From Kiritimatiellia bacterium (lineage in GTDB: Bacteria > Verrucomicrobiota > Kiritimatiellia > RFP12 > UBA1067), in contig JAFRDO010000045.1 in NCBI GenBank assembly GCA_017403825.1, forward strand, positions 1 to 64,000: DNA of 64,000 nt. The letters run 5' to 3'. Of this stretch, positions 1 to 64,000 are shown piece after piece; the first letter of the stretch is position 1; each line of letters begins with the position of its first letter. Made by a program: the position numbers and the translations under genes. The notes under the pieces are model-generated. The model was not told the origin of the DNA and searched no databases. It saw nothing but the letters and a program-made list of their open reading frames with translations.

Positions 1-384
1 ACCAAGCATGGAAAAATCGGAAGGTACAACCATTACAGGACCATCGCCATCGAAAAAATCATCATGGATGAACTTAGGCGCAGACTGGAATCCATCGGTT
101 ACACCGACCTAAGGCGCGTCCATGACGCCCTGTATGGCCTCGAAGACGTGTCTGGGATAGAGGGTATGCTATACTCGGTCACGATGGATTATTTTCAATC
201 CATCAAACCAAGGCGTCACGTCCGCCGCACCCGCGACAAACGGTTTCTCCATCGCCGTCCGCCATATCCATACCACCCTAACCTCACGCCAGAACCACCA
301 CAAGGACTACTGGCGCATTCTCCCGACACCACAACGCCACCGACCTCTTTTACACATCATCTAGCCATCAGAACCACCCTCTGA
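1..384 (+). CDS. Unrecognised ORF, cut by the window start
   Basis: The frame is open from base 1, so the gene would begin outside the window; the first internal ATG is at 64. The first ~75 residues look protein-like (ELRRRL, YTDLRRVHDALYGL), but from about base 270 the translation turns Pro/Thr/His-rich and looks like non-coding sequence read in frame. I do not recognise a family. No ribosome binding site precedes the ATG at 64. It may be the broken 3' end of a mobile-element gene, since the flanking kilobase is gene-poor and lies beside a tRNA, but nothing in it proves that. Confidence 0.25.
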   Translation, partial: TKHGKIGRYNHYRTIAIEKIIMDELRRRLESIGYTDLRRVHDALYGLEDVSGIEGMLYSVTMDYFQSIKPRRHVRRTRDKRFLHRRPPYPYHPNLTPEPPQGLLAHSPDTTTPPTSFTHHLAIRTTL

Positions 385-1456
385 CATCTACCTCTTCCAC
401 CCACAGACATCATTATCAGGAATCTCTTTTTTTTAGAGGCCTTCCCAGATTGTCAATCATTATTCCATTATTACCATAAGTCTTAAAATCTTCCCTCTAT
501 CCTCATCATTATGATTACCTGTCCTTTATACCAACCACTAACCATCTCTCATTTACTACTTCTTGATTTTTCCCACCCTCCCCACCATAGAACACTCTCT
601 TTCTTTCATTCCATAGATTACACTCTTCTACCCATCCTCCTTTAATTCCATACACCCACCTGGCTCTATAATGTGGGTTCCACCAAGACATGAACCGCAG
701 ACCGCGAGAACGGCTTCCTCGCCGCGTCCGAACGACCGCTGAGACCACTGTTCCCCGTCACGATGCTTGCGCTCGCAGAGGGTCTTGGCCTTGTCAGTCC
801 AGTGGTCCAAGAACAGGCGCAAGCGGTACCAGATATACTCATTGAGCAGCACCTAACCTTGGCACCGTTATGTCATTGTTTTACCTTGACCCGCCAGAAA
901 AGACAGCCGAGCGACCGAGACGGACACGAGACAAGCGAGGGGGGGCAACCCGACAAGGTCCGTCAAGTACCTGCCGTACATTGAGCGCGGGTACCTTGTT
1001 GTACAGGGGGGTAAGTTCGGCCTTGGCTACTTCGTTCCGGTGTCGCCCTGTCCTTCGGGCGACATCCATGATTAGGCTGATGTCGATTCCATGGCAAGGG
1101 GGGACGAGGGAAGCGGGAAAACACCGTCAAGCCCGCTTCCTGTAGACGCGGCAAGCGTCAAGGATGGCGTCGCCCCGTCCGCCGAAAGGTCTGGACGCTG
1201 CAACGGGTACCGTCCGTTCTTGAGCCGTGAGGCGAGGGAAGAAAGGACGATGAAAAAATTCCTCATTTGGCCCATTGGCGCCGCTTCGTTCAAGCTGTAT
1301 AATACGCGGGCGTATAAACAGGCGTACATGAAGGAGAAGGCACTTCGCGTCTCGTCCCGGCGAAGAAGACGGGCATCATGACAAGGAGAATTAAGGCAAT
1401 GCTACTAAAGGCTCAATCAATGGGGGATTCCGCCGTCAGTCTTTTCGACGGCTGCT
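385..1456. other. Gene-poor stretch of unusual composition beside tRNA-Val
   Basis: No convincing gene is visible in any frame. About 400-660 is AT-rich and strongly pyrimidine-rich on the plus strand (purine-rich on the minus), unlike the GC-rich window. About 880-1250 is GC-rich and holds only short frames. One frame around 905-1075 reads like a protein C-terminus (KYLPYIERGYLVVQGGKFGL) but has no start codon. The stretch ends at the 3' end of a tRNA gene, a common integration site, so a decayed mobile element is possible. Confidence 0.5.
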
Positions 1457-1533
1457 TGGTGGGCTATAGTGGATTCGGACCACTGACCTCTTCCATGTCA
1501 AGGAAGCGCTCTAACCAACTGAGCTAATAGCCC
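1457..1533 (-). tRNA. tRNA-Val (anticodon GAC)
   Basis: On the minus strand the sequence folds as a complete cloverleaf: acceptor GGGCTAT pairs with ATAGCCC, the D-stem is GCTC/GAGC, the anticodon stem CTTCC/GGAAG encloses loop TTGACAT (anticodon GAC), and the T-stem is AGTGG/CCACT with loop TCCGAAT. The discriminator is A, and CCA is encoded at 1459-1457. The length is 77 nt. A canonical promoter lies just upstream. Confidence 0.95.
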
Positions 1534-1555
1534 AAGCATCCGTAGAGTGAATAAG

Positions 1556-1585
1556 AGTATATCATCTTATCCGTGCGCCTGTCAA
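1556..1585 (-). promoter_or_regulatory. Sigma-70 promoter of tRNA-Val
   Basis: Read on the minus strand, TTGACA (1585-1580) is separated by 18 nt from TATACT (1561-1556). Transcription would start about 16 nt before the tRNA 5' end. This consensus -35/-10 pair shows that a normal housekeeping sigma factor is used. Confidence 0.8.
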
Positions 1586-2874
1586 TCCCCCGCGGCAGCC
1601 TTGCACGGCTCCAGCATGATTTCGCGGAACGTGGCGATCTCGCCTTCGGTGATGCCGCAGTCGAGGAGATACAGCTCGATGCGCTTGTTCCAGCTGTCGC
1701 CTTCCTTCCCGTACTTGACGAATCCCTCGTTGAAGTGTCCCTCGCGGCACCAGTGGGTCGGACCATGGTCGGCATCGGGTATGTTCGGGTAGAAGGTGGA
1801 CTCCCAGTCCGTCTCGATCCCCTGCCGGTTCACGCCCAGCACGCCGTTCAGCACATAGGCGAGCGCGCCCGTACGGTCCGCCCCGCCGATGCAGTGTACG
1901 TAGACGGGGTAGTTCTCCCTGTCGCAGAACACGCGGAAGACCCTTGCCATCTTCTCCTTTCCGCTCGTCTTGAATATCCCATCGTAGGACGTGAAGGGAC
2001 TGATGATAAGATTCACGCCCTTGCCGAGCGGCGATTCCTTCATGTCCGCCGTCTCGCGCACACCTCTCAGGTCCAGGTCGGTACGGATGCCCAGCGTGCC
2101 GGTCAGGTACTTCACGTCCTCCACGGTGAGCCGGTTGCGGCCCGGAACCTCGCCCGTTGCGCTGTTGTCGTTGAGCCCCTGCCCCCTGATGATCATGCCC
2201 TGGCGCACCCTCCGCCCGTCGCGCGCAAGGCGTCCGCCGAGGTCGCGCATGTTGTACGCCCGGCCCTCTATCTCAATCCAGCGCGGCGCGAAGTCCTCCG
2301 TCACGAACGACGCGATTTCGGAACGCTCCAAGATCTTGCTGCTCTTGCAAGGGCAGTGGATGCCGCAGTTCCACGTCCCGCAACGCCCGCGCGTCGTGAT
2401 GCGCCAGTAGTACCTCTGCGCGATCTCAAGGTTCGCTAGCGGCACCGTGAACGACTTGATTCCGCCGGAGAAGGCGTTGCCGCCCGTCTCCCGTCCGGAC
2501 GCCTCGTCCACCTTCTTCATCTTCACGTACCATACGCGCGCATCGGAAAGGTCCGGCGACTTGCCGATCTCGACCTTGCAGGAACACTCCTTGTCCGAGG
2601 TCGTGCGCCATTTCAGGACGAACGGCAGTGACTTCCGCCAATACTTGTCGTGGCGTATGACCTTGCCGTGCGCCCTGTCTTCCGCGAACAGCTTTATGCG
2701 CTCGTCAAGCGTCGGCAGCGACATCACCTTCTTCTGCGCCTCCGGCACGATTGCGACGGTCGCCCCGTTCGTAGGCGCCAGCAGCTCAATCGCCGCCAGG
2801 CACGGCTGGGCGCAGAACACCGCCATCGCAAGAATTGTTCCGCCAATCGAAACACGAATGCCACCTCTCATCAT
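1582..2874 (-). CDS. Secreted tyrosine/serine protein phosphatase (Y_phosphatase3 type)
   Basis: The product has 430 residues. It opens with a signal peptide (hydrophobic stretch ending near CLAA), followed by a fibronectin-like region (about 30-200) and a dual-specificity-type phosphatase domain. The catalytic loop is HCIGGADRTG with nucleophile Cys328, and the NMRDLGG motif typical of the family lies upstream. It would remove phosphate from protein Tyr/Ser outside the cytoplasm or hydrolyse another phosphoester; the substrate is unknown. The start at 2874 was chosen because AGGAGG sits 4 nt before the ATG, while longer in-frame starts have no such site and would put residues before the signal peptide. 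It is the last gene after the serine hydrolase, ruvB and EEP hydrolase genes. Confidence 0.85.
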   Translation of the reverse strand: MMRGGIRVSIGGTILAMAVFCAQPCLAAIELLAPTNGATVAIVPEAQKKVMSLPTLDERIKLFAEDRAHGKVIRHDKYWRKSLPFVLKWRTTSDKECSCKVEIGKSPDLSDARVWYVKMKKVDEASGRETGGNAFSGGIKSFTVPLANLEIAQRYYWRITTRGRCGTWNCGIHCPCKSSKILERSEIASFVTEDFAPRWIEIEGRAYNMRDLGGRLARDGRRVRQGMIIRGQGLNDNSATGEVPGRNRLTVEDVKYLTGTLGIRTDLDLRGVRETADMKESPLGKGVNLIISPFTSYDGIFKTSGKEKMARVFRVFCDRENYPVYVHCIGGADRTGALAYVLNGVLGVNRQGIETDWESTFYPNIPDADHGPTHWCREGHFNEGFVKYGKEGDSWNKRIELYLLDCGITEGEIATFREIMLEPCKAAAGD

Positions 2875-2938
2875 TTGACCTCCTGATTTAGTTGTAAAAC
2901 CACGAAAACGAACTCGCTGTCCAGACATCATTGGCGCA

Positions 2939-3952
2939 TCATCCGCCAAACACGACCGTCGCGACAATCGGGAAATGGTCGGACGGGTAGAGCTTCTGGC
3001 CGGGACGCGCATCAGCCCGCGTCGAGTAATCCAGCACCTTTGTGCCGGGCGAGACATAGATGTAGTCAATGCGCGCGCCGCAGTCTTCCCACACATGGCC
3101 GCCGTTCTTGTCCTTTTCGGCGTCTGGCGAACCCTTGCGGGCGTTGCGGACGTTCTCAGGGAGCTTCAGCGCGTCAGCGGCCGGGTACTCACGGTCACGC
3201 CATTTCCATCCGTTGAACGTGCGCCATGAGCCTTCAGGCGGAGTCTTCGTCTCATAAAGCGCATTGGCGAGCAGTTTCGACACGGCCCTGGACGGCGCTT
3301 CCGTCTCGCGGCAGTTGTGGTCGCCGGTGAAGACGATCGGGCAGCCCTCGCCGAATTCCTTCATGCGCTCAATGATGAGCAGCATGCCCTGCTCGCGGGC
3401 CTTGGCGGAGACGTGGTCGGTGTGCGTGTTGGCGAAGCAGAAGCGGCGCCCTGTCTTGCGGTCGCGCAGAACCAGGTAGGAGCAGACGCGCGGACACGCC
3501 GCGCCCCAGCCCTTCAGCCCGGGCACGTCGGGCGTTTCCGAAAGCCAGAACGTGCCAGCCTTAAGCTCCTCGAAGCGGGACGTGCGGTAGCAGACCGGCG
3601 AAGCCTCTCCGCTCTTTCGGTCGGCATTGCGGTGCTCGCCCACGAACGTGTAACCGGGCAGGTTCTCGCGCAGGTACGCCGCCTGGTCGGGGCAGACCTC
3701 CTGAAGGCCGAACACGTCCAGGTCGAGGCTGCGCAGCAGCGCAACGAGGTCGGCCTTGCGCTGCTCCCATGTGTTCGGGGTGCCAGCATCGGCGACATGC
3801 GACACGCCGCCGGAGAGGCGTATGTTGTACGTGCCGACGCGAATCGGCGCCTCGTCAGCGGCCGACGGCATGCGGCAGCCTGCGAGCGCAGCTACTGACG
3901 CGGCAAGCGCGATGAATGACATCCTGGTCAGGCGAACGCCGGCTCGGTTCAT
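2939..3952 (-). CDS. Endonuclease/exonuclease/phosphatase (EEP) family lipoprotein
   Basis: This 337-residue protein carries a lipobox (ALAGC, Cys26), so it is probably a lipid-anchored envelope protein. The EEP (DNase I-like) fold is shown by GTYNIRL near residue 40, FGLQEV, the central NTHTDH and GDHNCRE segments, and the C-terminal SDHFPI with the catalytic His. Such exported members usually cleave phosphodiesters in nucleic acids, phospholipids or inositol phosphates; the substrate cannot be told here. Its ATG overlaps the ruvB stop codon by 4 nt (ATGA), so the two are translationally coupled. The tyrosine phosphatase follows 64 nt downstream. Confidence 0.85.
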
Positions 3953-4962
3953 AGGTTCAGTTCTCCCTGTCGCGACACTGGCTTCAGTCCGATGCGCTCC
4001 CAGGCGAGCGCGGTCGCGACGCGCCCCTTGGGGGTTCTCTCAAGATAGCCTTCCATTATGAGGAACGGCTCGTAAGCCTCTTCGATCGTGTCCGGCTCCT
4101 CGCCCACCGAGACGGCGATCGTGGAAAGTCCGACAGGCCCGCCGCCGAACTTCGCGCAAATGGTCTCGAGAACGCGCCGGTCCATCTCGTCGAGTCCGTT
4201 AGGGTCGATCTCAAGGAGCGTCAGGGAGGCCTTGGCCACCTCTCCGGTGATGAAGTTCCCGGCGTTCACCTGCGCGTAGTCGCGCACGCGGCGGAGGAGG
4301 TTGTTCGCGATGCGCGGCGTACCGCGGCTTCGACGCGCGATCTCCGCCGCGCCGTCGTCGTCGACGTCCACGCCGAGCTTGGCGGCGGAGCGCCGCACGA
4401 TCTCCGCAAGCTCCGCCGGCTCGTAGTAGGAGAGCCTGTTGACAAGACCAAAGCGCGCCCTGAGCGGGGAGGCGATGAGTCCGATGCGCGTAGTCGCGCC
4501 GACAAGCGTGAAGCGCGGCAGGTCGAGGCGGACGGAGCGCGCGTTCGGACCCTGGTCGAGCACGATGTCTATCGCGTAGTCCTCCATCGCCGAATAGAGG
4601 TATTCCTCCACCGTCTTCGCCAGACGGTGGATCTCGTCGATGAACACGATGTCGCCGGGCTCCAGCGAGGTGAGCAGCCCCGCCAGGTCGCCCGGCTTCG
4701 TTATGACGGGACCGGACGTCGTCTTCACGTTCGCTCCCATCGCCTCGCCGAGGATGTAGGAGAGCGTGGTCTTGCCGAGGCCGGGCGGACCGGAGAACAG
4801 CACGTGGTCGAGCGACTCGCCGCGGTCCTTCGCCGCGCGCACCGCCAGCATAAGCCGGTCGCGTATCTTCTCCTGCCCGACGAAGCCCTCGAAGTCGGTC
4901 GGACGCAGCCTGTTGTCGAACGCGGTCGACCGGTTCAGCTCATCGCTCTTGCGCTCAGTCAT
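3949..4962 (-). CDS. ruvB: Holliday junction branch migration helicase subunit RuvB
   Basis: The 337-residue protein has full family length. An N-terminal AAA+ ATPase carries Walker [10 protein letters not shown] (58-66) and Walker B VFIDEIH (sensor GATTR follows), and the C-terminal winged helix contains LERTPKGR. RuvB forms the hexameric motor that, with RuvA, drives branch migration of Holliday junctions in the cytoplasm. It sits 13 nt after the serine hydrolase gene and overlaps the next gene by 4 nt, an unusual operon for ruvB, which often pairs with ruvA/ruvC; neither is in this window. Confidence 0.97.
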
Positions 4963-4975
4963 GCGCCCGGGAATC

Positions 4976-6211
4976 TTACTTCAGCCTTCCCGTGTAGGCG
5001 TCGGCGCCGGTGTTGTCAATCATATGCTTGAAGAACTTGCCTGCAGCCTCTTCGCGGTCCTTGTTCCACGGACGCTTGCCGCCGCGCTCCTGCACCGCCC
5101 AGAGCTTGAGCTCCTTCTTGTGCCAGTTCACCATGCAGTTCGTGCCCCACGCGCCGCCGTGGCCGAACCAGGCGTCGTCGCCGTCCGTAACAGGCGCGGT
5201 AAGCCCGAGCGAGTAGCCGCCGAAGTCCTTGCCGTCCGCCGTCTTGCTCGTCGGACGCGTGGAGACGGCGAGAATCGACTTGACCGTCTCATCCTTCAGG
5301 ATCCTTACGCCGTTCTCGCCAACGCCGAGGTTCATCAGCATCTTGTAGAACTTGAGCTGGTCGCGCGCCGTAGTCCAGAGGCCCGCACCGGCGGACGAGA
5401 ACACGCGGTCGTCGTTGTACGGACGCTGCATCCAGTCGGCCTGCTCCTTCCACTGCGGAGGCTGACCGTCCTTGATGTCGTACAGCTCGATCTTCTTCGC
5501 AAGCTGCGAGTCAGTCGGCCAGAAGCCGGAATCCTTCATGCCCAGCGGATCGAGGACGCGCTCCTTAAGGAAATCCTCCCAGCGCTTTCCGGTCACTACC
5601 TCCACAACCGCCGCGCCAATGTCAATGCCGACGTTGGAATACTGGGCCTTCGTGCCCGGCTCGAACGCGATGGGCTGCGACGCGGCGGTCGCCGCCACGC
5701 TCCTAAGCGGCATCCTGCGCGACCACCCGCCCATGGCGATCCCGTTGGGAAGCTCGAACGGGAATCCGCCCGTGTGGTTCATGACCATGCGCACGGTGAG
5801 CTCGTTCTTCGCCTTGACGAGCGTCCTGCTGCCGTCCTCGTTCTTCTTCTCAACCCAAAGCTCCTTGAACTCGGGCAGGTACTTCGACACGGGATCGTCG
5901 AGGGTGATCTTGCCTTCCTCCACGAGTATGGCGATAGTCACACCGCAAAAACCCTTTGTCTGCGAGCACTGCATGTAGACGTCATCGAGTGTGATCGGAC
6001 GCTTCGCGCCGACGTCAGCATAGCCGATGCAGCACGTCTCCTGCACGCCGTCCTTGTAGAACACGTTCACCGCGCCAGGCAGCTCGCCGGAGTCGACGTA
6101 CTTCTGTAGCGCATCACGCGCGAACGCAGTCCCCGAATCCTTCGGACCATTGCAGGTGCAGCAGCCAGCAAGAGCGACCGCAAGACCAACCACAGACAAC
6201 AACCTCTTCAT
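4976..6211 (-). CDS. Serine beta-lactamase-like hydrolase, lipoprotein
   Basis: The 411-residue protein has a lipobox (ALAGC, Cys17) and the three motifs of class C beta-lactamase/esterase-like enzymes (Pfam Beta-lactamase): SxxK as SQTK (Ser83, Lys86), YxN as YSN, and HGG as GHGGAWG. Members of this group include penicillin-binding esterases and D-aminopeptidases, and true beta-lactamase activity is not implied. The start at 6211 has an AAAGGA ribosome site. A promoter with TATAAT lies about 40 nt upstream. It heads the operon that continues into ruvB. Confidence 0.88.
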
Positions 6212-6252
6212 TTCAATATTCCTTTCCCCGCGCTTGGCGGAATTTGCCGCAT

Positions 6253-6258
6253 ATTATA
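6253..6258 (-). promoter_or_regulatory. Extended -10 promoter of the serine hydrolase operon
   Basis: Minus-strand TGCTATAAT; the leader would be about 34 nt and carries an AAAGGA site, so this transcript has an ordinary leader. Confidence 0.6.
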
Positions 6259-6300
6259 GCAAATAATGCCGCTGAACGGTTGACGCGGCAAAACGGAGCA

Positions 6301-7992
6301 TCACTCTTCGTCCGCCGGGGATGCGGGCAATTCAAGGAACGACCGCCCTGGAAACACCGTGTTATGCGCGACCTTGGGGCATGCACAGGCGAATGCGTCG
6401 CCTGCGACATTCGGATGCGGCGCGAACTGGCTGTTGGCGCTCGCAACATCGACACGCAGGACGTCACCCTTCTCAATCCGGAAAGCGTGGTCGGCGAAGC
6501 GGAATGCGATGCGCCGCTCCGCGCCTGGCGTGTATTTTCCGCCCGCAAGGGAAAGCGACGTGATGTCGTCGCGCAGCAGATACCACTTGCCGTCCCCCTT
6601 GTCAACGCTCACGCGGACATAGAAGCACGTATCCTCGCAATCGCTCGAAACGGCGAGCTCTGCCGTCATGCGTCCGCAGACGTCTATCCGCTCTTCGATC
6701 GGCGGCAAGACAAAAGAAACCACGTCGTCGCGGAAGTTCGGCGGCGGCTGAAGCTGCATTCCGCCGAAGCAGATTCCGCCGGAGCCGGGGAACTGCGGCA
6801 GGGGGCGCCTCGGGTCGTAGACCCAGGTATGCGTCCCTTCGCCAAGCGTGAGACGGACTTTCCGAGTGCCGTCGACGAGCTCCGGCTCGACCTTCCATGC
6901 GTTCTCCCAGAGGGCATAGTGGCGCGTCCGCCCCGGCTGTGCGCCGGCGATGGGCTTTCCCGTGCGGCAGTAGTCAAACCAGTCGAGGTCCGAGACGCCG
7001 AAATCCTTGCGTGACCCACCCGGAAACTCCCCAAGAGTCCCCTTCGCCCATCCGGCCACGCGTCCGCCATGATCGTAGGCGTCTATGATGAGCGCGCAGT
7101 TGGCGCGGCGCCCGGGCGACATCCCGCGCCACATCTCGCACACGCCGTCCGTGTAGATGTCGTAGAAGCCGGTGCGAAGGAGAACCGGCATCGTCGACTT
7201 GTTCAGCGCGCCAAGGTAGTCCGCGCCGCTGCCGGCCTCGCCGGAGCGCCAGTACGGGTCGTCCGGCCGCGGATGACGGAGGACATTGTCAAGCGCGGGG
7301 ACGGCCTCGCCCCAGTAGCGACGCGAGAAGTCCGCAAGGGGGAAGTCGGCAAAGGTGACTTGGCTGTTGCGGCAAAGCGACTTGTCCTTTTTCCGATAGC
7401 CATTCACGAACCAGCCGCCGTGAAGCCCTGCCTTGAAGAAGCCGTTGCGGTAGGTGACGTTGTAGCGGTTCACGTCCTGGACGGAAAGGGCCGCGCCCTT
7501 CACGTCCGGCGGATTCTCGCCCAAGTAGCTGAAGTGGACGGACGCGAGGTAGCTTCCGCCGCTCAGGAAGATTTCGCCGCCGTAGTGCGGCAGTCGTCGC
7601 AGCCATTCGAGCATGGCGAGCCCGTCCTCGCGCTCGCTCTCGTACGGAACCCACCTTCCTTCACTCATGCCCGTTCCGCGCACGTGCTGCTCCACGTATG
7701 CGTATCCGCGTTTCAACGTGTCGCGCTGCGACAGGGCATACGCGGGCATGTCGACCGGATTCTCCTTGACATACGGACTGCGCCGGAACACTATTCCGCG
7801 TGTCTCGCCCTCCGGCGGCAGCGCGCCGTAGGTGTAGAGGCGGACGCCGTCCCTCATCGGCACCATCTCCTCGAACCAGCGAACCTCCACGCCGTTCGTC
7901 GTCGCGGAGTGGATGGCAACCGCCAGATCCTTCTCAACCGCGCCAAAGGCAGAAATCGATACTGCAATGATTGTTCCGCACAGAATTCTCAT
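6301..7992 (-). CDS. CocE/NonD family hydrolase (X-Pro dipeptidyl-peptidase-like)
   Basis: The product has 563 residues and a signal peptide (ends near SAFGA). The alpha/beta-hydrolase domain has the S15/CocE features: VPMRDGVRL near residue 45, the nucleophile elbow GGSYLA with Ser147, an acid in FYDIYTDG, and the catalytic His in YDHGG. A C-terminal beta-sandwich typical of the family follows (PPNF...RIDVCGR). These enzymes hydrolyse esters or amides, including antibiotic and peptide substrates; the substrate here is unknown. The ATG at 7992 was chosen because it begins the signal peptide; it lies 8 nt after the argC stop codon, so the two genes form one operon. Confidence 0.85.
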   Translation of the reverse strand: MRILCGTIIAVSISAFGAVEKDLAVAIHSATTNGVEVRWFEEMVPMRDGVRLYTYGALPPEGETRGIVFRRSPYVKENPVDMPAYALSQRDTLKRGYAYVEQHVRGTGMSEGRWVPYESEREDGLAMLEWLRRLPHYGGEIFLSGGSYLASVHFSYLGENPPDVKGAALSVQDVNRYNVTYRNGFFKAGLHGGWFVNGYRKKDKSLCRNSQVTFADFPLADFSRRYWGEAVPALDNVLRHPRPDDPYWRSGEAGSGADYLGALNKSTMPVLLRTGFYDIYTDGVCEMWRGMSPGRRANCALIIDAYDHGGRVAGWAKGTLGEFPGGSRKDFGVSDLDWFDYCRTGKPIAGAQPGRTRHYALWENAWKVEPELVDGTRKVRLTLGEGTHTWVYDPRRPLPQFPGSGGICFGGMQLQPPPNFRDDVVSFVLPPIEERIDVCGRMTAELAVSSDCEDTCFYVRVSVDKGDGKWYLLRDDITSLSLAGGKYTPGAERRIAFRFADHAFRIEKGDVLRVDVASANSQFAPHPNVAGDAFACACPKVAHNTVFPGRSFLELPASPADEE

Positions 7993-8000
7993 TTTTCGCT

Positions 8001-8990
8001 TCACTCTCCCGAACGCCACACCAGACCTTCGTCCTCGGCGCAGCCGAGCACGATGTTCATGTTCTGGATGGCGGCGCCAGAGGCGCCCTTGCCGAGATTG
8101 TCGAAGCGAGAGACGAGAACCGTGCGCTCGCCGTTGCCGTAGGCGGAGACCTCCATGTCGTCGCGTCCGGTCAGCGCCGCCGACGAGAGAAAGCCTCCCT
8201 CCGCAGCCTCAGGATCGGCGACGAACGCGACAATTCCGCTCCCGTCGCCGCGCGTTCCGTAATACTCGCGGTAGCAGTTCCTGACCGCATCGACGTCCAC
8301 ACCGTGGAGAAACACGGTCACTTCCATGCCGCTAAGGTGCGGCACGACGACAGGCGAGAAGCACGGAGCATGGGCCAGCCCGCAGATCGCGGCCATCTCG
8401 GGCAGGTGCTTGTGCGCCTGGCCGAGGGCGTACTGGCGGCCACCGAGGAACAAGGGACCTGAGAAGGCTCCCGAAACTCCCGATGGTGCGCGCAGCTCCT
8501 CCTCATACTGTGCGATCATCTTCTTGCCGCCGCCAGAATACCCGGTCAGCGAGAACGCCGAAAGCTTCGCATCCGCTGGAATCAGCCCGGAACGGACGAG
8601 CGGTTCAACGAGCGCGATGAACCCGCTCGCATGGCAGCCGGGGTTCGCTATCCGCTTCGCTTTCGCAATGCGCTCACGGCGGCCGGCAAGCTCGGGGAAG
8701 CCATACTCCCAGCCTTCCGCCGTGCGGTGCGCGGTCGAAGTGTCAATAACGACAGTCTCGGGGTTCTCAACAAGAGAAACGGCTTCCACGGCCGCGGCGT
8801 CGGGAAGGCATAGGAACGCCACGTCCGCCGCGTTCAGCGCATCGCGCCGCGCGGAAACGTCCTTGCGCAGCTCGTCCGGCAGCACGACCGTCTCCAGGTC
8901 GCTCCGTCCGCCCAGCCGCTCGCGAATCCTAAGCCCCGTCGTGCCGGCCGAACCGTCGATGAAGACCCTCTTTTTCAAATGCCCCTCCAT
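8001..8990 (-). CDS. argC: N-acetyl-gamma-glutamyl-phosphate reductase
   Basis: The product has 329 residues. ArgC reduces N-acetylglutamyl phosphate with NADPH to the semialdehyde, the third step of arginine synthesis. An N-terminal dinucleotide-binding segment (FIDGSAGTTG) and the active-site NPGCHAS (Cys119) place it in the shorter type-2 ArgC group. Frames extend upstream, but the ATG at 8990 is chosen because an extended -10 element ends exactly 7 nt before it, so the mRNA should begin at this codon. No other arg gene is in the window. The CocE-like gene follows. Confidence 0.93.
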   Translation of the reverse strand: MEGHLKKRVFIDGSAGTTGLRIRERLGGRSDLETVVLPDELRKDVSARRDALNAADVAFLCLPDAAAVEAVSLVENPETVVIDTSTAHRTAEGWEYGFPELAGRRERIAKAKRIANPGCHASGFIALVEPLVRSGLIPADAKLSAFSLTGYSGGGKKMIAQYEEELRAPSGVSGAFSGPLFLGGRQYALGQAHKHLPEMAAICGLAHAPCFSPVVVPHLSGMEVTVFLHGVDVDAVRNCYREYYGTRGDGSGIVAFVADPEAAEGGFLSSAALTGRDDMEVSAYGNGERTVLVSRFDNLGKGASGAAIQNMNIVLGCAEDEGLVWRSGE

Positions 8991-8997
8991 GCCGCAT

Positions 8998-9003
8998 ATT
9001 ATA
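8998..9003 (-). promoter_or_regulatory. Leaderless promoter of argC
   Basis: Minus-strand TGGTATAAT; 7 nt separate the hexamer from the ATG, so transcription should start at or next to the start codon. Confidence 0.7.
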
Positions 9004-9030
9004 CCACATTCCCCGGCGGGCAAGCGGGGG

Positions 9031-11295
9031 CTACGGCGCATCGGCACGGACAAAGCGCACCTTGTCTATGTAAACTCCGTTGACGGAGGATTTGCCGTCC
9101 GCGCCGAACGCACCGGGAGCAATCCACAGTATTTCGCCATCATTCGGCTCCCATGCAGGAATGTCGTACCAGGCGTATTCGCCGGAGGTCTGCTCGGTCT
9201 TGAACGCCGCGCTGCTGCGCGACTTCCTGTCGTTCAGGGAATAGACGCCCGCACTGAACGCCATGCCGTCGCGTCGCTTGTCCACGCGCACCCGCAGCTG
9301 TGCCTTGTATTTGACACCCGGCTCGAAAACGATCTTCGAGAGAGGAAACTGCACGCACCACTGGTAATGCGTGTTATAGAGTTTCAGGGCCTTGCCGTCG
9401 CCTGCGCCCGGATCGTCCACGAAACCACCCCATTTCGGATTTATGATTCCGATATACCGTTCTTCGAGCTCGCCGTTGGCGCACGGCTCCGGGGAATCGT
9501 ACGTTTCGGCGGCCGCGGGCCATTTGGCTATGATATCGTCACGCACTCTCTCCGCGAGCCGTATGTCCCCGGCCTCGTCCATGCGCGCCAGGAGCGAGCG
9601 GGCGAGCGCCTTCGCCTCGGAGGACGAAAGCATGGAGCATGGCCGTTCCGAGAGGCACAGCAGCTTGAAGCCGCGTTCCATGCGCATGTAGTCCACCGAG
9701 AACGCGCCCATGCGCACGTTGTAGGACGTCTCCGGGTCGTCCGCAGTGGCGGCGATGGCCTTCGCCCACAACGCTGCAGCGTCTTTCAGGAAATCATCTG
9801 TGATTGCAGGATTCCACAGGCAGTGGAAGACGAGGAGCGGATGGTCGGGCTGGCTGGAATACTCCCGCTGAAGCCGGTGCATCCGCTCGAAGTATTCGCG
9901 CACGAACGGCGCGCCCTTGCCGTAGTAGCCCGCGAAGAAATCGTCCAGAAGCGGCTTCATCGGCAGGTCAGGGTTCCACATCCACTTGGCGAGCAGCCAC
10001 GCCTTCAGCTCGGCGAAGTCGGCATGCCGCCCCTGGTACGCGCCCTGCTCGAACAGCGCCTTGACGTTGTTGCGGCGGAAGAACCGAATGTTGTCCTGAA
10101 GCGAGCAAACGTTCGCCCACGGTATCGTATAGTTCGAAAACTCCGTCGTATAGTCCCAGATGTAGAGGAAGTCCGTGAGGCGGCTCCAGTCCGCGATGTC
10201 CTTGCAGAACGAGACATTCTCCTTGTACGGACTTTTGTCGAGGGGCAGGGCAAAGTCACATTCTATGGTGCAGAGGCACGGCACCACGTTGTGGCGGAGC
10301 TTCGTCTTCTTCGGCGCCTTGCGCGTATACTGGTATGCAAGCGTCTCGATTATCGCGTCTGGGAACTCCTTCTCCACCGCCTCGGCGACGGCGTTCACGA
10401 ACCGGATCATCGTGCCGGAGTGGGAGCCTTCCTCATCGTCAACTGCCTTGCACACGGGGCATTCGCAGAAGTTGTACCAGTCATTCTGGCTTACGCCGTA
10501 GAACTTCGCGCCCGGATCCTTGCGTATGCGCTCCAGCACGTTGGAGGTGACGATCCTGAGCACGTCGGGATTCGTGAGGCACAGCTGGGTGCGCTCGCGG
10601 ATGCGCCGCCCCTTCACCATGCTGAAGTATTCGGGGTGTGCGTCGAAGTACTTGTCCGGCGGAAGAAGCGTGTTGAACGTGTGGCAGCTGCTGAGTCCGC
10701 CGCCGAAGCGGTAAGGGTTGCCGCCATACTTCTCGTCAAGCGAACTCCATGATCTGCTGTTCACCCTGAGCCGTGCCGCGAACTCGGAGTGTTGGATCAC
10801 GTCATACCAGTACGGCTCGCGCATGGCGAACGCCGGAACCTGCGTCTCGTCCAGGTCCGACGGCACCTCAATGCGGTCAAGGCGTGGCACGAAGGAATGC
10901 CACGAAGCGTACCAGCGGCAGCCGACGAACCTCTCCAGCACTTCGTAAGCGCCGTAGAGCGTGCCGCGAGCGTTCTCGCCGACGATGCGCAACTTGTTTC
11001 CGTCGACCTTAATGCTAAAGCCGTCTTCGACTTTCGACTTCTGGCTTCCGACTTCCAGTATGATTGCCTTCTCCGGCAGCGGATTCATGCCCGAGACTAT
11101 CGGCAACCGCACGCCAGTCGCCTTCTCTGTGAAGTCGCGCAGCTCTTCCGCCGCGTACTTCTGCGCCGGCGGGGCGTCCGCTGATACAACTATCGAACAC
11201 TCCGCCGCCTTGCCGCGCTCGGCAATGACAAGCGGCTCCGCGCCACACGGCGTGACGCAGAAGCAAAGTGCCGCTAAAGCTATACTGCCCTTCAT
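9031..11295 (-). CDS. Secreted DUF4838 protein, probable polysaccharide-active enzyme
   Basis: The 754-residue protein has a signal peptide (ends near PCGAEP). Residues ~25-130 resemble the alpha/beta domain that precedes the catalytic barrel of family GH20 hexosaminidases (AAEELRDFTEKATGVRLPI). Residues ~140-560 match DUF4838, including GVSQNDWYNFCECPVC and WDYTTEFSNY. A carbohydrate-binding-like beta domain ends the protein (about 610-754). DUF4838 proteins are widespread in gut Bacteroidota and PVC bacteria and are thought to act on host or plant glycans; the activity is not established. GAAAGGA lies before the ATG. The regulator gene next door points away and probably controls this gene. 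Confidence 0.85.
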   Translation of the reverse strand: MKGSIALAALCFCVTPCGAEPLVIAERGKAAECSIVVSADAPPAQKYAAEELRDFTEKATGVRLPIVSGMNPLPEKAIILEVGSQKSKVEDGFSIKVDGNKLRIVGENARGTLYGAYEVLERFVGCRWYASWHSFVPRLDRIEVPSDLDETQVPAFAMREPYWYDVIQHSEFAARLRVNSRSWSSLDEKYGGNPYRFGGGLSSCHTFNTLLPPDKYFDAHPEYFSMVKGRRIRERTQLCLTNPDVLRIVTSNVLERIRKDPGAKFYGVSQNDWYNFCECPVCKAVDDEEGSHSGTMIRFVNAVAEAVEKEFPDAIIETLAYQYTRKAPKKTKLRHNVVPCLCTIECDFALPLDKSPYKENVSFCKDIADWSRLTDFLYIWDYTTEFSNYTIPWANVCSLQDNIRFFRRNNVKALFEQGAYQGRHADFAELKAWLLAKWMWNPDLPMKPLLDDFFAGYYGKGAPFVREYFERMHRLQREYSSQPDHPLLVFHCLWNPAITDDFLKDAAALWAKAIAATADDPETSYNVRMGAFSVDYMRMERGFKLLCLSERPCSMLSSSEAKALARSLLARMDEAGDIRLAERVRDDIIAKWPAAAETYDSPEPCANGELEERYIGIINPKWGGFVDDPGAGDGKALKLYNTHYQWCVQFPLSKIVFEPGVKYKAQLRVRVDKRRDGMAFSAGVYSLNDRKSRSSAAFKTEQTSGEYAWYDIPAWEPNDGEILWIAPGAFGADGKSSVNGVYIDKVRFVRADAP

Positions 11296-11337
11296 TAAAT
11301 CCTTTCAAACGCAAAAGTATGTTGACATGATGCTTAA

Positions 11338-11343
11338 ATTCTA
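11338..11343 (-). promoter_or_regulatory. Possible -10 of the DUF4838 gene
   Basis: Minus-strand TAGAAT, leaving a leader of about 36 nt that carries GAAAGGA. It matches the consensus less well than the other promoters in the window. Confidence 0.35.
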
Positions 11344-11367
11344 CTACGCGGCGCGACGCCACGCAAG

Positions 11368-11383
11368 ACCTGTATAGACAGAT
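11368..11383. promoter_or_regulatory. Candidate operator in the divergent regulator/DUF4838 region
   Basis: ACCTGTATAGACAGAT is an imperfect palindrome (12 of 16 positions symmetric, core CTGT-N4-ACAG). It overlaps the -35 zone of the regulator's own promoter and lies just upstream of the divergent gene's promoter, where a GntR/LacI-type repressor would be expected to bind. Binding is inferred. Confidence 0.45.
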
Positions 11384-11398
11384 CAAGACGAAGTGTGA

Positions 11399-11404
11399 TA
11401 TAAT
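11399..11404 (+). promoter_or_regulatory. Near-leaderless promoter of the GntR/LacI regulator
   Basis: TGATATAAT; 8 nt separate the hexamer from the ATG at 11413. Confidence 0.65.
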
Positions 11405-11412
11405 CGCGTGGC

Positions 11413-12489
11413 ATGACTGGCAGGGAAATCCAAAAGCGGCTCTTGACGGACATCATGTCCGGCATGTATTCGGACACTGGCAAGCTTCCGAGCGAGTCTG
11501 CGCTTTCCGACGCATTCGGCGTGTCGCGCATGACGCTGCGCGGGGCGCTTGACGAACTGCGCAGGCAGGGTCTAATAGAGAAGCGCAACGGCTCCGGATC
11601 GTTCCTGACGAAACGCGGACTTCGCCGCAGCGGCCTCATCGGACTGGTCATTCCCGACTACGAGGCGTACAGCTTCTTCGCGGAGATCGAGAAAGAGGTC
11701 AAGCGTCATGCCTCGCGACTCGGCTACCACGTCAAGCTCGTCTTCACCAGCGAACGCAAGCATGAATCCATAGTGCGCGACATCAGGCACAAGGTACGCG
11801 CACTGGCCATAAACCGCGCTGAAGGCGCCATCTTCCGTCCGTTCGTCACCGAGGACCTCGCCGCGACGAACAAGGAGGTTGTGGACATCTTCAGCCACGC
11901 CGAGGTTCCGGTCGTCCTCATAGACTCGGACATCACCCGTCCGCCGGAACGCAGCGACTGCGACCTGGTGGCCGTCAACAACATCGGAGCGGGGCGCCAG
12001 ATCGCCGACCATCTCTACAGCCGCGGCTACAGGCGCATTGCGTTCCTCATGAGGAACAGGAACCCGTTCGCCAATGCGAACTGGGGCAACCGGCTCTTCG
12101 GCCTCGCCGGAGAGCTTGCGCTGATGGGCTGCGACGAGAGCGTCCGCCAGCTTGACTTTCCGCCGACCGACGAACGCGCCGTGCGTGCGCTCCTGCGGAG
12201 CCGCCGACGCCCGGACGCCATCGTCTGCGGCAACGACGAGCAGGCCTCCCTGCTTCTCGATACCATCGGACGCATCGGAAAGCGCGCGCCAAAGGACGTC
12301 GCCGTCGTCGGTTTCGACGACATCGCGCTCGCACGGGCCACACAACCTCCACTCACGACGATATCACAACCCGTGCGCAAGCTGGCCGCGACTGCGTTCA
12401 AGACGCTTCTCGCCCGCATCCGCTACCCAAACAACGACCCGCGCGAGATACTGCTCGACGCCCCGCTAGTCGTCCGCCGCTCTACATAG
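11413..12489 (+). CDS. Transcriptional regulator: GntR DNA-binding domain with LacI-type sensor
   Basis: The 358-residue protein joins an N-terminal winged helix of the GntR type (about 3-65; PSESALSDAFGVSRMTLRGAL) to a periplasmic-binding-protein-like sensor domain (about 72-355; GLVIPDYEAY, HLYSRGYRRIAFL, VVGFDDI, LTTISQP). This is the AraR-like architecture, in which a sugar or glycan fragment releases the repressor from DNA. It is transcribed away from the DUF4838 gene, with a shared 118-nt spacer that holds a palindrome, so control of that gene and of itself is likely. The start follows a -10 element by 8 nt and lacks a Shine-Dalgarno site. Confidence 0.9.
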   Translation: MTGREIQKRLLTDIMSGMYSDTGKLPSESALSDAFGVSRMTLRGALDELRRQGLIEKRNGSGSFLTKRGLRRSGLIGLVIPDYEAYSFFAEIEKEVKRHASRLGYHVKLVFTSERKHESIVRDIRHKVRALAINRAEGAIFRPFVTEDLAATNKEVVDIFSHAEVPVVLIDSDITRPPERSDCDLVAVNNIGAGRQIADHLYSRGYRRIAFLMRNRNPFANANWGNRLFGLAGELALMGCDESVRQLDFPPTDERAVRALLRSRRRPDAIVCGNDEQASLLLDTIGRIGKRAPKDVAVVGFDDIALARATQPPLTTISQPVRKLAATAFKTLLARIRYPNNDPREILLDAPLVVRRST

Positions 12490-12531
12490 CCGCGGAACGA
12501 CGTGGAAATCCCGGCCATGAGCCGGCCGAGG

Positions 12532-13539
12532 TCACTCCCACTCTATCGTAGCGGGCGGCTTCGGGGTGACGTCCCAGACGACGCGGTTCACGCCCTTCAC
12601 CTTCGTCGCGATCTTCTCGGCGACCATGGTCACGAACTTGAACGGAAGCTCCACGACGCCGGCCTTCACGAACTGCTGGGTCGAGATCGCACGGATGCCG
12701 ATCACATAGCCGAACGTGCGCGCGCCATTCTTGACGCCGACGGCCTTGACATTCGTCATGATGGCGAAGAACTGCTGGGCCTTCTTGTCGAGCTTCGCCT
12801 TGCGCATCTCGTCGCGGAAGATGAAGTCGGCCTGACGGAGTATGTCGAGCTTCTCCTTCGTCAGCTCGCCGATGCACCTGACCGCGAGGCCCGGGCCCGG
12901 GAACGGCTGGCGCATCACCATCGCCGCCGGAATGCCGAGAAGCTTGCCAACCTTGCGCACCTCATCCTTGTAGAGGTACTTGACCGGCTCAACCAGTCCC
13001 TTGAAGATGATGTCCTTCGGCAGCCCGCCGACGTTGTGGTGGGCCTTGACCGCCTTGTTTCCGCCTACGCCGGACTCGATGATGTCAGGGTAGATCGTGC
13101 CCTGGCCGAGGAAGTCGATGTCGCCGACCTTCTTCCTTAGGTCGCGCGCGACGTCGGCGAACACCTTGATGAACTCGCCGCCGATGCACTTGCGCTTCAG
13201 CTCGGGGTCGGTGATGCCCTTCGCCTTGTCAAGGAAGCGCTTCTCCGCGTCGATCTGAATCAGGTTGATGCCGAACTTGCCCTTGAAGACCTTCTTCACT
13301 TCCTTCGCCTCGTTGAGGCGCATGCAACCGTGGTCGACGAACACGCAGACGAGCTGCTTGCCGATCGCCTTGTGGAGAAGGACCGCGCAGACCGAAGAGT
13401 CGACTCCGCCCGACATCGCGAGCAGCACCTTCCTGTCGCCGACCTGTGCGCGGATCGCCTCGATCTCGTTCTTGATGTAAGTCTTGGCGTTGAAGACCTT
13501 GCCGACCTTCGCCAAACGCTCTTTCTCTGCCTGATTCAT
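12532..13539 (-). CDS. guaA: GMP synthase, ATP-pyrophosphatase subunit without the glutaminase domain
   Basis: The 335-residue protein carries the PP-loop SGGVDSS (43-49), the ATPPase domain and the C-terminal dimerisation domain ending TIEWE as in GuaA. It adenylates XMP and aminates it to GMP. Usual bacterial GuaA is ~510-525 residues with an N-terminal class I glutamine amidotransferase; that domain is missing here, as in the two-subunit enzyme of archaea. The ammonia donor must be a separate GuaAa subunit or free ammonia; no glutaminase gene is in the window. The start at 13539 is natural, not a truncation: a promoter lies about 37 nt upstream and no in-frame coding continues above it. 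Confidence 0.92.
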   Translation of the reverse strand: MNQAEKERLAKVGKVFNAKTYIKNEIEAIRAQVGDRKVLLAMSGGVDSSVCAVLLHKAIGKQLVCVFVDHGCMRLNEAKEVKKVFKGKFGINLIQIDAEKRFLDKAKGITDPELKRKCIGGEFIKVFADVARDLRKKVGDIDFLGQGTIYPDIIESGVGGNKAVKAHHNVGGLPKDIIFKGLVEPVKYLYKDEVRKVGKLLGIPAAMVMRQPFPGPGLAVRCIGELTKEKLDILRQADFIFRDEMRKAKLDKKAQQFFAIMTNVKAVGVKNGARTFGYVIGIRAISTQQFVKAGVVELPFKFVTMVAEKIATKVKGVNRVVWDVTPKPPATIEWE

Positions 13540-13575
13540 TGCTGTGTTCCTGTCTGTTGTGGATTGTTGCTGAAT

Positions 13576-13581
13576 ATTATA
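13576..13581 (-). promoter_or_regulatory. Extended -10 promoter of guaA
   Basis: Minus-strand TGATATAAT about 36 nt before the guaA ATG. It lies between guaA and the end of the recombinase gene, so guaA has its own transcript. Confidence 0.6.
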
Positions 13582-13586
13582 TCATT

Positions 13587-14519
13587 TTATCCGAACTCAT
13601 CCAACCCACCGGCAGCGGGAGGGAGCAGGTCGAGGATACGCACATCGCCCATGTTCGGCTGCATGGGATCGGCATAGTAGCGAATGATCGTGCGAATGTC
13701 GTCGCCGGAGATGGAAGTCGCCATCTCGGCGCCGAACTTCTGGTAGACGTGATCAATGCAAATCTTGCGCAGCTCATACGCGCCCTTCGTGCCGACAAAG
13801 CCAATGCCACGCATGGCCCTGTTCACCTCGTCGAACGTGTGCCTGTCGCAACTGAACCAGCCGTCGCGCATCCGTTCCCAGAGAACCGGATGTATCGGCC
13901 ACTTCACCATGCGACCCGACGAGTGCTTCGTCTTATGCGGCGTGTAGTTAAGGAACATCCGTCCGCCGGACTCTATGAAGTTCTCGCGGCGAAGACGCAT
14001 GATGTCTCCGTTGCGCATGGCGAACTCCAGCATCATCGTCGCGGCAAACCAAAGGTTTCCGGACGGCAGCGACTGGTACCATGCCTTCACCTTCGCCAGC
14101 TGTTCGGAAGACGGACGCATGTATCGCGGCGCAGCACGGCGGCCGCAGAAGGACGGGAACGGCGGCACTTTCCAGCCCCGGTCTTCGTAGTAGGGGCGCA
14201 TCCACCTGGCGAAAAGCTGTCGCAGCTGATTGAGGTATGAAACCGCCGTAACCGGCCGGACTCCTGACTTCAGCAGGTCGGCCAGATATCGATGCACGAG
14301 CGGCGACTTGACAATTGACACAAGTGGGAAATCTTCGCCAGGCCCGATGCGCTCGTAACCAAGCTTTTCTCGCCGCTCGTTGAGATATCGCACGAACCGC
14401 CGAACGCCACAAAGGGTGTTCCTGACTGTCGATTTGCCGGGCCGACCGCATTTCAACCGCTCAACCATGGCGGATTCCACGTATGCCTTGACCATTCTGT
14501 TTAGTGTCGGTGTTGTCAT
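13587..14519 (-). CDS. Tyrosine recombinase/phage integrase family protein with degenerate active site
   Basis: The 310-residue protein has an N-terminal SAM-like core-binding region (about 5-110) and a C-terminal catalytic region. Visible catalytic elements are Arg169 (FAMRNGD), Lys198 (TKHSSG), Arg251 in AYELR and tyrosines 281/282 (IIRYYADP). The usual His of HxxR is Tyr248, and the second His position appears to be Asp. The start at 14519 follows GGAGG by 6 nt. This ribosome site lies against the 33-bp fragment of a cassette E gene, which places the recombinase at a rearrangement junction. It could be a decayed or specialised recombinase. Confidence 0.8.
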   Translation of the reverse strand: MTTPTLNRMVKAYVESAMVERLKCGRPGKSTVRNTLCGVRRFVRYLNERREKLGYERIGPGEDFPLVSIVKSPLVHRYLADLLKSGVRPVTAVSYLNQLRQLFARWMRPYYEDRGWKVPPFPSFCGRRAAPRYMRPSSEQLAKVKAWYQSLPSGNLWFAATMMLEFAMRNGDIMRLRRENFIESGGRMFLNYTPHKTKHSSGRMVKWPIHPVLWERMRDGWFSCDRHTFDEVNRAMRGIGFVGTKGAYELRKICIDHVYQKFGAEMATSISGDDIRTIIRYYADPMQPNMGDVRILDLLPPAAGGLDEFG

Positions 14520-14526
14520 CTTGAAC

Positions 14527-14559
14527 CTCCGCAAACTCGGCATCCGCCTCGTCCAGCTG
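14527..14559 (+). pseudogene. Remnant of a third cassette E gene (C-terminal 11 codons)
   Basis: These 33 bp match 19639-19671, the 3' end of cassette gene E, at 31 of 33 positions. They read LRKLGIRLVQL in frame, against LRNLGIRLVPL in the intact gene. Nothing upstream or downstream resembles E. The fragment lies between the start of the recombinase gene and the end of the ATPase gene, and shows that another cassette copy once stood here in plus orientation. Confidence 0.75.
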
Positions 14560-14563
14560 AGAG

Positions 14564-15856
14564 CTATCCTAATGCGGATTCGTCAAGCAGAAAGTCAAAC
14601 ACGCTCAAATTCAGTATCCCGGTCTCGTCAAACCATTTTCTTCCGACGTCATTTCGGACGATGATCTTGCGGAAACTGTCGCCGGTGAGCGAAAAAGGCT
14701 TGAGTTCCGCGAGCCGCTTCTCTTCGTCCGGCAACGCATATGCGGACTGGATGTAGAGCCTCTCACCAGCGCGGTTGACTACAAAATCAATCTCGCGCTG
14801 GACCCTGACGTTCTTTCCGAGAGAGTTCCGCTCGTTGGCGACAACCACCCCAACGTCCACACTGTATCCGCGCATCACAAGTTCGTTGAATATCAAGTTC
14901 TCCATGATATGAGTCGCCTCCTGATGGCGAAATCCCGTACGGGCGTTGCGCAACCCGACGTCTTCGCAATAGTATTTCTGCGGATAGTCAAAATAGGCGT
15001 GACCCTTCACATCGTAACGCTTCGCTTCTGTAAAAAGATAGGCGTCTTCGAGATGATCGATGTACGCAGCAACAGTGTTTACGCTTGCGCCAGAGCCTTG
15101 AGACCTGGCAAGTGATTTCGCGATGTTATTGGCGTTGGTGAGAGAACCAGTAGAAGAGCACAAGAAGTCAATCGTCTGGGACATAACGTCCGGGTGATCA
15201 ATCTTCTTCCGTTCGACGATGTCCTTTATGTAAACCTCGTCGAACAGGCCCTTCAAGTACGCTTCGCGGCTTGCATCGTCCGCACACGTCACGGCAAACG
15301 GCATGCCTCCGTATCTCATGTAGTCTTCAAGCGCATCGCGCCTGTCCTTCCTGAAGGTACTTAAATACTCGGCGAATGAGAGTGGATGCACCCTAACCTC
15401 GTCCCCGCGTCCGCGGAATTCCGTCTTTATGTCTTTCGACAGCATCTTTGAATTAGAACCCGTCACATATACGTCGAGATTTGGCATCGAACGGAACTCG
15501 TTGAGCGCATCGTAGAACGTTATCTTGGTGCCACCGGGCAAGGCAGGATTTGGAACTTCGCCGCACATTTGGATTTCGTCTATGAAAAGGTAGCGTCGCG
15601 TCAACGATCCCGCCATCCAATCGCGGACGAATTGCCCCAACACGAGGGGATTGCGGTATTGCGCGAATCGAAGTTCATCAAGTTCCAGAATGAGTATGTC
15701 CTCCCCCTTGGTGCCATTGTCAAGAAGACACCGTCGAAACAGCGTCTTGAGCAGGAAAGACTTTCCAGAACGCCTTATACCAGTTATAACTTTAACCTGC
15801 CCGTTCCACATCTTTGAAACGAGTCTGTTAAGATACACATCTCTTTTAATCTCCAT
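14564..15856 (-). CDS. ATP-binding protein of the AAA_14/DUF4143 family
   Basis: The 430-residue protein has Walker A GIRRSGKS (26-33), a Walker B-like segment YLFIDEIQ, sensor VTGSNSKML, and a C-terminal DUF4143 region (about 220-400) whose EIDFVV and following residues look like a PD-(D/E)XK nuclease core. Members are abundant, often multi-copy, in gut anaerobes; some are linked to defence or mobile elements, but no function is established. The ATG at 15856 follows AGGGGAG by 6 nt; a TTG two codons upstream is also possible. It lies between a fragment of cassette gene E and a 5'-disrupted cassette gene A, so it probably inserted there. Confidence 0.85.
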   Translation of the reverse strand: MEIKRDVYLNRLVSKMWNGQVKVITGIRRSGKSFLLKTLFRRCLLDNGTKGEDILILELDELRFAQYRNPLVLGQFVRDWMAGSLTRRYLFIDEIQMCGEVPNPALPGGTKITFYDALNEFRSMPNLDVYVTGSNSKMLSKDIKTEFRGRGDEVRVHPLSFAEYLSTFRKDRRDALEDYMRYGGMPFAVTCADDASREAYLKGLFDEVYIKDIVERKKIDHPDVMSQTIDFLCSSTGSLTNANNIAKSLARSQGSGASVNTVAAYIDHLEDAYLFTEAKRYDVKGHAYFDYPQKYYCEDVGLRNARTGFRHQEATHIMENLIFNELVMRGYSVDVGVVVANERNSLGKNVRVQREIDFVVNRAGERLYIQSAYALPDEEKRLAELKPFSLTGDSFRKIIVRNDVGRKWFDETGILNLSVFDFLLDESALG

Positions 15857-15906
15857 ATCCAACTCCCCTCTCTCAACTTATGCGGCATTCCGCAGAAGTT
15901 TTCAGT

Positions 15907-15912
15907 ATTATA
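15907..15912 (-). promoter_or_regulatory. Extended -10 promoter of the DUF4143 ATPase gene
   Basis: Minus-strand TGCTATAAT; the leader of about 45 nt contains a short inverted repeat (TGCGGAATGCCGCA) followed by AGGGGAG. Confidence 0.55.
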
Positions 15913-15961
15913 GCAAAGGTCTTCCATATCAGTCAACCCGTTGACAAGATATTAGCTAACG

Positions 15962-16756
15962 ATGTCAATTTTGTGCGGAATGCCAATGAATTTATGCTGT
16001 TTTCCCTGTAAATCACACAGCGCGGCAGTGAGCTTTGGCGCTGCGCTGACGTCGGCCAACACGGTTGGTTACGCGTCGAACCAGTTGGATGATGACTATG
16101 GTTCGGTGTTGCTGACACCTCAGTTTGTCGGCGTTGCGAATGCGGGCGGTCTTACCCTTGGAAACATCAGACCCGTCTCTTCCTCTGATGAATATACCGT
16201 TGGTGACGGAGATGTCGACATCCAGTTCCTTGACAATGGCGGCTACACCATTGAAGACAAGTGGTTTGTCTGGGATGGTGCGAAGTGGGTGTATATGAAT
16301 GGCGGTGCGGATGCCTCGTCCTTCGTGATTCCTGTTGGTGCTGGTGTTTCCGTTGCCTGCGGCGTTGATCCTGATGATGCAATTATTACCCTCCAGAGTC
16401 TCGGTGAAGTTGCAACATCCGATACCCTCATCAGCCTTGACGAGGATTATGGCTCGGTAATTGCCGGCAACCCGTATCCTGTTTCTCGCACCCTTGGTCA
16501 GTTCGCTCTTGAAGTGAATGAGGGAAGCGACTATGAGATTGGTGACGGAGATGTCGACATCCAGTTCCTTGACAATGGCGGCTACACCATTGAAGACAAG
16601 TGGTTTGTCTGGGATGGTGCGAAGTGGGTGTATATGAATGGCGGCGCTGATGCAAGTAGTTTTGAGATTAAGTCAGGTGAGGCAGTTTCTGTCGCGTGCG
16701 GTGTTGATCCTGATGATGCGATCGTAACGCTTCGCATTCCTGCTCCGGCGCTTTAA
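15962..16756 (+). CDS. Cassette gene A, plus copy: repeat surface protein with disrupted 5' end
   Basis: From about base 16016 the product matches the minus-strand A protein (AAVSFG, LTSANTVGY, LDxDxGxV), but the first ~15 residues of that protein, its signal peptide core, are missing. The ATG at 15962 opens an unrelated lead-in (MSILCGMPM). The rest has two ~110-residue modules containing DIQFLDNGGYTIEDKWFVWD and GxVSVACGVDPDDAI, ending in IPAPAL like its paralogue. The modules share a perfect 106-bp DNA repeat. No good promoter or ribosome site is visible before 15962. The intact relative is probably exported to the cell surface; this copy may be silent or cytoplasmic. Confidence 0.65.
   Translation: MSILCGMPMNLCCFPCKSHSAAVSFGAALTSANTVGYASNQLDDDYGSVLLTPQFVGVANAGGLTLGNIRPVSSSDEYTVGDGDVDIQFLDNGGYTIEDKWFVWDGAKWVYMNGGADASSFVIPVGAGVSVACGVDPDDAIITLQSLGEVATSDTLISLDEDYGSVIAGNPYPVSRTLGQFALEVNEGSDYEIGDGDVDIQFLDNGGYTIEDKWFVWDGAKWVYMNGGADASSFEIKSGEAVSVACGVDPDDAIVTLRIPAPAL
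16200..16305 (+). repeat. 106-bp direct repeat, copy 1, inside gene A (plus)
   Basis: Identical to 16539-16644. It begins TTGGTGACGGAGATGTCGAC and encodes the core of one repeat module. Perfect DNA identity means recent duplication or gene conversion. Confidence 0.95.
16539..16644 (+). repeat. 106-bp direct repeat, copy 2, inside gene A (plus)
   Basis: Identical to 16200-16305 and in the same frame, 339 bp (113 codons) downstream. Confidence 0.95.
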
Positions 16757-16770
16757 TGATTTACCTTGTG

Positions 16771-16787
16771 AGCGGCGATGGGTCGCT
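16771..16787 (+). promoter_or_regulatory. Intercistronic hairpin between A and B (plus copy)
   Basis: AGCGGC-GATGG-GTCGCT forms a 6-bp stem. A longer hairpin sits at the same place, with a similar GGGTCGC right arm, in the minus copy (23535-23559). The conserved position suggests a role in mRNA processing or stability. Confidence 0.45.
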
Positions 16788-16819
16788 TGCAAATAAAAAC
16801 AAAACAAAAGGAAAAAACA

Positions 16820-17263
16820 ATGAAGAAAATGCTCATAATTTTGGGTGCAGTTGCAATGACGACTGTTGCTCAAGCCGCATCGTTCAAGTGGACTGCAAGC
16901 GGTGTGACAGATGCCCTCGGCACTAATCCGTATAATGGTGCTGCGACGATATTCTTCTCCGTCAAGGACGCTGACAACTGGTCTGTTGCGACTGCTGCGA
17001 CTATGACCGACGGCGCGTTTGACGTGACGCTCGCAGACGACAAGTTTGTTGGCAACACCACGTACTCCTTCTATTATACGATGGAAGATGCGTCCGGCAA
17101 TAAGTTCACGTCCGGCATTAAGAACAAGAAGGCTGCTGCTACTGCAACGCAGTCTGTTGCATTTTCAAGTTCAGGTTCGTGGGAGGTGGTTCCTGAGCCT
17201 ACAAGCGGGATGTTGATGTTTCTCGGCTTGGCTGGGCTTGCGCTCCGCCGTCGTCGCGCCTAA
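16820..17263 (+). CDS. Cassette gene B, plus copy: PEP-CTERM surface protein
   Basis: The 147-residue protein has a signal peptide (MKKMLIILGAV, cleavage near AQAAS), a small beta-rich domain with FKWTASGV, TNPYNGAA and FYYTMEDASGNKF, and the C-terminal PEP-CTERM sorting signal: PEPTSGMLM, a hydrophobic helix and the tail RRRRA. Such proteins are cut and anchored or released by an exosortase; no exosortase is in the window. The ATG at 16820 follows AAAGGA. Its homologue is at 23068-23508. A strong hairpin follows, so B may be made in excess over C-D-E. Confidence 0.93.
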   Translation: MKKMLIILGAVAMTTVAQAASFKWTASGVTDALGTNPYNGAATIFFSVKDADNWSVATAATMTDGAFDVTLADDKFVGNTTYSFYYTMEDASGNKFTSGIKNKKAAATATQSVAFSSSGSWEVVPEPTSGMLMFLGLAGLALRRRRA

Positions 17264-17287
17264 TTTTGCACGAGCATAATGTCGCTA

Positions 17288-17319
17288 AAAGCCCGTCCGT
17301 GATTGCACGGGCGGGCTTT
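17288..17319 (+). terminator. Hairpin after B (plus copy), probable partial terminator
   Basis: A 14-bp stem (AAAGCCCGTCCGTG against CACGGGCGGGCTTT, one G-T pair) closes a 4-nt loop and is followed by a weak T-rich stretch. It stands between B and C with the C ribosome site just downstream. The minus copy has a hairpin with the same arms at 23007-23035, which suggests attenuation rather than a full stop. Confidence 0.75.
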
Positions 17320-17340
17320 CAATTCTAAAGGATTCGGTGC

Positions 17341-18183
17341 ATGGCTTGGAATCAGCCAAACAATAGCAAAAACCTCATACAGAGACGACAAAGCTCAAAG
17401 CGTCATTACGGGGGCATTGCGTTTTTCGCGATCGCAGCAACACTCTTAATGGCATTTGTGTTCTTTGCGGCAAAGCGGGAATCGGGGAAGAACGGGGAAA
17501 TGGCAGAGGCAGAAAAGCCAAAGAGAATCGCGGAGGTTGCACCGACAGTCGTAGCCCAGAAGGTTGAAGTCAGGGATGAAGAAGTAAAAGTAGACCCCGA
17601 TGCGCGTCCGACAAAACCAGGACAGAAACTGAACGGCTATGTCATGCTGCCGAACGGGGAACTTCACAAGATCAGGGGTGAAATATACTCGAACGCCAAT
17701 CGTGAGAAGCCGAAGTATGCAGTATTCAAGTATCCGGCGGAGAACATAATCGCAGGGATATTGGCGGTGAAGCCTGGATCGATGGTTGTGGGAAACGCGA
17801 GAGATTACAGGGGAAAGTTTATTGAAAGCTTTAACAAGAGTTTATTCGAACCAATAATCGTTAATGAGGACGATTCGGAGTATGTGAAAGAAATCAAAAA
17901 CTCTGTAGTGGCGGCCAAGAAGGAACTCAAGGCTGCGATGGATAGGGGTGAAGATATAGAAAAGATTATAAAAGAATCGCGCGATGAGCTTCAGCGTCTT
18001 GCATCCTATAAAAAGGACATAAGGCGGGATGTGCTTCAATATCTGAACAAGGAAGCGGCAAGCGTGGAGGATGCTGAAGATATGTTCTCGGCTGCCAACA
18101 AGATGCTTGAAGCGAAGGGAATCACTCCACTTGCGGATGGTCCGCTCGTAAGAATCAAACTTAAAATGACGCATGACATGTAA
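17341..18183 (+). CDS. Cassette gene C, plus copy: single-pass membrane protein with periplasmic coil domain
   Basis: The 280-residue protein has a basic N-terminal tail, one membrane helix (about 25-43, IAFFAIAATLLMAFVFF), a Pro/Lys-rich linker, and an extracytoplasmic domain. That domain holds GYVMLPNGELHKIRG, the segment FKYPAENIIAGILAVKPG, then a helical region with EIKNSVVAAKKELKAAMDRG. The minus-strand homologue (22138-22980) has the same length and motifs. The segment with AENIIAG...KPG and the helical part also resemble the periplasmic part of gene E, so C and E probably share a domain. AAAGGA precedes the ATG. I know no function. Confidence 0.85.
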   Translation: MAWNQPNNSKNLIQRRQSSKRHYGGIAFFAIAATLLMAFVFFAAKRESGKNGEMAEAEKPKRIAEVAPTVVAQKVEVRDEEVKVDPDARPTKPGQKLNGYVMLPNGELHKIRGEIYSNANREKPKYAVFKYPAENIIAGILAVKPGSMVVGNARDYRGKFIESFNKSLFEPIIVNEDDSEYVKEIKNSVVAAKKELKAAMDRGEDIEKIIKESRDELQRLASYKKDIRRDVLQYLNKEAASVEDAEDMFSAANKMLEAKGITPLADGPLVRIKLKMTHDM

Positions 18184-18199
18184 GGAAAGGATTATGCAG

Positions 18200-18925
18200 A
18201 TGAAGAAGTCGGTATGTTTAATTGTCATTGCAAGTGCGCTAGCAGGAATGGCGAACAACGCGCTTCCCGATGATGAAGGGCTGCGTCGCACCGGTGGAAG
18301 CATTGAAAAACCGGGTTCGCAGAAAGGCGAGATTGTTTACGTCAATTGCCAGGGAGCGGCGAAAGCGGAATGGATTGCATCAAGTATTGATTATTTCACA
18401 AAGCAGACAAAATTTAAGATAACGCTTCGCGATGGCGAGTTCTCTTGGCCGAGTCCGAAGATACATGGATCGCTCTCGCTGTTTATTGTAGATGACGAAG
18501 GGTTGCCGACGATACTGTGTGCGCCAGAGAACCGCTGGGCAGTGGTAAATGTTGCGCCATTGAAGTCGGGAAAGGAAGCGTTCTTTGAAGCGCGAATCAA
18601 GAAAGAGCTGACAAGAGGTTTCGCGTATCTGTGTGGTGCGGCAAACTCAAGGTACCCAAATGCACTGACTGGTGGAATTACAAGTGTCGATATGATTGAT
18701 AAGATTACAGACGCAAGGCTTCCCGCCGATGTCATAGAAAGATTCCGGAAGTATGTCGAGAGCTTTGGAGTAACACCCATCCGGTATACGGCATATATCA
18801 ACGCATGCAGACAGGGCTGGGCCCCGCCTCCGACGAACGATTACCAAAAGGCGATTTGGGACAAGGTACATGCCATTCCCGCGAAGCCCATGAAGATCGA
18901 GTTCGACCCGAAGAAGGGGCGGTGA
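18200..18925 (+). CDS. Cassette gene D, plus copy: secreted protein, possibly an inactive zincin
   Basis: The 241-residue protein has a signal peptide (MKKSVCLIVIASALAG). Conserved with its paralogue are KPGxQxGE, WIxxSxxYF, GSLSLFxVDD, RWAVVNV, and the C-terminal PTNxYQKAIWDKVHA. The order VDD...RWAVVNV...RIKKELTRGFAYLCG recalls archaemetzincins (M54), where HExxHxxGxxH follows the KE; here the metal-binding His residues are absent. That link is my inference from pattern alone. The start at 18200 is preferred because GGAAAGG lies 9 nt upstream; an ATG at 18194 is also in frame. Its stop overlaps the E start. Confidence 0.8.
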   Translation: MKKSVCLIVIASALAGMANNALPDDEGLRRTGGSIEKPGSQKGEIVYVNCQGAAKAEWIASSIDYFTKQTKFKITLRDGEFSWPSPKIHGSLSLFIVDDEGLPTILCAPENRWAVVNVAPLKSGKEAFFEARIKKELTRGFAYLCGAANSRYPNALTGGITSVDMIDKITDARLPADVIERFRKYVESFGVTPIRYTAYINACRQGWAPPPTNDYQKAIWDKVHAIPAKPMKIEFDPKKGR

Positions 18926-19680
18926 AGTACACCTACGCATACAAGACGAGCGACGGCAAGCGGCACGAGGCGTCAATGGACGCGGCGAGCCGCGAAGCCG
19001 TCTTCGAGACTCTGCGCAAGGAGGGAATAAGACCAATCAAGGTCGTCGCCGCTGACGGCAGCAAGGCAAACGGGGAAATCTCAGCCATAAAGAATACAAA
19101 GTCCGTTGTCTTTGGAGCGGTTGTCGTTTCGATTTTGGTGCTGCTCTTTGCGATCTATACGTTTTTTGCGACAAGAAATCAAGTTCCCGAAATGCCCCGA
19201 TTCGTTGCCGAGCAGACGCGGCGTCAGATGATCGGCGACTCGGCGGTCATAGACAAGGGCATAGCGACCGGCTGGAGCGACGTGTTCCCGGAAGAGGGCG
19301 AGAGGTTCTTCGCCAGCTTCGCCATCCCAGGCGTCAAGGCCGGACAACGCAACACGACTGTTGCGGAACTCGAAGCCGCGCTCGGCCGTTCAGTTGCCGC
19401 GACGCCTTCCGACGGCATGGAGGCGCGGCAGATAAAGTCGATGGTCGAGGGCATGAAGGCCGAGGCGCGGGCATATGTCAAGGCCGGAGGCAACATCATC
19501 GAGTACGGCAAGCGCCTCACCGAGCGGCAGGACGCGGAGATCGCAATCTACGAGCGGACCAAGGGGGAAATCGAACGTGCCCGCGAAACAATGTCGCACG
19601 ACGACTTCCTCGCCTTCTGGGAGGAGCGCAACGACCAGCTCCGCAACCTCGGCATCCGCCTCGTCCCGCTGGAAGAGTAG
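18922..19680 (+). CDS. Cassette gene E, plus copy: membrane protein with GspF/PilC-like N-terminal domain
   Basis: The 252-residue protein starts at GTG 18922, overlapping the D stop (GTGA); the paralogue starts at the equivalent ATG. Residues 1-45 (YTYAYKTSDGKRHEAS, AVFETLRKEGIRPIKV) resemble the cytoplasmic N-terminal domain of GspF/PilC assembly proteins. A membrane helix follows (about 57-78), then an extracytoplasmic domain with FPEEGERFFASFAIPG and a helical part (QIKSMVEGMKAEARAYVKAG, YERTKGEIERA) that resembles protein C. The homologue is 20601-21365. The function is unknown; a role with C in an envelope complex is inferred. Confidence 0.82.
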   Translation: MKYTYAYKTSDGKRHEASMDAASREAVFETLRKEGIRPIKVVAADGSKANGEISAIKNTKSVVFGAVVVSILVLLFAIYTFFATRNQVPEMPRFVAEQTRRQMIGDSAVIDKGIATGWSDVFPEEGERFFASFAIPGVKAGQRNTTVAELEAALGRSVAATPSDGMEARQIKSMVEGMKAEARAYVKAGGNIIEYGKRLTERQDAEIAIYERTKGEIERARETMSHDDFLAFWEERNDQLRNLGIRLVPLEE

Positions 19681-19713
19681 AAGCTACCACATTTGAATTA
19701 AATGTGGTAGCTT
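19681..19713. terminator. Perfect 14-bp inverted repeat between convergent genes
   Basis: AAGCTACCACATTT and AAATGTGGTAGCTT flank the loop GAATT. It starts right after the E stop codon and precedes the end of the convergent PIN toxin gene, so it can act as a terminator in both directions, although U-runs are weak. Confidence 0.7.
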
Positions 19714-19723
19714 ATCACGAAAT

Positions 19724-20122
19724 CTAAATCCCCACGATGTCGCAGAACTGTGTGGGGTTGACAACGAAATCCGCCCTCGGGTAGTGTTTCATGTTGCCCG
19801 TGACAAGATGCGCGTCACCGGCAAAGGCCGTGCAGTAGAAAACCTTGTCCTTTGGATCGGGGAAGGGCGCATCAATGTCCGCAGGTTCCGCCAACTCACC
19901 ATATGCAACGATGTGGTTGATAAGGGCATTCACTTCTTCTGCTGAAAAGTTGAACCTTGTGCGAGACAACACCTCTCGGTATTCGGAAATCATTTCAGGA
20001 GAATACACTGGCGTAAAGCCATCATGTGCTATCGCATTGGCAATCCTTACGGTGGGCGAGAGCCGGTTTCTCGTCCAGAATGCGGACACAAGTACATTCG
20101 TATCAATGACCGCCTTGATCAT
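19724..20122 (-). CDS. PIN-domain toxin of a toxin-antitoxin pair
   Basis: The 132-residue protein matches the COG1569-type PIN family. It has the N-terminal acidic residue in AVIDTNVLVSA (Asp7), a Glu-rich centre (SPEMISEYREVL) and later acids in FPDPKDKVFY and a closing TGNMKHYP. PIN toxins are Mg-dependent RNases that stall translation when the antitoxin is lost. The ATG overlaps the stop of the upstream RelB-like gene (ATGA, 20119-20122), the usual order for these pairs. It lies in the spacer between the two oppositely oriented cassettes. Confidence 0.88.
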   Translation of the reverse strand: MIKAVIDTNVLVSAFWTRNRLSPTVRIANAIAHDGFTPVYSPEMISEYREVLSRTRFNFSAEEVNALINHIVAYGELAEPADIDAPFPDPKDKVFYCTAFAGDAHLVTGNMKHYPRADFVVNPTQFCDIVGI

Positions 20123-20436
20123 CCCTTGTGCCCAACAGATTGACGTGAGGATTGCTGACTGTTGCGAACCGATGAAATAAAATCATTGATTTCATCCATT
20201 GACGGCTCTTCGGCATCGGTAGCTTCAACCTTTGCCCTCATTGACTCAAACGCCGATATTGCCGCATTGTCGCGCATCTGTACCCTGCCATCGAACGGCA
20301 GCCCCCCAACCATAACGCTCTTCTTGAAGAACATACGTATGGCTGTCGGCAAATCTAGGCCGATAGCATTATAAATTGACGCGGTCTGCTCTTTCAGATC
20401 CCGGTCAACCCTAACTTGTACTAGTATCTGGTTCAT
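20119..20436 (-). CDS. RelB/DinJ-type antitoxin
   Basis: The 105-residue protein begins with a ribbon-helix-helix-like region (VQVRVDRDLKEQTASIYNAIGLDLPTAIRMF, about 5-38) characteristic of RelB/DinJ, followed by FDGRV and an acidic C-terminal tail that should bind the toxin. It would neutralise the PIN toxin and repress their shared promoter. GAGGTTGT precedes the ATG. RelB-type antitoxins usually pair with RelE/YafQ; pairing with a PIN toxin is a common recombination of modules. Confidence 0.88.
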   Translation of the reverse strand: MNQILVQVRVDRDLKEQTASIYNAIGLDLPTAIRMFFKKSVMVGGLPFDGRVQMRDNAAISAFESMRAKVEATDAEEPSMDEINDFISSVRNSQQSSRQSVGHKG

Positions 20437-20476
20437 ACAACCTCATTTGTAAAGCATTGTTTTTGGATGTGTTAGT

Positions 20477-20482
20477 ATTGTA
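20477..20482 (-). promoter_or_regulatory. Extended -10 promoter of the PIN/RelB pair
   Basis: Minus-strand TGGTACAAT gives a leader of ~35 nt with a GAGGTTGT site. Upstream, CAATAGTA (20514-20521) and TACTATTG (20536-20543) form an inverted repeat that overlaps a second possible -10 (TGTTATACT) and could be an operator for the antitoxin. Confidence 0.55.
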
Positions 20483-20600
20483 CCATATCGCAGTGCCTAT
20501 TTCAAGCGGGTGTCAATAGTATAACAAATCCGTTCTACTATTGGCAAAAGACCGCAACAAATGCCCAGAAATATACTAAGCAAGGGCAGAGGGAACAAGC

Positions 20601-21365
20601 CTATTCGTTAGAGTTCGGGATGGTACGGATACCGAGGCGGCGAAGCGCGTCATTTTTCTGTTCCCAAACCTCATCAGACGTCTCATTCTCAAGCTCGCGG
20701 CGTGTACGCTCGTAAATCTGTATCTCGGTTACCGTACGTTCGGTGAGCCGCCGCCAGTAAGAGCGTGGAGTCCCATTTCCATTGTCGAGGTACTCTCGCA
20801 TCTCTTCTCGCATCCCGTTCACAATCTGTTTGAGTTCTCGTACCTCTCGGCAGTCGGATTCTTCTATCTTCAAGTCTCCAGAAGAAGCCAGCTCGTCTCG
20901 CACATAATTGACAAACTTCTCCAACTCTACCGGTGAGAGGTGCTTCCAATCGACGTTTTTTGCACACATGACTTCTCCCGGTTGGGCAAAGCGCGCGAGC
21001 AATCTGTCCCCCTCGCGCTTTAACGCTCTTTCGAAATCGCCGTGCTCAAAGCCTGTTATTATTGCCGGATCGCCGTATATCTGGTGGCGCGGGGAGGAGA
21101 CGGGTTCGATGGAGGAGCGCGAGCCGTCGAAGTAGGCAACTATGGCTGCTGCGGCTATCGCGGCGAGCAGCACAAGGGCCGCCACGGCGCGCTTACGGAC
21201 TCCCCGTACCTCACCATTGGCCTTCGAGCCATCGGCGGCAACAACCTTGATTGGGCGTATGCCCTTCGCCCGCAGAGCCTCGAAGACGGCCTCACGGCTC
21301 GCGGCACTCATCGACGCCTCGTGCCGCGCGCCGTCGCTCGTCTTGTAGGCGTAGGTGAACCTCAT
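20601..21365 (-). CDS. Cassette gene E, minus copy: membrane protein with GspF/PilC-like N-terminal domain
   Basis: The 254-residue protein begins FTYAYKTSDGARHEAS, with AVFEALRAKGIRPIKV ending the cytoplasmic domain near residue 46. A membrane helix (AVAALVLLAAIAAAAIVAYF) follows. The extracytoplasmic part has ALKREGDRLLARFAQPGE, then VRELKQIVNGMREEMREYLD and IYERTRREL, and ends LRRLGIRTIPNSNE. Compared with the plus copy, the N-terminal 50 residues are nearly identical, while the periplasmic half has diverged strongly. That points to purifying selection, or gene conversion, on the cytoplasmic domain. It lies 17 nt after D and ends the operon. Confidence 0.82.
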   Translation of the reverse strand: MRFTYAYKTSDGARHEASMSAASREAVFEALRAKGIRPIKVVAADGSKANGEVRGVRKRAVAALVLLAAIAAAAIVAYFDGSRSSIEPVSSPRHQIYGDPAIITGFEHGDFERALKREGDRLLARFAQPGEVMCAKNVDWKHLSPVELEKFVNYVRDELASSGDLKIEESDCREVRELKQIVNGMREEMREYLDNGNGTPRSYWRRLTERTVTEIQIYERTRRELENETSDEVWEQKNDALRRLGIRTIPNSNE

Positions 21366-21382
21366 CCGCGAATCACAGGCCG

Positions 21383-22141
21383 CTAGTCGCTGGCTTTCTT
21401 AGTTTCCGGCTTGATCTTGATCGGCTCAGTCGGCATCGCGTGCACCTTGTCCCAGATCGCCTTCTGGTACTCGTTCGTCGGCGCGGGAGCCCAGCCCTGC
21501 TGGCAGGCGTTGCGGTACGTCGTTATCACGGCGGGCGTGACGCCGAACGCCTTCGCGTAGGCCGGGAGGCGCGACAGAACGTCCATCGGCAGCGACGGGT
21601 CGACGAACGCGTCAAGGTCCTCGACCTTGGCGACGGCTCCCGGAAGAGCCTGCGGGAACGTGGTGGCGAACGCGCCGCAGAGTATTGCGAACGCCCGCGA
21701 TAGCTCCTTCTGCACGCGCGCCTTGAAGAACGGCGGCTTGTCGCTCCTCAGCTTCGCCACGTTAATGAGCGCCCAGCGGTCGTCTGGTGCGGCCAGCATC
21801 GTCGGCAGGACCGCGTCGTCCACGACGAAAAGCGAGAGCGACCCCTTGACCTGCGGCTTCATGACGTCGAACCCGCCCTGCGACAACGTGACGTTGAAGC
21901 GGGAGCATTTCGAAAAGTATGCGACACTCTCCTCGATCCAGGCCCTGTCAGCCGACTTCTGGCAGTCGACGACAGCGACCTCACCGCGCTGTGTCCCAGG
22001 CTTGGCCAGGCGGCCACCAGTGATTGCCATTATGCGCTCGTGCCTGGCGGCCTGCTTGTCCGCGGCATCCTTCGCCGCGTCGGCACCGCATGCAGCGGCC
22101 GCGCACGCCGCAAACACCGCTGCGAGAACCGTGTTCCTCAT
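21383..22141 (-). CDS. Cassette gene D, minus copy: secreted protein, possibly an inactive zincin
   Basis: The 252-residue protein has a signal peptide (VLAAVFAACAAAACGAD; a lipoprotein-type Cys is possible). It keeps the family marks GSLSLFVVDD, RWALINVAKL, ARVQKELSRAFAILCG and PTNEYQKAIWDKVHAMP. Relative to archaemetzincin-like zincins, the place expected for HExxH reads KELSR, so no zinc site is present in either copy. Its ATG overlaps the C stop by 4 nt. Compared with the plus copy, codons are much more GC-rich, in line with the rest of the window, whereas the plus copy is more AT-rich. Confidence 0.8.
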   Translation of the reverse strand: MRNTVLAAVFAACAAAACGADAAKDAADKQAARHERIMAITGGRLAKPGTQRGEVAVVDCQKSADRAWIEESVAYFSKCSRFNVTLSQGGFDVMKPQVKGSLSLFVVDDAVLPTMLAAPDDRWALINVAKLRSDKPPFFKARVQKELSRAFAILCGAFATTFPQALPGAVAKVEDLDAFVDPSLPMDVLSRLPAYAKAFGVTPAVITTYRNACQQGWAPAPTNEYQKAIWDKVHAMPTEPIKIKPETKKASD

Positions 22142-22980
22142 TCCTTGTCCTCCCTGTGCAGGTTCATCTTAAGCTTGAGGCCAGTCAGCCAGTTCTTCTT
22201 GATCGGCGCTATGCCCTTGGCCTCGAGGAGCATGTTCGCCGCGGCGATGTAGTCGTCGACGTCCTGGTCCGTTATCCCCTCGGTCTTGTGCGTGAACTGG
22301 TAGATGTCGGCCTTCAGCTCCTGCTTGTACCGCGACATCTTCTGCAGCTCCTCGCGGGCCTTCAGCAGCATCTCCTCGATGTCCTCGCCGCGGTCGTACG
22401 CGGCCTTCATCTCGATCTTGGCCTCGTTGACGGCGCGCTTGAGCTGCTGTATGTCCTCGGGGTCGTCCTGGCTGACGATTATCGGCTCCTTTAGGCTCTC
22501 CAGGAAGTTCTTAGTGAACCTCCCGTTGTAGCGGGGCGTGCCGACGAACGCCTCGCCCGGCTTTGCCACCAGGAGTCCGGCAATCACGTTCTCGCTCGGG
22601 TGCGGGAAGATGGAGCTCCAGGCGCGCTCCGCCTTGTTCGTGATTATCCCCCTTACCGGGTGGAGCCGACCGGACTGCAGCAGCATCTTGCCGTCGCGGA
22701 TCTCGCCGACCTTTTGAGGCGGCAGTTCCTTGGGGGCCTCGGGCTCCGCCTTCGGCTTGGTCTGCGCCGCAGGCGCCTCGGCTATCTTCTTGGGCTTGCC
22801 CCTCGGCTCGTCGGGGGGAGCCTCCCTCCCTCCGCGAAGAAGGAGAAAGACGGCAACCGCGCCGATGACGACCAACGCCGCCGCAATGGCGCCCTTCACC
22901 AGCGGGCTTGCAGGCCCGCGACGGCTCGCCTGCGGCACTCGCGCCGCAGATCCCTTGCTTCCGCTACCGTTCCAGGACAT
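22138..22980 (-). CDS. Cassette gene C, minus copy: single-pass membrane protein with periplasmic coil domain
   Basis: The 280-residue protein has a Ser/Arg-rich tail, a membrane helix (about 28-48, VKGAIAAALVVIGAVAVFLL), a Pro/Lys/Glu linker (50-90), and the shared domain: SGRLHPVRG, FPHPSENVIAGLLVAKPG, EPIIVSQDD, AKIEMKAAYDRGEDIEEM and a closing LEAKGIAPI. The length equals the plus copy exactly. GGAGAC precedes the ATG, right after the hairpin at 23007-23035. The function is unknown. Confidence 0.85.
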   Translation of the reverse strand: MSWNGSGSKGSAARVPQASRRGPASPLVKGAIAAALVVIGAVAVFLLLRGGREAPPDEPRGKPKKIAEAPAAQTKPKAEPEAPKELPPQKVGEIRDGKMLLQSGRLHPVRGIITNKAERAWSSIFPHPSENVIAGLLVAKPGEAFVGTPRYNGRFTKNFLESLKEPIIVSQDDPEDIQQLKRAVNEAKIEMKAAYDRGEDIEEMLLKAREELQKMSRYKQELKADIYQFTHKTEGITDQDVDDYIAAANMLLEAKGIAPIKKNWLTGLKLKMNLHREDKE

Positions 22981-23006
22981 CGAGTCTCCTTCCCCTTGTA
23001 AACAGA

Positions 23007-23035
23007 AAGCCCGCCCGCGCGATGCGGACGGGCTT
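23007..23035 (-). terminator. Hairpin after B (minus copy), probable partial terminator
   Basis: On the minus strand AAGCCCGTCCGC pairs with GCGGGCGGGCTT (12 bp, one G-T pair) around a 5-nt loop. Arms and position match the plus-copy hairpin at 17288-17319. Confidence 0.75.
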
Positions 23036-23067
23036 CCCTGTCGTCAACCTCGGTTGACCGCCTTCGT

Positions 23068-23508
23068 TCAGGCCCTCCTGCGGCGGAGTGCGAGACCCGC
23101 CATGCCGAGAAGCATTAGCAGCCCGCTCGTAGGCTCCGGAGCAACCGTCCACTCGCCACCAGAACCAAAACCTAACGGGACAGTAGCAGTAGCCTGCGCT
23201 CTTGCTGACTTCTCGCTAGACTTGAAGGTGTTGCCAGCATCATCTTCCATCGTGTAATAGAAGGTATACGCAGTGCCGGCAGCAAGATCGTCATTGCTGA
23301 AAGTAGTGTTCGGAACTGCGCCATTTGACATGTTCGCCGTGCTTACAACGGTGGCAGTGCCATCGATGATTGCATACAGCGTTGCAGCGCCGCTATACGG
23401 ATTAGTGCCTGTGGCGTCATTTACACCAGAGGCGTTCCACCTCCAGGCGGACGCCTGCGAGCAAGTCGCCATGAGCGCGACTGTCGCAAGAATCAGTAGT
23501 TTCTTCAT
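23068..23508 (-). CDS. Cassette gene B, minus copy: PEP-CTERM surface protein
   Basis: The 146-residue protein has a signal peptide (ATVALMATCSQAS), the domain marks WRWNASGVNDATGTNPYSGAA and FYYTMEDDAGNTF, and the sorting tail PEPTSGLLMLLG...RRRRA. It is clearly homologous to 16820-17263 along its whole length. AAGGAAAC lies before the ATG. Export and exosortase processing at the cell surface are expected from the family; the enzyme is not in this window. Confidence 0.93.
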   Translation of the reverse strand: MKKLLILATVALMATCSQASAWRWNASGVNDATGTNPYSGAATLYAIIDGTATVVSTANMSNGAVPNTTFSNDDLAAGTAYTFYYTMEDDAGNTFKSSEKSARAQATATVPLGFGSGGEWTVAPEPTSGLLMLLGMAGLALRRRRA

Positions 23509-23534
23509 TTTAGTTTCCTTTTTTTTCTTACATT

Positions 23535-23559
23535 GGCGGGCGACCCTTTGCCGCCCACC
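23535..23559 (-). promoter_or_regulatory. Intercistronic hairpin between A and B (minus copy)
   Basis: GGTGGGCGGC pairs with GTCGCCCGCC (10 bp including G-T pairs) around AAAGG, directly upstream of the B ribosome site. It is equivalent in place to 16771-16787. Confidence 0.5.
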
Positions 23560-23575
23560 CTGTAAATGTCATTTA

Positions 23576-24298
23576 TCAGAGCTCAGGCGCCGGGATATGG
23601 AGACCGACGGCCGCGCCCGTAAAGTTGTACACCCAAAGACCCTTGCCTGGAGCAAAGGTAACGTTGGTAGCGGGATCGCCATTTGCATCCTCCCAGCCCG
23701 AACCAGTCCATATGTAGTCCTCGTCTCCAGTGCCGCCCCAGTTGTTCAGCGTCTGGATGTCAATGCTATAGCCCAAATCAGAAGCGGAGAGAGACGTGAT
23801 GAACGTTATGTCGGCAAGCGCGATATCGGTTGGATACGGATTCACGATGGCGACAGCACCAAGATCCTCATCAAGAGGATAGGTCACGTCGCTGGCGTTG
23901 ACTTCACCGAGAGACCGGAAAGTAACGGCCGCGCCCGTAAAGTTGTAGACCCAGAAGCCCTTACCAGCAGGCAAGGTGGCGTCTGTAACGGCATCGCCAT
24001 TTGCATCCTCCCAGCCCGAACCAGTCCATATATAGTCCTCGTCTCCAGTGCCGCCCCAGTTGTTCAGCGTCTGGATGTCAATGCTATAGCCCAAATCGGC
24101 CTCTGAGACAAGAACAATGTTGGTGAGGAGGAACGCCGAGCCACCGGGGGTCACGAACTGCGGACCAGTCAAAACCGCACCCAAGTCTTCGTCAAGCGCG
24201 CTGCCGTTGTAGCCAACCGTGTTGGCCGACGTCAGACCAATGCCAAAGCTCACTGCCGCGCAGAGTGCCGCAGAGGCTGCAATCATTAACTTTTTCAT
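23576..24298 (-). CDS. Cassette gene A, minus copy: repeat surface protein
   Basis: The 240-residue protein has a signal peptide (MKKLMIAASAALCAAVSFG), then LTSANTVGYNG and two modules. Each module holds YSIDIQTLNNWGGTGDEDY, IWTGSGWEDANGD and GKGxWVYNFTGAAV. It ends IPAPEL with no PEP-CTERM or other anchor. The modules look like small beta-rich surface domains; binding partners are unknown. AAGGA precedes the ATG at 24298. A ~98-nt structured leader and an extended -10 promoter lie upstream, so this gene starts the A-B-C-D-E operon. Confidence 0.8.
   Translation of the reverse strand: MKKLMIAASAALCAAVSFGIGLTSANTVGYNGSALDEDLGAVLTGPQFVTPGGSAFLLTNIVLVSEADLGYSIDIQTLNNWGGTGDEDYIWTGSGWEDANGDAVTDATLPAGKGFWVYNFTGAAVTFRSLGEVNASDVTYPLDEDLGAVAIVNPYPTDIALADITFITSLSASDLGYSIDIQTLNNWGGTGDEDYIWTGSGWEDANGDPATNVTFAPGKGLWVYNFTGAAVGLHIPAPEL
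23675..23779 (-). repeat. 105-bp direct repeat, copy 2, inside gene A (minus)
   Basis: It matches 23993-24097 with one mismatch and encodes the core of the second module. Confidence 0.9.
23993..24097 (-). repeat. 105-bp direct repeat, copy 1, inside gene A (minus)
   Basis: It matches 23675-23779 with one mismatch and lies in the same frame, 318 bp (106 codons) apart. Confidence 0.9.
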
Positions 24299-24396
24299 GT
24301 TTTCCTTCTTTCTGGCACAACCCAGTGTGCCTTCGAGTTTTTCGCCTGACACAGCTGATCCACCCGGCACTCGCCGGAGACCTTCTATGCCTGACA
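24299..24396 (-). promoter_or_regulatory. Structured 5' leader of the minus cassette operon
   Basis: The predicted ~98-nt leader holds two clean hairpins: CCGGC-GAGT-GCCGG (24377-24364) and GGCACA-CTGGGT-TGTGCC (24331-24314). The octamer TGTCAGGC occurs twice. I cannot match it to a known riboswitch. It may regulate translation or stabilise an abundant mRNA. Confidence 0.45.
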
Positions 24397-24402
24397 CTGC
24401 GT

Positions 24403-24408
24403 ACTATA
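24403..24408 (-). promoter_or_regulatory. Extended -10 promoter of the minus cassette operon
   Basis: Minus-strand TGGTATAGT, with TTGCGG 18 nt upstream as a partial -35. Confidence 0.6.
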
Positions 24409-24453
24409 CCAAAATTGCTGCGCGTCCGCAAGGGGGTATTTTAAAAAAATTTT

Positions 24454-24774
24454 TCATTCCCAACCATTAGCCAAAACAGAGTCGGCGTTACGGCGGCAGT
24501 AGAGAATTCTGCCGACAGAAACAACTCCATCCTTCGGTAGATAGTACACGCAGAAGTTGCCAACGTCCATAACGCGAATGCCGCGTGATGACAGCGGCTC
24601 TCGCGGGTATGGTCGGAAACGCTCTGGCATTTCATCAAGCGTCGCTATCTGAGCTAAGATGCGGCGAAGGATATTGCGGGCGTTTTCGGGCGAGCTCAAC
24701 TCGAACGCGATGTAGGAGTAGATGTCGCGCAAATCCTCGTGCGCGGCATCTGAGACATCGACAAGCCAACTCAC
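24454..24774 (-). CDS. RelE/ParE family toxin
   Basis: The 106-residue protein fits the family length and pattern: DAAHEDLRDIYSYIAFEL at the N-terminus, MPERFRPYPREP in the middle, and the strand pair FCVYYLPKDGVVSVGRILYCRRNAD at the end. RelE members cut mRNA on ribosomes and ParE members poison gyrase; the sequence does not settle which. Its ATG overlaps the antitoxin stop (ATGA). It lies just beyond the A gene of the minus cassette. Confidence 0.88.
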   Translation of the reverse strand: MSWLVDVSDAAHEDLRDIYSYIAFELSSPENARNILRRILAQIATLDEMPERFRPYPREPLSSRGIRVMDVGNFCVYYLPKDGVVSVGRILYCRRNADSVLANGWE

Positions 24775-25075
24775 AGCGAGAACTCCTGCGCGAGGCTGGC
24801 GGCAACTTCCTTGAGAGGACGCTTGCGCCCAGCAGCGATGTCGTCGAAGCCACGCGACACTTCGGCATCAAGTTCCGCGTCGGTCATCATCGCGGCGTTT
24901 GGGAGTAGTCTCGCGGGGAATTGGACGGCAAATGGCAAGCCGCGATGAATAACGATTTGACGGTAGAACATATTGATGGCGTTTGACACGGGGACACCAA
25001 GCCCGCCGAGTATCGTCTCCGCCTCTTTTTTCAGTTCTGGCTCTATTCTCGCGTAGAGGTTTGCAGTCTTAACCA
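24771..25075 (-). CDS. RelB/DinJ-type antitoxin
   Basis: The 101-residue protein begins KTANLYARIEPELKKEAETILGGLGVPVSNAINMFYRQ, described here in two parts because it spans the ribbon-helix-helix region (residues 3-40). The acidic C-terminus should bind the toxin. The start at 25075 is chosen over a longer frame because GGAGAAAG lies before it and a promoter sits only ~20 nt upstream of that site. Confidence 0.85.
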
Positions 25076-25101
25076 TAGTCTTTCTCCGTTTGATGGCAGA
25101 T

Positions 25102-25107
25102 ATTTTA
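25102..25107 (-). promoter_or_regulatory. Extended -10 promoter of the ParE/RelB pair
   Basis: Minus-strand TGGTAAAAT with a short leader carrying GGAGAAAG. It decides the antitoxin start at 25075. Confidence 0.6.
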
Positions 25108-25178
25108 CCATAATTACCGCCCAGCCGCAATACGGTGTCCGTACGACAGCAATACGGGGGAGTGGGATGAGGGAAAAA

Positions 25179-25856
25179 CTACCGGCATCGCATGGTTCGG
25201 CCGAGAAGCGGATACTTGGCTCCGGCAAGGGCGTTGCAGGGCAAGTACTCGACAGGGTCGTCGCCGACGAAAGCGGCGATCGCCGCCCGGTCGGCGGCGG
25301 AATCGTTCACGCCGGGAATCACCGGGACGCGAAACGTGAACGGAACACCCGATCCGCGCAGCCACGCGATATTGCGCAGTACGACGCCGATGTCGCCGCC
25401 GGTCCAACGCTGGAACGCCTCGGCGTCTTGATGCTTCACGTCCTGATAGACGAAGTCGAGCCTGGATACGACAGCCTCGTAGTCGGACGCCGGCGCATAG
25501 CCGCTGGTCTCGACGGCAAGGTGAAGTCCCCTGGCCTTCAGGAGCGGAATCAGCTCAAGCAGGAAGTCCGCCTGCGCAAGGGGCTCGCCGCCGGAAAACG
25601 TGATGCCGCCGCCGGACTGCGCCATGATGTCGGCGTTGCGGGCAAGTTCGGCGGCGAGCGCCTCTGCCGACCAGTCCTGTCCGCAAACGGTCTTTTCGCC
25701 GTTCGCCTTCGTCAGGGTCTCGACCTCGAATGACTGTCCCTCGGGATTGTGGCACCAGGCGCACCGGAGCGGACAGCCCTTGAAGAACACGGTCGTCCGC
25801 ACTCCGGGGCCGTCCTGAAGGGTGAACTCCCGTATCTCGAAGACCCTTCCCTGCAT
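25179..25856 (-). CDS. Glycyl radical enzyme activase (radical SAM, PflA-like)
   Basis: The 225-residue protein has the radical SAM cluster motif CPLRCAWC (Cys28, Cys32, Cys35), GGEP as TFSGGEPLAQ, and FTLQDGPGVRTTVF typical of PflA-like activases. It cleaves SAM and abstracts the glycyl hydrogen of its partner enzyme. It lacks the extra 8-Cys ferredoxin insert seen in many activases of dehydratase-type enzymes, so it is of the short PflA kind. Its start overlaps the partner stop (TGATG). The two act as a pair under anaerobic conditions. Confidence 0.92.
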   Translation of the reverse strand: MQGRVFEIREFTLQDGPGVRTTVFFKGCPLRCAWCHNPEGQSFEVETLTKANGEKTVCGQDWSAEALAAELARNADIMAQSGGGITFSGGEPLAQADFLLELIPLLKARGLHLAVETSGYAPASDYEAVVSRLDFVYQDVKHQDAEAFQRWTGGDIGVVLRNIAWLRGSGVPFTFRVPVIPGVNDSAADRAAIAAFVGDDPVEYLPCNALAGAKYPLLGRTMRCR

Positions 25857-27931
25857 CAGGCGACGTTCAGCTCCACGCGCTTGATGATCTGGTCTTGGAA
25901 CGGCTTGTCAAGCTCAATGAAGTAACCGCTCCAACCCCATACGCGCACGATAAGGTGGCGGTGCCGCTCGGGGTGCTCCTGGGCGTCAAGGAGCGTCTCG
26001 CGGTTGATCGTGTTTATCTGCATCTGGTGTCCGCCGCGCTCCACGAAGAACTTAACGAGGTGCGCGACTTTCTTCACGCCGTCCGCCATGGCGAACGCCG
26101 AATCGTGGATTTCGATCGTGAGGGGTCCGCCGTTGCACACGAGGCCGAGATCGGGTTCGGTAAACGACCTCACGACGCTGACCGGACCCTTGACGGGCAC
26201 GTCAAGGGACGGCGCCCAGTTTGCCGAGAACGGCTCTCCCCTGAGCCGTCCGTCCGCCGATGCCGGCACGTCGCGCGCGTGCCAGATGTAATACATCGCG
26301 CTGCCAGTCCCGGGACGGAACACGCCGCCCCTGCCGTTCCGCTTTCCGTCGAAGGCGTGGCCCCAGAATCCGATGACGCGCTTCGCAATCTCGTCGACGC
26401 GCTGATCGGCGTTGCCCATCTTCGGCGCGGCTTTCGCCGCGGCGAGGACGTCGGGGCGTCCAGCGAAGTCCGTGTCGAGAATCTTCACCAGTTCGGGAAG
26501 CGAGACGAGATGCTTCTCGAAAACGAGTTCCCGGACCGAGGCGAGCGAATCGACGGCCACGGCAATGCCCGTTCCGTGGATTCCGAAGTTGTTGTACTTC
26601 GCGCCCTTGCAGATGTCGCGCGCGCGTCCGATGCAGCCTGCGGAGATGACCGAGACGAACGGGCCTGGAAGAATCTCCACGCGGTCATACTTCGCCACGA
26701 GCGCGTCGGCGCGGCGCTGCACCTCCGCAAGAAACGCCTTTTCCACGTCTTCGTAGGAGGCGACGGGAGCGTCTGCGACGGCCCGCAGGGCCGCATCGAG
26801 GGCGCCAACGAAGCTCACGGCGTCGATGTTGTTGATGTCCATGCCGCAGCCGGGAACAAGAAACTCCCAGCAGGCCGCCACGGAGTAGTCGCGGGCGTCC
26901 TCCAGCTCGTAGCCCCAACGCAGCAGGGCGGGAATCACAACGTCGTCATTGGCGTACTGCGGGAAACCGAGTCCCTTTGCGGTAAGCTCCGTGCCGAGCT
27001 CATATGTCTCGAGCGGCGTGGACTTGTCCACGCGCAGGTTTATCTTCGGGTCAACAAGCTTCAGCTCGCCGCAGGCCTTGAGACAGAGGCGCGAAAGTTC
27101 GTTGAACGCCGGACGGCCGTCGCGAGTGACGCCGCCGAGCATCACGGACTGCCCGTTGTCGCCCTGCTGCACACCGATGTAGAGGTCGCTGTCGCGGTTG
27201 CAGGCAATGAAAAATTCCTCAATCTCCTCCAAGGCGGTCTCGTCGGTGAGACGTCCGGACCTGACATCGGCCTCGTAGTATGGGTAGAGATACTGGTCGA
27301 TGCGCCCGAGCCCGCAATGATATTCGCCTTCGCACCACATCGCATAGTGGAGAATGCGCAACGACTGCAACGCCTCATGCAGGGTGCGCGCACCGCGCCG
27401 CGGCACGTGAGCGAGCGTCGCCGCAATCTCCGACAGCCCCTTCTCCTCGGCGGCGGCACGGTAGCGGTCGGCGAGGTCCAGGACGGCGTTCACGGACAGG
27501 GCGGCGTTCTCGAGGAACTCCACGCCCTCCGCGTCGTTCTCGGCCTTCGCCTGTTCAAGGCGGGACGAAATCTCGGCGAGCCGCGCGTCGAGTCCGTCGC
27601 GCACGGTCGGCCCGAAGTCAGCGGTAAGGTTGAACACCACGCCCTTCTCTCCGAACGCAACGCCCTGAGCCCTGCGCGCCTCCATCTCAGCATCGGAGTG
27701 GAGGTCGGGGATCTGCCTGACTGTCCGCAAGAAGGCGATGCGCTCGCCGTCCATGAACGCAGGCGTCTCGGCCTTCAGCATCTCCTCAAGGCCGATGCGG
27801 GCCCGGGCCTCGTCGCTTACGCCCTCGCGGACGAACCGCTCCAGGAGCGGCTTCCAGTCGACGTCGCGGCGGAACTTCCGCTGCTCCTTGTCGAACGTCC
27901 TGTCCAGCAGGCTTCTTATTCTTTCGGTCAT
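25856..27931 (-). CDS. Glycyl radical enzyme of unassigned specificity (pyruvate formate-lyase family)
   Basis: The 691-residue protein has the ten-stranded barrel of the family, the active-site loop with Cys354 in ACWEF (Glu356 two residues on), and the C-terminal radical loop RVWGWSGYF with Gly666. Choline lyase and diol/glycerol dehydratases have GCVEP at the Cys loop and RVxGY at the Gly loop; here both differ, which places it in an uncharacterised branch. A decarboxylase, lyase or dehydratase role cannot be chosen. AGGAGG precedes the ATG. It is encoded between its activase and a sugar porter, so a sugar-derived substrate is possible. Confidence 0.88.
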   Translation of the reverse strand: MTERIRSLLDRTFDKEQRKFRRDVDWKPLLERFVREGVSDEARARIGLEEMLKAETPAFMDGERIAFLRTVRQIPDLHSDAEMEARRAQGVAFGEKGVVFNLTADFGPTVRDGLDARLAEISSRLEQAKAENDAEGVEFLENAALSVNAVLDLADRYRAAAEEKGLSEIAATLAHVPRRGARTLHEALQSLRILHYAMWCEGEYHCGLGRIDQYLYPYYEADVRSGRLTDETALEEIEEFFIACNRDSDLYIGVQQGDNGQSVMLGGVTRDGRPAFNELSRLCLKACGELKLVDPKINLRVDKSTPLETYELGTELTAKGLGFPQYANDDVVIPALLRWGYELEDARDYSVAACWEFLVPGCGMDINNIDAVSFVGALDAALRAVADAPVASYEDVEKAFLAEVQRRADALVAKYDRVEILPGPFVSVISAGCIGRARDICKGAKYNNFGIHGTGIAVAVDSLASVRELVFEKHLVSLPELVKILDTDFAGRPDVLAAAKAAPKMGNADQRVDEIAKRVIGFWGHAFDGKRNGRGGVFRPGTGSAMYYIWHARDVPASADGRLRGEPFSANWAPSLDVPVKGPVSVVRSFTEPDLGLVCNGGPLTIEIHDSAFAMADGVKKVAHLVKFFVERGGHQMQINTINRETLLDAQEHPERHRHLIVRVWGWSGYFIELDKPFQDQIIKRVELNVA

Positions 27932-27959
27932 CTTGCCCTCCTGTTCGCCGGCCTGCCGC

Positions 27960-29318
27960 CTAGTCGGTCAGGCCCAGCCTGCGTTCGATGTCCTCGATGG
28001 TTCCGCCCTTTGTCTCCGGCATGAAGAAGATCGCCCACACGAGCTGCACCGCCATCATGAACGCGAAGAACGCGAACGCCAGCGTGCCGGCGCGCTCGGC
28101 GACGGCGGGGAACGCCCACGATACGAGCGTGCACATGAACCAGTGCGTGAAACAGCCGAGGGCCTGGCCCTTCGCGCGCACCGCGTTCGGGAACACCTCG
28201 CTGATGTACACCCAGATGACGGCGCCGGACGAAATCGCGAAGAACGCGATGAAGCCGAGAATGCCGGCGACGGCAACCGCCGCGTTCGGCGAGGGAAGCG
28301 ACAGCTGCCACGCGACTAGCCCGTGCATGGCGATCATCATCGCGGAACCGCCTATGATCATTGCGCGCCGCCCGAACCTGTCGATCACGAGGAACGCCAG
28401 CATCGTGAAGACGAGGTTCACCGCCCCTACGCCGACAGTGCCGGCGAGCGCGGCCATCTCGCTGCCTTCGCCGAAGATCATCTGGAATATGCGCGGAGCG
28501 TAGTAGTTGATCGCGTTGATGCCGGAGACCTGGTTGAAGAACGCGATGAGGAACGCCAGCAGGATCGGCTTGAAGTACCTCCTCTGGAAGAGCGCGACCT
28601 CTACGCCGCCTGCCGCCACGCGAAGCGACTCGACGATCTCCGCGACCGTTTTCCCGACGTCAGGGCAGCCTACGCCCTCCAGGACGCAGCGCGCGTCATC
28701 TTCGCGACCAACGCGCACGAGCCAGCGCGGCGACTCGGGAATAGTCGCAAGAAGCGCCATGAATATCGCGATGGGCAGGCACTCCACGCCCAGCATCACG
28801 CGCCAGACGATCCGCGGGTCGGCGGACGGCATCAGCCAGGCGACGAGCCAGTTCGAGACGTACGAGACGAGAATGCCTAGCACGATGTTGAACTGGTTCA
28901 TCGCAACGAGCCGTCCGCGGTAACTGCCGGGAGATATCTCCACGATGTAGAGCGGCACGACCACCGACACGCCGCCGATGGCGAGACCGCCTATGAAGCG
29001 GAACCAGCCGAGAAGATGCGGACCCCACGCGGCGTCATACGGCGTCAGCGCGCAGCCTATGGCCGACACGAGGAACAGCACAGCCATAAGCCAGAGCGTA
29101 GGCTTGCGTCCCCATCGGTCCGACGGACGGCCCGCAGTGAACACGCCGATCACGGTACCTATCAGGGCCCCGGACACGATCAGCCCGTGCCAGAACGCAG
29201 AAAGGCCGAACTCGCCCTGAATGGCCTTTTCGCAGCCGGAGATCACCCCGGAGTCGAAACCGAAGAGGAAGCCGCCGAGGGCGGCAGCCGCAACAACATA
29301 GAATAAACGCCTGTTCAT
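27960..29318 (-). CDS. Sugar porter family MFS transporter
   Basis: The 452-residue protein has about 12 membrane helices and the sugar-porter signatures: GFDSGVISG in helix 1, RPSDRWGRKP, PxxxR in YIVEISPGSYRGRLVA, PESPRWLV, QVSGINAINYYAP in helix 7, DRFGRR, and PETKGGTIEDIE at the end. It probably imports a monosaccharide or polyol by proton symport. The start at 29318 is chosen because a TAAAAT -10 ends 8 nt before it; the longer frame would extend across the promoter. It leads the operon with the glycyl radical enzyme pair. Confidence 0.92.
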   Translation of the reverse strand: MNRRLFYVVAAAALGGFLFGFDSGVISGCEKAIQGEFGLSAFWHGLIVSGALIGTVIGVFTAGRPSDRWGRKPTLWLMAVLFLVSAIGCALTPYDAAWGPHLLGWFRFIGGLAIGGVSVVVPLYIVEISPGSYRGRLVAMNQFNIVLGILVSYVSNWLVAWLMPSADPRIVWRVMLGVECLPIAIFMALLATIPESPRWLVRVGREDDARCVLEGVGCPDVGKTVAEIVESLRVAAGGVEVALFQRRYFKPILLAFLIAFFNQVSGINAINYYAPRIFQMIFGEGSEMAALAGTVGVGAVNLVFTMLAFLVIDRFGRRAMIIGGSAMMIAMHGLVAWQLSLPSPNAAVAVAGILGFIAFFAISSGAVIWVYISEVFPNAVRAKGQALGCFTHWFMCTLVSWAFPAVAERAGTLAFAFFAFMMAVQLVWAIFFMPETKGGTIEDIERRLGLTD

Positions 29319-29326
29319 ATGGCCGT

Positions 29327-29332
29327 ATTTTA
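29327..29332 (-). promoter_or_regulatory. Leaderless promoter of the sugar porter operon
   Basis: Minus-strand TGCTAAAAT; 8 nt separate the hexamer from the ATG at 29318. Confidence 0.65.
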
Positions 29333-29365
29333 GCACATCGCGGCGGTCATGGCGCATTTGTCATG

Positions 29366-30043
29366 TCATTTCCGGTTGACGGGGCGAGGCGCGCCGGAAC
29401 GCCGGTCCGGCTGCGGCTGGGCCGGGCGCGGCTTGCGCTTGCCGACTGTGGCGGACTCCGCGTGGCGCTTCGTGACCAGCACCGGTCTCGTGTAGCCCGA
29501 CTTAGCGAGGCAACCCATGAGGAACCTAGCCTGGCGCAGGTCTCGGACATCCGCTGCGAGCAGTATGTGTATGGTGCGACTCTTCGGCACGTCATAGTCT
29601 TCAAGATAGGACGCGACATGTTCCGGGCGCACGGGCCTGTCGCCTATGAACACGCCTGACGTCGTCACGCGCACGGAAGGATTCTGCGCGTCCAGCTCAA
29701 TCGAGTTGCGCGTGGTCGCGCAGCCGCAGCAGCCGACGAGCACCATGTACAGGACGGTCCCGGCGACAATGCTGGCGAGCGGGTTGCGCCGCCAGAGCTG
29801 AAGGCCGACAGCAAGCGCACCGGCGGCATACGGGTACACGGTCTTCCATGCGAGGCCGGAATAAGAATAGACGATGAGCGCCGCGATTATCGCCGGCGAG
29901 ACGAGGCTCCCCGCCCTTTCCGCCCAGCGCGGCAGCTCGCGTCCGCTTCCCGCGAAGAGCAGGAACGGCAGCGCTCGCAGCCCGAAGTTCACGACGAACC
30001 CGGCCAGCACTATGCCGGCCATGTATGCTATCTCATCTTGCAT
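29366..30043 (-). CDS. AzlD-like permease subunit fused to an ExbD-like periplasmic domain
   Basis: Residues 1-~112 form the small AzlD membrane protein (FVVNFGLRALPFLLF, LVSPAIIAALIVYSY), which with AzlC exports branched-chain amino acids. AzlD is normally ~100-110 residues. Here ~85 further residues follow (SIELDAQNPSVRV, GVFIGDRPVRPEHVASYL, IHILLAADVRDLRQARFLMG, YTRPVLVTK) that resemble the periplasmic part of ExbD/TolR, then a basic tail (KRKPRPAQPQ). No stop or start separates the parts. The start overlaps the end of azlC by 11 nt. Confidence 0.75.
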   Translation of the reverse strand: MQDEIAYMAGIVLAGFVVNFGLRALPFLLFAGSGRELPRWAERAGSLVSPAIIAALIVYSYSGLAWKTVYPYAAGALAVGLQLWRRNPLASIVAGTVLYMVLVGCCGCATTRNSIELDAQNPSVRVTTSGVFIGDRPVRPEHVASYLEDYDVPKSRTIHILLAADVRDLRQARFLMGCLAKSGYTRPVLVTKRHAESATVGKRKPRPAQPQPDRRSGAPRPVNRK

Positions 30044-30641
30044 GTCGCAGCAATCCCCTTATCTGGTCCGTGAATATGACTAGGAACAGGGCGGCCATCG
30101 AGAATTCCATGCCGTTCGTGTGGCGGCGTATGGTCTCGGGATCGACCGCCATGCCGAGCAGCACCACAGTGAGCGCGCCAACGGTGACGCCGACAACCCA
30201 GTACGAATGGTTGAGGGCAGAGAGGACCGTGCAGTACCTGACGTTCTCGGCGGGATCCGCGATGCCGCTGGCAGCCTCCAGGGCGTAGTTCTCGTCGGTC
30301 AGCATCAGCACGAGATACGCCTTCTTGAGAAGCGGCACGCCCTTCCATGCCTTCAGCATCGTGAAGCCGTAGAATGCGTAGCGGAAGTTGACGGCGAGCG
30401 TCATCAGAGCAAACGCCATGACGGGAATGCGCCTGGCGATTTCGGGTACGCCGGCTATGGACATAGTGCCCGTCACCCACAACGAAGAGGTGAGAAAACC
30501 CCAGAGCGGCGAAAGCACGACGTTTCCCTTCGCGGCAAGCAGGACGCCTGCCACGAAGCCCATCGTGGAGTACCCCATCAGCACCGGCAGGGAATCGACG
30601 AAGGCGCGTCGGAATACGCTTCTCGGCGCGCTGTCACGCAT
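30033..30641 (-). CDS. azlC: AzlC family branched-chain amino acid permease subunit
   Basis: The 202-residue membrane protein has the AzlC pattern (AFVDSLPVLMGYSTMGFVAGVLL, NFRYAFYGFTML, LTDENYALEA, LNHSYWVVG). AzlC and AzlD form an exporter of leucine and related or analogous amino acids. The start at 30641 overlaps the kdsB stop by 8 nt (ATGCGTGA) and gives the usual N-terminus; longer frames run through kdsB. Its placement in an envelope operon is odd for an amino acid exporter. Confidence 0.88.
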   Translation of the reverse strand: MRDSAPRSVFRRAFVDSLPVLMGYSTMGFVAGVLLAAKGNVVLSPLWGFLTSSLWVTGTMSIAGVPEIARRIPVMAFALMTLAVNFRYAFYGFTMLKAWKGVPLLKKAYLVLMLTDENYALEAASGIADPAENVRYCTVLSALNHSYWVVGVTVGALTVVLLGMAVDPETIRRHTNGMEFSMAALFLVIFTDQIRGLLRHAR

Positions 30642-31395
30642 TCCTGGCAAGAAGCAGCCTCTCGACGCGCACAGCGTCCTCAGGGGTGTCAACGCCGACT
30701 CCCTCGTCCTTCGTCCGTACGACTGCGATCTTCGCGCCCATCCAGAGCGCACGTAGCTGCTCAAGCTTCTCGGTTGTCTCAAGGGCGCACGGCGGCTCGG
30801 CGATGTACCGCTTCAGGAAGGCTCCCCTGTAGGCGTAGATGCCGAGGTGGCGCACGTAGAGCCCGCCTGCGGGATCGGGCGCATGGTCGCGATTGAACGG
30901 GATCGGAGCGCGGGAGAAGTAAAGCGCGCCGTCGTCGCGGTCCAGCACGACCTTGACGACGGACTTCGCCGCGATGTCGTCCGCCGACGCGATCGGCGTC
31001 ACGGCGGTCGCCATCGACCAGCGCGGGGCGTCCCTCAGCTTCGCGGCGAGCGCGTCCACAAGCGCAGGGTCCAGGAGCGGCTCGTCGCCCTGCACGTTGA
31101 CGAGCAAGTCGTCGTCGCCGAAGTCGCCGCCAAGGTACGCGCGCGCAGCGAACGCTATGCGGTCCGTGCCGCTCGGAAGGTCGGACGGCGTCATCACCGC
31201 CTCACCGCCACACTTGCGCACCGCCTCGGCGATGCGTTCGTCGTCCGTTGCGACCAGCACGACATCGGGAGTCTTCGCGCGACGGACGGCCTCGACCACC
31301 CACGCGACGAGCGGCTTGCCGGCCAGCATCGCAAGCGGCTTGCCGGGAAACCGGCTGGAGCCGAACCTACTTGGAATCAAGGCATACGTCTTCAC
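30634..31395 (-). CDS. kdsB: 3-deoxy-manno-octulosonate cytidylyltransferase
   Basis: KdsB activates Kdo with CTP for the inner core of lipopolysaccharide. The ~253-residue protein has ALIPSRFGSSRFPGKPLA, the substrate segments LVATDDERI, SGTDRIA, LVNVQGDEPLL, and the closing GVGVDTPEDAVRVE. The conserved N-terminus needs a start near 31395 (GTG; a TTG at 31401 is also in frame), so the gene overlaps the upstream one by ~29 nt. It shows that the cell makes Kdo-containing LPS, together with lpxA below. Confidence 0.94.
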   Translation of the reverse strand: MKTYALIPSRFGSSRFPGKPLAMLAGKPLVAWVVEAVRRAKTPDVVLVATDDERIAEAVRKCGGEAVMTPSDLPSGTDRIAFAARAYLGGDFGDDDLLVNVQGDEPLLDPALVDALAAKLRDAPRWSMATAVTPIASADDIAAKSVVKVVLDRDDGALYFSRAPIPFNRDHAPDPAGGLYVRHLGIYAYRGAFLKRYIAEPPCALETTEKLEQLRALWMGAKIAVVRTKDEGVGVDTPEDAVRVERLLLARNA

Positions 31396-33463
31396 TTTCA
31401 ATCACCCTCACTTTCTCAAAGAAAAGCCTGCGCAGCGCAGGAAGCCTGCGCTCCTGGCGCTCGAGCGACCACATCACGAAGCGCCACTTGCTGGCGAAGT
31501 CATATGACGCAGGGATTTCCGGATTGAACGACTCGAAGCTGTCGCGCATCACGGAAAGCTGCCAGCACATCGCCTGGGTGCGGAACTCGAATCCGCCGAA
31601 GAACCGCGCCGCCAGGTCGGCCATAGGCACCGCCGAGTGTCGCTGCTGGTACGCCTTGAGCGCATGGGCGAAGTGGCCGAGGTAGAAGTTGGCGAGCGCG
31701 TCCAGGTTCTCGTCGGAGTATTCGAGCGACGGCCAGCCGAAGCTGCCGCGTATCGAGCAGGTTGAAACGCGCTTCGGCACGACGCGCTCACGCATTATGT
31801 CGTACTCGAACTCGTATATCTCCTTGCCGACGCCGTAGAGTGGCGACTGGGTCTCAGGGTCATACTTCTTCATCGCCATGTTCTGAGCGGCGGCGTCGCC
31901 CATCAGCGTAGCGAGCCCCAGCACGACCTCGCGCTCCTCAACCGACCCGTCGTCGGCGTTGCGGAAGTAGCTCGCCGGTATCGCGTCCATTGCCTCGCCT
32001 TCGCACCTGTGGCGTATGTAGTAGTCGAGCGGACGCTTCCCGCTGCCCGGTCTGCGCCGAAGCATCAGGTAGAAGTCGCTCAGAGCGATTCCCAGCGAGC
32101 GCAGCGCCCCGATGCGCGAGAGCATGTAGGCGCTGTAGCCGCGCTTCGCGAGAGAGAGGCGCTTCTCCACAAGGCTCATCTCAAGCGGGTTCCTGTTCGT
32201 CTTGTAGACGACTTCGCGCGTCGACCCGCGGCCAGGCTCTACGCCGCCATCGCCGTGCCGCAGCTCATAGACATTGACGTACTCGATCATCTCGTCCTTC
32301 GACATCAGTCCGCGCAGGTTCGAGAGAAGCACCTCGGTGCGGTCGTCCGCGCCCGGATGCAGCGTCTGCCTGCCGTTGACGAACGTCGCGCCAGGCAGGG
32401 CCGTGCGGCGGTCGCCGAACGTGGGCACTGCGCTTTCGCCGACGTGGGAGTAGACCTCGCCGGTGACGTGAAGGTAGAGGGCCTCGGTGAACGCCTTGGA
32501 ACTCTCGTCTGCCAGCTCCGGCTTTGTGAGGAGTGACTCGAAGAGCGACACGAGCTCCTGCGCGCGCTGTATGACGCCAAGGTGGCCTATGCGGCCGAGC
32601 GCAATCGCTTCCATCAGTTTCTCTATCTCCGGCACCAGCTTCTCCAGCGCTGCACCGCGCCTCAGGCCGAAGAACTCGATCTCGTGATGGCCGCGGTAGC
32701 GCGGCAGCCGCACGAAGGAGCACGTGTGCCCCTCGTAAACGCTCACCAGCTCGCGCAGGCACTTCACGAACGAGTCGGGGTCTGTCTCTGCCATCGTCGC
32801 GCAGCGGCGGAACTCGGCGAACGACAGGAAATGCACGCCGCGCGTGGAATGGTAGTAGCGCAGGTCCGACGATATCCGCTTGCGCGACGCCGAAAGCACG
32901 GCGCGCATTTCGTTCTCGGTCCACGCGAGCGCCTTTATGCGCCATTCCTGGCCGAGCCGCCGGTAGTGGTCGAGCGTGGCGTCGATGCGCTCCGTCATCA
33001 CCACGTCGCCCATGGCGAGACCTGCGGACGAGAGAAGCCAGCCGTCCGAGCGCACGAGAACATCGGTCGGCACATCGCGCTGGGCGACCTCCAGCCTGTC
33101 GCGCACGATGTTCGCACACAGCACCGCATGCACGAGCGTCTCGCCGCGCCTCTGCTGCGGCAGGTTGGAAAGCTTCCAGAACCTGCCGCCGAGAAGCGGT
33201 ATCGCCGCGACCGCGTGGTTGCCGGTCGTGACCGTCATGACGCGCCCGGTGGCGCGGCGGCGCAAGGCCGACTTCTCCACGATCAGCACGCTCGGGTGTT
33301 CGTTCAGGTGCCTGGCGACGCCTCTTTCAAGTATGTACGTGTCAGGCCCGATGTCGAACGCATCAAACTTCCGCTCCTGCCCCATGGACATCGTGGCGAC
33401 GGTTTCCGGACGCTTTGCGCCCGTCGCCCTGATGCGCATAAGGAACTGGCGGAACACTCTCAT
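31367..33463 (-). CDS. Large conserved-looking protein of unknown function in the envelope operon
   Basis: The 698-residue protein is not one I recognise. It has no signal peptide or membrane helix and is rich in Arg/Leu/Glu helices. Visible features are LVRSDGWLLSSAGLAMGD near 145, a segment RYRGHHEIEFFGLRRGAALE near 260, RRPGSGKRPLDYYIRHRCEG near 485, and SIRGSFGWPSLEYSDENLDA near 590. Its start overlaps the upstream MurU/AmgK-like gene (ATGA) and its end overlaps kdsB, so it is tightly coupled to surface polysaccharide genes. A cytoplasmic role there is inferred only from this. Confidence 0.75.
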   Translation of the reverse strand: MRVFRQFLMRIRATGAKRPETVATMSMGQERKFDAFDIGPDTYILERGVARHLNEHPSVLIVEKSALRRRATGRVMTVTTGNHAVAAIPLLGGRFWKLSNLPQQRRGETLVHAVLCANIVRDRLEVAQRDVPTDVLVRSDGWLLSSAGLAMGDVVMTERIDATLDHYRRLGQEWRIKALAWTENEMRAVLSASRKRISSDLRYYHSTRGVHFLSFAEFRRCATMAETDPDSFVKCLRELVSVYEGHTCSFVRLPRYRGHHEIEFFGLRRGAALEKLVPEIEKLMEAIALGRIGHLGVIQRAQELVSLFESLLTKPELADESSKAFTEALYLHVTGEVYSHVGESAVPTFGDRRTALPGATFVNGRQTLHPGADDRTEVLLSNLRGLMSKDEMIEYVNVYELRHGDGGVEPGRGSTREVVYKTNRNPLEMSLVEKRLSLAKRGYSAYMLSRIGALRSLGIALSDFYLMLRRRPGSGKRPLDYYIRHRCEGEAMDAIPASYFRNADDGSVEEREVVLGLATLMGDAAAQNMAMKKYDPETQSPLYGVGKEIYEFEYDIMRERVVPKRVSTCSIRGSFGWPSLEYSDENLDALANFYLGHFAHALKAYQQRHSAVPMADLAARFFGGFEFRTQAMCWQLSVMRDSFESFNPEIPASYDFASKWRFVMWSLERQERRLPALRRLFFEKVRVIESEDVCLDSK

Positions 33464-35163
33464 TGGTGGTGGTGATGGCTGCAACCGCAGTCGCAATGCT
33501 CATGGCCGTGCTCGTGGCCGCGCAACCGCATCTCCTCGGCAATCAGGTCTTCGGCAAGCGCACCGACAGCGTCAAGCCCCGCCTCGTCGGCGGCGGCAAG
33601 CAGGTTCTGCAAGGCCGGCAGCACCCACTTGCCGAACTGGGGCTGGCCGACGGACGCCAGCCGCCCGTATGCGCCAAGGCACTGCACGAGACGCTGCACC
33701 GCCGCCATGGGCAAGACCTTCACGATGTCGCTGCGGCCGCTCTTCTTCGCGTAAAGCGCGGCAAGCGCCCTGCGCTCGCCGTCTGTCAGGGACACGTACG
33801 GGTCGTAAAGAAGCGACGCGAGGTCATACGCGGCAGGGCCAAGCCTCATTCCCTGAAAGTCAATGAACGACAAGGAGTCGCCCTTCCACAGCACGTTCGT
33901 AGACTGGAAGTCGCGATGGACCAACGCCTTCTGCTCCTTCTCCAGCACGGCGGCGACCCCCTCCAGCTCGCGCTTCGCCGCCTCCGGCATCTCGCGCATG
34001 AACTGCGTTCCGAGGCAGTGCTTTGCGAAAAGCCCCCGCTCCCAGGCCCACGTCTCGTCGTCGAAGCCGGGCAGAAGGTTCAAGTCATCAAGGGCCGGGT
34101 CTTCTCCGAGGGCGTTGAACCTGACGAGCGTCTCTACGACCTTGACGTAATCCTCGAGCGACATCTTGCGATCCGTCCCTGCGTCGGAAAGGACAAGGAC
34201 CTTGAGCGACGCCAGGTCCGCCAGCACGTCCGGCACAGGCACGCCTTTCGACTTCAGGTAGCGTGCGTGCCCAGCGTAGAGCCCGTTCTCGTCGCGGTTG
34301 CCGTCATCGTAGAGGATTACGATTCCCTTGTCACAACGGAAGAACACGCGCTCGCTGCCGCGCGCCCCGAGGAACTCGACCCGTCCGTCCGACCCGACTG
34401 CCTCCAGGGCGGCCTTCACCTGCGGCATGTCCGCAAAGGCGTTGTCATCGCCGTCGCGGTTGAGGTCGATGTAGGCGGAAACCGTACCGGCATCGGTCCA
34501 GAGCATGTCATCGCACTTCACGGCCTTCACGAACCTGCCGCGCATCATCGCATCCTCGAAAGCCGTCACGATTGAGGAGAAGCCGTCCGGCCTGACAAAC
34601 TCTAAAACGTTCGGCTTGAGAACGGAGATGCCGCAGAACGTGTAGGTTCCGTCCACCCCGGCGTCCTGGCTGCGCCAGTTCGTCACGAAGCCGCTCTCCG
34701 GCTCCACCTCTATCGTCCGCGGGCCCGACTCCGAAACCAGGGCGCAGCCGATCACGGCGGGACTGCCGAAGCCGCGCGCGTCGTCCGCCGGGTTAGGCGC
34801 GTTCTCGACCACGATGTCTCCGTTCACCAGGAAGAACGGCTCGCCGTTGATCCATTCGCGGAGAGGATTGAGGACTCCGCCCGTGCCCAGTATCTCCGGC
34901 TCGTAGCTGACCTTCAACTTTACCTTGTCGCCGTTCGTCGCAGCTGCGCGGCGGTAGCCGTCGACCCACGTCTTGACCTGCTCGTGCAGGCAGTGTGAGT
35001 TGAACGCGAAGTCGTCCACGCCCCATCCGCGGAGCATCGAGACGATACGCCCGAGCATTGGCTCGCCCCACACGGGCATCAGGGGCTTCGGCGTGGCGCA
35101 CGTGAACGGCCTAAGCCGCGTACCGTGCCCCGCCGCCAGAACGATAGCCTTGTGCACCTTCAT
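33460..35163 (-). CDS. Nucleotidyltransferase-kinase fusion, MurU/AmgK-like, with His-rich tail
   Basis: The 567-residue protein joins a sugar-1-phosphate nucleotidyltransferase (1-~235; LAAGHGTRLRPFT, PKPLMPV, GTGGVL, LVNGDIV, WTDAGT) to an aminoglycoside-phosphotransferase-type kinase (~240-540; LVHRDFQSTNVLW with the catalytic Asp, SFIDFQGM). Separate AmgK (MurNAc/GlcNAc anomeric kinase) and MurU (uridylyltransferase) recycle peptidoglycan sugars to UDP-MurNAc in Pseudomonas. Here the same pair of activities is probably on one chain. The last ~19 residues (GHEHGHEHCDCGCSHHHHQ) look metal-binding. The start at 35163 overlaps the upstream stop (ATGA). Confidence 0.85.
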   Translation of the reverse strand: MKVHKAIVLAAGHGTRLRPFTCATPKPLMPVWGEPMLGRIVSMLRGWGVDDFAFNSHCLHEQVKTWVDGYRRAAATNGDKVKLKVSYEPEILGTGGVLNPLREWINGEPFFLVNGDIVVENAPNPADDARGFGSPAVIGCALVSESGPRTIEVEPESGFVTNWRSQDAGVDGTYTFCGISVLKPNVLEFVRPDGFSSIVTAFEDAMMRGRFVKAVKCDDMLWTDAGTVSAYIDLNRDGDDNAFADMPQVKAALEAVGSDGRVEFLGARGSERVFFRCDKGIVILYDDGNRDENGLYAGHARYLKSKGVPVPDVLADLASLKVLVLSDAGTDRKMSLEDYVKVVETLVRFNALGEDPALDDLNLLPGFDDETWAWERGLFAKHCLGTQFMREMPEAAKRELEGVAAVLEKEQKALVHRDFQSTNVLWKGDSLSFIDFQGMRLGPAAYDLASLLYDPYVSLTDGERRALAALYAKKSGRSDIVKVLPMAAVQRLVQCLGAYGRLASVGQPQFGKWVLPALQNLLAAADEAGLDAVGALAEDLIAEEMRLRGHEHGHEHCDCGCSHHHHQ

Positions 35164-35969
35164 CTGTAGACGCTCCGCTGGCGCTGCACGTGCACCCTCG
35201 GTTCCTCCAAGAGGAGCGAATACCACTGGTCGCCAAGGCCTGAATTCGAGAAATGGGCGATGCGGTTGTTCATCAGCTGCTCGTGGTTCTGCTTCAGCGT
35301 GGCGTCGTCGCTCTTCTTCAGGGCCTCCGTGAGCGTCTTGAACGCGCCGTCGGCGTCGCCCTTCTTCACCTGCATCCAGCTCATCGCGGCGGCGAGCAGC
35401 ACGTTGCCATTGTAGCGAACCCTGGCGACGCCCTTGCGGTATACCTTCTCGATCTCTGGCATGGGACGGTCAAGCATAAACATGCGCGCCATCTTGATGG
35501 CGGACATCGTAGGGTCGAGGCATATCGCCTTCGGCATGAGCGCGTCCACGGACTTGAAGTCCTTGATCATCCAGCAAAGCTGCAGGCGCGCCGTCGCGAT
35601 CTGGCGCCCCATGAGGGGAACCCACAGGCGGAAGCGCTCCAGCGACTTCGTCTGCTCAAGCGCCTGCCGCACGAACACCTTCGTGTCCTCCGCGATCTCC
35701 TTCTGCGCCGCCTGTACGGAGCCGGGCGGTCGCAGCTGCCAGCGCTGCATCTTCCGTTGGAGCTGCTTCTGACCGGCGAGGAGTATCGCCTGCACCTTCT
35801 CCATCTCGCGCTTGACGCGCTTCTGGATCAAATGTCCGACCACGCCCTGAAAGACGCCGAAGCCGACGATTCCGGCGAAGACGCTCCAGCCCGTGCCCCA
35901 GTCGCCGACGAAGTACGCGGCGGCAAAAACGCCGCCTCCGGCGGCTATCGCCAAGATTACCGTAACCAT
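35160..35969 (-). CDS. Membrane-anchored helical-repeat protein, unknown function
   Basis: The 269-residue protein starts with two membrane segments (VILAIAAGGGVFAAAYFVG and WSVFAGIVGFGVFQGVVGHL), then a basic coiled region (RVKREMEKVQAILLAGQKQLQRK) and TPR-like helical pairs (NGNVLLAAAMSWMQVKKGDADGAFKTL). It resembles scaffold proteins but I know no homologue by name. It heads the operon with the MurU/AmgK-like fusion, kdsB and azlCD, and it starts 6 nt after a -10 hexamer. Confidence 0.75.
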   Translation of the reverse strand: MVTVILAIAAGGGVFAAAYFVGDWGTGWSVFAGIVGFGVFQGVVGHLIQKRVKREMEKVQAILLAGQKQLQRKMQRWQLRPPGSVQAAQKEIAEDTKVFVRQALEQTKSLERFRLWVPLMGRQIATARLQLCWMIKDFKSVDALMPKAICLDPTMSAIKMARMFMLDRPMPEIEKVYRKGVARVRYNGNVLLAAAMSWMQVKKGDADGAFKTLTEALKKSDDATLKQNHEQLMNNRIAHFSNSGLGDQWYSLLLEEPRVHVQRQRSVYR

Positions 35970-35975
35970 GCGCGA

Positions 35976-35981
35976 ATTATA
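35976..35981 (-). promoter_or_regulatory. Leaderless promoter of the 35969-29366 operon
   Basis: Minus-strand TGATATAAT; 6 nt separate the hexamer from the ATG at 35969. Confidence 0.68.
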
Positions 35982-36018
35982 TCATTTCCCCACCGTACCG
36001 CGCAACGCAATTGTCAAG

Positions 36019-37122
36019 TCAATCCGCCAGGAGGTCGCCGAGACGCATCGCGTGGGACGCCTTGATCAGGACGAGGTCGCCGGCGGAGACGTCGACGCGG
36101 AAACGCTTCTTCAGGGCGGCGACGCTCTTGTACACCAGATGGCAGAGGCACTGCGACGACATCTCGCCGACGCCGATCACGAGCGGTATGCCGAGCGACA
36201 TCGCGTGGCCGAACACCATCTTGTGCAGCTCGAGCGACCTGTCGCCCAGCTCGAACATGTCGCCCAGCACCGCGATGCGCCGTCCGTCGCACGGCGTGGC
36301 CGCGAAAGCGTCGAGCGCGGCAATCATCGAGTCGGGGTTGGCGTTGTATGTGTCGTCGATGAACGTCGCGCCCCACTTCTCCGAAACGCGCCAGCGCGCC
36401 CCGGGGAGCGCGAAGTCGCCGAGACGTGCCGCGCACTCGCCGTGCGTGACGCCAAGCTCGCGGGCGGTCGCATACGCCAGCATCATGTTGGAGAGGTTGT
36501 GCGCCCCGGGGAGCGGACATTCGAGACCGCCGGACGACACGTCGACTTCGATCAGCCGCGGATTGGAAAGGCGGCGGAGCACGTCGAGCTGGTTGCACGA
36601 GGAAGAGACGACGTTGAAGTCCTTGGTGGACGCGAAGAGAGTTCCCTTCTCCTCGGCTATTCCCTCCTGCGTCCCGAAGAACTCGATGTGCGCCGTGCCT
36701 ATCGAGGCGATCACGCCGACGCCCGGCTCGGCGATGTCGCATAACGCCTTAATCTCACCAGGGTGGTTCGTGCCCATCTCCAGGACAAGGAAGTCCGCGT
36801 CGTCAGGGCAGTTGAGGATCGTCAGCGGCAGCCCGATGTGGTTGTTGAAGTTTCCCTCCGTGCCGGGGCAGGCGAGGAACGCCTTGAGGAACTCCTTGGT
36901 CGTGGTCTTGCCGGCGGAGCCCGTAAGCCCCACGACCTTCGCCTTCAGGGCGCGGCGGCGCTCGCGGGCGCGGCGCTGCAGCTCGTCCAGCCCGTCGATG
37001 ACGTCGGCAGCTCCGGCGGCCAGCGCCTGCGGAATGAAGTCATGCCCGTCGGCCTTCTCGCCCTTCAGCGCGACGAAGCCCATGCCGGGCCTCACCTCGC
37101 GGGAGTCGAACGTGTACCTCAC
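36019..37122 (-). CDS. murF: UDP-MurNAc-tripeptide--D-Ala-D-Ala ligase
   Basis: MurF adds D-Ala-D-Ala to the peptidoglycan precursor. The 367-residue protein has the P-loop GLTGSAGKTTTKE, LEMGTNHPGEI, the IGTAHIEFFGT segment and the C-terminal DDTYNANPDSM. E. coli MurF has 452 residues; the N-terminal substrate domain is short here (MRYTFDSREVRPG starts directly), as in some PVC members. The start overlaps the lpxA stop (ATGA). No other mur ligase is present. Confidence 0.92.
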   Translation of the reverse strand: MRYTFDSREVRPGMGFVALKGEKADGHDFIPQALAAGAADVIDGLDELQRRARERRRALKAKVVGLTGSAGKTTTKEFLKAFLACPGTEGNFNNHIGLPLTILNCPDDADFLVLEMGTNHPGEIKALCDIAEPGVGVIASIGTAHIEFFGTQEGIAEEKGTLFASTKDFNVVSSSCNQLDVLRRLSNPRLIEVDVSSGGLECPLPGAHNLSNMMLAYATARELGVTHGECAARLGDFALPGARWRVSEKWGATFIDDTYNANPDSMIAALDAFAATPCDGRRIAVLGDMFELGDRSLELHKMVFGHAMSLGIPLVIGVGEMSSQCLCHLVYKSVAALKKRFRVDVSAGDLVLIKASHAMRLGDLLAD

Positions 37123-37898
37123 GCCACGCCCCTGTGCGAGTTGCGGTAGAACGCCACGAGGTCGCGCACCTCGTCAAACTGCTCGATGTCGTTCTCGACG
37201 CGCTCCAGCGCTTGCGAGCGGTTAAGGTCGGAGCGATATATGAAGCGATGGGCCTCCTTCAGGGCCTGAATCACCTCCTTGCTGAAGCCTCGGCGCGTAA
37301 GCCCGACGATGTTGACGCCGATGGCCCTGAGCGTGCTCTCGTGCATGTCGCAGAGCATGTAGGGCGGTACGTCCTGGCGTATCTTGGAGCAGCCGCCTAT
37401 CATGGCGTGCTTGCCGATGGTGCAGAACTGATGCGCCGCGCAGACGCCGCCGACTATCGCCCAGTCCTGTATGTGCACGTCGCCGGCGAGCTGGACGGAG
37501 TTGGAGCATATCACGTGGTCGCCGAGTATCACCCCGTGCGCCGCGTGGCAGTAGCACATGAACAGGCAGTCGCTGCCGATTATCGTCTTCTCGCCGTCCG
37601 CCGTGCCGAGATGCACCGTAGCGAACTCGCGTATCACAGTGCGGTCGCCGACCTCGACGTAGCTGACCGAGCCGTCCTTGTACTTCAGGTCCTGAGTCTT
37701 CATGCCGACGCAGGCGTACGGGAATATCTGGCACTGCGAGCCGATCGTGGTGTGGCCGTCTATTATCGCCCCCTGCTTGACGATCGTCCCGTCGCCAAGC
37801 CGCACGTTTGCGCCGACGTGCGCATACGGGCCAATCTCGACGTCCGCGCCAAGGACGGCCCCGTCCTCGACTATGGCAGTTGGGTGTATCTTCGCCAT
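37119..37898 (-). CDS. lpxA: UDP-N-acetylglucosamine acyltransferase
   Basis: LpxA performs the first step of lipid A synthesis. The 259-residue protein is a left-handed beta helix of hexapeptide repeats (IHPTAIVEDGAVLGADVEIG, IGPYAHVG, GDGTIVKQG), with the catalytic His in CYCHAAHGV and the C-terminal helical part (LTRRGFSKEVIQALKEAHR). GGAGG lies 7 nt before the ATG at 37898. The length matches E. coli LpxA (262). It supports an LPS-containing outer membrane. Confidence 0.95.
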   Translation of the reverse strand: MAKIHPTAIVEDGAVLGADVEIGPYAHVGANVRLGDGTIVKQGAIIDGHTTIGSQCQIFPYACVGMKTQDLKYKDGSVSYVEVGDRTVIREFATVHLGTADGEKTIIGSDCLFMCYCHAAHGVILGDHVICSNSVQLAGDVHIQDWAIVGGVCAAHQFCTIGKHAMIGGCSKIRQDVPPYMLCDMHESTLRAIGVNIVGLTRRGFSKEVIQALKEAHRFIYRSDLNRSQALERVENDIEQFDEVRDLVAFYRNSHRGVA

Positions 37899-37914
37899 CT
37901 TTAGACCTCCGTTA

Positions 37915-39033
37915 TCAAAGGTGCCTTCGCATCAGCTTCGCCGCCAGCACGAGACATGCCGCCACCGGCAGCCACATCAGGATCTCCGGGTGCGCCCAGT
38001 AGAACCTCTCGCACGACAGCATGAGTATGATGATGACATAGTATCCGAGCGACACGGCCAATGCGATCGCCATGCCTATGGTCGATTCCTTGCGCTGCGA
38101 CCTGATTCCGAGCGGTATGCCGACAAGGACGAAGCAGATGGAAGCCATCGCGAACACGAACCGCTTGCTCAGCTCGACCAGATGCTCGCTCAGCTCGCGG
38201 CGGGTAAAGTCTCGCTTGGCATCCTCCACAGCGCCATTTCCGGATATGGAGGCGATCTCCGCACGGCGGGCGCGTATCTGCGCCAGCATCTCTGAGAAGC
38301 GGAAGTCCTTGACCCTCTTGGTGTAGTGCGACCTCTTGATCACGTTCTTCAGCGAGTAGGGGAAGCGGCTGGCCCTCACCATCGTGCGGTGCTCCTCGTC
38401 GACGGGATCGACCGTCATCTGGTAGAGCTCGAAGTCGACGTCCGCCCCGGACTGCGTCACGAGCGCCTTCTCCGCCGTAATCAGGCGGTCGAACTTCGGG
38501 TTCGAGTAGTCCAGCACCACGAGGTCGTAGAGCCAGTTGCCCTCCTTGCGGCCGAAGTAGAGCTTCACCTTCGGGAAGTCGGAGATGAGCCGCCCCGGCT
38601 CAAGCACGCCGAGCCCGGCCTTCACCGACACCTTGGCCTTGAGCGTCCGCCGCACCTCGTGTCCGCGCGGCACGATCTCGTTGTTCACCCACAGCCCGAG
38701 CATGGCGCAAAGCGCGCCGAAGGCGACCGGCCAGCGCACCACCGACAGGAGGTTGATGCCGCACGCGCGCATCGCCGCGATCTCGCTGTCGGCGGAGAGG
38801 CGCGAGAACACGAGTATGGCGCTCACGAGCAGGGCGAGCGGCATCGACCACTGGAGCGTCTCCGGCAGCGACACCATGCAGAACTCGCCCACGAGCGGCA
38901 TCGGCACACCGTCCATGACAAGGTCCACGATCTGCACGAGCAGGGCGATCGTCAGCACGAACGAAAGCACCAGGAACGCGAGCAGGAAGCTCGAGAGGAA
39001 CGAGCCGAAGACGTATCTCTCGATAGTTTTCAA
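37915..39033 (-). CDS. LptF/LptG family LPS export permease
   Basis: The 372-residue protein has the family layout: ERYVFGSFLSSFLLAFLVLS at the N-terminus, helices near 10-32, 55-78 and 96-118, a periplasmic jellyroll (about 130-270), and three C-terminal helices (FVFAMASICFVLVGIPLGIRS). With LptB it drives LPS extraction from the inner membrane. Only one of the two family members is here; it cannot be told whether it is F or G. Its ATG overlaps the tyrS stop. Confidence 0.9.
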   Translation of the reverse strand: MKTIERYVFGSFLSSFLLAFLVLSFVLTIALLVQIVDLVMDGVPMPLVGEFCMVSLPETLQWSMPLALLVSAILVFSRLSADSEIAAMRACGINLLSVVRWPVAFGALCAMLGLWVNNEIVPRGHEVRRTLKAKVSVKAGLGVLEPGRLISDFPKVKLYFGRKEGNWLYDLVVLDYSNPKFDRLITAEKALVTQSGADVDFELYQMTVDPVDEEHRTMVRASRFPYSLKNVIKRSHYTKRVKDFRFSEMLAQIRARRAEIASISGNGAVEDAKRDFTRRELSEHLVELSKRFVFAMASICFVLVGIPLGIRSQRKESTIGMAIALAVSLGYYVIIILMLSCERFYWAHPEILMWLPVAACLVLAAKLMRRHL

Positions 39034-40274
39034 AACCTGAGCACGAAGTAGTTCTTCTTTCCGCTGCGCAGCACGGCCACGCCTTCGGCGGTGATGTCGG
39101 ACTCGGCGAAGACGCGTGCGTCGTCCACCCGCGCGTCGTTGAGCGACAGGCCGCCCTGCCTCGCCATGCGCCGCGCCTCGCCGTTGGACGAGAACATCCC
39201 GGCGGCGGCGGCGACCGCGAACACCGCCTTGCCCACGCAGTCCTCGCGGCGCATCTGCGCGCTCGGCACGTCGCTGGCCTTCGCCACGTCGGCGGAGGAC
39301 TTCTTCGCATACAACGCCTCAGTCGCTTCCTGCGCCTGGCGCAACCCGTCCTCGCCGTGCACGAGACGCGTCAGCTCCTCGGCGAGGGCCTTCTGCGGTA
39401 TGCGGGCCTCGGGACGGGCGCGCATCTCCGCCTCAAGCGCGGCGATCTCGTCGAGCGAGCGCATCGAGAACACCTTCAGGTAGCGGATTACGTCCGCGTC
39501 CGCCGCGCGCATGAAGTACTGGTACCAGTCGAAGACAGGCGTCATCGACGCATCCATGAAGAGCGCGTTTCCCTCGCTCTTGCCGAACTTGCGCCCGGCG
39601 GAGTCGAGCAGCAGCGGGAACGTCAGCCCGTAGGCCGTCTCGCCGCGCAGCCGCCGCACGAGGTCGGTGCCGGCGGTGATGTTGCCCCACTGGTCGGCCC
39701 CGCCCACCTCAAGGCGGCAGCCGTATGTGTCGTAGAGGTGGAGGAAGTCGTTGCCCTGCAGTATCTGGTAGCTGAACTCGGTGAACGTGAGCGCGCCCTC
39801 GCTCGCCTCCAGGCGCTTCTTCACCGACTCCTTGGCGAGCATCTGCGGCACGCGGAAGTTCACCGCGATGTCACGCAGGAACTCGATGGCCGACGTGCCC
39901 TTGTACCAGTCGTAGTTGTCCACCATCACGGCCGCGTTCGGCCCGTCGAAGTCGAGTATGCGCGAAAGGTTCTCGCGTATGCCGGCCTTGTTCTCCGCCA
40001 CCTGCTCGACCGTGAGCATGTTGCGCTCGGCCGACTTGCCGCTCGGGTCGCCTATCAGCCCAGTCGCGCCGCCGACGAGCGCGATGACCCGGTGGCCGGC
40101 CTGCTGGAAGCGCCGCAGCACCATTATCGACACGAGATTGCCGGCCTGCAGCGACCGGGCGGACGGATCGAAGCCGCAGTAGACCGTCGTCGGACGCTCC
40201 AGCGCAGCCTCGATGCTAGGATCGGTCAATGCCTCGACGAGTCCGCGGGCCCTCAGTTCGTCTATCAGTCTCAT
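39030..40274 (-). CDS. tyrS: Tyrosyl-tRNA synthetase
   Basis: The 414-residue class I synthetase has YCGFDPSARSLQAGNLV at the HIGH site, GDPSGKSAER, DNYDWY, the KMSKS loop as KFGKSEGN, and a C-terminal S4 domain (RRMARQGGLSLNDARVDD). In most bacterial TyrRS the HIGH site reads SLHxGH; here both His are replaced (Gln43, Asn46). The ATG at 40274 is chosen because a -10 element ends 7 nt before it. It leads the operon tyrS-lptF/G-lpxA-murF and is divergent from a tRNA gene. Confidence 0.95.
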   Translation of the reverse strand: MRLIDELRARGLVEALTDPSIEAALERPTTVYCGFDPSARSLQAGNLVSIMVLRRFQQAGHRVIALVGGATGLIGDPSGKSAERNMLTVEQVAENKAGIRENLSRILDFDGPNAAVMVDNYDWYKGTSAIEFLRDIAVNFRVPQMLAKESVKKRLEASEGALTFTEFSYQILQGNDFLHLYDTYGCRLEVGGADQWGNITAGTDLVRRLRGETAYGLTFPLLLDSAGRKFGKSEGNALFMDASMTPVFDWYQYFMRAADADVIRYLKVFSMRSLDEIAALEAEMRARPEARIPQKALAEELTRLVHGEDGLRQAQEATEALYAKKSSADVAKASDVPSAQMRREDCVGKAVFAVAAAAGMFSSNGEARRMARQGGLSLNDARVDDARVFAESDITAEGVAVLRSGKKNYFVLRF

Positions 40275-40281
40275 GCGAGGT

Positions 40282-40287
40282 ATTATA
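40282..40287 (-). promoter_or_regulatory. Leaderless promoter of tyrS
   Basis: Minus-strand TGGTATAAT; 7 nt separate the hexamer from the ATG. Confidence 0.72.
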
Positions 40288-40308
40288 CCAAAATCGCCCG
40301 AGATATGG

Positions 40309-40314
40309 TATACT
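40309..40314 (+). promoter_or_regulatory. Extended -10 promoter of tRNA-Thr
   Basis: TGGTATACT, about 15 nt before the tRNA 5' end, back to back with the tyrS promoter. Confidence 0.65.
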
Positions 40315-40329
40315 ACCCGACATCTGCCC

Positions 40330-40415
40330 GCCGGGGTGGCACAGTGGTTGACTGCGCCTGATTTGTAATCAGGATCCGCAAGGACACGTCGGTTCGAATC
40401 CGACCCTCGGCTCCA
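40330..40415 (+). tRNA. tRNA-Thr (anticodon TGT) with a long variable arm
   Basis: The acceptor GCCGGGG pairs with CCTCGGC (one G-T). The D-stem has 3 bp (GCA/TGC), the anticodon stem CCTGA/TCAGG encloses TTTGTAA (anticodon TGT), the T-stem is GTCGG/CCGAC with TTCGAAT, the discriminator is T, and CCA is encoded. The variable region has 14 nt (ATCCGCAAGGACAC) and can form TCC-GCAA-GGA, so the gene is 86 nt and class II-like. Thr tRNAs are normally class I with a 4-5 nt variable loop. Confidence 0.88.
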
Positions 40416-40419
40416 GATC

Positions 40420-41568
40420 CTAGTGACGCTGCTCGCAGGCCGACCCGAGGCCGAACGCGTCATACAGCCAGAACGTGACGGCGGCACACTCTATGCCGAA
40501 CGGCAGGTAGCCGGCGAAGCCGATGAACGGCATCTCCCAAATCTGCCAGCGGTGCACCCAAGGAACCGCGTAAACCCACTTCGCAAGCGAGTAATAGTTC
40601 CACGTCTCCCAGCAAAAACCGCAGACGAGCGCCGCTACCGAGAAGCGGAACACCAGCCCCCAGGCGCCGGTCTTCAGCCGGTCCAGAATGCATGGCTCGC
40701 CAAGCAAGACCTGCACCAGCACGAACACCATCAGCGGCGATATCCAGAGCAGCATATAGGTGTAATCGGGACAAAACACTATGCCGACCAGGCCCAGGGC
40801 CGACAGGGCAAGAAGGAAGAGCTTCGCGCGGACGCTACGCACGTCGGGACGCCAGCCCATGCCTTCGTAGTTCCTGTCGTCGAAGAACCGGAACGTGCCC
40901 AGGAACTCCGCAGTCGCGTAGACCGCAGGCAGCACGGAGGCGAAGCACAGAGTCGCGTAGACGGTGTAGGTATAGGCCGACAGCTCGCTGATGCCAAGGT
41001 AATACCAGTTCCACACAAATCGGTTCAGGTACTCGAAGAACCACCAGAACAGCGAAGACGCCGGGAAGGTCAGCGCGTAGACGAACGGGTGGTCCGTCAT
41101 CGGACACCTCCCCGACCGCCACTTGACCAGCGCGTTCATCGTTACGATATAGCCCATCCAGATCGGAAAGTACGACAGCAGCACCTGGTGCGGCCTGATC
41201 CACTCGAACCTGTTCCACGTCACCACCCATGAGGCGGCCAGCAACGCAAGTCCGGCCCAGCCCCAGAGTGGAAAGGGATAGCGCGACGCGGCGGGGCGCG
41301 GAGCGGTGCGCAGCCCTCGCAGGCCGCGGCGGACGAGCGGGAAAAGGCTGGCGGCCGTGAGCCCCGTCATGCAGATGAACCAAGCCCAGTTGAACGGATG
41401 CCGCACATTCCACAGCTTCTCTGGATGGAACCCCCAGTCCTCGGTGCGCGGCGGGAACTGCTTCAGTCCCGCCAGTATCTCGTCGGACCCGCCGATCACG
41501 GCGCAAAGCATCGGCACGCCGACCAGCACCGCCGCAAGAATCAGGTAATGTAAAATCCGACGCGCCAT
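40420..41568 (-). CDS. Multi-pass membrane protein of unknown function
   Basis: The 382-residue protein has about ten membrane helices and many Trp/Tyr in conserved-looking segments (WWFFEYLNRFVWNWYYLG, CWETWNYYSLAKWVYAVPWVHR, IWEMPFIGFAGYLPFGIECAA). The WExWNY...P...EMP...GY.PF.xEC pattern suggests a conserved integral membrane family, but I cannot name it. The start at 41568 lies 13 nt after the upstream gene stop, so it is probably co-transcribed with the PAP2-like gene. Confidence 0.8.
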   Translation of the reverse strand: MARRILHYLILAAVLVGVPMLCAVIGGSDEILAGLKQFPPRTEDWGFHPEKLWNVRHPFNWAWFICMTGLTAASLFPLVRRGLRGLRTAPRPAASRYPFPLWGWAGLALLAASWVVTWNRFEWIRPHQVLLSYFPIWMGYIVTMNALVKWRSGRCPMTDHPFVYALTFPASSLFWWFFEYLNRFVWNWYYLGISELSAYTYTVYATLCFASVLPAVYATAEFLGTFRFFDDRNYEGMGWRPDVRSVRAKLFLLALSALGLVGIVFCPDYTYMLLWISPLMVFVLVQVLLGEPCILDRLKTGAWGLVFRFSVAALVCGFCWETWNYYSLAKWVYAVPWVHRWQIWEMPFIGFAGYLPFGIECAAVTFWLYDAFGLGSACEQRH

Positions 41569-41581
41569 GCCAACCACTGAC

Positions 41582-42079
41582 TTACTTCCAGAAATCCCAT
41601 ATGCCGCACACGACAAACGCTATGACTCCGCCGAAAGCCACGCCGGCAAGCATCTCGCGGACGGTGTGGCCGAGCCGTTCCTGCAGGCGCTCGGCCTCGA
41701 TACGGTCCTCTTCGTTGACTGTGTTCAAGTGACGGATTATGCGGTTCAGCAGCTTCGCGTGTTCGCCAGCCTCGTAACGGAGCGTAACGGCGTCGACCAG
41801 CACGATCAGGCCGAGCCCGACCGCGATCATGGCGTAAGGCGCGTCAAATCCGTCTGTGAACCCGACGGCGAACGCAAGCGACGATACCACCGCCGAATGG
41901 CCGCTGGGCATGCCGCCGGTCGTGATGAGCGAACCCCAGCACGGACGCTTCGCGCGCTTCGAGTCGCTCACGAACTTGATAAGTTGTGCGCAGGCGCCGG
42001 CGATGAACGCGGACATGAACCACGGATGCCGGATTATCTCCAGCGCATTGACGTGATGAATTATGCCAGTTGCAAACAT
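41582..42079 (-). CDS. Divergent PAP2 (DUF212) family membrane protein
   Basis: The 165-residue protein has GGMPSGHSAVVSSLA (PAP2-like motif), KRPCWGSLITT before it, and LRYEAGEHAKLLNRI after it, with HTVREMLAGVAFGG at the end. The family is related to membrane acid phosphatases acting on lipid phosphates; activity of this branch is unproven. The start at 42079 is chosen because a -10 hexamer ends 10 nt before it; the longer frame would cross that promoter and the small gene upstream. Confidence 0.85.
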   Translation of the reverse strand: MFATGIIHHVNALEIIRHPWFMSAFIAGACAQLIKFVSDSKRAKRPCWGSLITTGGMPSGHSAVVSSLAFAVGFTDGFDAPYAMIAVGLGLIVLVDAVTLRYEAGEHAKLLNRIIRHLNTVNEEDRIEAERLQERLGHTVREMLAGVAFGGVIAFVVCGIWDFWK

Positions 42080-42089
42080 TAGGTTGGGA

Positions 42090-42095
42090 ATTATA
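42090..42095 (-). promoter_or_regulatory. Near-leaderless promoter of the PAP2-like gene
   Basis: Minus-strand TGATATAAT, whose TGA is also the stop codon of the small gene at 42096-42269; 10 nt separate the hexamer from the ATG. Confidence 0.6.
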
Positions 42096-42269
42096 TCAAG
42101 CGGCGTGAACCTTCTGCCTGTCAAGCGGAGCGTCCGGGCTGCCGACAGCAAGGCGTCCGATGCGGTTCAGCTCTTCCAGAACCTTCAACCGTTCATCAAT
42201 GGAAAGAGACAGGCAAAATGCCTCGTCCTGCTCCTTGAGCGTAGTCATCTTGACGACAGTTCTATCCAT
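42096..42269 (-). CDS. Small protein paired with the nucleotidyltransferase (57 residues)
   Basis: The 57-residue frame begins MDRTVVKMTTLKEQDEAFCL and continues LSIDERLKVLEELNRIGR. It is predicted helical, with a Leu-rich middle. Its ATG overlaps the end of the nucleotidyltransferase gene by 8 nt, the usual sign of coupled translation, and its stop codon forms the TGA of the next promoter. I take it as a real small gene, possibly the partner of the nucleotidyltransferase; I know no family for it. Confidence 0.65.
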   Translation of the reverse strand: MDRTVVKMTTLKEQDEAFCLSLSIDERLKVLEELNRIGRLAVGSPDAPLDRQKVHAA

Positions 42270-42738
42270 TGCCGATCCGTGCTTTCAGCTTTTCGAGCGC
42301 CAAAGCGTCCGCAATGTCTTTCGGACGCCCTGAAGCCCGCTTGTTTACAATGAGGTCATCCAGCGAAATCACCTTTATGTCAAGTCCATCAACGTTCATC
42401 TTCACTGCACGGCCGACGGCCTCGGTGTAGTTAAGTCCGTCAATGGCCGAAATGATGTCAATGCGTTGCGGTGCCGCGCCAATCTGAAACACCATGCCCG
42501 GCTTGTGGAAATCCGCTTCTGTAAGATTCATGAGCGGCGCGCCAAATGCTCTTATCGCCTGAACAACGGCTTTCGCGTTCTCAGGGTTTGCCATTATCCA
42601 GAAATCTATATCGAACGTCGTTCTCGGCCAACCATGAAGTGCGACAGCATACCCGCCGACAAGCATGAAGTCTACTTCAGCTTTCAGCAAGCACTCTATC
42701 ATATCACGATAGTCTTTATTTAGAAGACATTCGTTCAT
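42262..42738 (-). CDS. Nucleotidyltransferase (MNT/AbiEii-like)
   Basis: The 158-residue protein has LVGGYAVALHGWPRTTFDID, the GG...D-x-D core of minimal nucleotidyltransferases, followed by WIMANPENAKAVVQAIRAFG and IKVISLDDLIVNKRASGRPKD. Such enzymes include antitoxin and toxin components that transfer AMP or other nucleotides to proteins or tRNA. The start at 42738 follows a -10 element by 10 nt. A 57-residue gene follows with overlap, so it may be one half of a two-gene module. Confidence 0.87.
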   Translation of the reverse strand: MNECLLNKDYRDMIECLLKAEVDFMLVGGYAVALHGWPRTTFDIDFWIMANPENAKAVVQAIRAFGAPLMNLTEADFHKPGMVFQIGAAPQRIDIISAIDGLNYTEAVGRAVKMNVDGLDIKVISLDDLIVNKRASGRPKDIADALALEKLKARIGNG

Positions 42739-42748
42739 TGATGCACTT

Positions 42749-42754
42749 ATTATA
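42749..42754 (-). promoter_or_regulatory. Near-leaderless promoter of the nucleotidyltransferase pair
   Basis: Minus-strand TGGTATAAT; 10 nt separate the hexamer from the ATG. Confidence 0.62.
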
Positions 42755-42820
42755 CCATATTTTCGCGGCTGTCTTGCAGCGCAAAATGGTTTGACGGATT
42801 TCCCGACGGAAAAGCGGAAG

Positions 42821-44071
42821 TCATGCCAGCCCGAGGCGGCGGACGGAGGCAAGGAGGGCGGAGCGGGCGGAGGCGACGGACTGGCCGCCGGCGAATGCGC
42901 CGCCAGCTTCGTTCTTCTCGTAGACGACTCTTCCGCCCACGAGCGTCATCTCGACGTCTTCCGCGCCCATCGAGTTGACGACCAGGTTCGGCAGGTCAAG
43001 GGCCGGCGCGAGGTGTGCGCTTCCAAGGCCTGCAACGCAGAGGTCTGCCGCCTTGCCGACGGCGATTTCGCCCGCATCGTCCGTTCCCAGCGCCTTCGCG
43101 CCGTTCTTCGTCGCCATCTCAATCACGTCCCACGCCGACAGAACGGTCGGATCACGGGCTAGCCCCTTGTGGATCAGAGAGGCCAAGTGCATCTCCTCGA
43201 ACATGTCGAGATTGTCGTTCGAGGCGCAGCCGTCGGTGCCAAGCGCGACGTTCACGCCTAGCTTCATCGCTCGCGGAACGCGGGCGAAACCACTCCCCAG
43301 CTTCATGTTGCTCGTAGGGTTGTGGACGAGCGACACGCCCATCTCCGCCATGATGCGGAAGTCGTCGTCAGTGCACCACACGCAGTGCGCCGCGTAGCCC
43401 CCGTGGTCGAAAAGCCCCGTCGCGGCAATCTGCGCGACAGGCGTCCTGCCGTGCCGCTGAATACACTCCTCGTGCTCTTTCTTCGTCTCGCTCACGTGCA
43501 CGTGCAGCGGCCTCTTCAGCTCGCGGTTCGCATCAGCGAGCGCGCGGCAGAACTTCTCGTCGGTAAGGTACTCCGAATGAATACAGATATGGCTCTTGGG
43601 GTGGTTCTCGGCGTACTTCACGCATTCGTCAAGCCTGCCCGGAACGAAATTCAGCCCGACGCGACACGTGAAACCGCGCATCCCAGCGTCCGCAAGGGCC
43701 GCCTCGGTCTCCTCCGGAAAGTCGTACATGTCAGCCACGCACGTCGTGCCGCCGGCAAGCATCTCCATTATTCCCCAGACCGCGCCGGCGCGCACGTCCG
43801 CCGGTGTCATCTTCGCCTCAACGGGGAAGATCGCCTCCTCCAGCCAGCGCTGCAGGGGAAGTCCGCCGCCAAGGCCGCGCACGAGCGTCATCGCCGTATG
43901 GCCGTGGCAGTTCACGAGCCCGGGCATGACGAGCCTGTCTGGTTCGCAGTCGCGCTCGACGACGGCAGCGATCTTGCCGTCCTCGATAAGCAAGTCGCCC
44001 TTGGCGACTCGCCGCCCGGCGAGGAGCATCCAGCAGTTCTCCAGCTTGAGAGTCGTTGTCGGCATGGTCAT
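42821..44071 (-). CDS. mtaD: Amidohydrolase, SAH/MTA deaminase-like
   Basis: The 416-residue protein has the metal site HGHTAM, LRGLGGGLPLQRWL, HVHVSET, AHCVWC and GTDGCASNDNLDM, all typical of 5'-methylthioadenosine/S-adenosylhomocysteine deaminases. It would convert these to their inosine forms in SAM by-product clearance. luxS in the same operon also handles an SAH-derived product, so the operon appears to serve SAM salvage. The ATG overlaps the coaB stop. Other ATZ/TRZ deaminases look similar, so substrate certainty is moderate. Confidence 0.85.
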   Translation of the reverse strand: MTMPTTTLKLENCWMLLAGRRVAKGDLLIEDGKIAAVVERDCEPDRLVMPGLVNCHGHTAMTLVRGLGGGLPLQRWLEEAIFPVEAKMTPADVRAGAVWGIMEMLAGGTTCVADMYDFPEETEAALADAGMRGFTCRVGLNFVPGRLDECVKYAENHPKSHICIHSEYLTDEKFCRALADANRELKRPLHVHVSETKKEHEECIQRHGRTPVAQIAATGLFDHGGYAAHCVWCTDDDFRIMAEMGVSLVHNPTSNMKLGSGFARVPRAMKLGVNVALGTDGCASNDNLDMFEEMHLASLIHKGLARDPTVLSAWDVIEMATKNGAKALGTDDAGEIAVGKAADLCVAGLGSAHLAPALDLPNLVVNSMGAEDVEMTLVGGRVVYEKNEAGGAFAGGQSVASARSALLASVRRLGLA

Positions 44072-44694
44072 GCTTTCATTTGCGAGATGATTTCATCGAC
44101 GACGCGGCGGGCGACCCTGCGCTTGGACATCAGCGGCAGGCGGCGCACTTCCCCGTCGGGAAAAACAAAGGCGACGCGGTTGGTATCGGTGCCGAAGCCC
44201 GCGCCCTTCTCCGTCACGTCATTGGCGACGACGAACGCCAGGCTCTTCTCGCGGCACTTGCGCCGCGCCTCGGCGACAACGTCGCCACCGGTCTCGGCGG
44301 CAAAGCCGACCTTCAGGGGAACGCGCACCGACTTCAGCACGTCGGGATTGCGCACGAGCCGCAGGACGCCAGCCATTTCGCGCTTCTTCAGCTTGGTCCG
44401 CGAACAATGCGCCGGACGCCAGTCGGCGACGGCTGCAGTAGCGACCAGCGCGTCAGCGCCCTTGGCGGCCCGCGCCGTCTCGCGCATCATCTCCCTCGCG
44501 CTTACGACATCGACCCGCTCCACGCCCTTGGGCGTCCTGAGAGCGACAGGCCCGGCGACAAGCACGACCTCAAGTCCGCGCCGCGCCGCCTCCGCCGCGA
44601 TGGCAAAGCCCATCTTGCCGGTGCTGGGGTTGCTAAGGAAGCGCACCGGATCGAGATGCTCTCGCGTCGGGCCTGCCGTAACCACCAGCTTCAC
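44068..44694 (-). CDS. coaB: Phosphopantothenate--cysteine ligase (CoaB domain alone)
   Basis: The 208-residue protein starts VVTAGPTREHLDPVRFLSN, the usual start of the CoaB half of bifunctional CoaBC, and has STGKMGFAIA, ATAAVADWRP and VANDVTEKGAGFGTDTN. It joins 4'-phosphopantothenate and cysteine in CoA synthesis. In most bacteria it is fused behind the flavin decarboxylase CoaC; here CoaC is absent and must be elsewhere. The start overlaps the DUF167 gene by 4 nt. Confidence 0.9.
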   Translation of the reverse strand: MKLVVTAGPTREHLDPVRFLSNPSTGKMGFAIAAEAARRGLEVVLVAGPVALRTPKGVERVDVVSAREMMRETARAAKGADALVATAAVADWRPAHCSRTKLKKREMAGVLRLVRNPDVLKSVRVPLKVGFAAETGGDVVAEARRKCREKSLAFVVANDVTEKGAGFGTDTNRVAFVFPDGEVRRLPLMSKRRVARRVVDEIISQMKA

Positions 44695-44945
44695 GGCAGG
44701 ATCCTCTCCGCGTCAGCCGCGCTGACGCCGCGCAGAAGGATGCGCTTCGTCTTCGAGGTCTCGCCGCTTTTGAACACGACGGCGCTTTTCGGCACGCCGA
44801 AGGCGTCAGCCAACGTCTCGATCAGCTCCTTGTTGGCTTTGCCGTCGACAGGCGCACAGCGTATGCGCACGCGCACGGCGTCGCCTATCACGCCGTCGAT
44901 GCCGGCGCGCGACGAGCGCGGCTGCGCCCTCACGTTCAGGACCAC
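44691..44945 (-). CDS. DUF167 (YggU) family protein
   Basis: The 84-residue protein has NVRAQPRSSRAGIDGVIGD, the core VRIRCAPVDGKANKELIETLA and SGETSKTKRILLRGV, matching the small DUF167 fold. The function is unknown; in many bacteria it is near proline or membrane genes. The GTG at 44945 is the given start. A CTG at 44975 lies 6 nt after GGGAGG and would add MSCFAETPEG at the N-terminus, which fits the family start better, so the true start is uncertain. Confidence 0.85.
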   Translation of the reverse strand: MVLNVRAQPRSSRAGIDGVIGDAVRVRIRCAPVDGKANKELIETLADAFGVPKSAVVFKSGETSKTKRILLRGVSAADAERILP

Positions 44946-45013
44946 GCCCTCCGGCGTCTCGGCAAAACAGCTCAGGCTATGCCTCCCATCTCAAACCTCT
45001 TTCACCGGACTTC

Positions 45014-46393
45014 TCATCGCGCGCACTTGCCGAACACCCCGTCGGCGAAGTCCATCAGCCACGTCCAGTCATAGGCGGAAATGCCGTGGCTGCGGTTGCG
45101 GTGCACGTAGCCGAGGTGCCTACCGATGGCGGAAGTGTCGAAGTCATCTGGCCAGGCGACATCGGGCATTCCCTCCTTGCCGAGGAACGTCCACACCGGG
45201 CTTGCAGCCCGGACGGCGAGATACTCGCCCTCCGTGTCGAACCAGCGCGAGTCATAGCCCTCCACGAGCAGGGCGCGCGGGGCTATGCAGGCGATGAAAA
45301 GATGCTGGTCGAACGGCATGGTCTTCCAGGGCGCCTCGGCGTATTTTGCGTATGCGCGGCAATACCAGTGCGTGAACGCGCGGTTCTCGGTAGAGACATT
45401 TTCTCCGTAGTCGCGCTTTGCGAGGGGCACGCCGCCGCCGCCCGTCTGGTTCGGCACGCATACCGCGAACCTGTCGTCCCTCGCCGCCGCGATGAGCGCC
45501 GCCTTGCCGAGACGCGAGCAACCCGTAACCACCGCCCTTCTGGCGTCCAGCTCAGAAACGCGCTCCGCGAGGTCGAGTCCGCGCGAAAGCGCCCAGGCCC
45601 ATGCGCCGAGCGAGGTGATGTTGTCGGTACGCGACGTGTCGCGTTCGCCCCACAGCCCGAAGACGCCGGTGTAGGCGAACGGGTTCTGCTGGAAGCGCGG
45701 ATCTTTCTCGTCCGCTTCTGGGTCGGGCGAGACCTCGCAGTAGCACGCGCTCATCACGGCATAGCCGCGCGCCAAAATCATGCCGACGGGAAAGATGCCG
45801 GCTCCGTTCGGATCCTGCAATACGCCGCGCGTCTTCGCGCTGGAGACATGGTTCGTGACACCGTACTTCTCGCCGGCGCGCGTCCAGCCCTGCTGAACCG
45901 GTATGTCCTCGTCGGGGACAAGCTCATGATTTCCCCGGTAGTTCAAGAAGGATATGACAGGCACCGGCTTCTTCGCGGGCTTGGGAATCCACATGATCCA
46001 TGTGACGCACGGACCCGACTTGTCGGCCTTGAACCACATCTTGTACTGGCGACGCACCGCATGGCCGTCGATGGCGGGCTTCTCGTCCACAAGCTCGGTG
46101 ACGACAGTTTCCGGCTTCGGCGGCTCCTCGCCGTACATCTCCCTGGCGAAGATACCGAGGATCTCGCGGCGGCGCTCGGCCCAGTCCGCAGGGGTCGCGA
46201 CTTTCCGTCCGTCCGCAAAGACGAGAGGGTCTTCCAGGGTGTAGGACGGAATCTTGTCCTTGTCGTAGTTCGCCTCGTGCACGAACACCTCGCGGTCCTG
46301 CACGAATACGGTCTCCGCCGCCGCGCAAAAAGCACATGACGCGGCAACGAAAAGAGCCACAGCCTTACAACGTCCGCCAGTCATGAAATTCAT
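45014..46393 (-). CDS. Secreted CE15-like glucuronoyl esterase
   Basis: The 459-residue protein has a signal peptide (ALFVAASCAFCAAAE) and the CE15 catalytic pattern: nucleophile elbow VTGCSRLGKAAL, VPNQTGGGGVP, and the C-terminal His in HRNRSHGISAYDW. CE15 enzymes cut ester links between glucuronic acid in xylan and lignin or other alcohols. The ATG at 46393 follows a run of ten Gs (C run 46396-46405 on the plus strand) that forms its ribosome site. It lies 35 nt after luxS. Confidence 0.87.
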   Translation of the reverse strand: MNFMTGGRCKAVALFVAASCAFCAAAETVFVQDREVFVHEANYDKDKIPSYTLEDPLVFADGRKVATPADWAERRREILGIFAREMYGEEPPKPETVVTELVDEKPAIDGHAVRRQYKMWFKADKSGPCVTWIMWIPKPAKKPVPVISFLNYRGNHELVPDEDIPVQQGWTRAGEKYGVTNHVSSAKTRGVLQDPNGAGIFPVGMILARGYAVMSACYCEVSPDPEADEKDPRFQQNPFAYTGVFGLWGERDTSRTDNITSLGAWAWALSRGLDLAERVSELDARRAVVTGCSRLGKAALIAAARDDRFAVCVPNQTGGGGVPLAKRDYGENVSTENRAFTHWYCRAYAKYAEAPWKTMPFDQHLFIACIAPRALLVEGYDSRWFDTEGEYLAVRAASPVWTFLGKEGMPDVAWPDDFDTSAIGRHLGYVHRNRSHGISAYDWTWLMDFADGVFGKCAR

Positions 46394-46395
46394 CG

Positions 46396-46405
46396 CCCCC
46401 CCCCC
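46396..46405 (-). repeat. Ten-base G tract in the ribosome site of the CE15 gene
   Basis: On the coding strand GAGA is followed by ten Gs and CG directly before the ATG. Slippage in such a tract would change the Shine-Dalgarno spacing, so expression may be phase-variable. Confidence 0.8.
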
Positions 46406-46428
46406 TCTCAGATACGCAGCACCAGCCG

Positions 46429-46944
46429 TCACGAGTCGTGGAAGACCCGTCCGTCGTCCGTAGTCAGCCGCTCTGCGGACGGGTAGTCGAAGCACGGCGC
46501 ACGCTCCAACGTCTCGACGAACCGCGCGGCCTCCCACTTCGCCATCGCAAGATCGTGAAGCCTGAAGTTGCCGCAGTTCACCTCGGTCGCGCCCGGCACG
46601 TCGCCCTCGTAGTCGCGGCAGTGCCGGAACGCCGCCAGCACGAGCGGCAGGATCTCCTGCGGCGTCGGACGCCCCTTCACGATCAAGTAGTTGCCGGTGA
46701 GGCACCCCATCGGCCCCCAGTACACGATCCTATCCTTCCACTCGGGGTCGCTCCGCAAGTACGTCGCCACGATATGCTCGATGGTGTGGAGCGCGTTCGG
46801 GTGCACCGCAGGCTCGACGTTCGGACGCTTCATGCGCACGTCGAACGTCGTAGCGAAGTCGCCGCCGACGGCATCTACGCGCGAGACGTAGATGCCTGGC
46901 ACTATGCGCGTATGGTCAACCTGAAAGCTTGCGATCAGTTCCAT
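46429..46944 (-). CDS. luxS: S-ribosylhomocysteine lyase
   Basis: LuxS splits S-ribosylhomocysteine to homocysteine and DPD, the precursor of AI-2. The 171-residue protein has the metal site HTIEH (His53, His57) and Cys124 in EVNCGNF, with the catalytic Cys81 in GPMGCLTG. AGGAGAC precedes the ATG. It follows the NahK-like gene by 8 nt and lies in the same operon as the SAH/MTA deaminase, which would compete for SAH-derived substrates. Confidence 0.96.
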   Translation of the reverse strand: MELIASFQVDHTRIVPGIYVSRVDAVGGDFATTFDVRMKRPNVEPAVHPNALHTIEHIVATYLRSDPEWKDRIVYWGPMGCLTGNYLIVKGRPTPQEILPLVLAAFRHCRDYEGDVPGATEVNCGNFRLHDLAMAKWEAARFVETLERAPCFDYPSAERLTTDDGRVFHDS

Positions 46945-46952
46945 TGCGTCTC

Positions 46953-47984
46953 CTATGCGTAGCGGCGCACGATGGCCTCATACTCCGCCGCCTGCGCCTC
47001 CATCGACTCCACCATCTTGAACTGCGTGTGGCAGCGGACAAGGTTGTGCCCGTCGTAGGCGGTGTGGAAATACGTGTCGCCGGCGAGATAGTCGGTAAGG
47101 AACCTTATGCCGATCGTGAGCGTGATGAGCCGTCCAGAGAACGCCAGGTTCTCCTTCTCCGCCTCGGTGAGGAATTTCGCCTGCGCGAGATAGCCCCTGA
47201 CAAGCGCCTCGAAGTATTCCTTCTTGGAATAGACTTTCGAGAGATCCTTTTCGTCCTCGGCCGCGGCGGCGGACGACGTGCGCACCATGTCGCCGAAGTC
47301 GTAGAGCGCGGAGCCCGGCATCGTCGTGTCGAGGTCGATGACGACGTTCGAGCCGTCCGGCGCCATCATCACGTTGTTGATCTTGGTGTCGTTGTGGGTG
47401 ATGCGCTCGGGGATCTCGCCCTTCGCCATCATCGTCACGATCCTGGCGGCTTCTTCGCGGCGCACGTCCACGAACGCCAGTTCCGCCGCGACGGACGCCT
47501 TGCGGCCCTTAACGTCCGCCGCCGCCGCCTCGTCGAGAAGGCGAATGCGGTCGACCGTGTCGTGGAAGCGCGGAATGACGGGCTGCAGCTTCGGCTCCGG
47601 CATGTCGGCGAGGGCGTTCTGGAACGCCGCGAACGCGCCCGCAGCCAGCTCCGCCTGGGCCGGCTCGGATATGACGTCTACCGACGAGTAGCCTTCCAAA
47701 AAGGCATACACGCGCCACGGGTTGTCGTAGCCAAGTACCTCAAGCGTCTTCACGCCCTTTGCCTTCAGGTGCCCGGTGACGCGCAAGATGTTGGACTTCA
47801 GTACGTCCTTGTCAAAGGCATCGGTCACATGCTGGAGAATATAGCGCGTTCCGGACCCGGTCTCGACCTTGAACGTGTCGTTTATGTGCCCGGAGCCGTA
47901 GCGGCTTATGTCGGTCGGGTCCTTGATCCCGAACCCGGCGAGCACGGATCTGAGCTCCTCATCCTGATATGTTCTGTTCGACAT
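46953..47984 (-). CDS. Aminoglycoside phosphotransferase family kinase, NahK-like
   Basis: The 343-residue protein has YGSGHINDTFKV (nucleotide site), HNDTKINNVM with the catalytic Asp and VIDLDTTMPGSALYDFGD as metal site. These segments match N-acetylhexosamine 1-kinase (NahK), which makes GalNAc/GlcNAc-1-phosphate in gut bacteria. It may feed host glycan sugars into central pathways. The start at 47984 follows AAAGGG; longer frames pass the promoter. It is the first gene of the operon to 42821. Confidence 0.88.
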   Translation of the reverse strand: MSNRTYQDEELRSVLAGFGIKDPTDISRYGSGHINDTFKVETGSGTRYILQHVTDAFDKDVLKSNILRVTGHLKAKGVKTLEVLGYDNPWRVYAFLEGYSSVDVISEPAQAELAAGAFAAFQNALADMPEPKLQPVIPRFHDTVDRIRLLDEAAAADVKGRKASVAAELAFVDVRREEAARIVTMMAKGEIPERITHNDTKINNVMMAPDGSNVVIDLDTTMPGSALYDFGDMVRTSSAAAAEDEKDLSKVYSKKEYFEALVRGYLAQAKFLTEAEKENLAFSGRLITLTIGIRFLTDYLAGDTYFHTAYDGHNLVRCHTQFKMVESMEAQAAEYEAIVRRYA

Positions 47985-48012
47985 GTTGCGTTTGCCCTTT
48001 GCTGTGCCGCTA

Positions 48013-48018
48013 ATTATA
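48013..48018 (-). promoter_or_regulatory. Extended -10 promoter of the NahK-like operon
   Basis: Minus-strand TGATATAAT gives a leader of about 20 nt with AAAGGG. Confidence 0.58.
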
Positions 48019-48070
48019 TCAAAAATCGCCGGTGAAATGCGGAGGTCGCCCGCCAAGGGCCAGAATTTGG

Positions 48071-48076
48071 TAAAAT
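48071..48076 (+). promoter_or_regulatory. Leaderless promoter of the RNA ligase gene
   Basis: TGGTAAAAT; 7 nt separate the hexamer from the GTG at 48084, which supports the GTG start. Confidence 0.65.
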
Positions 48077-48083
48077 ACGGGCT

Positions 48084-49403
48084 GTGCAAGAAGAAGAGGA
48101 GATGACTGAAAGCGCGGAAGACGCGACAGCGGCGACCGCCGACGAGGCATTCGTGCGCAGCCTGCTGGAGTCGGACCCAAAGGACCTGCCTCCGCTGCCG
48201 CGCGTCGCGCCCATGACGGTCAGCGAGATCGTCGACGTGCCTACGCGCAGTGCCCGCCATGCGCTGGTGGTGCTCAATGGCGAGCGCGGGCCGTCCTGGC
48301 AGGTGTGCCTCAAGCGCGGACTGTTCGCCCCCGGGGAAAAGGTGCTCTTCGTCCGGCGGGAGATACTGATACGCGACGACCCGCGCATCAAAGACGCCGC
48401 GCGAACCCCCTACCGGCGCAAGAAGATTTTCTTCCCCGGCGGCATTCGCAAGGCGTACATCGCCCTCAAGGCGTCCCTGCGCCCGTACCGTGCGAACCCC
48501 GGCGCAATCCTGAGCCTGTCGCCGTTCACCGAGTTCAAGGACGTGCCGACGGGGACGGACGTGGCGGACCTAATAGGCGTCACGACCGACGCGGAGCTGC
48601 AGAAGGAGCTGGCGGACCGTCAGGCAGCAAAGGCCCTGCACAAGGCGGAGGCCGAGGCAAGGCGGAGCATGGCGGCGGAACGGCGCAAGAAGCGGCTGTC
48701 TGAGAGCCGCGGACGGTCGCTCCGCGAAGAGGCGTGCGCCAACGGCAGAATGTGCTTCTTCGGCGAGCGGACGCCAAACTACGTAAAGGCGACGGAGCTC
48801 GCCCACCTCGAAGAGCACCCCGAGTATTTCGAGCAGTTCCGCGAGACACGGTTCGACGTGACGGAGAAAGAAGACGGCCTAAACCTGTCACTCTATTGCG
48901 CGCGGCTGCAGGATCCCAAGCGGCCGATCCACCTCTGCGTCGGCGGACAGGAGATACGCTTCTCGGACAGGAGCTACTTCTGGAGAATGATGCTTTCGCT
49001 CGGCATAGCGGAGCGGGTGCTGGAGAGCGGACGCAACCTGGTGATGGAGGGAATAGTCGTGGGGCCGGGTTTCCGCCACGGCTGGGAGGACGGCTACCGC
49101 CGCGACATCTTCCGCGTGTTCGACATCTTCGACCTGGACGACGACCGCCTGCTGAACACCGAGGAACGGCGGAACTTCTGCGTGGAACACGGAGTGCCGA
49201 TGGTTCGCGAGGTGCTGACCGACTGCGCCCTTTTCACCGACTATGCGGACATGGACGCGGTCGTCGGCCTAGCGTCAGGCAAGACGGTGCGCGGGCTGCC
49301 GCGCCACGGAATCGTCGCCCGCAGCCGCGACGCGTCAGCCCCGGCATGGTTCGATGTCTCCAACCCCGGCTATGCGAAGTTCCTCCGCACCTGCGGCGCT
49401 TGA
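48084..49403 (+). CDS. RNA ligase, Rnl5 (DraRnl)-like
   Basis: The 439-residue protein has an N-terminal OB-like module (about 30-165), a charged coil (about 185-225), and a nucleotidyltransferase domain. Motif I is KEDG with Lys262 as the AMP acceptor, motif III-like FDIFDLDD, and motif IV EGIVVG (Glu322). Near the end, HGIVARSRD stands where motif V is expected. DraRnl-like ligases seal RNA 3'-OH ends in repair. The GTG start lies 7 nt after a -10 hexamer and lacks a ribosome site. It is divergent from the NahK-like gene. Confidence 0.72.
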   Translation: MQEEEEMTESAEDATAATADEAFVRSLLESDPKDLPPLPRVAPMTVSEIVDVPTRSARHALVVLNGERGPSWQVCLKRGLFAPGEKVLFVRREILIRDDPRIKDAARTPYRRKKIFFPGGIRKAYIALKASLRPYRANPGAILSLSPFTEFKDVPTGTDVADLIGVTTDAELQKELADRQAAKALHKAEAEARRSMAAERRKKRLSESRGRSLREEACANGRMCFFGERTPNYVKATELAHLEEHPEYFEQFRETRFDVTEKEDGLNLSLYCARLQDPKRPIHLCVGGQEIRFSDRSYFWRMMLSLGIAERVLESGRNLVMEGIVVGPGFRHGWEDGYRRDIFRVFDIFDLDDDRLLNTEERRNFCVEHGVPMVREVLTDCALFTDYADMDAVVGLASGKTVRGLPRHGIVARSRDASAPAWFDVSNPGYAKFLRTCGA

Positions 49404-49408
49404 CCGGC

Positions 49409-50326
49409 TTACTTGTCCATGTGGACGGTGAGTTGCGGGAACGGAATCTTGACGCCGCTATTCTCGAAGGCGACCTTGACAGCCTGGCAGGTTGCGTTAT
49501 ATACGGCCCAGTAGTCGCCGCCGCTCGACCACGGACGGATGTTGAGCGAAACCTGGCTGTCGTCGAGCGATGCGACCGAGACGGAGGGTGCAGGATCCTT
49601 CAGCACTCCCGGCACGGACGCCAATGCCTTCAACGCGATCTCTATCGCCTTGCCCACGTCGCTCGAATAGTCGATGCCTATCTTGATGTCGACGCGGCGG
49701 ATGCCGAGCGCGGAGAAGTTCGTGATTGGCCCGCCCCAGGCGCTCTTGTTGGGTATGACGACCTTCTTGTTGTCGGCGGTCGAAAGGACGGTGGCCATCA
49801 TGTCGACCTGCTTCACCGAACCCTCAAGCCCGGCGACGATCACGTAGTCGCCGATCTTGAACGGCTGGTTGATCGCAATCATCAGTCCGGAGGCCAGGTT
49901 GCCGAGCGACTCCTGGAACGCAAAGCCCAGTATGAAGCCGGTGACGCCAAGGCCGGCGACGATCGGCCCGATGTTGACGCCTAGCATGCCCAGCACCGTC
50001 ACGAGCAGTATCACCCAGCAGACCTTGGAGGTAACGTTGCACGCGAACGTGTCCAGCAGCGTGCCGCCGCGTCCGCTCTTCTTCATCGCCCGCCCGACGG
50101 CGGCGACGATGAGACGTATGGCGATCGCGCCGACTACGAGAACGACGGCGGCGAACAATATCTTGATCGCGAACGCCAGCCCCTTCTCGGCGAGCCACGT
50201 GACGATCTGGTTCCAGAGGTCCTGGCCCTCCGAGAAGTGGCGGCCGAACTCTGCTTTCAGAGTTTCAGCTGCAGTGGTTGCGCCGGTTGCGGCGGCTACG
50301 GTTGCATTCGTGGCTGTTTCGGGCAT
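49409..50326 (-). CDS. mscS: Small-conductance mechanosensitive channel (MscS)
   Basis: The 305-residue protein has three helices (about 45-67, 95-120, 122-145), the pore helix GVTGFILGFAFQESLGNLASG, and the cytoplasmic beta domain (FKIGDYVIVAGLEGSVKQV, TADNKKVVIPNKS). It opens under osmotic downshock. An Ala/Thr-rich N-terminal tail of ~30 residues precedes the helices. AAGGAG lies before the ATG. It is convergent with the RNA ligase gene. Confidence 0.95.
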   Translation of the reverse strand: MPETATNATVAAATGATTAAETLKAEFGRHFSEGQDLWNQIVTWLAEKGLAFAIKILFAAVVLVVGAIAIRLIVAAVGRAMKKSGRGGTLLDTFACNVTSKVCWVILLVTVLGMLGVNIGPIVAGLGVTGFILGFAFQESLGNLASGLMIAINQPFKIGDYVIVAGLEGSVKQVDMMATVLSTADNKKVVIPNKSAWGGPITNFSALGIRRVDIKIGIDYSSDVGKAIEIALKALASVPGVLKDPAPSVSVASLDDSQVSLNIRPWSSGGDYWAVYNATCQAVKVAFENSGVKIPFPQLTVHMDK

Positions 50327-50406
50327 GGCTGGTTTTCTCCTTCACTTTCCTTGTTTCTGCTTTTGACCGCGAGCCGTCCGACGGCGGCTTCAGTCCGTTG
50401 CTGCGA

Positions 50407-50412
50407 ATTATA
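50407..50412 (-). promoter_or_regulatory. Extended -10 promoter of mscS
   Basis: Minus-strand TGGTATAAT gives a leader of ~74 nt. It lies back to back with the EamA promoter. Confidence 0.58.
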
Positions 50413-50447
50413 CCACAAATCTGGAGTCGCTGCGCACGACGGCGTGG

Positions 50448-50453
50448 TATAAT
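50448..50453 (+). promoter_or_regulatory. Leaderless promoter of the EamA gene
   Basis: TGGTATAAT; 7 nt separate the hexamer from the ATG at 50461. This rejects longer frames that start upstream. Confidence 0.72.
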
Positions 50454-50460
50454 AGCGCGC

Positions 50461-51357
50461 ATGGACTGGACCTGGTGGATACTTTCGAGCGCGGTATTCC
50501 TGGCGCTATATGACCTCGCCAAGAAGGCGAGCGTGCGCGGCAACGCAGTGCTGCCGGTGCTGCTCTGCTCGACGTGCTTCGGCTGCGCGGCGTTCGTGTC
50601 CGCGCTGGCGGCGGCGGGACGCCTGGCGGACGTGCTGGCAGCGACAGACGGACGGGTTGCGGCGCTCGCCGTGGCGAAGTCGGGAATCGTGGCCACGTCG
50701 TGGATATTCACATTCTGCGCGCTGCGCACGCTGCCGATCACGATTGCGACGCCGATACGCGCGTCAGCGCCGGCGCTCGTCTTCGTGCTGGCGCTCGTAC
50801 TTTACGGCGAGGTGCCGACGGCAACGCAGGCGGTCGGAATGCTCGCGGTGTTCGCGGGGCTGTGGCTGTTCTCTTGGGCGGGCCGCTACGAGGGAATCGA
50901 CTTCCTGCGGAACCGCGCCGTGTGGTGCGCCGTCGCGGGCGCGTGCTGCTCGGCCATGTCGTCGCTCTGGGACAAGTACGTCTTTCAGGTGGCGGAAGCG
51001 CCGGTAGAGAGCGTTCAGCTGTTCTTCCAGCTGGGACTTGTGGCAGTTTACGCAGGCTGCCTCGCCGTTACGGTCGCGTGGCGACGGCTGCATGGCGACG
51101 GCGGTGCGCCGGGCGCACCGTTCGACTGGCGCTGGACGATTCCGCTCGTCGGAGTGCTGCTGGCGGCGGCAGACTGGCTGTACTTCACCGGCCTCGCGGT
51201 GCCGGGCGTGCCGATCTCGGTGGCGTCGCTGATGCGGCGGCTGTCGGTCGGGCTGACGTTCGTGCTGGGCGCGGCGGCCTTCAGGGAGACGAACCTGAAG
51301 CGAAAGGCTCTGGCGCTCGGGCTTCTGCTCGCAGGCACCGCGCTTCTCTGTCTGTGA
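50461..51357 (+). CDS. EamA family (DMT) transporter
   Basis: The 298-residue protein has ten predicted helices in two EamA halves (ATPIRASAPALVFVLALVLYGE ends the first; MRRLSVGLTFVLGAAAFRE ends the second). DMT members export metabolites such as amino acids; the substrate is unknown. The ATG is fixed by the promoter 7 nt upstream. It is followed after 18 nt by yfcE, which has its own promoter. Confidence 0.9.
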   Translation: MDWTWWILSSAVFLALYDLAKKASVRGNAVLPVLLCSTCFGCAAFVSALAAAGRLADVLAATDGRVAALAVAKSGIVATSWIFTFCALRTLPITIATPIRASAPALVFVLALVLYGEVPTATQAVGMLAVFAGLWLFSWAGRYEGIDFLRNRAVWCAVAGACCSAMSSLWDKYVFQVAEAPVESVQLFFQLGLVAVYAGCLAVTVAWRRLHGDGGAPGAPFDWRWTIPLVGVLLAAADWLYFTGLAVPGVPISVASLMRRLSVGLTFVLGAAAFRETNLKRKALALGLLLAGTALLCL

Positions 51358-51362
51358 TTTGG

Positions 51363-51368
51363 TATAAT
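51363..51368 (+). promoter_or_regulatory. Leaderless promoter of yfcE
   Basis: TGGTATAAT in the 18-nt gap after EamA; 7 nt separate the hexamer from the ATG. Confidence 0.72.
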
Positions 51369-51375
51369 ATGCGCC

Positions 51376-51891
51376 ATGCGGATACTCTTTCTGAGCGACA
51401 TACACGGTGTGCCGTCAGCGCTGGAGGCGGCGTTCGCGTCGGCGGCGACGCTCGGCTACGACAAGATCGCCCTTCTCGGCGACCTGCTCTACCACGGGCC
51501 GCGCAACGGAGTGCCTGACTTCTACGACCCAGTGCGGGTAGCGCAGATGCTCAACCTGCGCAAGGATCGGATCGTGGCGGTGCGCGGCAACTGCGACGCC
51601 GAGGTGGACCAGATGATGTTCGAATTCCCGATGATGGGCGACTACGCGGTGCTGGACGCGGGGACGGAAACGTTCTTCCTTACGCACGGCCACCTCTGGA
51701 ACGAGCAGCGCCTGCCGCCCGCCGGCATCGGCACGGTACTGGTCCACGGCCACACGCACGTGCCGGAGCTCAAGCGGCTGGGCTGCGGGCTTACCGTCTT
51801 CAATCCCGGCTCCGTCGCGCTGCCAAAGGGAGGCAGCAGCCGCTCGTTCGGCTACTTCGACGGACAGGAGCTCCGCCACTACACGATCTAG
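51376..51891 (+). CDS. yfcE: Phosphodiesterase YfcE
   Basis: The 171-residue calcineurin-like phosphodiesterase has LSDIHG (metal ligands), LLGDLLYHGPRN, VRGNCDAE, LTHGHLW and VHGHTHVP, in the family order. YfcE hydrolyses phosphodiesters in vitro; the role in cells is not settled. The length fits (E. coli 184). It is followed by htpX after 11 nt, which has a GGAGA ribosome site. Confidence 0.92.
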   Translation: MRILFLSDIHGVPSALEAAFASAATLGYDKIALLGDLLYHGPRNGVPDFYDPVRVAQMLNLRKDRIVAVRGNCDAEVDQMMFEFPMMGDYAVLDAGTETFFLTHGHLWNEQRLPPAGIGTVLVHGHTHVPELKRLGCGLTVFNPGSVALPKGGSSRSFGYFDGQELRHYTI

Positions 51892-51902
51892 AGGAGACAA
51901 AC

Positions 51903-52787
51903 ATGAAACGGATAATGCTTTTCCTTATAACGAACATCGCGGTAATGGCGATGCTGACCATCGTGGCCAACGTGCTGTGCGCGGTCATGGGCGTGCCGAT
52001 GGATCAGGAATGGGCCCAACTGCTGGTCGTGGCGGCGGTCTACGGCATGGGCGGCTCGATCATATCGCTGCTGATGTCAAAGACGATGGCGAAGCTCGCG
52101 TGCCGGGCGAAGACGATTGACGGGAGCGAAGGCGAGGCCGAACGCTGGCTCGTGTCCACGGTCGAGGACCTGTCCAGGCGCGCCGGAGTGAAGATGCCCG
52201 AGGTGGCGATATATCCTGGCGCCGCGAACGCCTTCGCCACGGGCGCGTTCAAGAACCACGCGCTCGTAGCGGTGTCGTCGGACATCATGGGCCAGATGAC
52301 GAAGGAGGAGTTGCGCGCGGTGCTCGGACACGAGATGAGCCATGTGGCGAACGGCGACATGGTGACGCTTACGCTGGTGCAGGGCGTGCTCAACGCATTC
52401 GTCATCGTCGCCTCGCGCGTCTTGGCGTCGGTTCTCGCCGGCTCCGGCGACGGCAGGGGCGGCCGCCGCTCGAACGGCGGCGTGTATTTCCTGGCGGTGC
52501 TGGTGCTGCAGATCGCGCTGGGTGCGCTCGCCTCGCTGGTAGTGATGTGGTTTTCGCGCAAGCGCGAATACGCGGCGGACGCGGGATCGGCGCGGCTGCT
52601 CGGCTCGCCGTCGCCGATGATCGCCGCGCTGCGCAGGCTCGGAAACCTGCAGCCCGGGGCGCTGCCCGACTCCCTGCGGGCGATGGGCATAGCCGGGAAG
52701 CGCAAGACGTCCATATGGGCGACGCACCCGTCTCTTGACGACCGCATCAACGCACTCCAGAACCTGGGCGCAGGCGTCTTCGCATAA
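51903..52787 (+). CDS. htpX: Membrane protease HtpX
   Basis: The 294-residue M48 metalloprotease has two N-terminal helices (8-30, 38-58), the zinc site HEMSH (His143, Glu144, His147), two further helices and the downstream Glu in SRKREYAADAGSARL, and closes THPSLDDRI. It degrades damaged membrane proteins. GAGGAGAC precedes the ATG. The length matches E. coli HtpX (293). Confidence 0.95.
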   Translation: MKRIMLFLITNIAVMAMLTIVANVLCAVMGVPMDQEWAQLLVVAAVYGMGGSIISLLMSKTMAKLACRAKTIDGSEGEAERWLVSTVEDLSRRAGVKMPEVAIYPGAANAFATGAFKNHALVAVSSDIMGQMTKEELRAVLGHEMSHVANGDMVTLTLVQGVLNAFVIVASRVLASVLAGSGDGRGGRRSNGGVYFLAVLVLQIALGALASLVVMWFSRKREYAADAGSARLLGSPSPMIAALRRLGNLQPGALPDSLRAMGIAGKRKTSIWATHPSLDDRINALQNLGAGVFA

Positions 52788-52804
52788 GACGGAACGGGCC
52801 GGGC

Positions 52805-53587
52805 ATGGGCTGGAAGGGAATTGCGATCGGCGGGTGGCTCGGCAGCCTCTTCGGCGGACCGCTCGGCGCCATCATAGGCGCGGCCCTTGGGCACAACATA
52901 GAGAAACACGCCTCCGCCGGCTCGCGGCGTCGTCCGCGCTTCGGGCAGACCTACTCGCAGAGCCAGCGGAGCCTCATCTTCTGCGCGTCAGCCGCAGCGA
53001 TGCTGGCCAAGATGGCGAAGGCCGACGGCCGGGTCACCCAGGCGGAAATCGACAGCGTGGAACAAGCCTTCCGGCGGCTCGGCTTCACCGCCGCCGCGCG
53101 CGACTACGCCATCAAGGTCTTCCGGCGGGCGAAGGACGACTCGCACACCATAGGCGAATACGCGAGGGAGTTCGCCGCCGCGGTCGACTCGCTGGAGGTC
53201 CGCGAGCTGTTCTACGAGATCCTGTGGGACATCGCGGGCGCCGACGGCACGTTCAGTCCCGAGGAGCTGCGCATACTGCAGCACATCCCCGGCGCGCTGG
53301 ACATCAGGCCGGACTGGTACGCATACTTCGCGTCCCAGCGGCTCGGAGGCGGAGGTCGCGGCGCGACGGCGCGCGATCCGCTGGCGGACGCCTATTCGGT
53401 GCTCGGGGCGAAGGCGACGGACGACGCAGAAGCGCTGCGACGGCGCTACCGCGACCTGGCGAAGAAGAACCACCCGGACGCACTGCGGGCGCAGGGGCTG
53501 CCGGAGGAAATGGTCGGCAAGGCGACCGAACGCATGAGCCGCATCAACGCGGCCTGGGCAACCATCAAGGAGGCAAGAGGAATATGA
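52805..53587 (+). CDS. TerB-DnaJ (DjlA-like) co-chaperone
   Basis: The 260-residue protein has a Gly-rich N-terminal segment (GGWLGSLFGGPLGAIIGAALG) like the anchor of DjlA, a TerB domain (about 55-175; AKMAKADGRVTQAEI, DIAGADGTFSPEEL), and a C-terminal J domain (about 195-258) with HPD in KKNHPDALR. It would stimulate DnaK at the membrane. It follows htpX by 17 nt, fitting a stress operon, and its stop overlaps the sirtuin start. Confidence 0.88.
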   Translation: MGWKGIAIGGWLGSLFGGPLGAIIGAALGHNIEKHASAGSRRRPRFGQTYSQSQRSLIFCASAAAMLAKMAKADGRVTQAEIDSVEQAFRRLGFTAAARDYAIKVFRRAKDDSHTIGEYAREFAAAVDSLEVRELFYEILWDIAGADGTFSPEELRILQHIPGALDIRPDWYAYFASQRLGGGGRGATARDPLADAYSVLGAKATDDAEALRRRYRDLAKKNHPDALRAQGLPEEMVGKATERMSRINAAWATIKEARGI

Positions 53588-54306
53588 AGAAGATGATCGA
53601 GGCCATAAGGAACGCGCGGCATGTCGGCTGTCTCACCGGCGCCGGAGTTTCCACGCTGTGCGGCATTCCGGACTTCCGAGGACCGCAGGGACTGTACAAG
53701 CAGAAGGACGCCGAGCGGATCTTCGACATCGACTGGTTCGACCGCGACCCGTCGATCTACTATCGCGGCTGCGCGGAGCTTGTCTACGGGCTCGACCGGT
53801 TCGAGCCGGGCCCGGTGCACCGGGCGCTGAAGCACCTGGAAGACATGGGGCAACTCAAGGGCATAGCCACGCAGAACATCGACATGCTGCACCAAAAGGC
53901 CGGCTCGTCGAACGTCTACGAGGTGCATGGCTCGCCGATACTGCACCACTGCCGGCGGTGCGGCGCGGAGAAGACGTTCGCTGAAGTGCTGGCAATGCTG
54001 CGGGCCGCGCCCGGCGAAGTGCCGCGCTGCACGTGCGGAGGCGCATACAAGCCGGACATAACGTTCTTCGGCGAGGCGCTCCCCGAAGCGGCCTTCGCGG
54101 CAGCGCAGTCGCTGGCGATGCGAAGCGACGTTTTTCTGGTGCTGGGCACGTCGCTCACGGTCTTCCCGGCGGCGGGCCTGCCGCGCCTTGCGCTCCAAGG
54201 CGGAGCGAAGGTGTTCATCGTGAACGCCCAGCCCACGTCGCTCGACCCGTTCGCGGCAGGCGTCTACCGTGATCTCGCGGAGTTCGCGAACGCGTTGTTG
54301 CGGTAA
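53584..54306 (+). CDS. cobB: NAD-dependent protein deacylase (sirtuin)
   Basis: The 240-residue protein has GAGVSTLCGIPDFRG (NAD site), ATQNIDMLHQKAG, the catalytic His in YEVHGS, a zinc site with Cys pairs in HCRRCG and RCTCGG, and LGTSLTVFPAAGLP. It removes acyl groups from lysines. The ATG overlaps the stop of the J-domain gene (ATGA). Confidence 0.93.
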   Translation: MKKMIEAIRNARHVGCLTGAGVSTLCGIPDFRGPQGLYKQKDAERIFDIDWFDRDPSIYYRGCAELVYGLDRFEPGPVHRALKHLEDMGQLKGIATQNIDMLHQKAGSSNVYEVHGSPILHHCRRCGAEKTFAEVLAMLRAAPGEVPRCTCGGAYKPDITFFGEALPEAAFAAAQSLAMRSDVFLVLGTSLTVFPAAGLPRLALQGGAKVFIVNAQPTSLDPFAAGVYRDLAEFANALLR

Positions 54307-54309
54307 AAT
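54304..54309 (+). promoter_or_regulatory. Promoter-like TAAAAT before a seven-codon frame
   Basis: TAAAAT ends 7 nt before the ATG at 54317, which opens MKKSVAS and a stop (54317-54340). The hexamer overlaps the sirtuin stop codon and lacks the TG of the other promoters. The frame may be a decayed gene start or a leader peptide. Confidence 0.35.
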
Positions 54310-54403
54310 ACGGGTCATGAAGAAAAGTGTTGCGAGCTGACGGAATTCGTCCGCCGGGGCGACGCGCAGACGCTCGAATTCTATGGGTTACTGCACATTA
54401 TGG

Positions 54404-54409
54404 TATAAT
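54404..54409 (+). promoter_or_regulatory. Leaderless promoter of the ceramidase-like gene
   Basis: TGGTATAAT; 7 nt separate the hexamer from the ATG at 54417. Confidence 0.72.
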
Positions 54410-54416
54410 GTGCAAC

Positions 54417-55811
54417 ATGAAAAAGAAAATACTGTTGGTAGCGGCCATTGGTGTCGCACTTTCGCTTAACGCAGAATTCAAGGCTGGCTTCGCCCGCGTG
54501 GACATTACGCCGCCCATAGGGACGGAACTTTCAGGACATCCTGAGAAGCGCGTATCGGACGGCATCATCGATCCGCTTGAAGTAAACGCAGTCGCGTTCT
54601 CCGACGGCACAAACCGTGCGGTGGTGCTTTCCGCCGACGTGACCAACTTGCGCGGCTATTTCAAGCTTTACCGCGAGAACGCAGCGAAAGCGGCGGGGCT
54701 TCCGCCGGAGGCCGTGTTCATCGCCTGCACGCATACGCACACGGGGCCGCACATAGGCCTTAGCCACTACGGAAAGACATTCGACTCGTTCGCAAAAGCG
54801 AGCACCTACGAACTCTTTGTCGGAGAAAGGCTGAAGGACGCCGTAAAACTTTCGCTCTCCGACCTTGCGCCGGCGAAGATCTCGATCGGGAGAGGCGAGG
54901 CCAAGAACATATCGTTCATACGCCGCTACCGCATGAAGGACGGCACCTGCCGCACAAACCCAGGGCGTGGGAATCCAGACATCGTCGCGCCGATCGGCAC
55001 GCCTGACGAGACGGTGCAGCTTGTGCGCATCGACCGCGAAGGTCGCGACTCCATCGCGATCGTAAACTTCCAGTGCCATCCGGACACAATAGTCGGGCTC
55101 AAGATAGGCGCAGACTGGCCGGGCGTCGTGCGCAGGACGGTCGAGCGCACGCTTGACGGCGTTAAATGCATCTTTGTGAACGGCGCACAGGGCGACTCAA
55201 ACCACGTATGCGTGGATCTCAACCGCAAGGACGTGCCCAGGGGTCGCGACGTGGTCTATATCCACATGGGCCGCGTGGTAGCTGGGGCGGTGATTGGAAT
55301 CTGGGACGCCTGCGAGCCTGTTCCTGCCGGCAAGGTAGGCTTTGGCGTGACACTTCAGGAGGTCAAGACCAACCGCCCCGCGCCAGAGGAGATTCCCGAG
55401 GCGCAACGCATCATAGACCTCATCAAGGCCGGCAAGCAGTCCGAAGTTCCCGGCAAGGGCATGCAGCGGATCACCAACATGGCCGCCGCGACGCGCAAGA
55501 TAAACCTCAAGGACGGGCCAAACTACTTCAAGTTCCCGCTTTCCGCCGTCACAGTCGGCAAGTCGCTGGCATTCGTGGGCTTCCCCGGCGAGCCGTTCAC
55601 AGCCTATGGAACGACGCTAAAAGAGAAATCCCCTTTCACAATGACGATTCCAGCCTGCATAGTCAACGGCAACTTCGGCTATCTGCCCACGGATGCGGCC
55701 CTTGGCGAAGAGGGCTACGAGACGCAGGGTTCGCTCTTCGTGCAAGGACTTGAGGAAGCGATAGTCAATGGCCATCTGGAACAGCTTCGCAGCCTTTTCG
55801 CCCCGTTTTAA
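54417..55811 (+). CDS. Secreted neutral/alkaline ceramidase-like enzyme
   Basis: The 464-residue protein has a signal peptide (KKKILLVAAIGVALSLNAEF) and the ceramidase N-terminal-domain pattern: AGFARVDITPPIG, ACTHTHTGPHIG (zinc site), NFQCHPD, NGAQGDSNHV at the place of the nucleophile Ser, and VGFPGEPFTAYG. Family members split ceramides or act as sugar lactone/lipid hydrolases; short bacterial versions without the C-terminal domain are of unsettled substrate. The start is fixed by the promoter 7 nt upstream. Confidence 0.85.
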   Translation: MKKKILLVAAIGVALSLNAEFKAGFARVDITPPIGTELSGHPEKRVSDGIIDPLEVNAVAFSDGTNRAVVLSADVTNLRGYFKLYRENAAKAAGLPPEAVFIACTHTHTGPHIGLSHYGKTFDSFAKASTYELFVGERLKDAVKLSLSDLAPAKISIGRGEAKNISFIRRYRMKDGTCRTNPGRGNPDIVAPIGTPDETVQLVRIDREGRDSIAIVNFQCHPDTIVGLKIGADWPGVVRRTVERTLDGVKCIFVNGAQGDSNHVCVDLNRKDVPRGRDVVYIHMGRVVAGAVIGIWDACEPVPAGKVGFGVTLQEVKTNRPAPEEIPEAQRIIDLIKAGKQSEVPGKGMQRITNMAAATRKINLKDGPNYFKFPLSAVTVGKSLAFVGFPGEPFTAYGTTLKEKSPFTMTIPACIVNGNFGYLPTDAALGEEGYETQGSLFVQGLEEAIVNGHLEQLRSLFAPF

Positions 55812-55817
55812 GGGGGA

Positions 55818-55847
55818 TTGACACATTCAGCGCTTCTCAGCTATAAT
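55818..55847 (+). promoter_or_regulatory. Consensus sigma-70 promoter of the LamG protein gene
   Basis: TTGACA (55818-55823) and TATAAT (55842-55847) are 18 nt apart. The leader of ~20 nt carries GAAAGGAAC. A strong promoter suggests high expression. Confidence 0.8.
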
Positions 55848-55874
55848 ACGGTTCAGTAGAAAGGAACTTCAACC

Positions 55875-58800
55875 ATGAAAAGACCAATTATCGGCGGCGC
55901 GAAGCTCCTCGCGGCGATTGCATTGATTACACTCGGCATGGCGACTGCAAACGCAGAGCCGATAGGAAGCGGACTTGCCGCCTATCTTACGTTCGACGAT
56001 GCAGTGGTGACAAACCGCGTCCCGAACAGCACAATCACGGGCGTCACGCTCAGCGCAAGCGGCATCGAATCCGGCGTCAAGAGCGGCCAGTACGGTCATT
56101 CCGGTTTCGGTGGCTATCTCGATATAAACCAGGGCTGGGCGCGGCTCGATGGTTCGCAAAACCTGACGTTCGAGAATGGCAACGACTTCACGATCTGTAT
56201 CTGGATGCGGATTGAAGGCGCACAGACCGGCGATCCGGTATTTGTTGGAAACGGAAACTGGGGCACGACATCTCGGCCCGGCGTCCTGTTGGCGACGGCG
56301 TCAAACTCTTCCGGTTGGGTTTCTTCCCTCAACTACTCCGTTAACGGAACGTCGCGGGTGCGGGTCAACTCCAATGATGCCAGCATGAACATACAGATGG
56401 GCAAGTGGACATTCTATGCAATTTCGCACACGGCAGATGACAAGTTCCGCTATTTCATGAGCAGCAGTTCGGGGACTTTGGCGACAATCAGCGAGTTGGA
56501 CGCTCCCGACTTCAAGATGCTCTTTGATGATCCGGCCGCCAGGATGCCGTTCCATCTCGGCCAAGACGGAACCGGCACTTATACCAGCAAGTTCGTGGGC
56601 AAGATTGACGAGTTCGCGCTCTGGACGCGCGGGCTTTCGCCTTCCGACATCAACGCCATCTACCAGAACGGACGCAGGGGACACCTGTTCGACGATCTGC
56701 TGAAGCCGGAGATGTCGATGACAGATGCAGGCAACGGCAACACTGATCTTTCTTTCGTGGGTGCGCGGAGCGGGGGCTACGAGCTTTACGTGGGGTCGGG
56801 GGCCGCCGATGGTGGAGCGGATCGTTTCGCATGGGATCATTTAGACTACGTGACGAATATCGCGCCGACGGATTCGAGCTGCACGTTCGCTCTGCCGGAG
56901 GCGTTCAAGAACGAGGGTCGTTACTACCGTTTCTTCCTGACAAAAGATCCAAACTATCAGGAGATCGAGTATATACAGAATACCGAGGGCTATGCTAAAG
57001 CATATTGCCATACTGGGGTTAATCCAACAAAGGATACGACCGTGGTAGGGGAGGTCGAGGTTGTCAATGGCTATGGATACAATGAAATTTTTGGAGCCTG
57101 CGACACAGGCAACAAGCTTTTCTACCACCTTGCTTTTTTCTATAACGAAATGAAATGGGACACCGAAATCTTGAAGCTCCCGGCTGCGGGCGGCAGCACG
57201 ATCAAGTTCGGTTCCGGGACTACTGGCGTACGCTATGCGTTTGACTACGGCGTAACAGGCGCAAGCTGCTGGGAAGCTTCTACGGGGGCGGCATCAATGT
57301 ATCAGGCGTTGTTGTCCGACCGTACGACATTCCCTGATATGACAAATCCTATTGCCATCTTCCGCTGCGAGAACGTAAATGGAACCCAATACGACAGTTC
57401 TTTCCAGGGCAAGATGTATTCGTTTGCTATTTCCACCAACGGCATGGTGGCGTGCGACTACATTCCCGCCAAGAACGCCTCAGGCGTGGCGGGATTTTAT
57501 GATGCCGCGACGAAAACCTTCATCCCCAGCGAAACCGAGGTGGCGTTTACCGGTGGCGCGGCAACTGTCGGACGGTTGACTGTTCAGTCGGCGACGGCAA
57601 AGGCAGCGACGGCGAGCGATCCTGTGACCGCCTACTGGATCGGCGGCGCGAATGGAGCCATTGACGATCCTGAAAGCTGGCACTGCGAGAACAGCTACGG
57701 TGATGCCATTGAAACTGTGCCGTCGTTGCTGACAGACATCACTATCGCAAACGTGGGCCAGATGTTCAACGTGCCCGCCAATTCCGAGTTCCTGTGCAAC
57801 AGCATTGCAATCACCGCGTCCATCTCCATGGCTGGAGACTGCGACTGGCGCGGCGTCGATCTTGCGAAGGTGACGGCGGCTGGAGCCGTGGATCTCGCCG
57901 GGCACAAGTTTTATCTGGCGGCTTCTGCGGACATCGGCAATGCCGTGGCCTTCACGGATCTGACTGGCGGAGGAGAGCTGCACGTCGAGATTCCACCAAG
58001 CACCGCAGTGGAAAACACGGGGCTGACGCTCGCCGGTGCGGTGAAGCTGGTCAAGGACGGCGACGGCACGCTGACCGCCAACCGTCCGAACCAGTCCAAC
58101 ACTGGCGGCATCTATGTCAATGCCGGCACGCTGAAGACAACGGCATTCATCAGCACGGGCGTTCTTGGCGCGAGCGGTTCAAAGGTGAAAGTCGGTTCGT
58201 GCGGTACGCTCCAGATCGAAAGCGGCTATACCGGCCTTGAGAACTACGATCTTGAACTTGCCGGCGGCATCCTTTACATGTACAACAACAGGGCCTTGGC
58301 GGGACGCTCCACCATCGGCAGCATGACTCTCTCCGCAAATTCCACGCTGAAGCTTGAAACGGTGGTCGGCGTAGGCAATGATGCGACTTGCGATGCGCAA
58401 ACCGCCAATGGCGCCGTTTGGAATTTGGGCGGATACGAGCTGACGGTTCTTCTTGAGACTGCACCCACGGACTTCTTCGTCGGGCGGGACAATGCGGTCA
58501 AACCCGTCTTCAGAAACGGAACGATCATCCTTTTGAGTCAGGATGGATTCTGGCAGGACTACGGCAGTGATGCCAGCGACCATGTCTGCTACAGATACGG
58601 CATGAAGAATACGCGGCAGAGGGCCGACAGCAGTACGTATGATTTCGTCAACACAATTCCGGCGTGGGCCAATTTCAGCAACGACGGCACGATGTCGGTT
58701 TACGGAACGTACACCCCGAGCGCCACCAATCTTTGCTTCAAGATTCGCATGATGAACGGCTCGACCATCAATCTTGCCGGTCGGAACAATGCCATGCCCA

Positions 58801-59045
58801 CCGCTCTTGACGGCCCCAGCAACGGCAGCGTGAGGACGATGACGTTCGAGTCGGGCGCGACCGTCAACATCGACCTCGGATCGCGGTCGCTTACGAACGG
58901 CGAAAATATCGTCTCCTGGTCGGCGATTCCAGCGGGAATAACGTTCGTCAATTCCTCCGCCACCAGCCGACAGCATTCGTGGACGCTGGACATACGGAAC
59001 GACGGCATATACGTTTACCGTGGAACAACGCTGATCGTCAGGTAA
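55875..59045 (+). CDS. Large secreted LamG/beta-strand-repeat surface protein
   Basis: The 1056-residue protein has a signal peptide (LLAAIALITLGMATANAE), a LamG/concanavalin-like domain (about 30-260; AYLTFDDAV, FTICIWMRI, GKIDEFALWTRGLSPSDINA), a second similar region (about 350-560), and a C-terminal beta-strand part with one autotransporter-associated repeat (LAGAVKLVKDGDGTLTANRP, GGIYVNAGTLKTT). No PEP-CTERM, LPXTG or barrel is seen. It probably binds glycans at the surface. The consensus promoter suggests abundance. Confidence 0.8.
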   Translation: MKRPIIGGAKLLAAIALITLGMATANAEPIGSGLAAYLTFDDAVVTNRVPNSTITGVTLSASGIESGVKSGQYGHSGFGGYLDINQGWARLDGSQNLTFENGNDFTICIWMRIEGAQTGDPVFVGNGNWGTTSRPGVLLATASNSSGWVSSLNYSVNGTSRVRVNSNDASMNIQMGKWTFYAISHTADDKFRYFMSSSSGTLATISELDAPDFKMLFDDPAARMPFHLGQDGTGTYTSKFVGKIDEFALWTRGLSPSDINAIYQNGRRGHLFDDLLKPEMSMTDAGNGNTDLSFVGARSGGYELYVGSGAADGGADRFAWDHLDYVTNIAPTDSSCTFALPEAFKNEGRYYRFFLTKDPNYQEIEYIQNTEGYAKAYCHTGVNPTKDTTVVGEVEVVNGYGYNEIFGACDTGNKLFYHLAFFYNEMKWDTEILKLPAAGGSTIKFGSGTTGVRYAFDYGVTGASCWEASTGAASMYQALLSDRTTFPDMTNPIAIFRCENVNGTQYDSSFQGKMYSFAISTNGMVACDYIPAKNASGVAGFYDAATKTFIPSETEVAFTGGAATVGRLTVQSATAKAATASDPVTAYWIGGANGAIDDPESWHCENSYGDAIETVPSLLTDITIANVGQMFNVPANSEFLCNSIAITASISMAGDCDWRGVDLAKVTAAGAVDLAGHKFYLAASADIGNAVAFTDLTGGGELHVEIPPSTAVENTGLTLAGAVKLVKDGDGTLTANRPNQSNTGGIYVNAGTLKTTAFISTGVLGASGSKVKVGSCGTLQIESGYTGLENYDLELAGGILYMYNNRALAGRSTIGSMTLSANSTLKLETVVGVGNDATCDAQTANGAVWNLGGYELTVLLETAPTDFFVGRDNAVKPVFRNGTIILLSQDGFWQDYGSDASDHVCYRYGMKNTRQRADSSTYDFVNTIPAWANFSNDGTMSVYGTYTPSATNLCFKIRMMNGSTINLAGRNNAMPTALDGPSNGSVRTMTFESGATVNIDLGSRSLTNGENIVSWSAIPAGITFVNSSATSRQHSWTLDIRNDGIYVYRGTTLIVR

Positions 59046-59052
59046 GCTCAAA

Positions 59053-61170
59053 ATGAGGAGACGGGAATTCCTGGAACTTTCCGCCGCCGGCATCCTCTGC
59101 GGCGGACTGGGGTCAGTCCGCACCGCCGGCGCGGCGGACGCGATTCGCGGGCGAGTCGCAGCCGACGGCAAGGGGCTGTCAGGGGTCGTCGTTTCCGACG
59201 GGCTTCAGTGCGTCCGCACCGGCGCGGACGGCGCATTCGCCCTTCCAAGACGCGAGGGAGCGCGATTCGTGACTGTCTCGCCACCGTGCGGCCACCTGAT
59301 GAAGGACTGGTATAGGAGTGTTGGAGTTGAGAGTGGAGGAGTTGGGAGGTACGATTTTGCGCTTGAACGGGCAGCGGTTGGGAAGGCGAAGTGCGGCTGC
59401 CGGTTCGTGCATGTCACCGACTCCGAGATAAGCGACACGGGAACAGAGAACCGGAACTGGATTGAAGAGGTACGGCGAATCGCCGTTGCCGAGAAGTGCG
59501 CGTTCATCGTCCACACCGGCGACATCTGCTACCTGAAGGGTATGCAGGCGCACGCCGAGCTGATGAATACGGCGACGATGGGCCTGCCCGTCCTCTACTG
59601 CCTCGGCAACCATGACCTCGTGGCGGGCGACTACGGCGAACAGGCGTTCGAGGAGTTGTTCGGCCCTTGCCGGTACTCGTTCAACGCCGGCGGAATCCAC
59701 TTCATCGTCGTGCCGATGACCGAAGGCTGGGACTTCCGTCCCGGCTACACCGAAGACGAGCTTGCGGACTGGCTGCGCGCCGACCTGTCGCTGATCAAGC
59801 CGGGCCAGCCTGTAATGGCGTTCAGCCACATGCTCTTCCACGCGAAGAACGAGAACGAGGCTGGGCTTGTGATCGGCAAGGACCGTCCGCTCGACCTGCG
59901 GAGCGTCTGCAACTTCAAGGGATTCGTCTACGGACACGTCCACAACACCTACACGAGCGGCAACGGCGGCGTAACGTTCATGGCCTCCACCAATCCGAAC
60001 ATGGGCGGCATCGACCATTCGCCGGAACTCGTGCGCGTATTCGACGTGAAGCCTGACGGCGCGTTCGTCGCCGAGAACCACTACGGACGCAATCCGTCCC
60101 GGTCGTGGCAGACGTCGCGCGCCGGCGCAGCCTGGGAGCGCAAGCTGCCCGCGCCGGTGCTGTTCTGCACGCCCGTAGTCTCGGGCGGCAAGGTGTTCGT
60201 GGGCACGTCCGACGACGAGAACCGCGGCACCGGCATGGTTGTCGCGTTCGACGCAGGGAGCGGCGCAGTCGTCTGGAGGCGCAAGGTGGCGAACTCCATC
60301 AAGAACCGCATGGTCGTGGCGAGCGGAAACGTCATCGCGCAGGACGCCGGCGGCAGAGTGTACGCCTTTTCTGCGAACAGCGGAAAGAGCGTCTGGGACA
60401 TGCAGCTGCCGTACAATTGCCAGGTTCTGGCCTCGGCGGTGACGGCTTCTTCGGACGGGCGCACGGCGTACGTTGGCTACGGTTCGCGCCTGACGGCAGT
60501 CGACGCCGCGACAGGCGCGGTGAAATGGCGCAGTTCTTCGTGGGAGCGCGAGCCGGTCGCAGGCGCGCCTGGAATCGGCGAGGGGAAGATGGTATGGGCG
60601 GCGAACTGGGACGGGCTCGAATGCCACGACCTTGAAACCGGGGCACGGCTTTGGCAACTCGAAGGAAAGCCCTGGAGGTTCCCGGGCGCCGACCCGCTGA
60701 TCACCGACGGCAAGGCGGTCGTCGCGTGCTATTGGAACATCGGCGAAGTCGATCTGGCGACGGGACAGGTCCTGCGCAACAAGGAACTCAAAGATGTGAC
60801 GGCTCTGCCGTCCGGCCCGATCCTGACGGCGGGCGACCGCTATCTGGTGGGATCCCTCAACAGCGGACTGCTGTCCATCGACAGGAACACGCTGGAAATC
60901 GTCTGGCGCGGAGCCGCCGACATGTCGCTTCTGGGGGTCGGGGCCTACAGGAAGAAAGGCCAAATGGCAAACACATCGCCCGTCCTGACGGACGATTCGA
61001 CGGTCTGCGCCGCATGCGCGGACGGCGTGATTCATCTCTGGGACCTGGCGACCGGCGCGGAGAAGCGGCGCATCGCCACCGGCGCGCCCTATCTCGCGGG
61101 CGTGGCGGTTTCAGAGGGGCGGCTCTTCGCCGCAGACATGGCTGGCATGATAAGGATGTTCTCGATATGA
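59053..61170 (+). CDS. Tat-exported metallophosphoesterase with beta-propeller
   Basis: The 705-residue protein starts RRREFLELSAAGILCGG, a twin-arginine signal. A carboxypeptidase-regulatory-like segment (30-100) is followed by a calcineurin-like domain (~115-350; FVHVTDSE, VHTGDIC, LGNHD, GFVYGHVHNTYT) and a PQQ-type beta-propeller (~370-705; repeats such as VFVGTSDDE, VVAFDAGSGAVVWRR). The substrate is unknown. It lies 7 nt after the LamG gene, and its stop overlaps the next start. Confidence 0.87.
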   Translation: MRRREFLELSAAGILCGGLGSVRTAGAADAIRGRVAADGKGLSGVVVSDGLQCVRTGADGAFALPRREGARFVTVSPPCGHLMKDWYRSVGVESGGVGRYDFALERAAVGKAKCGCRFVHVTDSEISDTGTENRNWIEEVRRIAVAEKCAFIVHTGDICYLKGMQAHAELMNTATMGLPVLYCLGNHDLVAGDYGEQAFEELFGPCRYSFNAGGIHFIVVPMTEGWDFRPGYTEDELADWLRADLSLIKPGQPVMAFSHMLFHAKNENEAGLVIGKDRPLDLRSVCNFKGFVYGHVHNTYTSGNGGVTFMASTNPNMGGIDHSPELVRVFDVKPDGAFVAENHYGRNPSRSWQTSRAGAAWERKLPAPVLFCTPVVSGGKVFVGTSDDENRGTGMVVAFDAGSGAVVWRRKVANSIKNRMVVASGNVIAQDAGGRVYAFSANSGKSVWDMQLPYNCQVLASAVTASSDGRTAYVGYGSRLTAVDAATGAVKWRSSSWEREPVAGAPGIGEGKMVWAANWDGLECHDLETGARLWQLEGKPWRFPGADPLITDGKAVVACYWNIGEVDLATGQVLRNKELKDVTALPSGPILTAGDRYLVGSLNSGLLSIDRNTLEIVWRGAADMSLLGVGAYRKKGQMANTSPVLTDDSTVCAACADGVIHLWDLATGAEKRRIATGAPYLAGVAVSEGRLFAADMAGMIRMFSI

Positions 61171-62117
61171 AGAAAATGATGTGGGGCGTGCTCTTCCACC
61201 TGGGGCGAAACTTCTCGGGCGACAACCCCTTCTTCACGCAGATGGACTTCGACGAGTCGATGTGGCGAGAGGCGACGGAGCGCATTAAGGCGGGCGGAAT
61301 CAACACGCTGATCCTCGATCTCAGCGAGGGCGTGAAGTATCCGTCCCATCCCGAGCTGGCGATCAAGGGAAGCTGGTCTCCGAACAAGCTCAAGGGCGAG
61401 CTCGACCGCGTCAGGCAGATGGGCATCGAGGTCATACCGAAGCTGAACTTCTCGACCTGCCACGACACATGGCTCGGCGAATATTCGCGCATGGTCTCGA
61501 CCAAGGAATACTACCGCGCCTGTTCAGAAATCATATCCGACGTGTTTGCGATCTTCGGCAAGCCGCGTCTCTTCCATCTCGGCTACGACGAAGAGACGAT
61601 AGACCAGCAGAGAAACTACAGGCATGCCTGTGCGAGGCAGGGCGAGCTGTGGTGGCATGACTTACTCTTCTTCGTGAAAGAAATCGAGCGCCGCAGCGCC
61701 CGGGCGTGGATATGGAGCGACTACTTCTGGGACCATGAGGACGAGTTCCTCAAGCGCATGCCGCGCTCCGTGCTGCAGTCCAACTGGTACTACGGACGCA
61801 GGTGGGAGGGGGAACCGCCGGAGCGCCCCTACGAGGCCAAGCGGCTCGCCGCATTCGAAAAGCTCGACAAGGCCGGCTTCTACCAGATGCCGACCGGCAC
61901 GAACTGGGTGCCGCCGTATTTCCCGAAGGGAGCGAACAACGACGCCAACTTCTCCAACCTCGTAAAGTACTGCCGCAAGCACATCAGCCCGAAGCGGCTA
62001 AAGGGATTCATCAACGCCTCGTGGTCGTCCATTCTGAACGAAAGCAGGCGCAAACGCGTGTTCGACGCGATCGACCAGGTCGCGGCCGAGATCAAGTCAT
62101 GGGAAGCAACATCATGA
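61167..62117 (+). CDS. Glycosidase-like TIM-barrel protein
   Basis: The 316-residue protein has no signal peptide. Barrel-like segments are NTLILDLSEGVKYPSHPELA, IEVIPKLNFSTCHDTWLG, LFHLGYDEET (acidic pair like GH20 HxGxDE), RAWIWSDYFWDH and KGFINASWSS. I take it as a glycoside hydrolase-related protein, family not assigned. The ATG overlaps the upstream stop and its stop overlaps the EpsG-like start. Confidence 0.65.
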   Translation: MKKMMWGVLFHLGRNFSGDNPFFTQMDFDESMWREATERIKAGGINTLILDLSEGVKYPSHPELAIKGSWSPNKLKGELDRVRQMGIEVIPKLNFSTCHDTWLGEYSRMVSTKEYYRACSEIISDVFAIFGKPRLFHLGYDEETIDQQRNYRHACARQGELWWHDLLFFVKEIERRSARAWIWSDYFWDHEDEFLKRMPRSVLQSNWYYGRRWEGEPPERPYEAKRLAAFEKLDKAGFYQMPTGTNWVPPYFPKGANNDANFSNLVKYCRKHISPKRLKGFINASWSSILNESRRKRVFDAIDQVAAEIKSWEATS

Positions 62118-63262
62118 TCTACGTCGTCGCAACTCTCCTTGCCTGCCTTGCCGCGTTCGCATACGAGCGCCGGCGGGAATGGCGCTGGCTGATGGCCCTA
62201 GCGGCGGTTCCGCTTCTCGTCGTCGCAGCGATGCGCTGGAACGTCGGAACCGACTTTTACCGCACCTACCTCCCGGAATACCGCGCGCTCGAACAGGTGC
62301 GCGGCGCGCGCACGCCGCCCAGGAAGGTAAAGATCTTCTCCTATCTCGCCAAGCGGAATCTTTTCGGCAGGACGCCGAAAAAGGTCTGCAATCAATTCAA
62401 GAAAGTGCTGCACCGTTCCGAACCCGCCTACCGGCTGCTGATGGAGGGCGCGCTGTGGAGCGGACTCGGCTTCCGGGCCGTCATCGCCATCTGCGCCTTG
62501 ATCTCCACAGCCTGCGTCTTCTGCGCCATATTCCGGTTCAGCCGATGGCCGACGCTTGCAACCTTCCTCTACGTGGCCACGGGCAACTACTTCCTTTCGC
62601 TCAACATCATGCGGCAATACGTGGCAATCGGCATTGGGCTGCTGGCCGTAGCGTTCGTGACGGACAGAAAGCCGTGGAAGTTCCTCCTGTACGTCGCGAT
62701 CGCAACGGCCTTCCACTACTCGGCCGTCCTGCTGCTGCCGCTCTACGCGCTTTCCCGGACGGAGCTGAACCCGCGGCGCGGCATCGTGGTCATAGGGGTG
62801 GCACTTGCGCTCTCGTTCGTCTCGGCACCGGCAGTGCTCGGCGCTCTGCGCATGATCGAATCAGAATACGCAAAGTACTTCTCGTCAAGGCTGGCCTCCG
62901 ACGGATTCGAATGGCTGTTCTTCGCCATCAACTGCAGTTTCCTGGCAATCGGTGCATGGTACTGGCGCGGAGCCGTGGCAGGGAACAGGCTTTTTGCAGT
63001 GTGGTACGGAATGACCGTCCTCGGCACGGTGGCGCTTGCGTTCTCCAACACGATTCCGCTGATGAAGCGCGTCAACTACTACTATGCCGCACCGCAGTTC
63101 CTGATGCTGCCCGAGATAGTGCTCGCAGAAGGGAATCGGCGTCGCCGTTGGGCGCTGACAGCCATGGTCGTGGTGGCTTTCATAGCTGAGACTGCGGTCT
63201 CGGTCTATCTCTTAAACAAGAACGGGGCGCTGCCCTATCGCTGGAAATCGGCGGGGTGGTAA
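62114..63262 (+). CDS. EpsG family polysaccharide polymerase-like membrane protein
   Basis: The 382-residue protein has about ten helices and the EpsG pattern: AMRWNVGTDFYRTYLPEY near 45, LHRSEPAYRLLM, NIMRQYVAIGIGLLA, AFHYSAVLLLPLY and KRVNYYYAAPQF. EpsG/Wzy-like proteins polymerise exopolysaccharide or O-antigen units. Overlaps on both sides couple it with the barrel protein and the glycosyltransferase. Confidence 0.87.
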   Translation: MIYVVATLLACLAAFAYERRREWRWLMALAAVPLLVVAAMRWNVGTDFYRTYLPEYRALEQVRGARTPPRKVKIFSYLAKRNLFGRTPKKVCNQFKKVLHRSEPAYRLLMEGALWSGLGFRAVIAICALISTACVFCAIFRFSRWPTLATFLYVATGNYFLSLNIMRQYVAIGIGLLAVAFVTDRKPWKFLLYVAIATAFHYSAVLLLPLYALSRTELNPRRGIVVIGVALALSFVSAPAVLGALRMIESEYAKYFSSRLASDGFEWLFFAINCSFLAIGAWYWRGAVAGNRLFAVWYGMTVLGTVALAFSNTIPLMKRVNYYYAAPQFLMLPEIVLAEGNRRRRWALTAMVVVAFIAETAVSVYLLNKNGALPYRWKSAGW

Positions 63263-63279
63263 GCCAAGGCACGAAGCGC

Positions 63280-64000
63280 ATGAATGCGGAGATTCCAGGG
63301 CTGAAGATTATCGTAGCGGCCCATAAGCCATACGAAATGCCGGGCGACCCCGACTACCTGCCGGTGCAGGTGGGAGCCGCAGGCAAGCCGCCGATAGGCT
63401 ATGCACGCGACGACGAAGGAGAGAACATCAGCACGCGCAACGCAAACTGGTGCGAGCTTACCGGACTGTACTGGGCATGGCGCAACGTCGCGGCCGACGC
63501 AGTCGGACTGGTTCACTACCGCCGGCATTTCAAAGGTGCGCACGGCATCGCCACCGGAGCGGAGATCCAGTCGGCGCTGAACCGTTGCGACGTGATACTG
63601 CCGCGAAAGCGCAACTACTTCATTGAAACAACCTACTCGCAATACGCCCACGCCCACCATGCCACGGACCTGGACGTAACGCGCCAGGTCCTTGCAGAGC
63701 GCCATCCGGAGTTTCTGCCGTCGTTCGACGCGGCGATGCGATCGACGAAGGGCCACCGGTTCAATATGATGGTGATGAAGCGCCCGATGCTGGACGCATA
63801 CTGCACCTGGCTCTTCGACGTGCTGTTCGAGCTGGAACACCGACTCGACATCTCGGACTATTCGCCATATGACGCCCGTGTCTTCGGTTTCGTGGCGGAA
63901 CGGCTGCTGGACGTCTGGATAGGGGAATCGGCGAAGCGAATGGGATTGCGCATAGCCGAACTGCCCGTAATCCATCTGGAGTCGCAGCACTGGCCGAAGA
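63280..64000 (+). CDS. DUF4422 glycosyltransferase, cut by the window end
   Basis: The frame starts MNAEIPGLKIIVAAHKPYEM and runs past base 64000 with no stop. IIVAAHKPY, NISTRNANWCELTGLYWAWRN, VGLVHYRRHF and MMVMKRPMLDAYCTWLFDVL match DUF4422 capsular glycosyltransferases. A GTG at 63256 in the same frame, overlapping the upstream stop, is an alternative start. It probably extends the surface polysaccharide made with the EpsG-like protein. Confidence 0.87.
   Translation, partial: MNAEIPGLKIIVAAHKPYEMPGDPDYLPVQVGAAGKPPIGYARDDEGENISTRNANWCELTGLYWAWRNVAADAVGLVHYRRHFKGAHGIATGAEIQSALNRCDVILPRKRNYFIETTYSQYAHAHHATDLDVTRQVLAERHPEFLPSFDAAMRSTKGHRFNMMVMKRPMLDAYCTWLFDVLFELEHRLDISDYSPYDARVFGFVAERLLDVWIGESAKRMGLRIAELPVIHLESQHWPK

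Follow-up and report, generated by a model that had tools for sequence, protein, structure and literature searches.

A probable remnant of a third surface-protein cassette between a recombinase and an ATPase gene in a rumen Kiritimatiellia bacterium

Overview

Positions 14527-14559 (plus strand) of the DNA studied here carry 11 codons from the 3'-end of an E-family gene, without that gene's last 9 bases, and these 33 bases are probably the residue of an E gene from a third S-PEP-A-B-E operon copy that was deleted after an ATPase gene had landed between two copies. The window (the whole stretch of 64,000 nucleotides that was analyzed) is contig 16 of the 3.9 Mb metagenome-assembled genome G000 of an uncultured rumen bacterium. 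It was compared with 61 genomes of the genus, a set that includes ruminant-gut genomes labelled as Kiritimatiellae, Lentisphaerae or Verrucomicrobia.

Identity and uniqueness of the 33-base match

The segment 14527-14559 (CTCCGCAAACTCGGCATCCGCCTCGTCCAGCTG) and the end of the plus E gene at 19639-19671 (CTCCGCAACCTCGGCATCCGCCTCGTCCCGCTG) are identical at 31 of 33 positions; the alignment is ungapped, on the same strand and in frame, with the fragment reading LRKLGIRLVQL and its counterpart LRNLGIRLVPL. A 301-base query found only two places in the whole 3.9 Mb genome, the second with an E value of 3.0e-7. The best 33-mer match to the E gene in eight dinucleotide-shuffled 37 kb stretches reached 23-26 of 33 bases. 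Searching the 61 genus genomes with up to three mismatches returned only the fragment, its counterpart in the plus E gene and, in G019, the end of that genome's E gene; the reversed pattern gave zero matches in the same genomes. Given this E value, the ceiling of 26 bases in the shuffled sequences and the rarity of the pattern, the match is neither due to chance nor a dispersed repeat. The earlier note had named recurrence of the same 33 bp in unrelated contexts as the observation that would speak against its reading, and none was seen in the 61 genomes.

Several other observations of the earlier note were borne out as well. There are only two full E genes in the G000 genome, and the nearest intact one lies at least 4.4 kb from the fragment, far from it as had been claimed. 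The Shine-Dalgarno-like GGAGG of the recombinase gene (14526-14530, minus strand) overlaps the match by four of its five bases, and the stop codon of the ATPase gene (14564-14566) is separated from it by four bases (14560-14563).

A C-terminal LRxLG(I/L) motif is kept in nearly all of 58 E genes and is present in frame in the fragment. The K and Q at its two differing positions also occur there in other intact E proteins, which fits an origin from a separate paralogue. The fragment is 94% identical to the plus E gene (E+); where a genome has a second E+ copy, the identity is 88-90% over the gene, and 30 (G058) and 31 (G015) of the same 33 bases are shared. Between genomes, 28% or more of the residues of E+ proteins differ, the nearest being only ~70-74% identical. 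Hence, an identity of 31 in 33 bases, like that of the within-genome pairs, fits a second E+ copy of the same genome. The fragment is not a complete reading frame, as it has 11 codons, no start and no E stop codon.

Arrangement of the S-PEP-A-B-E operon

The operon comprises five genes in the order S (secreted, with internal repeats), PEP (a PEP-CTERM protein), A, B and E, of which A and E are distant paralogues. The window contains a plus and a minus copy of this operon that face each other with their E genes. The plus copy comprises a 5'-truncated S+ gene (16014-16756), the PEP-CTERM gene (16778-17263; PF07589 at 3.3e-6), A (17341-18183), B (18173-18925) and the intact E+ (18922-19680). The minus copy begins next to the spacer with the intact E- (20601-21365), behind which lie B, A, PEP and S (21383-24397). 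A RelB-like antitoxin and PIN toxin pair (19724-20436, minus strand; PF13470, PF04221) occupies the spacer between the two E genes. Directly 3' of the E+ stop codon, a hairpin with a 14-bp stem (19681-19713) is possibly a terminator, and two genes directly upstream of the minus S gene (24454-25130), whose sequences look RelE/ParE-like and RelB-like, are likely a toxin-antitoxin pair.

The E family is present in 52 of the 61 genomes. A structure search for E gave no significant fold match, and the literature searched yielded no paper on the paired five-gene operon or on PEP-CTERM proteins in Kiritimatiellae. Maps of ~75 loci reveal three types of junction: convergent E-E junctions, divergent S-S or Rec-S junctions, and direct tandems, where the S gene of the next operon comes after E in the same orientation. 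The convergent junctions either contain cargo or are empty; the latter was found twice in G058, with the stop codons a few bases apart. Direct tandems occur in G078, G009, G018, G008, G089, G090 and others. On contig 12 of G078, a recombinase gene (Rec) on the minus strand is followed by a complete S-PEP-A-B-E cassette and then by a 5'-truncated S, both on the plus strand. In G009, the order is Rec, A, B, E of the E+ type, S2, with Rec on the other strand than in G078 and a DUF3800 gene as cargo in the E-S gap.

A convergent ATPase gene stands shortly behind an E 3'-end in L122 (~150 bp) and L142 (~200 bp). L142 also harbors an E gene (11308-11441) with a large internal deletion that joins two GGCATCCGC repeats and leaves ~37 first and ~nine last codons, and partial E 3'-ends are found in G002 and L157; loss of the body of an E gene with retention of its ends thus occurs elsewhere. 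Outer inverted repeats that would mark the double operon as an invertible unit were not convincingly detected in the loci examined. This surface-protein locus rearranges rapidly, and the gene cluster is often rearranged in the genus.

Other elements were seen at these loci. L130 (2536-3915; also L129 and L131) has a different, Pfam-recognizable phage-type integrase between an E end and the next S. Long palindromes with a common GGTCTGACC center occur in L085 (7 copies, e.g., 6178-6230) and L083 (13112-13164, 14283-14335); they lie near genes with features of RAYT-type transposases, and each L085 E+ reading frame contains one.

The recombinase and the ATPase module

The Rec gene of the window (13587-14519, minus strand) lacks a Pfam match; its product matches the PHROG integrase family phrog_1 (1e-9), and its AlphaFold model (mean pLDDT 74) matches the folds of Cre, lambda Int, XerH, IntI and P2 Int. 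IntI (2a3v) is one of many such fold matches, and no PDB chain matches by sequence at an E value of 0.1. Residues R169, K196, R251 and Y281/Y282 are invariant in 12 Rec homologues, in which a Tyr replaces the usual His three residues before the second Arg. Judged by the modelled fold and the conserved R, K, R and Y, Rec is a divergent tyrosine recombinase. Its start codon (14519-14517) was placed by homology to G009; an in-frame ATG also exists upstream at 14543.

In G001, G009, G016, G021, G028, G029, G070, G073, G078, G084 and G088, Rec homologues border immediately on S or A at the edge of the operon; in G065 the homologue is 5 kb from S, and in G085 it is just upstream of an E/A-family gene. 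G089 and G064, in which Rec lies away from operons, and some contig ends are exceptions. Since about a dozen genomes have Rec at the operon edge, it appears to be a normal resident there and is probably not an intruder at the locus studied here. An attI-like site beside Rec was considered and ruled out, as no E-like sequence was found in the upstream regions of 11 other Rec homologues.

The ATPase gene (AAA_14 and DUF4143 domains by Pfam; 14564-15862, minus strand) reads towards Rec. A 44-base gap that contains the E fragment separates its stop codon from the Rec start on the same strand, and Rec could be co-transcribed with it. The GGAGG is well placed as the predicted ribosome-binding site of Rec, most of which the fragment would supply. 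The nearest homologues of the ATPase (G002, G029, G060, G067; 73-79% identical) are encoded by single modules in unrelated surroundings, and DNA similarity between the genomes is limited to the module, extending from ~15915 to near the stop codon. These properties identify the ATPase as mobile cargo that looks inserted. Its promoter region is assigned to 15863-16013, up to ~15915 of which is similar to the G002 and G029 modules. Two operator-like TGCGGAATGCC/TGCGGCATTCCGCA motifs lie upstream of the gene (15880-15990), and similar ones before the G002 and G029 homologues suggest a shared operator.

On the right-hand side, the junction of the insert is at ~16014, where the similarity between S+ and S- begins; the open frame extends from 15962 to 16756, and S+ is devoid of the start and signal-peptide codons that S- has. 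The left-hand end of the insert lies four bases from the E fragment. The idea that the fragment is the end of an inserted Rec-ATPase unit was rejected: there are Rec homologues next to S or A that lack this ATPase, and the ATPase homologues occur apart from Rec.

Short copies of E 3'-ends in other genomes

Solo coding pieces of E genes come almost only from the 3'-end, and short E 3'-end copies abut inserted genes in four other lineages in which no cassette is missing. In G029, the E- end recurs two bases after the hicA stop codon (5356-5404) and one base after that of parE (6075-6123), and an inverted copy stands immediately behind the E+ stop (8143-8107). Cargo and copies are the same in G065. 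The 1.67 kb toxin-antitoxin spacers of these two genomes (L083:4803-6469 in G029; L181:4301-5974 in G065) are 95% identical but lie in opposite orientations relative to the E genes on both sides, and the breakpoints fall within 37-bp inverted copies of the E- end; in both genomes, E-end copies occur in this spacer only and nowhere else. In G021, 56 bp of the E+ end form the end of hipA; in G001, such an end follows an AbiE-like gene; and in L122, an E+ end copy follows the E- stop. The boundaries of the copies vary on the left from -24 to -150 and on the right from -9 to +60.

Between the closely related genomes G029 and G065, the spacer, the E genes and the Rec region are 90-95% identical, whereas the alignment of S, PEP, A and the larger part of B is confined to gene ends (the S 5'-end, the PEP-CTERM tail, the B 3'-end and the E 5'-end), with almost no DNA similarity elsewhere. 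These conserved ends with unlike gene bodies indicate that the operons diverge or are swapped between conserved end pieces. From the sequence comparison, S-PEP-A-B in these genomes appears to be a hypervariable surface-protein locus with conserved end islands.

Origin of the fragment

The order found in the window, namely Rec (minus), E end (plus), ATPase (minus) and truncated S (plus), is the layout of G078 minus the first cassette except for the last codons of its E, plus cargo in the E-S gap, and this supports the reading of the fragment as a remnant. We envision an ancestral order of Rec (minus), S1-PEP1-A1-B1-E1 (plus), S2-PEP2-A2-B2-E2 (plus), the spacer, and E-B-A-PEP-S (minus). The AAA/DUF4143 module would have inserted between E1 and S2, in an orientation convergent with E1, and its two junctions would have cost E1 its last 9 bases and S2 its promoter, start codon and signal codons. 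A later deletion, either illegitimate or made by Rec, would then have fused the LR codons close to the 3'-end of E1 to a point on the 5' side of Rec, 7 bases ahead of the Rec start codon. S1 to E1 would thereby have been lost, except for the last 11 codons remaining of E1, which would now sit in the 44-base ATPase-Rec leader and furnish most of the Rec ribosome-binding site. No extended homology is visible at this joint, and the order of events cannot be fixed from 33 bp alone.

The earlier note had proposed that tandem cassettes once stood here and that insertion of the recombinase and ATPase genes removed most of one copy. The tandem arrangement gains support from direct tandems in relatives, with G078 showing the same order with respect to Rec, and the insertion of the ATPase from its homologues in unrelated places; insertion of the recombinase is not supported, as Rec normally resides at the operon edge. 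Comparison with related strains, which the note had recommended, uncovered tandem layouts, but the collections searched contained no near relative with an intact or an empty version of the locus, so the deletion itself is something that we infer. An empty-site reading through the synteny of a guaA-like neighbor was discarded, as relatives keep the 3' side of this gene and their 5' sides do not match the window. Further points against the remnant reading are that nothing of S1, PEP1, A1 or B1 remains at the locus, and that the E of G078 is of the E- type whereas the fragment is of the E+ type.

Copies of E 3'-ends beside intact E genes, in lineages without a third cassette, mean that a remnant is not the sole route to such a piece. 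The fragment might be a junction scar in that insertion of cargo at an E 3'-end duplicates a short E-end copy, the ATPase having come from an E spacer carrying one, and a third cassette never existed. The copies that abut HicA, ParE and the E+ stop (G029/G065), HipA (G021), the AbiE-like gene (G001) and the E- stop (L122) favor this, as does the near-exclusive origin of solo copies from the 3'-end and their confinement to one spacer in G029 and G065. In those cases, however, the copy lies behind the stop codon of the cargo with the same orientation as the cargo, and the spacer also contains an intact E; here the copy is convergent with the ATPase, abuts the 5'-end of Rec on its left side and is more than 4 kb away from the nearest intact E. 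We regard this scenario as unlikely. That GC-rich sequence upstream of Rec came to resemble LRxLGIR codons by chance or convergence is scarcely credible: the GC content of the region is high and the opposite strand could be the one that is read, but the E value of 3e-7, shuffled matches of only 23-26 of 33 bases, the reading frame and the occurrence of the differing residues in natural E proteins all oppose it.

A further explanation is that the adjacent Rec would use E 3'-ends as recombination sites to insert, invert and delete surface-protein operons as well as ATPase or toxin-antitoxin cargo, in a cassette exchange of rumen Kiritimatiellae that would resemble integrons or shufflons without being related to integrons, the fragment being one such site beside Rec. 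Rec is a tyrosine recombinase that usually lies beside the operons; the genomes with E-end copies (G000, G029, G065, G021, G001, G084) all carry Rec homologues, and G058, with its empty E-E pairs, has no detected Rec. The G029/G065 spacer inversion and three left ends that lie within a few bases of the LRxLG codons also agree with it. Yet the copies differ in where they begin and end, E-like sites are missing upstream of other Rec genes, Rec is also found away from operons, and the inversion across 37-bp repeats, the one shufflon-type case seen, could also have come about by homologous recombination. Raised conservation of synonymous sites at the E 3'-end, considered as a sign of a DNA site, was not clearly found (0.50 versus 0.35-0.54 elsewhere). 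Around 11 E ends or E-end copies, the attC core motifs RYYYAAC and GTTRRRY were absent up to a distance of 120 bp. This explanation has, in our view, a low probability, and the residue of a deleted third cassette remains the reading that we prefer.

Relation to known systems and biological meaning

Taken alone, the fragment is a relic of turnover in a gene cluster and ordinary in kind. It resembles truncated gene remnants, i.e., pseudogene fragments from the deletion of tandem clusters, in being a short in-frame paralogue end that abuts an insertion and whose gene body is gone; it is unlike them in that it seems to be reused in the predicted ribosome-binding site of the recombinase gene. With integrons (IntI, attI and attC gene cassettes), the locus shares a tyrosine recombinase at its edge and, in related genomes, toxin-antitoxin or other cargo units that are each followed by a repeated element; however, attC cores are missing near the copies, Rec is not recognizably IntI by sequence, and the repeat boundaries vary. 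Surface-protein operons in inverted pairs with a recombinase alongside, and one spacer inversion between related species, recall shufflons and invertible surface-protein loci, but no fixed short recombination site was found and the inverted segment carries cargo instead of alternative surface-protein ends. The PEP-CTERM tail (PF07589) of one operon gene is that of PEP-CTERM/exosortase surface proteins, although the literature searched offered no description of a paired operon of five genes that includes A, B and E.

The data suggest that this PEP-CTERM surface locus formerly comprised three or more cassettes and that their copy number changes by deletion. They also suggest that the ends of E genes recur as breakpoints across the genus. 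If Rec is the driver of these changes, it would give uncultured rumen bacteria a hitherto undescribed means of exchanging surface-protein operons.
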